From Oryzias latipes (taxonomy: Eukaryota; Chordata; Actinopteri; Beloniformes; Adrianichthyidae): a stretch of DNA of 64,000 bases. Both the position numbers and the translations under genes were made by a program. The notes under the pieces were generated by a model that was not told where the DNA came from, searched no databases, and was given only the letters and a program-made list of their open reading frames with translations. Each line of letters begins with the position of its first letter. The stretch's first letter is position 1. The stretch is from NCBI RefSeq assembly GCF_002234675.1, contig NC_019868.2, positions 20,864,743 to 20,928,742 on the forward strand, written 5' to 3'. This document shows positions 1-64,000 of the stretch, in pieces.

Positions 1-1
1 T

Positions 2-6614
<6,613 letters not shown>

Positions 6615-7830
6615 AAGGAGTTTAATGGAAAGTGTAAATCTTTAAATGGATATCAGGGTGTGGCTTTTCCCCCACATTCTCTCTCTGTAAGGAAAATCTT
6701 CTGTTCTTTTCTTGAAACCCAGACGTGTGATGGTTGAAAACGCAATGTCAAACATGCAAGAAAAATATCTGCCACTAGGGGGAGACACAGTCTCACTGAA
6801 CATTTCTCTCTCCAGCCTCCTTCAAAGGCTCTTTTGGATCATTGTTGAATTTTTGAACTCAAGTAAATTTCCCCCAAAAATACAAGAGATGTATTTAGGA
6901 AAGATGGATGCAAGATAAGAAATTTGAAAGTAGAGTGACGAGGAGGAAAAAAAAGGAGAAATACGCAATGATGGCACTGAAAGCACGATGTTTGACTGTT
7001 TGAGAGAAATGTCTGAAAAGAAAACCTGAGTAATGTGATGTGTTGTAAAAAAAAAAAAAGTTTAATTTTTTACTTTATTTCTATTTTTGTTCTTTTTATG
7101 GTGCTTTAACGATACTTTTATTGTACAAAAGTTAACTTTGACTGCTGTTTTTTTATGATTTCTTTTTTTTTCTTTCAATAATGCTTTATCCAAAAGTGTG
7201 CCAAAACATAAGGCTTTCAAAGATAAATTTAGAATATTATTGTCTTTCATTTTCATATTTGCTTTCACCCAAGAAAGACTGAGGGTTTTTAAGAGTTGTC
7301 ACAATTCCAGCTCTAAATTCTGTTCTTTCTTTTTTTTTCTTTTTTTGATTAGATCCATCAGACCTTGTCCAAAATTACAGATATCTAAATTTGGAGGGTC
7401 TGATGCTTTTGCACTTTCCTATAAAAATATTATTGTGGCATATTTAATTTTAAAATGCTGCCTTTTTTATTTTATTTTTTTGCAACATTTAGTTCAAAGT
7501 AGCATTGCTAATTAAAAAAAAGTTGGACAGTCTTTCACCTTTCTGAAGTTGTTGGTTCACATATTGGAATTTGTCTTTCATATATAATGGAAATATAAAA
7601 AATAATGACTAATGCATTCTTATAGGATAAAACATTTTAATTTTTCTACTCAAAAAAATTCTTCAAATGTCACTTTAGCTTCCTGTCTGCAGGACTTGTG
7701 GTTGACTTTTGCACTTTACTTGATTTACCTGGATAAAGGAAAAATAAATGTTGCTTTCATTCGTGAAAACAGTTTAAGTTTAATGTTGCAAACAGATACG
7801 TTTTCCCATTAAAATGTACCGGCACACTCA
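6615..7830 (+). other. afap1l1: afap1l1 3' untranslated region (extent inferred)
   Basis: AT-rich sequence after the afap1l1 stop codon with long T and A runs and no credible ORF. An AATAAA at 7743-7748 is the best candidate poly(A) signal seen, so the 3' UTR would be roughly 1.1-1.2 kb. The end is a guess without transcript data. The stretch 7830-8300 up to gabrp holds nothing I recognise. Confidence 0.4.
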
Positions 7831-8302
7831 CAATGAAGGACTCACTGTTGTTTTTAATTGCACATTTTATGCTGTTAAGCAAATTTATGTTGACTCCATG
7901 TATTACAGCCAAAGCAAGAAAAAAGAGCACATCTACATGAGTCACTTAATGAAGGCATCTCAATGCAGCACAGCATAGGGTGGGGTCAAAACAAGCTGCC
8001 CATAGGAACAAGTTTACTGCTCCTTTTTTGGACTTATGGACTTGTAAACAGGTAACAGATGCTTCATCATCACTTCCACATGCACATTTATAGAGACATT
8101 GTCCTCTTTTTTTACCATTAAAACGGTTCTGAACTTAGATTTTAGCTTTTTTTTTAATCAATCTGTTTGCTAAAAGGTTTTATCAGGGTGATCCTAGATA
8201 AACCTGCATCAAATCAGTTCAGATCCAGGCTGTGATGACAGTTACTGAGTTGGAATAGCCTCAAGTGGTGAATCTTCCTATTCCACAGCCTGGAACTGGC
8301 AC

Positions 8303-8911
8303 TCAGAGAAAGAGATAATAAAGCCAGTAAAGGATATTGACAACCAGGAAAGCTGTGGGAAAAACAGTGCGGGCGTGACGATCGATGTTGTGTGGATTTT
8401 CAACGATGAAGACAGACACTGCTCTGCGTGACGCATCCTTCACAGACGACAACCCACAGCCCTGACTCTGCACTTTCTCTCTGGTTGCTGGAGGATTCTT
8501 AATGTCACTGTTCACTGGCTGCTCAGTGGCTTCCTCTGCAGTGGAACCAATCTCTGCAGACTGGCTCGGCTGGCTCGGCCCCATGATGGGGATCAAGCCG
8601 TTTCCGTTAGACTCACAGAACTCTCTCAGAAGCTCCTAAAAAGCAAAACAATATTTGAGCGGAGGAAATGAGTTTTGCATCTTCATGTTCAGCGCATGTG
8701 TGGTTCTCACCCTGTGGAGATCTTCTAGGGTTTGGTGCTGCATGGTGTAAAAATGAGCACAGGCGTACTCCAGCAGAGCGCCAAAGATGAAGGTGAAACA
8801 GATGCCCAAATAGACATCTATGGCCTTTATGAAGCAGTTGGCGTTAGGTAAGGAAGTGCGGGCACCCATCATCAGAGTAGTCATCGTCAGTACTGTTGTC
8901 ACTCCTGGAAA

Positions 8912-8949
<38 letters not shown>

Positions 8950-11900
8950 GTAATCTTGATTTATTCTTTCTCTTCACAATGAATCTTGAAATGTAATGTG
9001 TAATTTTTAGATTGCCTTTTAAAAAGCAAGAAATGGAAAAGTCTCAAGACAATAAACAAAAACAATCCAAAATGACTTTTTAGCACCAAAATTGAAAAAA
9101 TAAATCAGAAAGGTTAATATTATCTAATAACACTTAAAGTGAAACTTGTTACTATTATGGCCCATGTCAGTTTTGGACTGCAAGGATTAAATCGCTTTCG
9201 CAATTTATCTTTTAAATGAACGAAAGTTTTTGCTCCGCCACTTTCTGAAAAGCTTACCAAAAATTGCACGCACCTAGTACTGGTTGAAAAGTAGTTTTAG
9301 GCATGGTAAATGAGCCCCTGCCCCCCCTTAAAATAAGTGATGACATCACAACAGACAAGACGGTCAAACAAAAATGGGACAAAAATCTCTTATGGGCTAA
9401 TAAACACACCATCTCAAAATTCACTAACAAAAAAAAACTTGTCGAGGGTCTCAAAAGAAACTTTTGAAACTATTATTGGATAGCCACAGGACCTTTATGG
9501 CTTGGCAGGCATTTTGTGGCAAAGTGTGAAATTTGGCAATTTTTCTTATTTTCCCACTATTAGGGAAAATTACATTTTTACTTGAGTGATGTTCACAAAT
9601 TTGAACACATGAGCCACTAGCTTTAGTCTACCAGCACCAGTGTTGTTGACCTTTGATCTGGGGAAGAGGCTCCCATCTTGAATAAAATAAAAAAAATAAA
9701 AAATCACCTTGAGCATCATTGAGAAGCTACCTAAGTGGGAAAAGGTTGGAATTAATGGTTTTTGATTTAAAAGCCAAAAAAAAGATTTAAAAGGCGTTAG
9801 GGTTGCAAAAGTGGTGTTCCCATGCTGTTTGCACATTTTTTACCAGAATTGTGAAAATCTAACACCTGAATATTGGGTTTCTAGCTGACCGTAACAATAT
9901 GACAGTTTACTTTTGCTTATTTAAAAAAAAATTATATAGACATGTTTGTTCCCTAGCCAGGCGGCTAAAAAACAAAAAGTTTCTATATAAAACCAACATT
10001 TTGAAGAAAATAGTTCTGACCACGCCGGCAAATTTAGAGTGGAGAGTTATGGGTTTGAAGAAGCCGCTCAGCCAGTGGGGGGCAGGTAAAAAGGGGGTAA
10101 TGGAGGAGCGACTAGGGCAGGTGGCGCATGCAGGCCAAAAAACTCTGCATGCGGCTGTAATTTAAAATATATTTTAAACGCATTATGTTATTTTAAAGAG
10201 CTTTACATTAACAAGTCAGTTTGGGAAGTTATTTGAAGAGTTTCTTTAGAAAATGTTTGTCTGTGAAACAGAGACAGTCAAAAGATTCTAAAATCCCAAT
10301 GACAATGACTGCACCTTGAGCTCAAATAACATTTAAGTCGTTGACATGATCTAACTAAAGCTTTAATCCCATAATTTGTACACCAGCAGAATTCCTAGTA
10401 AAGCAGAGCATTTTTGGAAGAAGAAACATGGAGAAAAAAAAATCTATGTGGCATGATGAGCCATGAGGAATGCTAACTGAGCTGCTGATGAAACTGCTGC
10501 ATGAATAACATTTGCAAAGTATTGATTTTGTAAGGGTAAGTATTTGCATGATTATTTTTCTAGTACTTGGCATTATAACTGCACATAATACTCAAGGAGT
10601 GATTTGTGAGTCAAATAGAGCTAAAATTATTTTTCTAAGTCAAACTCCAGACGAAACGGGAATTCCCGCAGGAACAGGGAACTTTTTTTTTTCATAGGAT
10701 ATTTTTCCGTTAAAAAAATAAAATAAATAAACAGTCATTCAGTATGAAACTAATTAAACATGCACAATTTTGGGCTAACCGATGCAGGTCCGAGCCGGTA
10801 CAGAAGACTGGCTGATCCAGAAAGAGACCCAGGACAGAACCACAAGAAGAATGGAAGGAACATACGTCTCCAAGATAAAGAACAAGACGTTTCTACGCAG
10901 CGCAAAATGCAGCACCAGCTTGGGGTAATGTCCTGAGAAGCATTTAAACACACAGACAAAAGAAATGATGCAGCACGTTTGTGGATTACAGGATTCATTT
11001 TCATTGCATGACTTCACATGTTACCTGTTTCGTACACGGCCTCTGACACTGATGTATAGTAGCTCTCCACGCTGTACTGAGCCAGCCGCAGGGTGTCCAA
11101 ACCCTTCACTGAATCATTCCCTCTGGTCCAGTAGAACACAACATCCTGTATGTTATAGCCCCCTGACAACACAACACATTCATTAGGTTTTTGCTGACTG
11201 GGCTGCAGCTCTACATGATGGAAATGATAAACATAAAGACAAGATAAAGATGTTTGTGTTATTCCGTATAAATGCTTTATGGAGTGGGCTGGAGCAATAC
11301 TCACAGCTCTCCAGTTGCAACGTGCATTCCTGTTTGTCCATGGGATATTTGGTCAGGTCCATGTTACAGGCAATTGTAGCAGTTATACTGTTGGACCACA
11401 CAAGAAAAACATCACTGACTTCTCAAGAAGCGGCTTGTGTCTCAACAGGCATTGCACAATGCACCTCAGCATTTCAAATTAAATCAAACTTTATTTGTAA
11501 AGCACCTTTCTTAATGATGTAACCTGTGCTTTACGAGACAAAAACATTTTGAAAACCAAAAGAAAGACCTTCACACAAAAATGTATTAACCATTGACCAT
11601 TCTCACCCCCCCCCCCCCCACACACACACACACACACACCCCACACCCCCACACACACACAGGAATGCAACTATTTCAAAAAAATAAGATGCAAAGTAGA
11701 AGTGGGGAAATTATATTTAGGGCCCGTCCACAACAGTGATCCCCACAGTCATATTCACAGAGAACTCTACCCCAGGACTCCCCCATCAAAGCAAGGAACC
11801 CTGCTGCAGTGACCCTGTTTATTAAGGAGGCTCAATCATCGATGTGGAGAATCCCTCAGAGGAGTTGAAAAAAAATGTAAAAGAAGTCAAATACATATGG

Positions 11901-13799
11901 GCAAAAACAGAGATTAAAAGCCTGATAATTAAATAAATAAACCTTAATAGATCCTATAGTTCACTAAAAGTGAATAAAAATGATCAAATTGAGAAAGTAA
12001 AACCAAATATATCAAGTAATTTACAATAAATAACAAATGCATATTTTCCTGCATTTCAACTAAAAGACAGATTAAAAAGGTAGGTTTGAAGTCTTCCTTA
12101 AAAAGCATGAACAGTCTTTGGAGCCCTGAAACTCTCTGGGAGGCTGTTCCACAGGAGAGGTTCATAAAAACTGAACAAAGCCTTGCCGTAAATTTTGGTT
12201 CTAACTTTCGGAATTACTAAAATGCCTGTACAAGAAGACCCTAAAGTCTGCAAGGGCTCATTGTAGGGACTTAAAAGACTTTAAAAAAAAACACATTTAT
12301 TTTAGCCACTACATGTACATTTTACTTTGGCAACAACTAAGCTATTTATGTTTAAGGGATTTTTTGATGGAAATCAAGAGAGTTTTTAAGATTAAAACAC
12401 TGTGTGAACATTTTTTTTAATAAAGCAAAAATGAAAAAGAATAGGAAAATTAATTGTGATCTTCTTAAGTTAAATGTAACACTGCAAAGACAGATATAAA
12501 TAAGTCAGAGGTTCTTTAAAAAGAAATCTTTAAATCAGCAACAAATCAGGCAGAAATAAATCTCGTCTCTAACACATGCTAACTTACACTAAGATTATTT
12601 TGCCATTGAAAAACATTCTTAATAAAGTTATATTTCTTGCAGGACAGAAAACATAACAATGTTTCCTGTAAGTGTAAAATGCATGTGATGCATCCCCATT
12701 TTTGTTAAGCACAACAAAGATCACCCTGAGCGAATGACAAAAGCTGTCCTTTCTGCCCTCAATTAAGCTGTTGAGTCAAAAACAGTTCGTTCTGGGGTCG
12801 GATGACGGGACAGACGAGACGCCAAAACTCTTTTAAACCAGGCCGCAGAAGACATAATTTGACAGATCTAAAAGTTTAAGGGGCAACAAACAAGCTGATA
12901 TCTGGTAGCATTCCCTCCGGTGGTGCAACTCACTGAGGATACATGAATCATTGTGGTTTTTTGTTTCCTTTTTGGAACCTGAGGTCTGTCCATGGTTGAT
13001 TAACTTGAAATTTCAACAAAAAATAAAAAAAAACAAAGGTACCGCAAGGCGTAGAGGACAGTTCCATTGCTAAAGATCCGAATGAGGCGGTTTTCCACAG
13101 TGACATCATGCAGGAAGGACCGCTTGGAGTCTGGGATGAAGGTGTCAGGGATCCAGAGCAGAGACACAAGACGTCCGTCTACGCTCACACTCTCATTCCC
13201 GGGAAACACCAACCTGGAATCCCGCCAGCGCTGACGGAGGAAGATAGTTGCTGTGTAGTCCTGAGAGGATTGAGTCAACAAAGATCCACACTTGACATCT
13301 ACATTTTCACCTTGCTAGAAGATACAAAACAAAACGTAAGGGATGATGGTCACCATATTGATTTCAGAAATGGCGTCGATGCTGGCAATGTCAAGGCTCA
13401 TTCCGATTTCCACAGGACCCTCTTTGTTTGAAGGGGAGACGGGTAAAGTAAAATTTAGTAGCAAACACACAACAACTGACTAACATCAGTGTATTTATTT
13501 ATTTAAATACCATTAAAATTAGGCCTGAGGTATCGATTGTATCCCTTCATGAGTTTCTGAATCGTTGGTAGAAGCTGAGAGTCATTCCAGTCACCCCAAT
13601 GGTTGTTGGTGAACGTGCACCCTCTGACGTAAAGAAAACCAACGGGAAGCAAGAAGACAACAAAGTGAACTGAGCACTGAGGCAGATTGTCCGCATATCA
13701 ATGGATCAGCTATGTGCCTGGCTGTTTTCACTCTTGTGTCCCTTACCCCTTTGTGAGAGTCAGGCAGAAAAGAAGAACCTGGTGCAGCTGAACAGACAT
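8303..13799 (-). CDS. gabrp: GABA-A receptor pi subunit, complete
   Basis: Cys-loop ligand-gated chloride channel subunit of the plasma membrane, typical of epithelia. Exons in transcript order: 13799-13747, 13623-13511, 13421-13354, 13260-13043, 11387-11305, 11162-11025, 10932-10780, 8904-8711 and 8635-8303. Phases agree and give 450 residues, close to the about 440 usual for the pi subunit. Visible parts: signal peptide [18 protein letters not shown]; ligand-binding domain with the Cys-loop ([16 protein letters not shown]); M1 in [19 protein letters not shown]2 with [19 protein letters not shown]3 with [19 protein letters not shown]; a short cytoplasmic loop of about 80 residues; M4 ending WLYYLFL. 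The M1-M3 wording is that of the pi branch as I recall it. Exon 2 uses the upstream of two adjacent AGs, the only one that keeps the frame. No promoter motif was identified. Confidence 0.95.
8909..8946. repeat. A12 plus (TA)13 tract at the gabrp exon 8 splice acceptor
   Basis: Twelve A then thirteen TA units on the plus strand. Read on the gene's strand this is a TA microsatellite followed by a T12 pyrimidine tract ending in CCAG, the acceptor of exon 8. Confidence 0.95.
8947..10779. other. gabrp intron 7, no further gene seen
   Basis: AT-rich intronic sequence with short runs of A and T. ORFs of 60-90 codons on both strands show no family motif or splice context. An approximately 10.02-10.12-kb patch is richer in G, without recognisable content. 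Confidence 0.5.
11470..12270 (-). repeat. Degenerate non-LTR (LINE-type) 3'-end repeat in gabrp intron 4
   Basis: The segment opens with ATCAAACTTTATTTGTAAAGCACC and, near 12.06-12.19 kb, has AAGGTAGGTTTGAAGTCTTCC and GGAGGCTGTTCCACAGGAGA (each quoted in part). These are worn forms of a common fish repeat that on the other strand reads as a LINE 3' end finishing in an AAAG-type tail. A related opening occurs at 51.0 kb. Family name not assigned. Confidence 0.5.
11605..11662. repeat. C-run and CA microsatellite
   Basis: Fourteen C followed by about ten CA units and more C/CA runs, within the degenerate repeat in gabrp intron 4. Confidence 0.95.
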
Positions 13800-15839
13800 T
13801 GTGGATCGGAAGGCTGGGACCACCACGGCTGCACAGGTAAAGAAAAGAAACCAGAATAGGAACAAAAGGTTTGTCAGATTCGCATTTAGAAGGTGACACT
13901 GGTTCACCATTTGGTGGCAGCATCTATCTGAAGGTAGCCTCAAGGGAAATCCACAGCACAGTGGCCATTCTCCCCCCTATATCTAATAAAACAGCACTTT
14001 CATGCAGTATTGATGCTGGTGAAATGTGCTGGAATGCTGTATTGATCTCCCCCTCCTCCCTCCAGCTGCTCTTAATTTATCAGAATCTGCTGTAGTTGTA
14101 GTAATTTCTCCTAAAATCCATTATAACAGCATCCTGATGATATGGATGAAGATTAAAAAAAACAGATACATTTTTTAGTACATGTTTGTTTTGCATTGAA
14201 AAACTGAATCTTGTCAGCTTTTCTTGATAGCCGCTGCCTCATGGTTTATTCATCAAAATGCCTCCTTTGAATTAAACCAAGTCATTAACTGGCCCAGTGG
14301 CTGCTGTTCAGATTTTCCTCGCAACCTTTTCACTTCCTTATCCTCTCATAGAGTAATCTTGTTTCCACTAATACATTTCAGTATTTCATCTCTTACTATG
14401 ATCGAAATTATGCAAATATGTTTGCGCCTCAGCTGTTCTTTCGAGACTCTTTTGCTGATGAGTTTCACCTAGCAGAGCAGAGAAAACAAGTGGTTTCTAA
14501 TAATAATGACCATAATGAAAGTTAGGATTTTGGGGTTTCAAAACAAAATGTCTTTCACTTTACAGGTGGTATAAATATTGCATTAGATACATTTTTTAAA
14601 ATGATATTAGCACTTTGAAATTTAGCATTTATTTTATTTTTTATTTTTTTTGAGAAGTCCTCTCATCTGAATCTGCCTCCACCCTTTAAACCACAAGCCA
14701 AACCAGAAAAGGGCGTCCCCGCATTACCACATCCTGGATTTTGTCCACATCACTGTTGTTCAGATTTGCCTGTGCATGCATATAAAACACTGTAAAATCA
14801 ACCCTTTACCTGTTCATCTCATTTCCCCAGATTGTCTCCACATCTGCTATACTGAAGTTTTCCTTACCTTAATTAGTGTCAGTACTCGTCTTTTGTGATT
14901 TTCTTCCTCCGCTCCTTTTTTCTTGGCTCTTATCCTTTGTTTCCTTTCCAAATCTTCCACCTGCTATGTCCCACCGTGTTGCCAATGGTCACCTCTTTTC
15001 AGGGATTCCTGAGTCGGTCCCAGTTTTTCCTGCAGTTGTCAGTGAGCCATAAGGAATAATAACGTGATCTTGATGTGTGAGCTGCTGCTGCAGGTTGTTT
15101 TACTGTTTGTGCAACATGCACAGCCTCTCTGCACAGCTGTATTCATCTTTGCACAGAGCCTGGCTGCACCCACCCCCCCTCTATCCCCTCGCTTAGTTCA
15201 CGCCACTCAACATCGCACATGAGCTGCCTTTTCTAGATGCCTCCGACCTCTGCACAGATGTGTACTGTCACTTTTTGATTGTGTTCTTACCTCGCTATTA
15301 CACAAGATTTTTATTAACTATTAATCAACCAGAACATCCACCCCAAATTAGAAAACAAACATCATCCTCAGTCTAACTGAAACAGCTGGATAAGTCAACA
15401 CGCACATATAGACACACACCCTCACAAAAATCTTCCCAAATTACTCCTTTTTTATATTTCTCTCATCCCTCTGGCACCTAATTTCCATCTAAGTCCCTCT
15501 CTTCCAATTTACCCTGACATTGTCCCGCCTTCTGGGCTCCCAAGCTTTCCGCTATCTAGTTCTCCCATGCCCTCACCATCCTCACCTCTGATGTGCGTTC
15601 CTTTACATCAGCATCATTATTTGAATTAGTGTCTTCTAAGCCTCCAAAAGAGACACACGGTTAGGACATAAAAGCTACTTTTTTTCTGCTTTTCCCTAAA
15701 AGATTTCTGTTGTTTACTTAATTTGTCAAAGTGTACCTGTCAAAAAATGTTAAAAAAAACTTTGACATCTCAATAAAGCTTTAAAAAACTGTAAGGTGTA
15801 AAAATAAGTGTTAGCCACAACTGGAGAATTCTTGTTTTT

Positions 15840-16360
15840 TCCCCTTGGTAAAGATGGTGACCACACGCTGCCGCAATCTGTGCCCAGCAGTCATTAATCT
15901 GGGATCCTGCTGGAGGTGTGTCGTTAATCTTTATGAGCCCCTTGTTCTATTGTGGCTGCTTGACAGTCTTAACTGTAATCACAAGTCCTCAGCTTCAAAA
16001 AACCTGCTGATTAGAGCTCCAACATGTGTGACGAAACCTCTGCAGCTGTCCTTCTCACAACCACTGCAGCCCAACAATCTCCCGCTTTGCACTTCCCAGT
16101 GGCTGAACACTAACAAGCTGATCCGCTGACTGCAGGTAGGATGCAATCTTTCACAGAGTTTCTGTCTCGATTGGCTCTGTAATAATCTTTTAGAGTATGC
16201 CTGCCCAATTCCTCTTCCTGAGATTGACCGCTTTGCTTGTTTTCTGGGCTTTCCAGCTTTGCCTTGATGGTGATTGACACTGAACTGAATGATTCCATGT
16301 TTGGATTGATTGAACACACCTGATGCAGGTAAACAGCAGCAAGATGGAAAGCCATTTTTA
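15840..16360. promoter_or_regulatory. Candidate regulatory element (homeodomain/PBX-type motifs)
   Basis: A unique 0.5-kb patch standing out from AT-rich surroundings. It has repeated TTAATC/TAATCT cores, a PBX-MEIS-like TGATTGACAC near 16.27 kb, GATTGATTGAACA near 16.3 kb, and several CAGCTG or CACCTG-like E-boxes. Motif density alone is weak evidence; there is no conservation data here. Confidence 0.25.
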
Positions 16361-19300
16361 GATCATTAAAGTTTCAGACAAACATTGTTTTTTTGTTTGT
16401 TTAATTTATGTATTTATTGTTTTTTGTTTAATATATTTCTTGCTGTTTATTCTTTTTTTTTCTGTCTGCCTTTTTATGTCCTTAACTTTAATAATGCCAC
16501 TTGTTCTGATTCAGGTAGGCATCCCAAAGTTACATAAATTAGAACTGTGTTTTTCATTCAATTATTTATTTTTGTTAAATTATTTAGTTTTAGATTCATT
16601 TAAATAGATGCACAGATTAAAGTAAACTGATTATAGTCAAATGATTAGAATTGTTTAATTTTGTTTTTGTTTTTGTTTTTGTGATGCCTCAAAGGGGCCA
16701 AGGCAAGTCAAACCATTCCTGGAGTAGACAGAGAACAGATTTTTTCCAAAACTTTTTATAAATTTACATGAATTATAATGTACAAGTAATTCTGCTAGTT
16801 GTAGTTTTAGTTGTCTTTAAGTTCCCTTCAAAGAATTTATAAGCCGATAACAACGTGTGTGTTATCGGTTATGCCAGTTTGTCTCAGAAATCACTTCATT
16901 TGTTTGTTACTTGGCTTCAGTTCTGGGTTTCCTCCTGGCATACATTTTTTTGTAATTAATATTTTTTAACATCCGCATTTTCATCAAAAGTTGAACCAAT
17001 TTTCAGACCTTTGTCCCAGTGCCTGTTTGAACCCCCACACCACTCTTCAGGTAAAGTTCATTTTCATGTCAGCTAACGCTTCAAGAAACAGATACACATC
17101 AGCCACTGTCTTGCTGCCGTGTGACAAATGGAAATGTCACAATGCTGCCAATGACAGGGAAGAAGCTCACATGAATGACTGCAGCAGCTGCCATGCCCAG
17201 AGGGAGCAGAAATGAATTAATGAGAGTTCCTGCTTCAGCCAGCTAATGTGACTACCGTACCTGCAAGTTGGAAAATGAAGTGTTTCTTGTCATGTCTCAT
17301 CAGATATGGGTCTAAATGAGCAATTTGACTTAATTTTTATTTATTTATTTATTTTGTTTAACCCCCTTAAATTTTTTTTTAGAATCCACCACACCATCAG
17401 TATCATTCTAACCTCCTTGCTTTTGGACGCAGCATACACTTGGAGTAAAAAAAAAAAAAAAAAAGGTTAATTCATGAATCATGAATATTAAATTATGCAA
17501 CACACAGGTTTCTAAAAAAATGAACAACGGACAACATGAAAAAAAAAGCATGAAAAAATCAAGTATGCTGCAGAGAAACTAGACTAGTGGAAGAAAACAG
17601 TAAATAAATAGCAACGCAAGAATTGAAAAAAAAAAAAATGTTTAATATTTTTCTCAAGTTACCTAAAATAAAATCCTATTGTCTTTGTCATAAAGACAAA
17701 AAATGCTAAAAAATAATGTAATAATCGAACTAAAAGATAAATTGGAAAAAATGTTTTTCATATATTTTTAAGCCTCCAGAAACACTCAGATCCTCAGGAA
17801 GGTTGTTCTTCAAGTGAGGACCTGAAGAACAACAACAAAAAGATTTTTTGCTTTGACACACAGAATAGTTAAAGTACATGAACTTTATAATCTCAAAGTT
17901 CTTGATGGTCTCTAAGGTTTGAAGGAATCTGATAAATGTGAAGGTGCAAGACTTTTGAGACATTTTAAGTGGGAAAACCTGCATTCCATTGTGTTTTTTC
18001 TTTGTCATATTTGCCAAAGAATATACTGTAGGATCTAATCACACTCTTCTTGTCTTCTCTCTTGTTTACTCTAAAGCTGCATCTACAGTCTCATTTTGAT
18101 TGCACTCCCTGATTACTTGTATGATATTTGTATTTGGGTCTCTGAAGACTAGAATTATTCCCAAAAGTATAATTAAAATGTTCTGGATTCTGTGTTTACA
18201 GAGCTTAGCACAACAATCTGTTTGGGAATGGGAGCAAAAACCAACCTTAAGGACAACTAATGACAAGTTTAGTGCAACACTGGAAAAGCTTTTTAAAAGA
18301 GATGTCTCCAAGGAAGGAAAGCACTATGGCGACATTTGAGAAGTTGTAATATGTGTGGTCGGCTGGCTTTAAAAAAATATTGCAAAACAAACATAAACAA
18401 TAATTCTGATTGTAAGAGTGACTCTCTGAATACAAAAAAAGTCATTTTCTATCCATGAAGATTTGGAGATTTGTATTTTATCCTCAAAAGGAAAAAATAA
18501 AGCTTAATCCACTGTGAAATAAGCGGCTTATTCTGCCCACTCTAACATCTTTTTTTGTCATTTGCTCTTTGTGTGGCTGGCAAGTGTATTGCGGCACCTC
18601 GTAAGCTTCTGGTTGGGAGACAACAATGTTAGATTGTTTTCTTGAAAGCTGATGCAATCCAGCATTTTGATCTGTTGCGAAACAAGTGCTCTTCCTGGAA
18701 CATGTCATCTTTCCTGCACTGCTGATTATAAGCCAAGGAACTTTCTAATGAGTTCTCAAAACTAACTATTACCATGTCATCGTTTTACCCAGCCGCCGCC
18801 TGTGCTGCCTTCATCAAGCGTTCATCGCTCTCTGGCTCCTCATAGAAAAACTTTGCTAATGAACAATCTTAATGAACAGTCATTAAATACACAATGTATT
18901 AGGTGTTGTATTCTAACCCTTTTATTGTCTGTAGGAGCTTGGGAGTTTACAAGAGTAAAAACTACACTTGTGTGCTTCCATCACTCTTAGTGTCCTTTAA
19001 CTAATGGTCTACAACTCCCCATTGGTATGAATTCACACTCTGCTTTAACTTTACTGCCCAAGAAAGCAGTCTTTTTCCTAGGTTTACCATCAAGTGGTAA
19101 AAAAAAGAGTTTTTAAAAAGAAATACATATTTAGCTATGATAACACCGAGCTCTGCAAAGCGCGTTCAAGCAATCACTTCCAATGAAAAGTCTATGAAAA
19201 TGTGTGTTTTGGGCTTCTGTGTCATTAATGTATGACTATGCAAGTTTCTAAGACTGTTTTTAGGCTCTACTTACAAAACATGTGGCCATTGAACACATGT

Positions 19301-22300
19301 TAAAAGTCAAACAAGGTCAAACTGACCAATCAGGGACTCAGATTTGGTATAGTGACATATGGATGGTGTCCCTTTTAATTTACTAACATGCCAAACATTT
19401 GAAAATCGAGCACGAAGAAGAATCAATAATTATGAATTATACGACACCAAGTCCATCGTACATCGGATTTGAGCTGTAAAAGAAAAAGCCTGGAGCAAGA
19501 TCTGCCTCGCTTCAACATTTCACACCAAGCCCATGTAACTGAAGGTGGTGGACATGTGCTAGAAAAATGAAACAAAGAAGAAGCCCCTTCCTCCTTGTCC
19601 AGTGTGAACACTGTGGGCTAAATGCACATTCAAGAATGAGCATTCTTGAATGTGCGTCAAATGCCGCAGCTTTAGTCCTTCCAGCAGATATATTTACAAA
19701 CCCATGTTACATTTGCGTCTGTTATCGGTGCTGTGGATCACAATTCATTTTTACCTCACAGTGTAATTATGCTGGGTGATACCATGCTTGGGCACATTTT
19801 AGTCTTAGCTGGTTTTTGTTTGTTTTTTTGGCATGACACCAGATACTTTTAGAGACCTCTGAACAATGCTTAAAGCCAACTTTCTTTTAGAAAAGTTTAA
19901 ACTCTGTCAGAGGAAAGGAAAGAGGAATCATACTAGTTGAGCAAACCAGAGGCTTTGGGAGATCAGACGTGGTCGAACTCTTTACAGCTTGTGGTATTTG
20001 AATAAATCCCCAAAGGCACTGCAGATGAAAGCACCTGATAGATGTAAACGTTCTGCTTGGTAATCACCCTAACTGTTTTCCTCAGGATGTCACTTTCTGA
20101 GAATCTGAAGAACTACAGGGACATCTTAAAGCCTGTTGTGTGTCTGTTTTTCCCAACAGGCAATCCAATGGCTTCTTTGACTGAAGCAAGTTAAAAAAAA
20201 AAAAAAAAAGATAAGCAATCATTAACTGCTGTGTGACTGGTTAGACGAGGAGAGTGGTGTTAATTTACTTCAAGTCAAAAAGACCTATCTTTACTACAAA
20301 AATAAACATACTCTGGTATCAATAATATTTCAAATGTAACAGTATTTTAATGTACCGTAGCTAATAATTCTATTTTAAGACCAAAATGTTGCTCAAATGG
20401 GGCTAAGATCTTTTAATTCGTTTTTAATATTATTATTATTACTATGTATTGACAGATAACAAAAGATTTAGCTTTAGAATCACTTAACTTTCCTCACATT
20501 GGCGTAGATTTTTAAAATTAGTTTAAAATTCGTTCAGTAGAAAATGATTGGTCTAATATCCTTCGTCCTATTTTGAACACGTTTTGATTACCGCCAACTC
20601 CTTAATTACTGATTTAAAAAATGTTGATGCTGTTAAGTAGAATTTTAAAATGAATTTATTAAATGCTCACATGAAGAAAGATGAATCTTTTGTAAATAAA
20701 CTAATAGAAATTGATCGTTAGAGGAGGTGGAAGAGTTTCCTGACTGAAAAATGACCTCATTACTCATTGAAGGGAGTTTGTCATGACCAGCATATTGGTT
20801 TCCATTCGTCACCATCCTGTTTTTGCCTCCTGTTTCCATTATCAACATTGCTGTGACTGCTATGCTAGAGAGCATACATTATCTTCCTAATTTTACCAGA
20901 ACTGCTGTGACCTCTGACAGGCGTTCCCAAAAGGGGATGAGTGAATTTCAGAGAGCTAGGTATGTTTCCGTCTGCACAAAAATTACAAAACAAGGTCATT
21001 TGAATGGAGAATAACATACACTGAATCAAGGAGCAATATTTACTTAAATATTTTTTTACTGACTTGACCATTAGTGGTTGTTTTGTCATACAGTTATAAG
21101 CAAATTCTATATTAGATAATTATTTAAGTTGATTTTTAAGGTTTTCCTCCCCTTTATGTTTATTATTAGGAACTACAGGATTGTTGTTTTCAGCGAAGCT
21201 CTTTCCAAGTACAATATATGTCCTTAAACTGCACCACGAGAGAATTGAACTTTCGGTCACCTCTCTCCACATCTGACGTCCTCTCAGTTGTCTCACTCTT
21301 TTCATCATCATTCCTTTGACCAGCCACATTAAGCACTTTTATCCAGTTCTTCCTCACTTCGAGTGCTCTAATCCGTTTTATTGAGTGTGCTGGAGTGTGA
21401 ATCCATCAACACCACTGGTGGATCACAAGGGGTTTGTTGTTGGTTCAGGTCACTCAGTCAGCCAGGATAAGGAGGGCAACACTGGTCCTGGATGTCGGCT
21501 AAACCTTTTTTTTTCCTTGTGGTAGAAAATATTTATGTCTGTTTTCTCGTATCTGACTTCAGCCTTTTTATTATTAACAAAAGTTCTCTATACTTGAAGT
21601 AAGCTGCAATTCAATCTTAAAACAAACAACATCTCTAAATTGAACTTCTGCTAGTATATGTAAAAATGTTCCATTCTCTCAAGGCAAAGCGCATTGCACT
21701 GATGAGCTGTGCCCCATTAAAATCACACATAGGAGCTTTAACAAGCTGGTGCTTTCAGAGAGGGCATTTCACAGATTTGACTGTAGGGCAGCAAACATAC
21801 CTCCAGCACACTTAACAATCTGTTGTATTGATTTGCATTTTAAACACACACCAGTACTGGAAACATTTGCAATGTACTGTGAGACAGAGAAATTTCGAAA
21901 TGCAAATTTAAGATTAATTTTCTTAAAATATGTTCCCCATCCTGATAAAATGCCTTAAGAACATGTTAAAAACACCAAATAAAAACAATTTTCCTTGGAA
22001 TGGGTCTTTAAAGGCATATCAGGTTTTCTCTTGGCCAGCTTTCCAAACAAAAATTACTTAGTTGTTTTCAAAAAGCGTTGCCATGAACTGTACTGAAGTT
22101 TAAATCGAGACACAAATCAGATTGTTTTTTCAGTTTTCGTTTTTTGACCTTTTTTATACTGCAGACCAAAGAAAAGTCATAGTTTTTAGTGAAGTAGAGG
22201 CCTAATGCTGCAAGTAGCAAAATGATACGAGGTATAGTATGCATTTTTAAGACTTTGTTTTAAGACACAATTGCACCATGACAAACGTTTTTATTTAATG

Positions 22301-22353
22301 TTTTAATTTCATCATTTTTTTTACAATCTGATGACCTTGACATTTTCCAAAAA

Positions 22354-22393
22354 GGATGGATGGATGGATGGATGGATGGATGGATGGATGGAG
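22354..22393. repeat. (GGAT)n microsatellite
   Basis: Ten units of the tetranucleotide GGAT in perfect tandem. Confidence 0.97.
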
Positions 22394-23322
22394 GTATAGG
22401 TAGGTGGGAGTGTAGATGGAAAATATTAGGTGCTTAGTCCCTATATTTTATATTTTCCTTGTTTTTCTACATTAAACTGCTATTATTTTGTATTTGACAT
22501 CATTTGAATTTCTGAATCTCAACTTCAAAGATGGTATGCCTGTCACTTATTCTACAATGTCATGTATGATACGTTACATTGCCTCATGATTATCTAAATC
22601 CAGAGTTTGTGATTTATTTTCCAATAGGTGGCAAACCAACCTGGTTTTCTTGATGAAGCAGGACTCCCCCCTGTGGTGCGTGGCACTTATCAAATCAGTC
22701 TACTGACCCATGGTCTCTCCTTTCAGAATCTACCCCCACCCTCCTCTCCCCAGAGGAAATCTAGTCTCTTCTGTCATTCTACTCTAAATTCAGATGAGAC
22801 AAATGTCAGGAGTGGTTATCATCCTGACCTGTGCAGCATCTCATTCAATTCCAAAGAGGGAGCATTAGTAATACTGGGAATTTTCTCCCAGGCAACTTCC
22901 ATCCTGCCTTTCTACAGGCCAGTCAAATTGAAAAATCTTGTTTTACTTTGGGAATTCTGCTCATTCACCTTTATGCTGAGGATGAGGTGAATCCCGCTAC
23001 CAACCAGATACTCATTTTCCTATCAATCTAGCTTTTATAGCCAAAAACATAGGCTCTGGTTCAGTTATAAAAATAAATTGCCATTTTTCATTACCCCATC
23101 TGTAAACACATTTTCTCGTGAATCCTCATGACATAAATATGAGCAGTGGAAGCTGATGAATAATACCCTAAATAAATCCACCTTAGAATGAAAACAGTGT
23201 TCTCCTCCTTGGTGTGTTGGTGCGTGTGTGTTTATATTTCAGGGCATGGTGTCCAAACAGATGTGAAGGAAGAATTTTCCCTCTAGCTGCAGGATCCAAC
23301 TCATGTGCAGGGTCCTCTACAA

Positions 23323-23349
23323 ACACACACACACACACACACACACACT
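23323..23349. repeat. (CA)n microsatellite
   Basis: About 13 perfect CA units in the intergenic region. Confidence 0.95.
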
Positions 23350-24941
23350 CGTGTGCGTACCGGAATGGAAGCACAGACACGCTGATTCTCCTCTTGCCAC
23401 AGGGATTAAGACACACCAATTAGTATGCACCAGTTGATTTAGTCAGGACCAGCCAGAAAGCTCAGTAGGAAAATAAAGGTTTGTGTGGCCGATGCTGTAT
23501 ATCTCGCCTGGACAGACATTAGAATTGATAAGTGCAGGAAAATAATTAGGGATACTAAACTTCTAATGACTTGGGGAGCTAAATAGACAATTATAGAGTA
23601 ATGGGTATTGCAGTTTAGGAGATGCAGTCATTTGTTTGTTCCTCTATGAGAAATAATTCAGTGAACAAACAAATATTCTTCTTTTAGATAGACAAGATAG
23701 ACAACTTTATTTATTCATTTGGGAGGTTCCCGCATGGAAATTGACATGTATTATAATGTATTATTTAACTACCATATTGTTTGTGTGCTATACTTTTGTA
23801 ATTGTGGGGGGTTGGTATAGAGATATAGTACATTTTGATCATTTTAAAAGTACTTTAGATATTGCTAATGCCTTAATAAAAAAAATATCCTTTCTGTTTA
23901 GGTGTTCTTGGAAAATAGATTATATTAGACAAATGTTTTGTGCAAATATATTCATTTATTCCATTTACAGAATAGCTGCCCTCATAGTCTTTCCTTTTCC
24001 TTTGTTACAATTTGTGTGATGGTCTCCAATCCAAATTCTACTCTCTCATCTGTGTTGTCATGCTTTTAAATCCTCATTTACATCTCATCAGACATCTGCA
24101 AAGAACTCTGTCCATTTCCACACTTCATTTTCTGTCCCATTTTTAATTTCCCACTTTCAAAATCAGTGAACTGAAAAACCATTCTTACTTTAGATGACCC
24201 CTCTGTGTTTCAGTCTGCTTTGCTGTTTTTTTTTTTTGGTACCTTTATAAAATAAAAGTGAAGCAGTAAACTGCAGACCTGGTATCATTTTAAATCACAA
24301 GATAAGAGATAGATAAGAAAAACAAAACTACTTTTTTTTACTACTGATCCAACTAGTTCAGAAATAAGGGGAACTTGCAGCAAAATAAAAAGGTTTAGTA
24401 ACTTTCCTGGTTTCACTTTGGAATTTATAAAAATTTAGCTAATTTATTTTATGTTAATCCAGTAAACAATTAGGATTTTAAAAGGTGTGGTTTTATGTTT
24501 TGTTTCACAACTGTGTAAAAACAGGATGGCATTTCTTTGGTCCATTCTTTAATAGTATCATTGAATTTGCTGACGCTGAACTTGTGTTTTTACAAAATAG
24601 GTTGATGTGCTTTAAACACACCCCTCTCTGTTCTTGGGATTTAAACAACCCCACACCCCTTTCCTTCACTCATCCATCCCCACTCCCTTTCAAATAAAAA
24701 CAAATACTTTATTTACACATATAAGAAACCATAAATTATTTTAAAATGATAAATATTAGTAGCAACACGAAATAAAGACCATGTGAAACAAGTAAAGTGC
24801 AAATCCAAAGCATAATAATAGAAAACGTGTAACTTATTAGGAAGTAAATTTCACAAATTTATTTCAGCTCATATTCTGCAACTATTCATGAAATAACTTC
24901 ATGAATAGTTGTAGAATTAAGTTTGCCCTGATATAGTCCAA

Positions 24942-24965
24942 CCCCCCCCCCCCCCCCCCCCCCCC
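24942..24965. repeat. Poly(C) tract of 24 bases
   Basis: An uninterrupted run of C. The exact length may be an assembly estimate. Confidence 0.9.
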
Positions 24966-27900
24966 ACCACCTCATTTTTAGACCTAATATACTTGGCTTG
25001 CAGTCAGACTGTGAACATACTGTCTTGTTTCCTAAAAAAAAACATAGTTTTTTGTTATTTTATTCTTTATATACACAATTACCAATTTACAAGAAAATAT
25101 CCCTCTGCAACCCTGTTCTTATACTTTAAAATAGGGAATACTTTGCATTTATATGTATCCTGCTTTATGCTTGAACATTAGTTTATTTCGCCCCTAATTT
25201 GTCCCATAATTGACTTTGTCTTTTTGAAATGCAAACCCTTTTTTGTTTTTATGGAATTACTTTTGGGTTTACGTGAACCCTTAAGTTGTTTCCTCCTTCT
25301 CTCTCAACAACGGTACTTAAACTCCATCCAGTTTCAGTTATCTCCGAACCTAATTCATAAACACAGCTGATTTGAAAAATCAAAACCTATGAACAAAATA
25401 AATTAGATGATTGGTGAACTTGTGTGATCCTAGTATCCAGGTGAAAGAACTCTTATAGCCTTTTCTCCCTTCCTGTCTGTCTGGTCTAAAGGTTCAGAGG
25501 AACTTAGGCATCTGCTCAATTTATTATTATTTTTTTCTTTGTACAATTGGGATTTTTTTTTAGTGAGATCACTATCTGCCACTCTTAAATTTAAAAGAAA
25601 GCAAATTTTAGAAACTTAAAACTGCCAGTGCCTGAAGGTTACTTTGGACTTTTTACAGCTCCCATTTACTGTGTGCACAGCAAGAAATGTCCCAACGACA
25701 GAACTCCTGCTCAGCAGCATCAGGCGGGTAAATCTCCCTCATAATTTGTATGTTATGAAACACTGCCTTCACTTGTGGTAAAAACAAGGTGCCTACCCGA
25801 ACTAGTCAGGGAAAATTTGTCCTGAGGGTTTTTTCTTTTTTTTTTTTGAATCCCCCTCCAATGGTATAAATATGTGGTTTCAAGAAACAAAGGTTTTAAG
25901 TCTTTCACTCCCATTTGATAAAAACAATGGTTTGTTCATTAAAGTAACAGACAAAGAAACAAAAACCAAAAAGCTAAATAGCTAAATAGGTTCTGTCAAA
26001 GACAGGGACCAATTTTTTCTTTTAGTTTTTTTCCCCCATGACTTAAACTTGTTTTTTATTTCTTTATTGAACCACATTTCAAAAAATATTTTTGCAACTA
26101 AATGATTCAAACTAGCTAGTTTTGCCCAGCTTTAGCTGATGACATATGACAAAAATAATCAAATTCAAGTGGTTCAAAACCAGTGTCTGCTTGTGTAAAC
26201 ATGCAGGACACATGTCTGAGTCATCTTAATAGCTTCATTTGCCCAAAAATTAGCGTTACAGTCTTGCATTGGCGCTGTGGCACAAAATCCAAAAAGTGTC
26301 TGCTGACCTGAGCAAACAACATAATTTACTGTTAAGACTGTGATTTTTGAAAACACAAGATGTGTGTTTGTGTGAACCCTTTTTTGTTTTTTGGCGGTGG
26401 GCTAAAGTTTATTCTAATTTATCATTTTATTTTGATATATCAAATTGAACCAAGTTTTTGTGATTACCAATCCACAGCGATGACCACATTTTGGTTGGCG
26501 TTGCTGTCTTTCTAACGGAGAGAAGGGGGTTCCTTATCATCCAAATCAAAAGACAGCTTGGTTGTTGCCCCCCTCCCACTTCATGTTTAGTTTGTGATGC
26601 TTTCGTTTGTACAGGAAGCTATAGGTTTACCGATCAACAAGCCAAGAAGTCTCTTATAATCAGGCTGAACAGGTGATAACTTTAACCCAACCCACAAATT
26701 ATCAGAAGATTTCTTCAGATGAAATGATTAAGTGAGGGAGTTTGTGTTTGAGTTTCTGCATTTGTGTTGATTAAATTATCATTTGATTAATGTCAATACA
26801 ATGTTTTGCCAATTTAATTAGCGAAAAAACTATCAAACAGTGCAGTTGCTTTGTTGTTATTACGAAAATAAGTAGCAAAAAATTATTTATCCCCGATGAT
26901 ACTTTAGAGTCTAAAAGCTTTGAATGTTGCCAACAATAACACATAAAATCTTGTTCATTTTAGTAAGTGCAGACATTTTAATTTAAAGCTTATGAGCCAG
27001 TAAAAGCTGCTTTTGTAGATAAATGTGTCTCATCTAAATTAAGTTGTTAAACTGGGACTTTAATTATTTTAATGACTGTGTGTGAATAGATTAAATCGTT
27101 TGTGTTGTTCTTTTTTTTAGAAATATTTTGTTGTTTCAAGCTATTCCCTCATTTATACCAAAGGCAGCATTTTGGAGTTTTTTTGTTTGTTTGTTTTCTT
27201 TCTGTGGTTAGTTTTGGAAGTTTAAGTCAAACACTTTTCAGGTTGGAAATCTGATAGCAGTAATACATTTTTGTGTGTTTTGAATAATGACAGTGTTACT
27301 GACAATAAAAGGTGATAATATGAAACTGATGTCTCACACCAAAACAGATGCATCATGCCGGGACATGTGCCTTTCCCTTCAAGAGCGAAGGCTGGCAAAC
27401 CTGCCTGACCTAGCCAGCCTAACTATTGAACCAACAAAAAAAAAAGGGATTTGGCTCAACAGTGCGAAGAATTCAGAATTTATTTTTAAACAGAAAGTTT
27501 ATTAATGGTCAGTACCAGGATTAGTCTCATAGTCTCTAGTTTTGAGTTTAGCAATGACAACAACAAAAAGGGCTTTTTTTATTTCTGTGCAAAGTAAAAT
27601 AGAAAATTTAGAAAGAGGACATTATGTGTAAATGATACCCTTATGTTATATATTTAAAAATATTTGGAACTTGTATTTGTAGAGGCTGAACAAATGCATA
27701 CTGATGACAGCTAAGCTATGTTTTTCCCAAGGAGTTGAAAATTTGTTGCACAGCTCACAGCTGCAATAATGTTAATTAAAGTCCACAGTCACTGTTTAAA
27801 TAAAGAAAAGAAATACATTTACAGTATATATATATATAAGAATTTGTGCAGTGTGCACAATAAGCCATGTCAAATATATATAATCCATTTTATAGAGTAG

Positions 27901-29523
27901 GAATAGAATTTCTTTTCTTTTTTAAGCCTTTGAATTTGGTATCGTTGAGGATAGGTTGGTTCAGTTTTGTACAAAAAATTACAATATTTCTTTTTTTATG
28001 AATGTTTATTTTTTCAAAAAAATCCTTTGTTGTCATAAAGATGGATACAATGATACATCAGAGGAACTAAATATGTTCTCTCTAAAGGCTCAGTAACTTC
28101 TTACTTTCTAGTAGAGGGTGCTGCAACACAGTGAACCATAAACTGTCATATTCCTATTTATGGTAGCAGTAAGGACATGGAAGAAACACAACAAATGGAG
28201 TCTACGATGCATAAAAAAATGCAAAGCTTTTCTTATCTTACAGCTAAAGAGTTCCAGACTTTTGCTGGCATCAAAAGCTACTCATAAACTCCAGCAGGAG
28301 CTTCATAATTTGCAAAGCTGAGGCTAAACTTCACATCACTGATCCAAGTATGGGATGATGTGAATGGAAGCACATCTGGAGTGGAGTGTGTTTTTTCATG
28401 AATAGGACTTGTCTGTCTAGTATATATGTGAGGGTTTTGGCATGTGGTGCACTGTAAAGACTGTGACGTTCAGTGGAGAAGGTTAAATTCAAAAGTGGCA
28501 CTAAATCTAAGAAATGTACTTGAAACTGCAACATAGCTGTGGTGAGATTTCTTGTAAAAAAAGTTGTACCGGTAAATCTGGATTTAATTTAGTCAAACAG
28601 CCATTTATTAAAGTATAACTGGTTTGCTCAGAGTCTCAGAGTCAAGCCTTTTTTGTCATATTTGTCTGTAAAAATGGATTTTAATGGGGACAAAAAAAGT
28701 CAAGCTCTCAGATTTCTTATCATTTATAAAATCTTGATCTCTCCGTTCTCTCCCTCCCTCATAGAAACTCTGTTCATATTGCCATGTTTACTACATGTTG
28801 ACATGGAAAATATTTTAGGGTGAAATAGCATTGATTCATATATACACACCGTCTCATTGCCTTCTGTGTTTGTCTTTAAACTTCACTTTTCCCCAAATCG
28901 TGTATATAAACCATGTTTAGGACCAGCCGATCATTTACTGCCTTAATCTCTGGACTCTGTTTCATGGAGAAGGAGCTGCTGCGCTTCAGGCTCCCCGGAG
29001 GAACACCTGGACTCCATCTGTGGATTTTTCTGGGCTCGTTGGATTACTGCGCTGGCAGCACGCTGGCAATTTAGGAACAAATGTTTGTGTGATTAAAAAC
29101 CCATTTGAAGATTGGAAGTCTTTAATCGTTCTTTAACAAAAGGTCTGAGTATGGGGGGGGGTGTTTCGTGGTTTTTAAACTGCGGACAGAAGTTGAATGG
29201 CACAGAGTGTATTCCGGCAAATTCCACTAACCTTTGAAGAGGCAAAAAGACAGAAAGGTTGTTAAATGACCTCCTTGCCTTTCATCACCTGCGCTCGTGT
29301 GTCTGGAGTGTGTGCTTGTTTACACATAACAGCGAGCTGACGATTTATGGCTTATGGCAGTGGGCATGACCACCCGTCTCTGGGCTTGACGTTCTGTGCT
29401 ACCGTTTACTAAACATCTTTGATAGGACACCACTGTTTTAGTAAATACAGAGGGCATGTGTGTGTGTGAGTGTGTGTCCTTGTGCATGTTTTGGGTTGAA
29501 CTGGTACCTGGAAATTTCACTTT

Positions 29524-31075
29524 CTGTTGAGGTTGTACTCATAGGTTTACATACCCTGGAAGAAATGAGGATTTCATGATCATTTTTTATGCAGGATAAC
29601 GCATAAACCTTTTTCCCACTCATGGTTAGTGTTTGGGTGAAGCCATGTATTGTCAAAAAAATCCATTTAGCCATTTTAAACAATAATGATAACAGAAACT
29701 TCCCACATGTCCCTATTCAAAAGTGCACATGCACTGATGACTTTGTTCTGAATACATGAACACAAGTTGATATGAAAGGCTTTGAAAGGCAGCTAAAGGT
29801 AATCACCCTCACCTGTGACTCTTTCAGCTGTAATCAGTGTATGGGCACAAAAGGTTTTGGAGTTTCTGGTCTCCCAGCAAACTTTTGCATCCTTCATCCA
29901 GTTCTGCATTGACATTTCTGGATCCTGAGTCATGGGGAAAGCTAAAGAGCTGACAAAAAGATGTACGCGAATAGGTAACTGAACTGTACAAAACAGGAGA
30001 GGGATATAAGAAGACGTCCAAGGAACTACAAATGCCAGTCTGCAGTGTTCAAACTTTGATCAAAAAGTTGGAATTGAGGGGGTTCTGTTGAAACCAAACT
30101 ATGGTCAGGTAGACCAATAAAAATCAGAAAAATCATTAGTGATGCAAAGAAACCCAGTAACCCACACATAACTTCAGCCTTAATCCAGGACGCTCCGAAA
30201 GATTGTGGTGTGGATGTCTCAATTCGTACAATAAGGAGGCACCCAAAGAAAAACGGGCTGCATGGTGGAGTCGCAAAGAGAAAGCCTTTTTGCACATATG
30301 CCACAAAATAGCTGGCTTGCAATACACCAAACACGCTTCTGGACCAAAGTCATTTGGAGTGATGAGACCAAGATTAATCGTTTTGGCCACAACCATAAAC
30401 TCTAGATTTGGTAAGGAGTCAACAAGGCCTTTCATGAAAAAAAGCACTATTCCTACTGTGAAACATGGAGGCAGATCGCTGATGGTTTGGGAATGTGTGA
30501 GCTACAAAGACATGAGAAACTTGGTTAAAATTGACATTAAGATGAGTGCAGCACGGTTATCAGAAGATACTACAGGAAAACTTGCACTTTTCTGCTCTGA
30601 GGCTCCAATGTACACTTGAACATTTCAACATAACAACGATTAAAACACAAGGCCAAGTCCACCTGTCATTGGTTCCAACAGAATAAGGTAATGGTTCTGG
30701 AGTGGCCGTCACAGCTTCCTGACCTCAATATTATTGAGCCGCTCTAGGGAGGTCTCAAATGAGCAGTTCAAGCAAGACAGCCCAAGAATTTAAAGGAACT
30801 TGAGGTTTTCTGCCAAAACCTCTTTGAGAAAGAAAGAACCAAATTCACAACTACCACAATAGAGATTAAGCTGTTATTGATGCAGAAGGAGACAATACGA
30901 GGTATGAATGCCTTTTGATTTGTGTAACTTGGGATGTTTCTGTTGTCATTATGATTTATAAAGTGTTAGCACTGTTTTTTTTAACAATAAATGGCTTCAC
31001 CCAACCACTAACCATGAGTGGAAGAAAAATGCTTTTGTGTCATCAGGAGCAGAACTTCAACAGTTACCCAAGGGG
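29524..31075 (+). mobile_element. Inactivated Tc1-type (Tc1/mariner) DNA transposon
   Basis: The left end reads GTTGAGGTTGTACTCATAGG followed by TTTACATACCC, the style of teleost Tc1-type inverted repeats. An inner inverted repeat pairs CCACTCATGGTTAGTGTTTG near 29.62 kb with its reverse complement near 31.01 kb. Between them, plus-strand transposase remnants are readable: SGRPIKIRKIISDAKKP, SIRTIRRHPKKNGL (helix-turn-helix region), SFGVMRPR where the family has a WSDET-like motif in another frame, and STIPTVKHGGRSLMVWECVS. Several frame changes and stops break the gene, and the outer right repeat is not recognisable. It is a transpositionally dead fossil in the gabrp-foxi1 interval. Confidence 0.85.
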
Positions 31076-34000
31076 ATGCAGTGAATCTCCTCACTCTGAG
31101 GGGAACCAATGTCCCCCCAGGGATGAGTTCTTTTTCTTTTCCATCTACAAATCTTAACCCAGGACAGCTCTGACAATCCGAAATCTCTCATGCATGGCAG
31201 CTCTGGAATATTCGGCTCTGTCTGAGTTTATATTGTAAACAGCGGGCCCATCTGCATTGCAGTGCCTTCACACACATCTCTCTTAAGAGTGTGACGTCTT
31301 GTGTGCGGGTGAGTTCCGTTAGTTCAACAGGTGTGTGGAAGAGGGCCACGAGCCAGGCAGCAGGTGAAGATGTGGATTTATAGATTTTAATCATATAGCT
31401 GTGTTGAGCAATAATTCTCCTGCCCGAGGCGAGAGCTGTCCACAGTTAGAGTGACATAAGACTTACAGATGACTTCTTTGGGTATCCTTCAATCATAGAC
31501 AAGGCACTGAGTGTCAGGTAAAATGGAAGCTTTCAGTACAAAGTTCTGTCATAATGTTTTTTTTTTCCAATGAGAAAATAGAAATCTATTTTTACATGAC
31601 TGATTTTCGCAAAGGAAATTGGTTTTCCGTAAAGAAAAGATAAGAAAAACATCCAGAAACAGGTTTTCTGTTCAGATGTAAAACATGACATTAAATGTCC
31701 ATAAACTAAATTAATTAAAGACCCCAAAAAACACACAAATAATGTTCCATGGTTATAGGATATATCACGTCTTAGGTATTTGAGGGGGGAAAAGTAATTG
31801 ACTTTTCTTCAAATAAACAGTTCAGGTTTTGCAGATTTTTATCCACAAAGCTGCAACTGCAATCCATGGAATCCCCAGTTGACATCCCCACCCATGGGGG
31901 GATTGACAGTTACAAATTTGCATCAGTTTGACACTTGTTCAACGTTAAGGTGGTGTCTGCTGTTAATGGGATCTCAAAGACAATATCAAACTGTATTCCC
32001 GTTGGCAGCGGGGGTGTTAATCTTGGATTGATTCGGTGGAGGACCTCCGCTGTTCTCTGTGCACCTTGTTAAACCTGTCAGCACAAGTCTAAGCCCTGAC
32101 ATGGGGAGGGGGAAAAAAAGGACCAATTAGACGCCTAAGCAATACTGAAAAAGGGACAATGTGAGACAGGGAAGCAACATGCTTAGACAGTGAAATAACA
32201 ATGTTCTATATTATCACAATTTTTTCTCTCCACTTTATATTTTACTTTTACCCTTTTTGCTCCCTAGATTCTGCTGGTCAACAAACAGATCCGATTTCAA
32301 TCCCATCCCCAATTGATCTGTTTTTCACAGTTCAGTCTAAGACCTGCCTCATTACATGCAAATCCCTACACTGTTTGGCAAGTTAAAAACTTCAAAAACA
32401 ATGAAATTATTCATTCAGTTGTGCCAGTCCTGCTTCATCACATGCAAAAAATGATTTTTAAAGTTCTTTATAACTACTTATTTATAACTACTACTGATTT
32501 TTATAACTACCTTTATAATTACTTAAAAACATTTTATAAATACTAAACATTATGTATGTTAAAACTCTTGTTAATCCAGGATCTTTACATAGCAGAAAAG
32601 GTTTTTAAAAGTTCATCTGAACTTGTTTTTTTAAAAGACTTTCTCAATCAATAATGTTTTCTATTTTTTGGTTGATTGTCTGTTTAAAGCTCTCTCTTTG
32701 ACTTGCTCAGGTATTCATTTTTTGTTTTGTTTATTTGTTTTGTATTAATTTCAATTCTTTCCCAAGTTGTGATGTTCTTCCCATCGCGCTAGACTACATA
32801 AATTATTTTTAATGCTTGCTATCTGTTTTGGAATCTCTTCTCCCGCTCTAAAAAGCATGATACCTGCTGAAAGGGGTTCCTGATTTTGCATAAGAATTTG
32901 GCAGTCAGAATTCCCGGAAGGAGCGGTGGAGTTTTGCGGTGCGGGGCAATCCAAGACTTCTCACACACACTTTAAATCAGATATGCTTGCAGGCCTGACC
33001 AAACAAATAAAGTAAGGCTTCATATTCCATCCAAATGCAGCTTTGTCTCTCACTTTGAAATCAGTTATGCAAATTTCCAGAGGTTGACCTCCTGCCACTA
33101 ACACACTTTGTTACGAGAGCAGAGATGTTAGACTCCACTTGATCCTTTTAAGTGTGCTGTGTTATGAGGGCAGAGTATCTCTCCTGCTCTTTTGTTTTTT
33201 GTGCTCTTGTTTTCGGTATAAATGTTTGTCATGCTGCCTGTGTTTCAGGGTAAATAAAAGCCTAAGGTTGAAATCAGAAAAAGTGTTTGTTTGTTTATTT
33301 GAACATCATACCCATTGTTCTATTAATGAGCAAAACAGCACAGACAAAATGCTCTTTTTCCCCCCTTTTTTTTAATGACATTTCACATGGTTATATTTTA
33401 ACAGCTTTAAAAACGTTCATCATTTGTTAATGTGAAAGGTTTGTACTTATTTCCAGTTTGCAGGAGAATCTGATTCAACTCATATTGATTGTAGGAAAAC
33501 CAACAAAACCCCAAACAACCAAATTTAATGTGTAAGTTACATTTTCAGCTTACATCATTAAAAAAAATATTTCCATGCAAACTTTTCTGTTTTTGGTTGT
33601 CCTGACAAACTAACAAACACATGCTGATGATCTTTTATTTGATATCCTGTGGAAACGTTCCTTTTCTTGTGCATTTCTTCAGCATTTGTAGTAAACAAGT
33701 AATGAAAAAAATGTAAAAACTGCTTTAGTGTGCAATTGTTTATACATCCAGACTTACTTTTTGTGCTTTTAAAGTTTTAAAGTCAAATAGATTTTAAGCA
33801 TAAGTATCTTCATTTGGAATAAAAAGGTCAGTTTAGCTGCAAAACAGAGAGCAGATGCCTTCTAACAGCTGTAAAAGCTGTACTGGTTGAGTGGCTTTCA
33901 TTTGGTTGTTCTAGCAGTTTCATCTTTATCGCCATCTCAAAGTCATTGGTCCCCTTCCCAACTTTATTAAGCTGCTTTTATCCAGTCAGCAGTATCTGGG

Positions 34001-34935
34001 AATAGATTGTGGCACACGGGGGGATTTTAGTGCTTAGCGTAAGGAACACCATGGGAATGTGGATTTTCACTGTTAAGAAAAATCAGTTGGCAATCCATCA
34101 CCATCAGATCAGGTTACACTGACATGCAGGTTCTCCTCTACTGGTCATTGATTCCACGAAAGGACAGTTTTCTGTCAGTAGGTGTTTATTGTCTTTTTTT
34201 TCTGCTCTCATCTTTTTAAGCTGTGTATGTTTGGATTACGGAGTATGGGTACATGCCAAAAAACAAACAAAAAAGATGGATATGCTGTCATATAGGAAGT
34301 AGTACTCCAAAACCTTTTATTCATATTAAAAACACCACGTAGCACACTTTACAAATTAATTTTGTACAATAAAAGTTATGCTAACAAACCAGTGATAGTG
34401 TATGCGGATCCACAACATATAACAATTACCCCACATGTTCAACACCACAAGACTGGAAAAAAAAGTTCTATTTTTTTTCCCCCAGCATAGACAAACAGTC
34501 TGCTTTCACTTTTGTTTGTTCTGTTACCTTAGCAAAAAGGCATTGTTGACAAAAGTGTAATTTAACTACTCCAATAAATGTGCTGTCTCTGCGTTGTGAG
34601 GGGGATTTTATCGGAGAATCAGATAGCGGCGTGGAATAGCCTGGAGTCAGCAGATCAGATCTGGGATCTGCTAACAATGAATAAGATCTGAAAGAGCTCC
34701 AGTTGGAGTAAAAGCTGACGCAGGATCTGATAGTGAGGAAAACTGCGCTTCCACGGAGTCTCGATCCAAGGCTGACTCAGCTGTTCCTGTGGGAATCCAA
34801 GAGTTTTTGACTCTGCTGTCACACGCTTTAGTGATCTCAACTGTCTCTGTCAGCGCAAACATACTTTTTTCACCCACCAGGTGAAGCTTCCTCTCAACAG
34901 TCTCTTCAAACAGCTTTCCTCCCCATCACGTCTTC
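31076..34935. other. Intergenic sequence 3' of foxi1; no gene supported
   Basis: AT-rich DNA without recognisable coding exons. The patch 31.86-32.11 kb is less AT-rich and unique. The foxi1 3' UTR lies at the right end (below 34936), with its poly(A) site not determined. Confidence 0.45.
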
Positions 34936-36223
34936 TTAAACTTCTGTACCGTCACGCTGATAGATTATTCCCGCTGAGCTCAGGGATGGATAGAAATGCC
35001 CGCTGGAACCGCTGTACTGGCTGAGGATGGGACTGGAGTAGCCTAGAGATGAGTGGTTGGGTGAAGAAGTGAGCACAGGTGGGGGCGGCACCTGTGGCAC
35101 CCACTCTGGCCCACTTGGGTTGGGGGAGTAACTGTTAAAGCTCCCCGGCTGTGTGGATCTATGAGAACCATCTAAGGGAAGGTTGATCTGCAGCGGCCGG
35201 TTTAACCCGTCACCCCCGACCTCATTTGTTGCTCCAGCAGAAACTGTAGACATCTCAGATAAAAAGCTGCTCAGGCAAGGTGTGGGACCTGACAATGAGG
35301 GGGAGGGAATCCTGTCTGAGGTTGGAGACATGTTCAGGGCTGGGTGCTTGGGGCTTCCCCTTTCACTGTCACCCGACTCTGGAGCACCTGAACCACCATC
35401 GCCGCCAGAGAGGGAATCAGACTTTCTTTTCCTTTTGCGACGGAAGTTTCCGTTGTCGAACATCTTTTCACAGTTTGGGTCAAGCGTCCAGTAGTTGCCT
35501 TTGCCTGTTGAATGAGAGTTATTTTAAAACATGCAATTCTTTAGTTAAATATATTTCAAACAGAAATGAAACTTTATTAAAAGGGAAAATTGAAAGAAAC
35601 ACAAAATATCTGAAGGTTGTACCTGGATCGTCCTCGTCTCGGGGTACTTTTTTGAAGCAGTCATTGAGTGAGAGATTGTGTCTGATGGAGTTCTGCCAGC
35701 CGGCTTTACTTTTGTTGTAGAAAGGGAAGTTGTCAGCCACATACTGGTAAATCTGACTGAGTGTCAATCTCTTGTCTGGTGCTCCATGGATGGCCATGGC
35801 AATGAGAGCAGAGTACGAGTATGGGGGCCTGACCAGCTTCATCAGATCTTCTTGTGAGGGGAGAGAAAACCAGCTCAGTTCTCCTCCTGGGCCTCCAGGA
35901 CCAGCTGGACCCAGATAAGGTCTCTGCATACCGTAGTGCTGAGGGACAAACGGTGGACCGGGATTACCAGGAGGTCCAGTAGTGGGAAGGTAGGACGAAG
36001 AGTTGATCCCAGAACTGTTGAACCACAGGTATGGATTTGGTGGAGAGTTGGCGTAGTCGGCCAGTTCGTAGGAAGTTGGATTTGTGCGCTGAGGACTTGG
36101 CAGTGATGGAGGCGTGTAGTAACAGTCACCGTACAAGCTGAGCTCGGGGGGCTCCTGACCCAGGTTTGGGAACTGTGGGCCACAGCGAGGAGGAGACTGG
36201 CTCTGAGTCTCAAATGAAGACAT
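34936..36223 (-). CDS. foxi1: Forkhead box I1 transcription factor, complete
   Basis: Nuclear forkhead factor specifying otic placode, epibranchial and ionocyte fates in fish (established for foxi1). Exons 36223-35623 and 35504-34936 give 389 residues. The forkhead domain spans about residues 131-225: it opens [18 protein letters not shown], has the recognition helix [16 protein letters not shown], and ends with a basic RRKRKRKSD tail (nuclear signal). The single intron falls inside the domain after DEDDPG, before KGNYWTLDP, as is usual for FoxI genes. The N-terminus has Pro/Tyr/Gly-rich activation-type sequence, and the C-terminus ends YQRDGTEV, a conserved FoxI tail as I recall it. An in-frame ATG six codons upstream exists; MSSFETQ fits the family better. 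foxi2/foxi3 paralogues are alternatives, but synteny with a C5orf58-like gene favours foxi1. Confidence 0.93.
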
Positions 36224-38020
36224 TGTTAAACTTCTTCTCACCTCTCAAATAGTCCTCAACTTTTATCGTCCTTCCTTTTTAAGGCAAATTCTTGACAATT
36301 TTATGGTTTTCTTGTCTGTTAGTCCGTCGTGGGCGTCTTAGCGTTCATTCATCCAGGCGTCTCTAAACTACAAACGGAGTGTCTTTTCCACTCCTCTCTT
36401 GAATGTTTGCCCTTGCTCTATGTCAGGATGTCACCTGTCACACCTGCTTTATGCCTTCCCTTAGAAACGCCCCCTGTCAAATTTTGATTGGCTGCTTTCT
36501 CAGGTGAGAATAGTCTTTGCTTTTTCTCCCCTTTTTTTCCTCTTGTCAGCTTGTTCTGTCCCCCGAGGGCTTTTGTTCGCTGTCATCTTAATAGTTTTCC
36601 ACTTTAACCTGTCAGTTTAGCATAAGCTCATCGCATTTTGGAACAATTCAGTTGCTAGATTTTTATGTTGCGATGCACATTGAAAATAAAGATTTTGTTT
36701 GTTTGTTTGTTTTTAAATAATCAGTCAAACAAAGAAAACCAAATAGTTATTTCTTCTTCTTTTGACGGTTATGAATCAAACTTTGACCGGAAAATTTCTG
36801 AGGCCATCACAGAAAATAGAAAAGCACCGTATAAGTGTACTGTACGCCATTTACCACTTTACCATGCATTTGTATATAATAATACAGAATACATACATTT
36901 TATTCTTCTGACATCCTGTAAATATCGTAAACTTATCTTGTTTTACTGTACTGTCTGTTATTTTTGTTTCCTTATAAGCAAATTAATGACACTTTATACT
37001 TTTTTACGCAAATTTTAAAATGGAACTTTAGGTTTAAAATACAACTTTATGTTAACATTTGCTCCTCTGACTTTTCAACTACGTTGAAATAACAAAGTAC
37101 AGACACCTTTCTAAAAATAGGTTACATTTTCCACAGCTTTAGGGGACTAAACAATGTTTTATCATTGTTTCTGTATTATGTATCACATAAAAAACAAACA
37201 AAAACACTATACTTTATTGTTGTCCATGTTATTGTCAGTTAACCCAATAGCTTTCAAGTTGTGGACATTCCAGGCATTACTTTTTATATAAAAGGCTTTA
37301 CACTGAATACCAAGTGTTCCTTTTAATTTCTAATAGTAAAAAAAATAAAAAAAATAAAAAAAATAAAAAATAAAAACTTTCATATGTCTTAACCATTTTT
37401 AAGGTTAAATTATTAAGCGAAGCGTGCAATGGCTGGTGTTTTATATTGTCTTATATCACAGTTTTAGTTTTTATTTATTATGACCTTTTTATTCCACCGA
37501 AAAATTGCATTGTAAATTTGTTGTACATGTACAATGACAATAAAGATATTTCAATTTTTTTTTTAATTTGAACTTATTTTTTCTGGTCAATCTTAGTTTT
37601 TTTGTGTTAAAGGAAAAGTGCTTATTAGAGGAAAAAAAGCTGAGACTATGATTTGTATTTTTTTATATATATATTTTATATTAAAAAAGTTGCGAACCAC
37701 GGCTGACACTAACGAAAAATCCCACCGTGTAAATTGTCATTGAACGGTTCCAAAGTCATTAGTTCAAATTTCAGAACTTCTCTTCAAAAGCACGAGGCAA
37801 CATTTCTGCTAACTTGTCGTAAGTATTAATACATTTTGAATATTTATAAAGCTAAAAACACATTGAGAGAGGCTCTGTTATTATTAGTATCATGTTTACA
37901 TCAAAACAATCCGCTGTTTAACTTAAAAGTTCTACGTTTGCACTTCAGCGGCTAAACTGTTGCTAGCAATAGCATAACCAAAACGTCGCGTGCCAGTCCG
38001 TTTGTGACAATAAAACCAAC
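36224..38020. promoter_or_regulatory. Divergent intergenic region between foxi1 and syce3
   Basis: 1.8 kb separating two genes transcribed away from each other, so both promoters should lie here. GGATGTCACCTGTCACACCTG (36.43 kb, quoted in part) is a CACCTG-rich patch about 200 bases before foxi1, and a reversed CCAAT (TTGATTGGCTG) follows at about 36.48 kb. The middle is AT-rich, with an A5T-type repeat near 37.34-37.37 kb and a SINE tail at 36.82 kb. Confidence 0.4.
36815..36860 (+). repeat. SINE 3'-tail fragment
   Basis: AGAAAAGCACCGTATAAGTG followed by ACGCCATTTACCACTT is a diverged copy of the 3' end of the SINE at 3.2 and 53.7 kb. Confidence 0.65.
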
Positions 38021-38397
38021 ATGAGCGATTCGTCTTCGGCGTCCGAGCTTCCGGGGAGCAACGACGACGTGTTGGAACTGAACAAGAACTTGGAGCGAAT
38101 GGTTGAAGACACGGAGAACATGTCGGGTAAAGAACAATTTTATTTGGCTGGTGAAACTCTGCTTAGTTAGTACACCAGAGAGTGGAGGAGCCATGTTCTT
38201 CTCTGCTGTCCACTTTAGCGCAGCTGACCTGGATGGCTTACGACATGGTGGCTCTGCGGACCAACCCGGAGGAGGGAGCTTCCATGCGGCAGCTGGAGGA
38301 GGCATATCAGAGATGCAGAGCTGCAGTTTTTGGGGATTCGGCCCCGGAGCCCGAGGGGGAGACAGACTCTGCCTCCGCGAAACCTACAGAAATGTGA
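38021..38397 (+). CDS. syce3: Synaptonemal complex central element protein 3
   Basis: Small helical protein of the central element, needed for synapsis of homologous chromosomes in meiosis (family knowledge). Exons 38021-38126 and 38219-38397 join in frame to 94 residues (human has 88). The core reads LNKNLERMVEDTENMSAQLT, then WMAYDMVALRTNPEEGASMR and QLEEAYQRCRAA. It aligns closely with the human stretch around ATWMAYDMVVMRTNP as I remember it. N- and C-termini are acidic and Ser-rich, with no domain. The 92-base intron has GTAAAG and TTTAG ends. Two AATAAA signals follow at 38465-38470 and 38480-38485, giving a short 3' UTR. The start ATG has CAAC before it, a good context. Confidence 0.92.
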
Positions 38398-38634
38398 TGT
38401 GATGTTCAGGAATTGCTCGGACTTTGCTGCATCGTTACAGTCTTGTGTTTTGTTCAAGTTTTAGAATAAACTAATTGCAAATAAAAAGTGTTTCTGGGAT
38501 TTTTTTTCCATCCTCTGGTAAAACTTTTGGACTATTACAAAACTTTGACAAATGGATAAACTCTTCTGTTGCTTCTTTTACAACTCGTCTAACGTCATGA
38601 TGTTTTGTTTACGTGTAATTTTTTTATTCCGTAG

Positions 38635-39712
38635 ATGGAAAACTCTGAGCCTGTTTCCTCTTCCTCCACTGATCTGGAGAACATACTGAGAGGGCTGGAC
38701 ACCCTGTCCAACCATATGGAAGAGATGGCGTGCAAGTTTTTCCTTTTTTTGTTCTTCTTTTTAGTTTGTCTTCATTCGCCCACTTCACACCCACACGCTC
38801 TTAGGAGGTATCACTCCTCATATCTGCAAGCTGATACTCCTCTCCTAGATTCGAACTGCGATAAGGCTTCAAGTGGACGTTGGACGCTGCAGCTTTTCCT
38901 TTTCTTTGTGAGACGTCACTTGTCTGGTGGCGTGATGCTCCGTGACGTTTGTCAGCTTGTGCTTTGGCTGATGTGTAAAAAAACAATTCAATGTAAGGGT
39001 GGGGTCAATAACATCCTTCCGATGCGAGGCCGCTGTTATTTACTTTGTCTTTTTTTGCCGCGAGGGACAGTGGTGGATTAGGAGGCTGCTGGAGTCGTCA
39101 GCCCTCTGGTCCTACTCGATGAAAACAATCCGCTCCCTTAAATGGCTAAAACCTTCAGACAACCAAACAAGGGAACAAATAAATGGGGTCTAGTGTCAAT
39201 TAAATTATAAAAAGCTCTCATTTTGTTAGTATTTTGAGCCATAAATGCACCATTTTCTCATTTTTTTTATGAAAATCAAACATTTTTATTAACCTCCCAC
39301 AGTTTGTTGTGAATTGCATTTAGAATGTATCTGAATTTGTTCATATTTCTGGGTAAATAACTTACCTTTTTATACAGTTAAAGCACAGAAGCACTATAAG
39401 TCACACTGACAGGTAGTATTACTTCCGTTTGACACAACAGGAGAGAACAGATCGTGACAGAGGATACTCTGTTTTTTATTTTTTTATTTTCACACAGGTT
39501 GTTTTGGTCTTGGGTGTAATAAAAGTTGCTGCGGAGTGGAGGCCGTCGTGACAAAAGCTATTCTGTCTGTTGTGGCAGTGAGAAGCCATCTGAAGCAATG
39601 CGATCTGATCGTTTGTGTTGGCCACCCTGACAAGCTGGCACTTCTGGAGAAACCTTTGGAGCCAGCGAGGCAGCAGCAGCACTCAGCCCTGACCCCAAAC
39701 TGCACTATTTGA
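38635..39712 (+). CDS. Small helical protein, probable C5orf58 orthologue
   Basis: Exon 38635-38731 starts with an ATG directly after an acceptor-like AG (TTTATTCCGTAG), so a 5' non-coding exon is likely. It reads LENILRGLDTLSNHMEEMA. Joining it to 39579-39712 keeps the frame and gives LRSHLKQCDLIVCVGHPDK, then LEKPLEP and a stop: 76 residues in total. The spacing and residues (I...T[IL]S...M...S.L..CDL....HP.K) agree with my memory of human C5orf58, which also sits next to FOXI1. The donor would be GC (T then GCAAGT), a known minor class. Function is unknown in any species. An alternative acceptor at 39497 also keeps frame but inserts a Cys-rich stretch. The second exon is followed by AATAAATC at about 39.79 kb. 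Confidence 0.6.
38732..39578 (+). other. Intron of the C5orf58-like gene, apparently GC-AG type
   Basis: Begins GCAAGT and ends TGTCTGTTGTGGCAG. Contains a short stretch (38.98-39.00 kb, CAATGTAAGGGTGGGGTCA) identical to part of the TTAA-flanked element at 40.5-40.7 kb, so a relic of that family may lie here. Confidence 0.5.
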
Positions 39713-40525
39713 GAAAAAGGTAATCCTGTCTGCGAATCGAGTAAAAGAAAAAAAAATGCAACACATTCAAGTAAAAATCTGACTTTTTTAAATAATAAAT
39801 CATTGTAATTTTACATAAGAGTTGTTGGGAGAGTTGTGACTCAAACTTAAATAGTCTGACATTTAACACAGATGGGTCGCGTTAGCTGGTCAGAGGGGGC
39901 AGCAGGTGGGTGGGGGTGATGTTCAGCAGGAGGTGTGTGTGTGAAACTAGAACACAACAACAACGCAGAGACCTAATGACGCAGCGGAGGAACAGTCAGA
40001 ATCCCGCGCTGGATGCAGTTTGCTGCAGGACATAAACATTTCACTTTAATCTAAGTGAGCACGCTGATTTCTTTTGCTTCTTTGTTTGCAGCATTTTGTT
40101 TTCCTTGATGTGCTGGCATCTTTTTATTTTTTATTTTATTCATAATCTTTTTCCTCTAAAAGTTTCAGGAATGCATGTACAACCTCATCAAAGCACTCGC
40201 ATGTATACAGCTCTTTAAAAATAAACATTCATGTCTGTTTTTGCATAAGACGGAAGAAGAAAGACGCAGCCGATTGCTGACCCCCTTCAAGATGTCTGCA
40301 GTTTGACGGATTCCCAGTTTTCCTTTAGACCAGTTTAGTTCCAGAGTCTGGATTTCCATTTTCCCAGTTCTGTATAAAACATATTAAGTATATGTTAATA
40401 AAAACAAGTTCCTGGGTTCTAATGATGGTCTGTGTTCTGCTTTTACAACAACACTGCCACCTGCTGTTTGTGTTTTCATCAGGTGTCCTTCAGTAAATTG
40501 TGGAAACACTTTCACCTCAGTGTTT

Positions 40526-40737
40526 TTAACCCTTGTGCCATCCTAGACCCTTTAACATTGGGAGTTGGGTCACCTAGACCCACTAGACAGTGCGCTGAAC
40601 CTTTTTCTTCAATGATTTGTGAACCTCACTGGTGTCCATGGATTACATGAAATCTTTCCACCTTTATCCACCTTTGTCATGGTAGGGAGAACACGTCAAT
40701 GTAAGGGTGGGGTCATCTAAGATAGCACAAGGGTTAA
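40526..40737. mobile_element. piggyBac-type MITE flanked by TTAA
   Basis: A 204-base body with perfect ends CCCTTGTGC and GCACAAGGG, each flanked by TTAA, the target duplication of piggyBac elements. Inner terminal repeat extends to CCCTTGTGCCATC against CCCTTGTGCTATC. There is no coding capacity. The sequence resembles an abundant medaka repeat as I remember it. Confidence 0.85.
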
Positions 40738-41881
40738 GCTGTTTTGGCCTGGAATTGCACTGGTAAACAAGAAGAGACAAAATATGCAGCTATTGGTAAA
40801 GTAAATTCATTTTAATGTCGGAATCCTTCTTCCTCCTGGAAATTAAGATCTTATTTCCAGTGGTGCAGGGGAAGATGTATAAAACTTGTCTTCCTGAACA
40901 ACTCAAAAGCTGAGAGGAAACGTGAGCAGATAAACGATGTCAGTGCTGCCACCTTGTGGTCATTATAAGGTAATACAAAACATCAACATTGTCATGCAGT
41001 TCTGTCTTATTTTACTAACTAGCCATGTGACATGAGAGAGGGTACATAAACCCACATGTTCATGTCTGTGTGCACATCAGGACAGCTCTTTTATCTTTGT
41101 GGCAGTCCGAAAGTTGGTTTAGATCTTTAAACGCTTCAGGCTGCAGCAGTTTAAGATGTCTCTGTGGTCCTCGTTGCTTTTTTACTAACAGAAGTGTTTC
41201 TTTCCCTGTTGGCCACACATCAGTCATTTTTCCTTTTACACATCACTTTTCACTTACAACTCAAATTAACCAGAGGGGTAACAAGACATTTATTTATTTT
41301 AACACATATATTCCTTAAATTTTTTACTGTAAACACAGTAGCCCAACTTAAGAAAGTTTCCTAATTTAATAACAAGAAGAATTTAAAAGAGATAGAGGAG
41401 TGCCACACCACATGTGGTCACAAAGATGTTTTAAGTTTCTTTTGCCATTAGACTGTTCATCCATTTATTTTCTAAACCTGCCACATCACTATCGGGGTCG
41501 TGGGGTTGCCAGATTCTGTCCCAGCTTATGTTGGGTACAGGTTGCCAGTCCGTTGCAGTAATGATATCGAAAACAATGTTTATTGTGTTTAAACCAACCA
41601 AGCATTTATTAGAATGCTTTTCCAAAAATGATCTTGTTTTTAGTGTTTTGATCTGCAGACATGCTTTATTTTCTAAAACTCCTTTGACTTTTGTGTCTGT
41701 GGAGCTTAATTTTTATTTTAGCATTAAACCTTTCAACCATCTTAAAATTACAGACTTACTAAATGTTTCTTATCTCCTCTTAATCCACCACATGGAGAGA
41801 ATATATATATATATATGTAATTAGCTTTTGTTGGTTTATTTTACATGAACTTCACAAGATATAAATGACAGCAGCAATATA

Positions 41882-42136
41882 TTTGATATATTCTCGTCTT
41901 CTTCCACTTTCGGCTTCTCCCATCAGGGGTCGCCACAGCGAACAAGTCGCATGGTAAATTTTGGCAATGTTTTACGCCGGATGCCCTTCCTGACGCAACC
42001 TTCTCAAACCGGGCTTGGAACCGGCAGAGGTAGAGAAGGGAACAGGGAGCAGCCTGGAGTCGAACCCGGGTTTCACGGATGGAAGGCGCCGCAAACCAGC
42101 ACGAGCTAAACTGACCCCCATTTGATATGTTCTCGT
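41882..42136 (-). repeat. tRNA-derived SINE, full length with target duplication
   Basis: Read on the minus strand it starts GGGGTCAGTTTAGCTCGTGC, has a B box (GGGTTCGACTCC), and ends in GAGAAGCCGAAAGTGGAAG. The flanks TTTGATATATTCTCGT (41882-41897) and TTTGATATGTTCTCGT (42121-42136) are a 16-base target duplication with one mismatch, so insertion was fairly recent. Confidence 0.9.
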
Positions 42137-43911
42137 AAATGTACTATTTCTTAAAAAAGTGTAAATGAAGGTGACATCTATGAGATATTACAAACAAATC
42201 CAGCCTATTTTGACATAAGATAGTTCTTTATTTCATTCTTGTTCTGCTTTGTAAAATCAAACTTTTTTGAGTCTGTTAATTTTTTGGTTTGCAGAATTAG
42301 GGAGGAATTGATGGGGAAAAGGGGTGAAACAGCTGTTTTCAACAGGAAATGATCTTGTTTTTAATAATTCAAACACTGTTCCGCCTCAAAATCTTATATT
42401 CTAAGAAAATGAATGCATTACAGATCCAAGGTCATTAGAAGAACAAATAACGTTTGCTCTAAACCACGAATGTTTGACTGTTTTTATGCTGGAAGTTTGT
42501 CATATGTTGTCATGTGTTTGTTGTCATATTGTGACTGCACCTCCCCTCATAGTTTGTCCTCAGTTGTGTATCGGGGAGCAGCCTGAGCTGCTTCGGGCCT
42601 CCCGGTATCTCACACCCAGGTGACAGAGGAGGGCAGCTGGGAGAAGGGGTGATCAATCATGCTCAGATCCTCACAGACCCTCAGGCCTGTCTGGGAGAAT
42701 ACATAAGTTCCCCTGGGGGGTCCTTGTGGGAGATCCCCCGCTCCCCTTTTTCCTCCTCTGATAAGAGAACACAGCCTCTATGAAAGACCTGACGCTCCTT
42801 AATACGCAGTTTTCAGGGGTTTGAATTAGCAGATCTACATTTATTTAAAAAAAAAAAAAGACAGAGAGAGAATGTTTGGGAAATTTTTCAGATTTTAACC
42901 GAAACGTTTCAAAAATCACCTAGGAGGAAAACTGAAGTAACTTGTAAAGCATTAATATTGACGCAGAGATGAACATGGAAGGCCTGCAGTGGGGTAAAAC
43001 CTTCATTAACACACAGCAGGGCAGCATGGGAAATTCACCCTTCCCAACTGTAAACAAAGGTGAGCATGTAGTGGATTTTGGGTTTGTTTTCTCTGTCTCT
43101 TTATTGCTTCCCAGTTTATATTAAATTAGGGGTCTACATTTAGAAGAAGAAGAAAAAAAAAGGTGAGCAGAAATTCAAACTAAAGTCTTGAGCTTAACTG
43201 ACAACATTTGTATGGTTTGCTGCCTTCAAAGTCATGAATTTGGGAGAAGGAGCCTCACAAACCAGCTCCCTTCCATCAAACCCCCTGCAGAGCCCCTCTA
43301 AGGAAGGAGCTATCTATCTGACACCACGGCAGATTTATGACACATCCAGCTGAGATGAAGATTTCTGGAGATCCAGGGGGCAGAAGAAGCATAAATACTT
43401 CCTTCAGGTCACAGGGTGAGTTTCAAAGTTCCCTGAGACATGGCAATATTCAGAAAACATGCATTTCCCTTTTCAGGAAAACACCATATCGGATCAAATC
43501 TATTACTTGTCAGTATTTGCGTTACTCCTTGGGTGTGAGGCAGACTCTGACAGCGCAGCACATTGATGTGGTAATTTTTCCAAAGCTAATTAGTCTCTTT
43601 ATTCTTAGTATGACTCCAATACACGTTTGACATCAAAGTAACTACAGATCAGCGCTGGATCAACATCTGTGTTTGGTGTTAATCCTGTAATCCCCCCTAA
43701 AGTGGATTCAGATCATTGTTATTGTAACTTCTATCATGAGTGAAGGCGTTTTCTAAGGACTGAAATGCAACACACCATTTCCAACAATACTTTTATTTAT
43801 TTCATTGTAAGACAAAACAAAAAATTTTAATAAATAAAAAGAAATCAACCGATTATAGGAGGAAAGTTGGATATAAAAGGTGCAAAAATAGCAGCAGAAA
43901 GCCGTAATCTT

Positions 43912-45500
43912 TCATCTGGGGGCTCGGTTTCTCCGTCTGAATGCGTCCCCGGCTTCCCTCCTGGCGCACACGTGTTTACTGAGAACCTGCGAGCAGTCCT
44001 CACAGTCCACCTTGCAGCACCAGTGGAACTTGCAGTTGCAGCTGCCCGCCACCTCCGTGCGCCTCTCCTCCACCCTGAAGCCGCAGTCGTGGCACAGCCT
44101 GCGGCAGCTGCGCCTCTCCGGCGGGGTGGAGCCCGTGCCGTGCTGCGCGCACTCCCGGCCCTCGGTGCCGGGGAGCCCCAAACTGGTGTTCCTCCTGCAG
44201 TAGTCAGGCGAGTCCTCCAGGTAGACTAGCTCCGTTTGGGCCACGCCCACCACGGCTCCCCGGTTGTCCGCGCTGTTTCCCGCCCTCATCGTTGTCCTGT
44301 CCACGTCCAGTTTTTGCGCTTGGTTGTACTTCAACTTTAGGAAATTCCCAATTTCCCTCAGATCCGACAACTGCGTCCAGCAGGTCTGCACGCTGCAGCT
44401 CTCAGACATGCCGTGGCATCTACACATGCGCTTTATTGTTGCCTTTACGGCCTGTTGGAAACTGCAGTTAATCACCGCAAATAACTGAAACAAATATAAC
44501 TTTTTCAAAACAGACAAAAATAAAAACAAATCACCTGCCGGCCCGCTGCGTTGTTGTGCAGATTGACAGCAGCTCTAGAGTCCTGCCCAGTCTCCTGTGA
44601 GTCCACGAACAGTTTGGAAATCCTCTCCCCGAAATCCACGTTATCGCTGCAGCCTCCCCATAACCAGCCCCGACCACCTGATCACGACATCACGCCATGC
44701 TGTCATTTAAATAGGCCCCAAACTCATAATGTGACAAACTGATAGTATTTTAACCTGTTTGTCCATTGTTTGGCACGTCACAGCCGCAGTTTTCCAGGTC
44801 TCCCAAACTACAGTTCCGCGTCAGAGTAAACATGACCCCCGCCGCACTTATGGCGTGGACGAAAGACGTTTCTTTGGTGGCTACGAATCAAAAACAGTCA
44901 CCCAACTATAATCACACATAACACAACAGTTTGATCTGGTAATTTGCAGAGAAAAAAATAACGTTTGAAAGAGAAAACTTTTTTTTATCCAATTCCTTAT
45001 AGGTTTTTATATTATATGAATATTTTCTGTGCACCTGCTCCTGTAAATGTCATATGTCTACATACCAAGTCTCAGTCCTCTCTGCTGCGTTGCGCTGTCA
45101 GGACAGTTCCATCTATCCCAGGCAAACTGATGTTTGCACTCCTCTATCCCGATCTGCGTCCCCACCTGCACGCTCTTGGCATAGGTGAGATGCGCCTGCA
45201 GAGTTTGAAACGACCATGAGTCGATTTCCTCACTTAAAAGCGCGCAGTCATTGAGCACATTTTCCAAGCATTGGACGTAAAACGGTTCATATAAATGGTA
45301 CGCTTTATTTACCTTTGGTCCCGTCATTAGAAGGTTACTGGCCACCCTTAAAGCAAAGATAACATGCATTTATTTGATCGTATTAACTTAAACATGAATA
45401 ATTAAAACTGTGTGCTAAGGATCTTAACTTTATCTTACCAAGCTTGTCCCGGATACATTTTCACCACCATAAAAACAAGCAAAAGTAGGGAATTGGCCAT
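43912..45500 (-). CDS. wnt8a: Wnt8a, second (downstream) gene of a tandem pair, complete
   Basis: Secreted lipid-modified Wnt ligand for Frizzled/LRP receptors. Exons 45500-45439, 45346-45313, 45195-45066, 44880-44755, 44677-44535 and 44451-43912 join in frame to 344 residues. Signal peptide: [20 protein letters not shown]. Hallmarks: [50 protein letters not shown], the lipid-attachment loop [14 protein letters not shown], the Wnt8-type SADNRGA and LEDSPDYC, and the Cys-rich end [13 protein letters not shown]. Corresponds to the second ORF of the zebrafish wnt8a locus by position. Introns 2-5 fall at the same places and phases as in its upstream twin, and exons 2, 4 and 5 have identical lengths (34, 126, 143). 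The acylated Ser is kept, but the next residue, usually Gly, is Glu. The basic RRRNRAPR tail is short. Confidence 0.95.
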
Positions 45501-46049
45501 TGTTATCCCAATAAATTCAATAGGAGAACTTTTTTAGTCCTGGTTCGCTTCTTCAATTTTCCTCTTTATCGAATCAGGAACAAATGGAACTCTTGTTATT
45601 TGTTTCGGAAGCCACAGAAAGCTGATTGGGTGACTGGTTCTGGAAACGCCTATATGTGCACATCAAAGCATCCTGCCTTTGCCTAAAGGCAGTAAGATGG
45701 ATGAAGACCAAAATGTTGCCATGGACAAATCTGAAGGAGGCGTTCATACTTTAGAAAAATATTTATTATGTGACATTTTAATTACAGAGAGTAAAATATA
45801 TCTGACACATTTCAAGCTCAAGAAAAATCCAAAAATTAGACTAGGCAACTTTTGAACTCACAATATGGAGTGCCCCGTGTTCTGTTTTGTTTTTTCTTCA
45901 AAAACGTAGCTTGATTAGGAATTAAAAACAGTTTTAGTCAAAATATGAAAGTGCAACAAAAAGTTTTAGATTTGTTTGATAGAAAATAACATTTTATATA
46001 AATCCATCATGCTAAAACTCTAGCGTTCAGTTTGTAAAACAGATGAGAC
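45501..46049 (-). promoter_or_regulatory. 548-bp spacer between the two wnt8a coding regions
   Basis: Lies between the stop of the upstream gene and the ATG of the downstream gene. On the gene strand it has a CCAAT-type box ACCCAATCAGC (45621-45631), a TATA-like CACATATAGG about 30 bases further upstream, and a possible AATAAA (45762-45767). So both a separate promoter and a read-through bicistronic message are possible. Zebrafish makes bicistronic wnt8a transcripts (established). Confidence 0.5.
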
Positions 46050-47612
46050 TCAGTGCCTTTGCGCACGGTCCCTGCGCTTCGTTTTATTATTGTGTCTCTT
46101 TCCCCCTTCTCTGCGCGCGCAGTAATACTTTGTGACCACTTGCATGCATTTTTCGCACCTGACCGTGCAGCACCAGTGAAATTTGCAGTTGCAGCTGCTC
46201 ACCACTTCAACGCGCTTTTGCACCACTCTGAAGCCGCATTCGTTGCACAAACTCCGGCAGCTTTTCTTCTCCTTCTGGGAGAAGTTCTTATCCCCCTTCG
46301 TGCACTCGCGTCCCTCGGTGCCCTGCACTCCCAGGCTTTGGTTCTTGACGCAGTAATTGGGGGAATCCTCCAGGTAAATGAGCTCAGTCTTGGCGATGCG
46401 CCGTAAAGTGTGCGCAATGATCCCCCGGTTGACTGCGCTGTTCCCCGCCTTTGCGGGTTTTTTGTCCAGTTCCAGCTTCATTGCCCGCTGGTGTTTCATC
46501 TTCAGGTAGTTGCCCACCTCTCTAAAGTCGGCCAGCTGCATCCAGCAAGTCTGGATGCTGCAGCTTCCTGACACGCCGTGACACTTGCACGCTTTCCTCA
46601 TGGTCGCCTTCACTGCCTGGAAAAACAGGAAAACAGAAGGAACATATAAAATGTTTTACTGGTATATGAGTTTTTTTTAATGAATCAATAAACATGAATT
46701 AATATCTTACCAGTCTGCCCGCCTCATTGTTATGCAGGTTGACAGCTGCGCGTGAGTCATGCCCACCCTCCAGCGCGTCCACAAAATGTTTGGAGATCTT
46801 CTCTCCAAACTCTACATTGTCACTGCAGCCTCCCCAAATCCACCCTTTTCCCCCTGAACGTTAAAACAGATCAAATATATTCCGTTATTATTTTTTTCCA
46901 ATCTGCAGTTAAAATAAACCAACAAGACTAACACTGGAGCGCACCTGCTTGACCAATCCTGGAGTCATCACAGCCACAGTTTTCGAAGTCCCCCATGCTG
47001 CAGTTCTTGGTGAGCGTGTACATCACTCCCGCGGCGCTGATTGCATGCAGAAAAGACGTCTCTTTTGTGGCTACAGCACATGAAAAGGAAACCAAAAGAC
47101 TATGGAATATGATTTGGCATGGCAGCTGATGCGTAAAAGCGCACGCCTGAGTGCTACCACATAGTGAAAATGAGGGACTCACCACTTCGAAGGCCGATGT
47201 GAGTGGATAATTGCAGTGTTTTCTCTGGACAGTTCCACTTTTCCCAAGCAAATTGATGTTTGCACTCGTGGATTCCCATCCGTGCGCCAACTTGAACGCT
47301 GTTGGCATAGGTCAGGAAAGCCTGGATAGGGAACAAAGAGAGCTTTTGGTCTGAGTACCATTTTACTCATAAATAAAATCCAGTCAGAATCTATTTTAAA
47401 TTACGTACCTTCGGCCCAGTCATCAGAAAGTTATTCACCGACCTGTCAAGAAAAACAAAGTTAGTGCTACAGCCTTATTTAAAATGAATTTGTGATGCTA
47501 TTTCTATAAATTAAGTTACGTACCAAGAAGAAGTCAAGTGAATGTGCCAGAAAATGTACAGAGTGAGCAGATTAACTATTTCCATGCCAGCTGCATTCCA
47601 ATGAGGGGCCAT
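46050..47612 (-). CDS. wnt8a: Wnt8a, first (upstream) gene of a tandem pair, complete
   Basis: Secreted Wnt ligand acting in ventrolateral mesoderm induction and posterior neural patterning in fish (family knowledge). Exons 47612-47524, 47442-47409, 47321-47183, 47070-46945, 46853-46711 and 46616-46050 join in frame to 365 residues. The N-terminus [20 protein letters not shown] is a signal sequence, perhaps starting at the second Met. Hallmarks: [50 protein letters not shown], lipid loop [14 protein letters not shown] (standard), [21 protein letters not shown], and a basic tail [11 protein letters not shown]. It is the closer match to vertebrate Wnt8a, and by order equals ORF1 of the zebrafish compound locus. 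Unusually, SAVNRG replaces the SADNRG seen in its twin. Confidence 0.96.
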
Positions 47613-47686
47613 GTTTGTCCTATTCCAGATGTGTGTGCCAAGAGAGCTGAAGCCAAATGATGCAGCCTCCCTCCACGCTGATGATA

Positions 47687-47692
47687 CTTATA
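47687..47692 (-). promoter_or_regulatory. wnt8a: Probable TATA box of wnt8a (upstream gene)
   Basis: TATAAG in the context GGCCGTATAAGTATC on the gene strand, about 75 bases before the ATG. Start of transcription would fall near 47.66 kb with a short 5' leader. Confidence 0.5.
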
Positions 47693-49371
47693 CGGCCTTG
47701 CCCCTGCGATCGACAGATTTGTCCTGCAGGTAACGTTTCAACGTGAAAATGCATCTATGACAGCATTAATTGCCACGTCCCCTTGACAAATAGGAGCCGT
47801 CGGTGCATAAGTGCACTTCAAAGAAGTGACGCAGACACTTAAACAGCCCCTCATTCATTCACCTGACGTTCCCAGGATCTCATCCTGCACGCTTTTCCCA
47901 CGAATCTGCAGGAAGACAGTAACGGAACTTTCTGGGCCCCGCAATTTTAAGAAATGCACGTTCCAGTTAAAATAAATCAGACATTATGTAAATGCATCAC
48001 ACAAACTAATAGCATCCCCACAAAAATTGTTGTACCCATCCCTAAATATGCCTCATAAATCCACTCATACAAGAGATTTACATGAATCAAACGATGCATT
48101 CCGCCGCGGGCCTTCTTGGGGAAGTTTTCTAGAAATGGTAAAGGTGTCCCAGGGAGACACGGGGACTACAAAGCCTTCAAACTTTTCAGGGTGACCCCAT
48201 ATAGTCATGTAAATAGTGGCTCACACATTGGCGAAATTGGCATCGCCATGATAATAGGATAATAGTTGTTTCCCTGGGAAACAACTTGGTGTGAAAACAG
48301 TCTGGAATTTACAAGAGTGTAAACGCATAAGAGCTTTTGTTTGACCCGTTTTACAGCAGTTGTGCCTGATCAGTTGGGTTTATTTCGTCTTGTAGCCACA
48401 TTAAAATATGTGATGAATTACTTGTATACCTTTTACCCATATCATGATGATTGTGCCATGAAGAGTCACTCAGCAGTTTCAGTATTAGACCCACATCATG
48501 GTCTTACAGTGAAATGATGGGAGAAAGTTTGCCAAGCTGCTGATTAACATTTGAGTTTTTAAAACTAAACGGCTTACATGTGTCAAATCCCTTCTAAACC
48601 ACTCAAAAATCCCTTAAAACAACAATCCACTCAGCGCGCTGAACAATAGGCAGGGCGGCTGGGCGAGGCCCCGACAATGGCGCAGAGCTGAGGGCGAGGA
48701 TAATCCTTACTAATTAGATATCATCCACATTCATTTTCCTGAAAGGGTGAAACCCATGGCCTTCACTGCAGATCCATTCAGACGAGCTGGAACTTGGGGG
48801 AGTCTTCGAGTTTAATTAGCTAATGTGGGGAGACTTTATGATGAGCGTGCGCATCGAAACCCACGCACAAATCACGTTTTTCAAATGTATTTTATTCTCA
48901 TCACATTGTTTAAAATCCATACATCTCACAAAGAAGACTGATGAAATACTATTGTTGCAGCGTTCATTTCGATTTAGAGACCTAACGTCGTTCCTAATGT
49001 CATTAAAGCGCGTGCACACTTCTTAATGAGATGATTTTAAACTAATTTCGGACACATTAAAGAGGCGAGAGTTGATTTATGAGAGGAGGTGAGAGAATGG
49101 AGCCTGTTAGAGGCCGGGAGGTGGCGGCTTTCGCAGGCGGAGGAGGAGTGGCAGGAGCGCAGACGCCATCCACCACAGAGCAGCTTCATGGCAGCTCCAC
49201 CTGAACTCATCAGGTCCCAAAGTAAGACGGTTGTTGGTAAGATCCCACTAACCGTAATGACAAAATATTAGATGATTTATAATGAAATATTCCATTGCTC
49301 AAAAAATAGGCATAGAAAATTCATTTAGCTGTCGAGGTCTGAGATAGTTGGCTATATTTTCCAATTATTTA
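47693..49371. promoter_or_regulatory. wnt8a upstream region
   Basis: 1.7 kb without a gene. A Tcf/Lef-like ACTTCAAAG lies near 47.82 kb. At 48641-48720 a GC-richer patch holds two Sox-type sites (AACAATAGG, ACAATGG), a bicoid/Otx core (GGATAATCC) and a homeodomain TAATTAGAT. These are motif matches only. Confidence 0.35.
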
Positions 49372-49828
49372 CACTGTAAACCCGAATAAGTTCAGTGAAC
49401 TCAAAATTTTTGAGGAAACAGATTACATAATAATTCTTAAGTTGACTTACTTAAAAAGTATAAGTTATTTGAACTTAAAATCTTAAAAAATAAAAAAAAT
49501 TAACTAAAAGTAAACAATAACTTTTTATTTAACTAACTTAAAGATTCTTACTTTACTAAACTAGAATATTTTGTTTTTATTGAACCTTAATACATTAGTC
49601 AATGAACTAAAAAACTTTAATATATCTCAACTCAAAATTAATCATTTGAAGTCTAAACTAAGCCTTTTTTATCCTTAGTCAGGACTATTCTTACAAAAGA
49701 AAAACTGAGGCAGAATTGTAATTGCAAGTTTATTTTTAAACCACCTTACACAAGTACATTTGAACAACTTGTGGTACTAGAAAATGTAAAACACTGCACA
49801 ATTTGTGTTAAGAAAAGTGCACAAGCCA

Positions 49829-49856
49829 TAAAAAAAAAAAAAAAAAAAAAAAAAAA
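49829..49856. repeat. Poly(A) tract in the 5.8-kb element
   Basis: Uninterrupted A run of about 28 bases inside the left part of the element. Confidence 0.9.
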
Positions 49857-51013
49857 TCAGTCTTCAAGAAAAGCAAAAAATGAGCACTAATCTTTTTTAC
49901 ACCATTTCCTTATACAACTTTATAAAAAAGAGCATTCTTACATTTCAAGAAAAGCAAAAATTGTTTATTAGCCTTTTTTTTTTTACACTTTTCCCACATA
50001 AAACTGTATTTTCTTAGGCTGCCCTTTCCCTACAAACATGAGGGCTCAAACAAATACCCATTTGGGAATGTCGCCTACCACAAGCTCATCTTCCACCACA
50101 ACTGCTGTACTGAGCAGACAGACATGCACTGAAGTTGTATTGTTGTTGCTGACGGTCAGAATGCCAACAGAGGTGCTGCTGATGTCTGCCTCTGGTGACC
50201 CTTTAATCTGCAAAGAAAAAAAAAACAGTGTAGTATTAAAGAGAGAGAATTGATCGTTTGAGGGAAGAAAACTTTATGCAAAAACTACAACCTGAAATTG
50301 ACATTTTAAGAGAAGGTCAGAAATTACACATCAGGAAAATTATTAAAGTTGATTTAAATGAATGATTTCAAGCATTGTAGTCAAAGCAATAAATAATTTA
50401 AACATTTATCAAACTCATTACAGAAATGATGAAATGCATTGATTAAAAAGACAGAAAATAAAACAAAAACGTCACTTAAATCACATTTGCTTAATTCAAT
50501 ACAGTGATCTTTAACTAAAGTCATGTAGAGATTGATTTATTGCTTGAAAAGGATCTGGAAGAACAGAGCTTATATAATACAAAATCAAATGAAATCAAAA
50601 TAAGACTATATGTAAGAATCATCATGATTCCATAAGGCACTGTACACAAAAAAATAAACAAAAGCTTTTGTAACATGACAATCTGAAAAGAGGATCACAT
50701 TTATTCACCCAAACCCCACCCCTCCCTCCACCTAACCAGTTTCACCAACATAACTCTCAGCTTGTGCTGGATGGTCAGTACCTTTCAGGACACGTCCAGG
50801 AATTCCATCCGACCCAGCTGCTTACCTAGTATTCACCCTCTGGAACTCTTTCCTGATTTCATGCTCTCACAGTTAGCACTCGTTACTCTCCACCAGGTTG
50901 TGTCTCTGTTATGGGGCAGTTTTTCAACTACAGCTCAGAACGTCTCCATAACAATGACACAACCTGCTGGAAAGAATGTCACCTTCTTGCCAATGCAACT
51001 TAAGAGCAAAGAT

Positions 51014-51400
51014 TCAGTTCAATTTTATTTATATAGTCCTATGTCACAACAAAAGTCGTCTCCATGGGCTTCATACCGGCAATTGTACAAGAACATGAAA
51101 TCATAATACATTAGGTATTGACTAAACTAAACAGACTAAACCAAACTGGGCATCCCTGCCATTAGATCCCTCTTACACAGTAAGGAAAACTCCTTTAAAA
51201 AAATAAATAAAAAAAGACTCCTCCCCCAGGACGGACAGGCGATGTTCCAGAACTCTTAAAGAATTACATTTTCTAGTTCAACAACTGCATTTTTAAAGTC
51301 CAGCAGATTGGCGTCATCCAGATGAAATAGGGGACGGCTGTGGGCCCCAGACGAGTCAGAGGCGAGGTCCACGGTCAGGTACAGGAGCACAGATGAGCTG
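51014..51400 (-). repeat. LINE-type 3'-end repeat
   Basis: Opens with TTCAATTTTATTTATATAGT and continues with a GTCGTCTCCATGGGCTTCAT-like segment and a ACTCCTCCCCCAGGACGGAC block. This is the layout of a very common fish non-LTR 3' end, here inverted. It is nested in the 5.8-kb element. Family not named with certainty. Confidence 0.5.
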
Positions 51401-51752
51401 AAGTGCAATATTTTAGGAGACTATGTGCTTTACCTCACAACATTGCTTTGGCATGACTTTCTGGTTAAGTTATATTACCCACACAGCTGGAGTATTAACC
51501 AGCACACTGTCACTGGTACTATTTAGTGAATAAAACATTATCCATCATAAAGTACCTACATTCCAAACTTTGAAGAACTGTGGGTCCTCCTCACGTTTGT
51601 ATATGGGAAGCCAGTACAGGACAGGAGTACCATTAACATCAGCAGTCTGTTCTTGCTGAACAGAGACAAATACAAATTAATATGGCAAACATATTTCAAA
51701 TGACTGCACCCTTTGGTCTGGCTCAGATCAGTTCATTTAGTCTTTTTAATTA

Positions 51753-53207
51753 CCGTAAATTCCGGACTACAAAGCGCACCCGATTACAAGCCGCACCCAC
51801 CCATATTCACGTGTTTGACTGCTTTTATACATACACAAGCCGTGTCAGAGTACAAGCCGCGCATGTTAGCCGATATTGTCATCCAGACAGATCACGCCCA
51901 GCATCCCAGAGTGAGTGCAATTTATTAGCACATTGTGGGTGGTGCCAGTTTTGACTCTGGGTCACATATTTGAGTGTATAGACATCTGTCAAACAGCATG
52001 GACCTATATTCTGTTCACAAGTTCCTCAGTTATGTTGTTTTTATTTCATTTTTTTTTTACTTATTGACAATCTAGGTATCTAACAAAAAATTACAAACAG
52101 TAACCATATAATCAACATTACATCCCTCAGTTATAATGAGGAAATTTACATCCGCGATTCCACATTTCCCATGAGTCTTAGGGGCTAAAGGCGGGGCCAA
52201 CGCCCGGCTCGCCATTCTGTTGTACGTGTTTAAGAATGAGCAAGTATCAGCAGTGCATGGAGGGGTGAACGGGTACAGCTCTCCTTCCGCTTGTGTCGCG
52301 GCAGCGTTATGGGAGTAACAGGGCTGGTTAAAAAACACACCGGTAAAATACAGCAGCGGCGACTGAAAAGCGCGCGCCTCAGCGTGATACGCGCGCCTCA
52401 GTGCGGCGCGTGCGTCAGAATTCAGAAGCCTCTGCACTCCGCAGACGCCTCCGCTCCCGCGCGCTCCTTGTCTCCCCTTCCTATCTACTCCGACACCTCT
52501 GGCCAGGGCGGCTTCAAGCACTTCGTCCCCGTTGCGCCGGTGGATGGAGCAAATCGTTTCTGTGCAGAGCAATCGGACTTAAAACTTTACGTTTTGTGTA
52601 TGACGGGCGGGTGCGTTGTTACGTGTGGGAGCCTTCAGACTGCCATCGGCCCCGCAGCTCAATCAGCAGGAGAAGATGTCTCCAGCTCACACGGAGGCTG
52701 TGAGTTTTTCAAAGCAAAATTCCGCTTTTACGGTTTCCTTAGAAACCGTAAATGGAGTGTAAATTCACTCCATGCGCTGTTCTCTCCGTCACGCAGCAAA
52801 CCGGCTTTTCCAAACCCGTTGGTGACGGTGGACTTTTTTACGCTGCTTTTAACGATTGCTTTTAACTTGAAAGCTTCATCATAATGTAGCGGCGATCACG
52901 TGCACGTTGGGTCTAATGGCCCCAAAGGATTCTGGGATGCGGCCGGGCATGCGTGTTTCGTTTTGTTGAACCATGACTGAAGTGTCTAAGACCTGAAGTC
53001 AAGTCCATGCTGTTTGGCTGCTAAGAGGTGTGTTGAATAAAAATGCCTCGTGCTTGGTGTCAGATAGAGAATTCAAACTATTCACTGAGTTCGAAAGTAC
53101 ATACATGGCGGCCGCCAATTAAATCCATAAATTAGCCGCGTCACTGAATAAGCCGCAAGGCTGTAAGCGCAGGAAAAAAGTAGCGGCTTGTAGTCCGGAA
53201 ATTACGG
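51753..53207. mobile_element. 1.45-kb non-autonomous TIR element (pogo/Tigger-like), nested
   Basis: Ends CCGTAAATTCCGGACTACAA and the reverse complement of TTGTAGTCCGGAAATTACGG, flanked by TA at both sides. Subterminal GCGGCTTGTAG and CAAGCCGC motifs repeat. The wording (CCGTA..TTCCGGACTA) is that of a widespread vertebrate MITE type I associate with pogo/Tigger elements; that link is from memory. The interior 52.2-52.9 kb is CpG-rich with ORFs to about 200 codons on both strands, but none looks like a transposase. It sits in an intron of the element-borne gene. Confidence 0.8.
52729..52774. repeat. Two adjacent short palindromes inside the nested element
   Basis: TACGGTTTCCTTAGAAACCGTA and, directly after, GGAGTGTAAATTCACTCC can each form a hairpin (first one quoted in parts: TACGGTTTC, then GAAACCGTA). 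Confidence 0.8.
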
Positions 53208-53579
53208 TATCTTAAAATTGTACAGTTATTTCAAAAATACACCAAACATAAGATGACATTACATTCATATTTACAAATGCATTGGGATCAACGTTGATGT
53301 TTTTTTCTCCAGTGAAGCAAACATTTACAGTCATTCACTGAATTAGAAACGCTCAGTGATTAATATGAACCGATCCAAGTCAGCCCCTTCTTTTAGCTAT
53401 ACTAATGCATAATCTGGATTATGCCATGCAGTTACACCTCACCTGTTTATCATAGAGGTGCAGAATGTCGCATAGAGCCTTCCGGTTCGTGCTGCCTTCT
53501 GTCTCAACAAGATCAGCATCCGTGGCGTCTGTCTGTCCAGGTCAAAATAAAACTGTTTTCGCAGGTTGACATTTGTGCC

Positions 53580-53777
53580 GACATGTGCCGAAGTGTCCTT
53601 GGGCAAGACACTGAACCCCACCTTGCCTCTGGTGGGAGGTTGGCGCCAGTGTTTGGCAGCGGAGCCGCCATCAGTGTGTGAATGTGTGTGTGCATGGGTG
53701 AATGGGACTGTGACTGTAAAGCGCTTTGGGCCTTCGTAAGAAGGTAGAAAGCGCTATATGAGTATACGCCATTTACC
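53580..53777 (+). repeat. SINE body, 5'-truncated
   Basis: Same family as the split copy at 866-3295: GCCTCTGGTGGGAGGTTGGC, GGGTGAATGGGACTGTGAC and the end AAAGCGCTATATGAGTATAC then GCCATTTACC. The tRNA-like head is missing. It lies inside the 5.8-kb element, next to the first coding exon. Confidence 0.88.
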
Positions 53778-54280
53778 ATTTACATTTGTGATGCGATGAA
53801 ACTCAGCTCACATCTACAAAAAAAAAAAAAATTAAAATGTTAAACACAATTTAAAGCTTTTTCAAGCTACTGGTAGCTTGGAAAAACTGCTGCATTTTAC
53901 AATAGCCTCAATACTCTGTCCACAATATGTAATCTAGGATGCATATTAATATTTTATGGATGTTTTAGGAAGAGACAAAACTGTTATATTAAAATATTTG
54001 ACATTGTGAAACACAAATCACAACCAAACCAGGGGCCAAAATACCGTTTTTTGAGTCTTAAGCAAACTATATCGTACATTTAGTACTTTAACTCGAGCCC
54101 AATTCAGGACAAAGTTATAACTGCTACATAACATTAACTTAAGGTAGGTTGGACATTTTTACTTATTCATAATTAATTTAATTTGTCAATAAGGTCAAAT
54201 GTTCTCCAGGAGGATTCATTGGACTGAGAGCTGCCCGTGTCTTAAATATTGCAGCCATGTTAACTACAATCCAAACTTAC

Positions 54281-54315
54281 CTCCGCTCTTATTTTTCAAA
54301 CGCACCGCCGGTTCA
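54281..54315 (-). other. Possible small non-coding exon of the element-borne gene
   Basis: 35 bases bounded by TTATTTTTAG before and GTAAGTTTGG after on the minus strand, with CpG-rich content and no ATG. Splice signals are strong, but only transcripts would prove it. Confidence 0.35.
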
Positions 54316-54521
54316 CTAAAAATAAGATACGAGAACATGTTAGCGTAAGGCAGCTAGCTTAGCCCACATTTGCATTTATTAGGTTACTACGTGAAATACA
54401 AGTTACAGAAAAACATAACGATTACCAAATCACAGAGCCTGTGGTAAAATGTAGTAGAAAAAAAAGGCAATTCCCACCGAGTCGTATATGTGGCTGTGGC
54501 AGCCGCTCTGCCAGAGCTAGC

Positions 54522-54575
54522 GGTTAGCTAGTAGTAACGGTTAGCTAGTAGTAACGGTTAGCTAGTAGTAACGGT
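54522..54575. repeat. 17-bp tandem repeat, three copies
   Basis: GGTTAGCTAGTAGTAAC repeated three times without change, then a partial fourth unit; the sequence just before it (GAGCTAGC) is related. Confidence 0.95.
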
Positions 54576-54861
54576 TAGATAATTTAAAATGTGCGCCAAC
54601 CAACTCGGTAAACGTAAAACTTGAAACTTTGCCCCAACAACTTCTTTTAACCACAAGCAATAATTCTCTGATGACATGATACTGCAAAACATACATAATT
54701 GTTTAATTCAGAACAAATATTATTCGAAGATACATACAAACTCGTGGAGCACGTCATGAATACAAAGGATATACTAGAAGGAACATCAAAAGAAGCAACA
54801 AATATATAATACAGAGGCGAAAGTCATAAAATATAATTAAAAATAAAACAATACGACTTAC

Positions 54862-54975
54862 CTAGACGTATGTGCGTTATCAACTTGGGCCAGTTGACAC
54901 TCGCATCAGACCTCCGCCATCTTGAAGACTTCTGTGGCTGAGTTCAGGTTCATGGGCGTACGTTATGACGTCATC
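54862..54975 (-). promoter_or_regulatory. Promoter-like region and first exon of the element-borne gene
   Basis: On the minus strand: a perfect CRE palindrome TGACGTCA (54966-54973), then a YY1-type CAAGATGGCG (54915-54924, as is common at TATA-less start sites), then about 50 bases ending in ACGTCTAG and a strong donor GTAAGTCG at 54861. The order CRE, YY1/start, donor fits a 5' non-coding exon. Confidence 0.5.
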
Positions 54976-55160
54976 ACGTCTCATTACTCATAAGTTTTGA
55001 CTCGGTTTCATTTACTCAAAATGTTTCAGTCCAATAAAGATATAACTGTGGCAAAAGTTGAATCGGCTTATAGGTTTTAAGCTGACTCAACTTGTTTGTT
55101 ACTTTTGATTTCAGTGATTATAAAACTTTTGAGCTCATTGGACTATTCGGGTTTACAGTG

Positions 55161-57150
55161 TACTCTTACTCATATCAACAGTAAGCTAGAGGATTCTTCT
55201 GGGACAAAAAAAAAAAGAATGATACAGATAAAAATATAAAGAGCTATGACAATCATGAGATACAACTTTAAATATTAAAACTGTTTTCTTAGTCTTAATT
55301 TTTTTATTGTTATCAGACAATCACACATTTTGGAGAAAGGTTCCTGATGCACCATGGGATGCCACCCGGGTTTATAGGAGCTTATTTTATATATCAGTAA
55401 AAATCAAACAAACATTGAAAACAAAATTAAATAATGTCAACATTGGATTTTCTCAAGGAAGTGGGTTTGACTGACAGATGTGCAAAATGACTTAGTTTTA
55501 TCAGACTTGACAAGTGCCATTGGATACAGAGTAATGCGTGCTTGTTTTTTTAATTATTTTTTAACGATGTATAATATATATATTTTTTACATGTACAAGA
55601 AAATCAGTTTCTGCTTGTTGTGATTAACTGTCACCAACCTGGATCTACTAGAATACACCGTGTCTAAAGCCATGTAAACCCGGTGTGTTTTGCCACTAAG
55701 AAGTTTGACACCTGTGACCTAAACCTTCATTAGGTGTGCGTTTGTGCTCTCACTGATATACATTTAAAAATATGTTGATGTCATATATCTTGGGATTTAA
55801 TTACGCTTTTTCGCCTGTGCAGCTTTAAAAGTTGTGGGATATGGGATGTATGCCGACAAATATTTCTCATAACAATATTCAAAAAATCACAAACAAAAAG
55901 TATTTTTTCAAAAAGATATTCTAAGGCATGTACATTGAGGTCCAAAATAAAGTGTTGAGCAAGAATAAGGGTCTTCTTCTGTGGGTTTTTTTATGCTTGA
56001 CAAACAGCTTTGTGGTACATTATTGCCACCACCTGGTCTAGAGTGTGGTTCAGGATGTTTTTTTCTTTGTTGTTTTTTTTTGTAACTCCTGACTCTTTCT
56101 CTCTCTTTGTTCCACATTTTCCCTCAACACCTTTTTTAATTCAGAAAACCAAATTAAAACTGTATAAGCAGCTTTGTTACTATAGCATGTTGAAGAACAA
56201 GTGTCTAAAACCCCAAAATGTGAGTACAGAGACCAGGTTTGTGTAACTCTGCAATTATCTAAATCAGAAACAGCTGGGATGATTAAATTCAGGAAGATCC
56301 TGGGTGAACAGAAACAAGCTAAAAGGGAGAAGCAGGACCGCCTCACTACAAAAGTGACTAAAATGACAAACACAGTTTGAATCTTAGAAGTCAGGTCAGA
56401 AACAGGCAGGTGACTATAAAGCAAACATATGGGTATTCTCTAAACATGGTCGGATACAAGAACTGACTAAACGTAAATATTCTGAAGAGCCTGGGCGAGT
56501 TAATCTTTTGAGGATTGTAATAAACCAGAAGGAACTTTAGCTTCTTGGAGGAAAACATACACATTTAAAGAATTGCCTGGTATGTAACTATCTGTCAAAT
56601 GTAAGTTTGATGTGTGGATTAGTATTTAAAATTCAGAGTTCGTGTGCATTTATGGTGTTTGGGACATTTGGTTCACACATTGTCCATAGGAGTTGTTTGG
56701 AAAGCAAAGACTGTGAAAAATGTGTCAGCAGCTGAACTGCAACATCATGAAGGAGACAGCAAACCGTTTCCATGTCTTCATATTTATTCCAAAAAGAAAA
56801 GTAAAAAGTTAATAAGAAATCATCCCATGTGTTGACTTACTCCCATGTCTGTGGACAGCCAACCCCCCCCCCCCCACTAGCCTGCATAACTGCCTCCCTC
56901 CCTCATATTTCTACGTCACACCCCTCCCTAGTTTGGCAATACTGGACACATGCTAGCTTACAGCTAACAGGACAAGACAGGCACCCAGGCTCAAGTTTTC
57001 AGAATGGCAAGAAAGCCCCCATGTGAGGATGCAGAAGTACCCTTATAGCACCCTAATCTGAAGACAATGAAACAGATCCAAAATATTGTGGTAATTGAAA
57101 GAAAGTGCTTTTTTTTCTGTGGCATCTCAGCTTCTCTTCTTGTGCTCAAG
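55161..57150. other. Intergenic sequence and beta-thymosin 3' UTR
   Basis: No gene in 55.16-56.7 kb; mostly unique AT-rich DNA. A minus-strand AATAAA (TTTATT at 56782-56787) would give the thymosin gene a 3' UTR of about 370 bases. A C-run lies near 56.86 kb. Confidence 0.45.
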
Positions 57151-57593
<443 letters not shown>

Positions 57594-58450
57594 TCATATA
57601 GGTCTGACGTGTAGCCTTACATATTTAATCTCATGAAGCAGCTGGGTCTGAAAGGGAGTGGCCATGCCATGTGCAGCTCAGTTTACATGGATGCCTGTGA
57701 GTGGTGGTTTCCTCCCACACATGCTCTGTCTGGGTGTCTGCTTCTACATGAAGCTAACATGTGCCTGCCTTCACCTGTCGGTCTGCTCTTTTCTTTGTCC
57801 GTGCCTTCATCCTGTCTGAGGCTAGTCTTTGTTCTCACCCCCTGCGTCTGCTCCCCCTCTATGCATCCATCCCTGCAGCACTGTGGATGGAGGTGTTGCG
57901 CCACAGGCTCCACCGCAGTACCATTTCTACAGTCAGATCTGACAAATGAGGCTTTCACAGCCCAGCCCAGAAATGCATTTTGGGCCCACTGCTCTAGGAA
58001 ATATTACCAAGTCTAAATCCTGCAGCCACAGGCATGGGCAAATAGACTGCTAATCAGCTCAAAATGTAAATAGCATTTCATGAAGCTACTTTGACAAACT
58101 CTTCATTCTGTCCTAAACTGGTTTTTTTTTTTAATCTTTTGATTTTTCTCAGAAATTGTCAAACCAGCTGAAAATGGTGTCCTGCCAAGCAAAAAATTCA
58201 ACAGAATTTTAATCTTACCTCTTTAACTTCATACTTGCACCTAATATTTAAAATCCTATTGCACTCTTGTTACTGTATTAACTTAATAATAATCACCATC
58301 TTTAATGTCCCATTTTCCTCATCATTTCAGTGTTGCTGTGGGCCGCCAGATCCTGCCACACCCCAACCCTTTGTTCGAGTCTTGGTAAAAGAGACAAAAA
58401 GCACTGGCAACCAAAATGCATCCATAAGGAGACAGGTGAGTCTTTCTTAC

Positions 58451-58590
58451 CGACGGTCCTCACAGATGTGGGATTTAATCCTCCAGAGAGTGCAGGGGGG
58501 TGCAGAGATGGAGAACGGAGTGTGATGCTGAAGCTGAGAGGCTGCAGGAACGAGACTGCCGTGTCTCCCACACACGGGGGGTGTATATAA
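58451..58590 (-). promoter_or_regulatory. Probable promoter and 5' non-coding exon of the beta-thymosin gene
   Basis: On the minus strand a TATA-like TTTATATAC lies about 58.58 kb; then comes about 100 bases of leader and a donor, CCGTCG followed by GTAAGAAAG, at 58450. It lies about 950 bases before the coding exon acceptor, a normal arrangement for this family. The start site is inferred. Confidence 0.55.
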
Positions 58591-58972
58591 AGGAGGGAGG
58601 GAGGGAGGGGGAACTGAGGGTGACTGAAAGCTTGGTCAGCCTTCCTTTGTCATGAATAACTAATAGAGTTGAGCCAAGAAGGAAGCAGACTCACAGCAAA
58701 AACTCCTCCATGTAGAAAATTTCAGCTTTATTTCCTTATTTATGAGCAGCTGTGAACATGATATGCTGTAATAATCCCCTGCAGGACTCACTGACCTTCA
58801 TAGGTTTTTCTTTGTGTGTGTAAAACCTAAATCCTTAATGTTATTGAGAAACTAATTTGATCGTAACTTTTTGCTTTAGTCATATTGAATATGTTAAGGA
58901 ATTTACCCCAAAACGAATTGAATTCTATTTTATTATGAGAATTTTATAATACACCTGGTCTTTTACAGTTTT

Positions 58973-59132
58973 TACATATTTTTCTGATTATAAGCAATGT
59001 AGTTTTTTTTTTGCATAGTTTGGCCAGGTTGCGATTTCTACTCATGTGTGACTTGTATGTGATTTAAAAAATGCATACACTGTATGATCATGTGTTGGTG
59101 ATTTCTCCCACAACCTCTAGAGAGCACTGCAG

Positions 59133-59176
<44 letters not shown>

Positions 59177-59498
59177 ATTGGTAGGCCTTGGTGGAGTTGT
59201 TCAAAAGTGACAAAGACGATGAAAAATGTAATGAATTCAGTGATTTGAAGCCATCTGAAGAGTTTAGTTGTTCTTTGTGCTGTGGTTATCAGAATAATTA
59301 TTCATATTTTTAGCAAATATATATATTCAATTCCTCCTGTTTCATGAAGCTAAATACGTTAAATGCCAATTCTTTGTATTTTGTCAAAAAAAAAAAATTG
59401 GGACTTGCATGATTTGTTTCTTTTTTCTTCTCTGTTTTGCATTTTTTGGCATCTGATACTTATATTCTGGAACGGCTCATGGTCTGAAAAATAAGGTA
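58973..59498. mobile_element. Worn pogo/Tigger-like MITE
   Basis: Start TACATATTTTTCTGATTATA and end (reverse complement) TACCTTATTTTTCAGACCAT are diverged inverted repeats. Inside are GCGATTTCTACTCATGTGTG and ACTTGTATGTG, diverged forms of the gcgacttata repeats of the family. Same general type as the nested element at 51.75 kb but a different, older subfamily. Confidence 0.55.
59134..59175. repeat. (GT)n microsatellite
   Basis: About 20 GT units inside the worn MITE. Confidence 0.95.
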
Positions 59499-59536
59499 GT
59501 ATATATAATTCTTGCTCACTTTTGGACTGCAGCTAT

Positions 59537-59797
59537 CACACCCGTAGCTTAGTGGTAGAATATCCACCCTGAGACTGCGAGGTCATGGGTTTAAATGCAT
59601 GGTATTCAGTGACAGCCTCTATAAATGGGACACAACGCTTCCAGCTTGATGCTAAGCAAGGGTTGGACCGGGGTTTCAACCAGCATGCTGCTATGACTGC
59701 AGCTGACTTCTGCCTAAGGAGATGGGTCAACTGGCGAGGGCAAATTTGACATACCCCATCAGTGACCTATTGTGTGATCACTGATGGGACTTCAACT
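59537..59797 (+). repeat. tRNA-derived SINE
   Basis: tRNA-like head with A box GTAGCTTAGTGGTAGAATA and B box GAGGTCATGGGTTTAAATGC, then a body ending in a short hairpin region (ATCAGTGACC ... GATCACTGATGGG). Not an active tRNA gene: no acceptor stem pairing or terminator seen. Confidence 0.75.
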
Positions 59798-59839
59798 TTT
59801 TCCTTTAACACATTTGTACTTTTTATAATCAAAATAATA

Positions 59840-60183
59840 CTAATAATGGATTGGATTTATCCGCGCTTTTCCAGACACTCAAAGCCCTGACAATGTGTCC
59901 ATGATTCATTTGGTCCTCATCCATACTTGGTGATGGTATCTGCTGATGTAGCCACAGCTGCCCTGGGCAGACAGAGGCGTGGCTGCCATAACGCGCCTAT
60001 GGCCCCTCTGACCATCACTGGGACATTCATACGCACTCACACACCGGTGGAGCCACACTGGGGGCAGGGAGGGGACGTGTCTTACCCAAGAACATAACGA
60101 CAGTTGAGTGGTGGGAGTGGGTATCGAACTGCCAACCCTTCGATCATTGGACGACTTGATCAACCACCTGAGCCACTGCCGCC
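59840..60183 (-). repeat. tRNA-derived SINE, inverted
   Basis: On the minus strand it begins GGCGGCAGTGGCTCAGGTGG, with B box GGCAGTTCGATACCCACTCC. The body contains GTGTGAGTGCGTATGAATG and ends AAAAGCGCGGATAAATCCA. Same general design (tRNA head, ...GCGC.TATA... tail) as the SINE at 0.87 kb but a different family. Confidence 0.8.
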
Positions 60184-60189
60184 TATTTT

Positions 60190-63100
60190 TTATTGATGTC
60201 TTTATACCAGGGACGCAACGATACTTTCCCCATGATTAGATTCAACCCTTGAGTTTTGTGTCACTGTATTGTATTGGTTCAATATATGATTTTTGAATTA
60301 CAAAACCACAAAAATATATTTTTTTAGTTGGCTTAAGACTAATGTGAAGTAACAGAACGTGTGTTTGACACTTTCAATGTAAACATATGCAAACGTTAGC
60401 AATAAAAAGGATTCAATGATTAATTTGCCCCACAATTCGGTAGTGAAACAAACGTTTCAATTTTAAACAGAGTTGTGGTATCCCCAGTTCTTACCACTTT
60501 TGATTCATTACCCTATCTAAAAGCCCTGCTCTTTTCTTTTTTATTGCTTGAAACTTAAGTTACTGGATCTGTAACTTTCTCTTCTGGATCAAAATGGAAA
60601 AATCTTTTCATTTTAAAACAACACGATTGATAACCATAAGAAAACCTTGTTTTCATTTTTAAATGCTTCAAAGTGGACTCTTCCTTTCTTCCTGTTAGTC
60701 TTCTGAGTCACTCATGTCCTTCTCTCATAATAGCCTCATGGTGTGATCATAATAGGAATATGGAAACTAAACTTCTGTCTCTGACAGCAGCTGTCAAGCA
60801 GTTCAAGTATGTGCTGTGTAAAACTGCAGCTGTTTTTATATTTGCCATTGACAAGTATGTTTCATGACGTTACTCAGCAGATTCATTACTGTTTAGGGCA
60901 GGCAAAGAAATCATCAAAAAAATTAAATTATTTGAGTATTGTTTTATTTAAATACGATAATGTGTCCCTATTCTATCCTAGTTTGACAATGCAAACACAA
61001 ACTAAATGTTTCAGGGGAATTTTCCACACAGGGACAAACCCTTCTCATGGAATGGGATTGTTGCAGTGGGATGTCCCGGGTCTGCCTCCTTGCTTTAATC
61101 AGGGGGTACCCCATGCTGCAATCATCTGTAATCATAACTGGGTCAGTCACTGGCGTGGACAGTTCCTCAAAATATAATTTCCTCACATCAGCATTATGTC
61201 AGGTTTCTATTTCTATAGTTTTATTCACATGTCATTTTATGTTTCATAATGGTGGGTGGAGGGGGGATTAGAAGGGTTGAGGGTATTTTGTGTATTGTAG
61301 CCTTTTATTTTAAATTATTTTAAGACTGTAAATACTTGGCATTACCTTTGCATGAAAAGTACTTTATGAATCAAGTTTGATTAGATTTTTTGGGGGGTTT
61401 AATAACATTTTTAAAACAAACATTGTAAAAACAAAAAAACATTTAAATTCTTCTCTAGAACAGTCTCCTTGTCCTCACCCCAAGCTCTATTCCTGTGCCC
61501 AAATTCACAATATTTCATTTTGGATGCCCCCCCCCCCTCCTTCAGTGGTTTTGTAATAGCATTTATTTGTTTGTTTGAAGCAGTTTTTCATGATTCCTTC
61601 ATGCAATAACAGAACAACATCATATAAACATACACGGTTGCCTCACTCTTTAAATTCATGGGGACAGCTGGTGAGGACATCTTTTATTTTGGAAAAGTGT
61701 GACTCAGCACGCCAAGATCACTGGCAAGAATATGGCTTGACAGAATAAATATCATGTTTTCCCAAATTACTAAGCCTGGAGGTCTATACATTACCCAAGG
61801 TGTGTGTTTTTGTTATTTTAAATATGTAAAAAATGTTTATTTTAATTGGCTTTTTAAAAGGAAATGTTTGTTGTTGTTGTTTTTTTATTATAGTCTTAGT
61901 GAATAAATGGATGTTAACAGTTGCTTTAAAAAAGATAAATTGTTAAATTTATCTGAGGTGCACAGCTGTTTATGTACAAGATTGTGACTGGTTGGTTTTA
62001 GCAATACAGTTTTAAGTCACCATGACAACATCCCTAAATCAGTCTCTTCCAGTATGCAGCAGCACCACCTAGTGGACAAAGTTTTGCACCATTTTAATTT
62101 TAGAGCCACGATCATTGTAACTACCTTTTTAACAGCATAAGTAATAATTGTGCAAATATAATATGATGTTCTGCAAAAGGGCATAGGCAGTATCTGGACT
62201 ATTATCATATCAGAGTACCTTCTGGTGATCTTTAATAACAATGCTCTTTCAAATGTATCCAGATTTCTGACGTGTACTCTTTACTGTTTGTCTCTGAGTG
62301 ATTCTGAGGAGGGGAAGCGATATTTGACCTTCTCTAATTTGCCCGGACTCTCCTATTAACCTTTTCTCGTGAAATGTCATCACATCTGAAGCTTGGAGAT
62401 GAGATGGTCCAAGACAAAGGTCAAGCGTTGAGGCAAAACGACCTGCGTACTGTGGGTGTTTGGTTATTTGCTGTGGAGATGGTTGATGCTTATTTAAATA
62501 ACAGGAGAAACACAATCCTACAGGTTTCTGTTTAGGAGCATGCTGAGGATTTCTATGTAGGAAGTCAGGCTCTTTGTGACTGTTTGCTGCTTTTATAAAA
62601 CAACCAACCAACCATGGCCACTAAACACAGGATGGCAGCACAACACTGCTTCAAATCTCAGCTGCGCTTAGTTAAACTGCCTTCAACAGGGCACCAATGT
62701 TCACTCAACTACAAGTTATAGCTTTGAAACTGGCTGCATGTAATGTAATTTTAAAAAGAAAAAAGTACATTATTTCAGAGCACACTGTAGTCCTTTCCTG
62801 TTTCATAGGAAGCAGAGCCTCAGATTACTTATTTGAGTGTTTTAGGCCTTTTCAGGAGATGAAAGTGAAGGGCAGGGAGTTGACCTGTGTGACTTGCATT
62901 GTAAACTCCTGTTAGTTTTGTATTTCGGCAATTATCACAAAACGATTTGTGGACAATTGTATGTGTATTTACTGCATTAGAAAAATAAATGGCTACTAAT
63001 ACAATGTCTATAAATCTATAAGAAAAGTAGTAATTGATATCAAACTTGTAAATTGATTAAAATAAGAATGTAAACAAAATGCATTGTAGGTGGATATCAA

Positions 63101-63830
63101 CTTTATATTCATAATTGAATAAGAGAGCATGCCGGGAAATTGAGCAGAGGAAAAAAACAAAAACAAAACACATCCATACTGAACATCCCAAAGTCACTCC
63201 AAAAAATCTAAGTCTACAGCAGCAGAACTAAATGTATGGCTCTGTGTGACCCATGCTGGAACTAGCTCTAAGCCTTAAACATGGAAGGGGTGCTTTACTT
63301 AAACTAAACTAAGGTTTGACAGGATGGAACTCCGAAGGCACTGCCCCATATTCCAGTGTTAGAAATTCCAGAAGCAAAGTGTAGTGTTTGGGGGAATATA
63401 TAAGGTTTTGATATGGTGGAATGTAGTTTATGAAATAATAATAATGATACTCTCTGCTTGATAGAGCCATCCTGGTTCTAACAGGCAGACAGTAAAGAGA
63501 AGCTGAAATGAAATAATTCAGATCTCACTTAGCAGTCATCATAAGACATTAATCCTTTGCAGATTAAACACAACAGATCACTTTTATAATTTTGTTTTAC
63601 AGAACACAAGGATGATGGCCAACCTCATTCCTGATTAAAACAGCTGAACAATAGGTAAATAATATCAAAGACTAGTGGTAAATGTCAAACAAAAGAACAA
63701 CAATGAAATCATAAATAATTGAGCCATGAAAGTACTTAGGGCATCGAAAAGCCAAACTAAATTTTGGAAACGCATTTTAAGAGTTAGTTTAGTGAAAACC
63801 AAACGACTTCAAGGATCCTGTCTGAGCTGC
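60190..63830. other. Intergenic, no gene supported
   Basis: AT-rich. The longest open frames (122 codons at 60809-61177 plus; 120 codons at 62249-62611 minus) lack motifs and splice context. A C-run is at 61527-61536. Confidence 0.45.
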
Positions 63831-63837
63831 TCTACTG

Positions 63838-63850
63838 GTTGCTAGGCAAC
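63838..63850. promoter_or_regulatory. Perfect RFX-type X-box
   Basis: GTTGCTAGGCAAC, an exact inverted repeat of GTTGC about a CTAGG-like centre, matches the RFX consensus GTNRCC(N)RGYAAC closely. It is followed ten bases later by TTATAAGAGC. X-boxes typically sit near starts of ciliary genes. Confidence 0.55.
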
Positions 63851-64000
63851 CTTATAAGAGCAATAAAACAGGATGTGACATTTCAGCTTTTGGAGGAATT
63901 AAAATGCATGCAAAACATGATCAAACATGTCACTTGTTTGAGTAAAAGCGCCTTCTAGAGGTGAGCGTGAAGATCACTAAACTACTACATGACCGTACTT

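Follow-up and report, generated by a model that had tools for sequence, protein, structure and literature searches.

Plant CACTA/Spm elements are two-gene transposons, with a transposase (TNPD) and an accessory protein (TNPA). The CMC superfamily, comprising EnSpm/CACTA, Mirage and Chapaev and corresponding to the CMCT of Kojima (2025), produces target-site duplications (TSDs) of 2–5 bp, according to the part of that account consulted (PMC12730594). An earlier survey, in the portion available, gives a figure of only 162 CMC-EnSpm copies for medaka (PMC4746887). Here we analyse an element found in a stretch of 64,000 nt of Oryzias latipes DNA (hereafter the window), which is very probably a non-autonomous, internally deleted derivative of a CMC (EnSpm/CACTA-like) cut-and-paste transposon, moved by the transposase of full-length relatives and carrying a gene remnant as a passenger.

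Extent, Ends and Copies of the Element

The element occupies 5.8 kb (49372..55160) between 2-bp duplications, TA on the left (49370..49371) and TA on the right (55161..55162), the left one being corroborated by the varied 2-bp duplications at other copies. The left terminal inverted repeat (49372..49476) is perfect for 17 nt and imperfect over ~110 nt, and the right one (55052..55160) was identified by its inverted match to the left end. With the TA included, the ends form a perfect inverted pair of 19 nt (TACACTGTAAACCCGAATA, at 49370 and 55162), while the longest such pair in windows from 30 dinucleotide shuffles was 18 nt; past the perfect part the match extends over 42 nt at 88% and, if gaps are allowed, over ~110 nt. 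The left repeat contains a palindrome-like module, AAGTTGA..TTGAACTT (49439–49476), and the right repeat the palindrome AAGTTGAGTCAGCTTA..TAAGCCGATTCAACTT (55055–55093). Only one TACACTG..CAGTGTA pair in the window agrees at 13 or more of 20 end bases. The termini CACTG..CAGTG agree with the 5′-CA..TG-3′ ends with terminal inverted repeats of CMC elements, and the 2-bp duplications with their short TSDs (2–5 bp in the CMCT text).

The exact 17-bp ends occur 74 times in the host genome, and the reversed control yielded none. Twenty further copies were fetched (n = 21 with the window copy), and these 20 share a single founder structure of 3.2–4.1 kb, excluding later inserts. A matching 2-bp duplication, for which the chance is 1 in 16 per copy, flanks the window copy and 12 of the 19 fetched copies having a right end, and is missing from the other seven. 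Three of these seven (L009, L016 and L023) have altered outermost left bases, and the duplication of L009 would match if a second right end, located farther out, were taken. Across the family the duplications are AG, CT, CA, TG, AA and TA, amounting to any 2-bp sequence; the matching ends of the preliminary description were thus sustained, but not an exclusive TA duplication.

A Broken Gene within the Element

The minus strand of the element retains two 5′ non-coding exons and three exons of a spliced gene, designated gene 2. The non-coding ones are exon 1 (54862..54990, with a predicted start; donor TAG|GTAAGT) and a small exon of 35 nt (54281..54315; donor GAG|GTAAGT); those of gene 2 are exon 3 (53443..53813; acceptor at 53813, donor CAG|GTGAGG), exon 4 (QEQTADVNGTPVLYWLPIYKREEDPQFFKVWN, 51560..51655; donor AAT|GTAGGT, spliced at identical sites in the full-length element) and a remnant of exon 5 (50046..50207). 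The non-coding exons with strong donors were correctly recognised at the outset; the 35-nt exon falls in stretches of full-length elements with ~71–72% homology, which also have a strong donor. Most of the other 20 copies retain the splice sites; in L012 the GT of the exon 2 donor is gone, and the greater part of exon 4 is missing from L013.

The spliced coding exons are likewise real, but their reading frame is broken: the second codon of exon 3 is a stop (read in 18 of the 21 copies), the copies share a frame shift in this exon, the start exon is missing and the tail is deleted. Homology of exon 5 to the full-length gene ceases after ..DIPKW (~50058), at a deletion junction followed by a stop codon, and the junction motif is present in all 21 copies. 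Exon 1 contains a short upstream frame, ATGGCGGAGGTCTGA, whose ATG..TGA is found in 21/21 copies. Three alternative readings were discarded: exon 1 in frame with the downstream exons, on account of this TGA; a start of exon 3 at 53528, the true acceptor being at 53813, homologous to the full-length gene; and the frame after ..DIPKW as a decayed protein tail, because alignment to the full-length gene shows that the tail is deleted there. What had been described as a complete-looking transcription unit actually consists of both ends of a longer gene, brought together by a deletion.

A gene-structure score, calculated omitting two later insertions and with a best path that deviates in detail from the true exons, reached 39.4 on the minus strand versus 18.9 on the plus strand, and did not exceed 20.2 in 200 shuffles. 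In a longest-spliced-frame test, none of 100 shuffles reached the minus strand under strict thresholds, with a best path crossing the later TIR insertion; under loose thresholds, 22 of 100 did, and the plus strand scored higher.

Inside the right end, a YY1-like motif, AAGATGGCGG (54914..54923, minus strand), is present in all 21 copies and a CRE-like palindrome, TGACGTCA (54966..54973), in 17 of them, and both occur in the two full-length elements. Of the two motifs in the promoter-like region proposed in the preliminary description, the palindromic CRE is by itself nothing unusual, with 0.36 expected per window; AAGATGGCGG is rarer (0.03 expected). The promoter and the 5′ non-coding exon belong to the full-length element itself.

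The two later insertions, each found only in the window copy among the 21, make up ~1.66 kb of its 5.8 kb. One is a 1455-bp TIR insertion (51753..53207) with TSD TA (51751–51752 and 53208–53209), and the other a 204-bp repeat (53578..53781), with a 9-bp duplication, ACATTTGTG, that interrupts exon 3. Comparison with a full-length element located the junction of an internal deletion of ~6.5 kb at 53826..53898, including ~70 nt that BLAST matched to neither flank. The missing stretch corresponds approximately to C19:13358415–13364939 of the full-length element; along with it, the transposase and the beginning of gene 2 were lost.

Transposase and Intact Gene 2 in Full-Length Relatives

Two full-length elements, of 11.6 kb (C19:13356731–13368348) and 13.1 kb (C9:24562151–24575274), have nearly the same ends as the window copy and the same promoter motifs and exons, with duplications TA and TT. 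The window family shares with them ~71–85% identity in stretches longer than 100 nt, so they are sister elements and not its direct parent; none of the copies read is a full-length element of the window's own subfamily.

Both contain an intact ORF of 884 aa (ORF1), whose product has four N-terminal C2H2 fingers and the D-D-C(2)C-H(3)H-E order of CMC (EnSpm/Mirage/Chapaev) transposases. Residues D358, D450, C470, C473, H681, H685 and E705 are invariant in the four aligned homologues, one of them only 29% identical; the pairs C470-x2-C473 and H681-x3-H685, between the second D and the E, are found in the full-length relatives and absent from the window copy. Pfam Transposase_21 (tnp2), which we take to be the CACTA transposase, matched two of four members weakly (E 0.0027 and 0.13, below the curated cut-off) and neither L029, the ORF1 of a full-length element, nor L034. 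The class assignment is based on the motif order, the features of ends and duplications, and this sub-threshold match. In PDB the matches were to zinc fingers; the only transposase-like one was an R2 retrotransposon chain, and it matched the region of the fingers. Four pieces of gene 2 and ORF1 showed no Pfam domain other than a weak zinc finger in ORF1, and Pfam, PDB and NCBIfam gave no other family call for the exons, ORF1 or gene 2; no relative appeared in the viral-contig and genome-contig collections. The observation that the element has no recognisable transposase holds for the window copy, whose reading frames had no transposase match in Pfam (12 queries), but not for its full-length relatives.

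Downstream of the transposase and on the same strand, both full-length elements carry a spliced gene 2 without stops (515 and 510 aa); in the C19 element it spans C19:13363925–13367423. Judged by sequence comparison, the window exons originally assigned to no family are the 3′ exons of this gene. Gene 2 lies within 3 kb downstream, on the same strand, at 27 of 46 transposase loci, where random placement would give about 0.004 pairs by arithmetic, the only comparison made; 18 of the 46 lack gene 2 over a distance of 12 kb, and of these 16 are only 29–37% identical to ORF1 and two are fragmentary. Comparison of one full-length element with 15 derivative copies gave a mean dN/dS of 0.43 over exons 4–5 (81 codons), six of the 21 copies being omitted for frame shifts, stops or a missing exon 4.

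Gene 2 may be the protein called "SAMD3-like" in fish annotations. Two SAMD3-like genes appear in a gene-annotation table, in the portion available (PMC6771007), and a search with SAM-domain terms across titles and beginnings of abstracts retrieved no literature linking SAMD3-like proteins to a transposon. We give even chances to the idea that the large fish SAMD3-like group is no host family but represents a second gene conserved in a lineage of CMC transposons: it would be a required or regulatory partner of the C2H2-finger transposase, under selection across divergent elements and with a separate 5′ acceptor immediately after the transposase stop. If the SAMD3-like identity holds, some fish expression studies may take transposon genes for host genes.

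Origin of the Window Element

As expected for a deletion derivative, the element corresponds to a longer coding element in its ends and in internal sequence but has no transposase. The derivative would have arisen once, probably by interrupted gap repair following excision, and then spread. Transposase from full-length relatives would bind the terminal repeats and sub-terminal palindromes, excise the derivative and insert it with a 2-bp stagger, the gene remnant travelling as a passenger. In the full-length elements, gene 2 probably encodes an accessory or regulatory protein and is probably transcribed from the promoter of the transposase through alternative splicing.

A Pack-TIR, in which a complete or partial host gene is taken up between transposon ends and then spreads, would also present a promoter and exons with splice sites between inverted repeats and no transposase, as the window copy does. 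However, the full-length elements carry the same exons, promoter and ends beside their transposase, so that the cargo is not that of a host locus. Gene 2 is an element gene, because it is found in the full-length elements and beside transposases at 27 of 46 loci; host capture by the window family, raised in the preliminary description, is thereby left unsupported and very unlikely. Its other suggestion, a mobility or accessory protein of the element, fared better in that the exons derive from a second gene, intact beside the transposase in full-length relatives, but the element is not an undescribed one. The claim of an undescribed system, for which a known transposase in an intact copy had been named beforehand as contrary evidence, fails because the transposase of the full-length relatives bears motifs of a known superfamily. 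An undescribed element type mobilised by its exon-encoded protein, with no DDE transposase involved, would fit the negative Pfam queries on the window frames, but is barely credible given the CMC-type transposase of the relatives and a remnant whose tail is deleted in 21/21 copies. Equally negligible is a Tc1/mariner-type element: the duplication is TA at the window copy, three fetched copies and one full-length element, but AG, CT, CA, TG, AA or TT elsewhere, and the motif order of the transposase is that of CMC.

Deleted P elements make repressors of full-length elements, and the short derivatives could similarly have been selected to make a truncated gene 2 protein, such as a repressor. In line with this, conservation extends to the promoter, to exon 1 and to most of the splice sites, and divergence among derivatives is 0.022–0.027 in the right end, the promoter, exon 1 and intron 1, about half that of introns 2–4 (0.042–0.048). 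Fifteen of the 21 copies have open exons 4 and 5; among these 15, the six copies with broken exons being excluded, pooled pN/pS is 0.58 and the divergence of exon 5 (0.035) is slightly below that of introns. Yet exons 3–5 as a whole (0.035–0.053) diverge about like introns 2–4, a stop is read in exon 3 of most copies with the start exon missing, and transposase binding explains the conserved right end equally well. We consider such selection improbable, if slightly less so than host capture, and favour the passive deletion derivative.

Comparison with Known Systems

The window element itself is ordinary, and it is the gene pair that is worth following. A puzzling transposase-less element is now explained, and full-length relatives with both genes open are provided. 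That a CMC-type transposase is repeatedly accompanied by a second gene makes an accessory protein in animal EnSpm-like elements a testable claim, and the low copy number surveyed in medaka (PMC4746887, as far as the accessible part goes) is a hint of under-annotation, no more.

Animal Pack-TIRs, as presented in the part of the source consulted (PMC8277862), are likewise multicopy and contain non-transposase, exon-like sequence inside inverted repeats; however, they carry captured host DNA, whereas the cargo of the window element is its own gene. Plant CACTA/Spm elements also have two proteins per element and deletion derivatives moved in trans, a likeness that may be drawn in workings only. 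Compared to CMC elements, which the medaka elements resemble as judged from described motifs and the sub-threshold Pfam tnp2 match, the four N-terminal C2H2 fingers and the downstream spliced second gene set the medaka elements apart, and the sections of the CMCT account used here (PMC12730594) describe no second gene of this kind.

Ends and Copies of the Element

The element at 49372–55160 is flanked by TA dinucleotides and ends in perfect inverted repeats of 17 nt (19 nt counting the TA); the end match extends at 88% over 42 nt and to ~110 nt when gapped, and both ~110-nt ends contain a palindrome-like module, AAGTTGA...GAACTT/CAACTT. In 30 dinucleotide shuffles of the window, perfect inverted pairs reached 18 nt at most, and the inverted pairs of the real window that are longer than that of the element all lie within an unrelated palindrome at 1061–3218. 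A search of the host genome (734 Mb, 25 contigs) with the left 1 kb of the element retrieved at least 42 matches, including the window, the others being 86–97% identical (40 of 96 candidates scored). The best 20 of these matches, excluding the window itself, were fetched and share one common structure of 3.2–4.1 kb where free of later insertions, with the region ~50657–51150 absent from a subset. The exact 17-bp end occurs 74 times genome-wide, against none for the reversed control; three close pairs of exact ends, spanning 118–590 bp (C1:32480174–32480763, C15:9383567–9383684 and C22:19415251–19415643), are probably short MITE derivatives.

A right end could be located in 19 of the fetched copies, and 12 of these have a target duplication of 2 bp (AG, CT, TA, CA, TG, CA, TG, CA, TG, TA, AA, TA). 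The TA duplication noted in the preliminary description holds for the window copy; the duplication is not specific for TA, with AG, CT, CA, TG and AA at other copies. Duplications were unmatched in seven copies (L009, L011, L015, L016, L018, L023 and L025), with the outermost left bases altered in L009, L016 and L023; a second right end farther out in L009 would give an AC match. The end search did not find the right end of the twentieth copy, L019, where the alignment reaches within 2 nt of it.

The window copy alone, among 21, carries a 1,455-bp TIR insertion (51753–53207; TA duplication, empty site seen), with a GC-rich core and ends CCGTAAATTCCGGACTACAA that we take to be ISRm11-like, and a 204-bp repeat (53578–53781) with a 9-bp duplication. 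Other insertions are present in L018 and L027; the latter (C12:21799838–21809800; 7.4 kb) lacks the 204-bp repeat and contains a ~3.4-kb insertion near its site. Copy L031 (C17:1034500–1043800) is a nested or rearranged pair, as indicated by a second right-end match nearly adjoining the copy and by inverted partial matches. The near-perfect 2.1-kb palindrome at 1061–3218 (arms of ~1 kb, 92%) is inserted in a repeat of the type found at 53578–53781, is flanked by a 10-bp near-duplication (GTAAAGTACT/GTAAAGTGCT) and looks like a Mutator-type foldback element.

The genomic neighbourhood appears vertebrate: Pfam searches of ten window frames identified wnt-family, forkhead or ligand-gated channel domains in five. 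Two tandem wnt-family genes lie on the minus strand at 43912–47311, with Pfam wnt in three reading frames. Because the element starts ~2 kb upstream of the closest wnt frame found, it may bear on the regulatory region of the nearest wnt gene.

Full-Length Relatives and the Gene Remnant

The minus strand of the element shows a gene-like succession of splice sites and open frames, comprising two non-coding exons (exon 1, 54862–54990, with a predicted start; exon 2, 54281–54315) and exons 3–5. A protein search with exons 4–5 yielded 105 matches when E values as high as 10 were accepted, two of them in 133-aa open frames with 57–60% identity. These two matches lie in full-length elements, at C19:13356731–13368348 (11,618 bp, TA/TA duplication) and C9:24562151–24575274 (13,124 bp, TT/TT duplication); they are ~99% identical across most of their length, their left ends are the exact 17-bp end and their right ends are one base off, and both have the CRE and YY1-like site. 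Each contains an intact transposase frame of 884 aa, ORF1, with four differences between them, and a second gene, gene 2, spliced from four exons without stops (515 and 510 aa); window exons 4 and 5 use the splice sites of gene 2. The candidate undescribed system of the preliminary description, with no recognisable transposase, is therefore abandoned, since the relatives encode a transposase bearing the motifs of a known superfamily. Homology between the window and C19 elements stops at ~C19:13358414 and restarts at 13364940, 13 nt ahead of the gene 2 exon 3 acceptor; the window element lacks ~6.5 kb, a stretch that contains ORF1 together with the initial exon of gene 2. As the common stretches longer than 100 nt are just ~71–85% identical, the C19 and C9 elements are sisters of the window element rather than its immediate source. 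On C17, transposase fragments at 6705569–6707560 comprise three pieces 67–82% identical and one 47% identical.

With both later insertions excluded, the gene-structure score was 39.4 for the minus versus 18.9 for the plus strand, and at most 20.2 in 200 shuffles. What had been described as a complete-looking transcription unit retains its series of splice sites, preserved in most copies, but can no longer be read through: the frame opened by the ATG of exon 1 closes at TGA after four codons in 21/21 copies, the second codon of exon 3 is TGA in 18/21 (all those where the pattern was found), the exon 3 frame is shifted by a short deletion with respect to the full-length gene, and everything beyond ..PKW has been lost from the tail, a deletion whose junction motif is present in 21/21 copies. 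Pooled pN/pS was 0.58 among the 15 copies with exons 4–5 open, a value biased by leaving out six broken copies, and is a weak hint of constraint; we read the remnant as a passenger. Mean pairwise divergence among copies was 0.035–0.053 in exons 3–5, 0.042–0.048 in introns 2–4, and 0.022–0.027 across the right end, promoter, exons 1 and 2 and intron 1; the right end does look constrained, in keeping with an end to which transposase binds.

Association of ORF1 with Gene 2

ORF1 had at least 54 genome matches (51 of 221 candidates scored), merged into 46 loci, and the first exon of gene 2 had 63 (80/80 candidates scored), merged into 47. Among the matches listed, 27 of the 46 ORF1 loci are followed on their own strand by a gene 2 start less than 3 kb downstream (gaps of 14–1,924 nt); random placing would, by arithmetic, yield ~0.004 pairs. 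Another locus is non-canonical. No gene 2 match was found within 12 kb at the remaining 18; because these are 29–37% identical to ORF1 (16 loci) or C17 fragments (two), the search may have overlooked a gene 2 that has diverged at some of them. A more divergent group of six transposase homologues (C24:11654161, C5:12195943, C19:6440449, C13:33783876, C20:370159 and C23:8098140; 32–36% identical, in open frames of 814–851 aa and matching without a stop) showed no match to gene 2 in the surrounding 12 kb. When 15 derivative copies were compared with the C19 element, mean dN/dS for gene 2 exons 4–5 (81 codons) was 0.43; given this value and the pairing at 27/46 loci, gene 2 looks to be a regular part of this transposon lineage and under constraint. 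It is a putative counterpart of the proteins named "SAMD3-like" in fish annotations.

The proposed mechanism builds on the observed ends, duplications, deletion structure, transposase motifs and gene pairing. The derivative, with ~70 nt of filler at its deletion junction, may have been born of interrupted repair and would have been moved in trans by the ORF1 protein through cut-and-paste. A single promoter could serve both genes through alternative splicing, and a strong acceptor lies directly ahead of the gene 2 start; the gene 2 product would have an accessory role.

Classification of the Transposase

ORF1 contains four C2H2 fingers, and residues D358, D450, C470-x2-C473, H681-x3-H685 and E705 are invariant in 4/4 aligned homologues (ORF1 and three others, 57, 42 and 29% identical to it). 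Pfam tnp2 matches two of these four, below its cut-off, the full-length element L029 not being among them. We file the window element as a putative non-autonomous, EnSpm-like derivative of the EnSpm/Mirage/Chapaev (CMC) superfamily. PMC12730594 gives the residue order seen in ORF1 for EnSpm, Mirage, Chapaev and Transib, transposons mostly with CA..TG ends and duplications of 2–5 bp.
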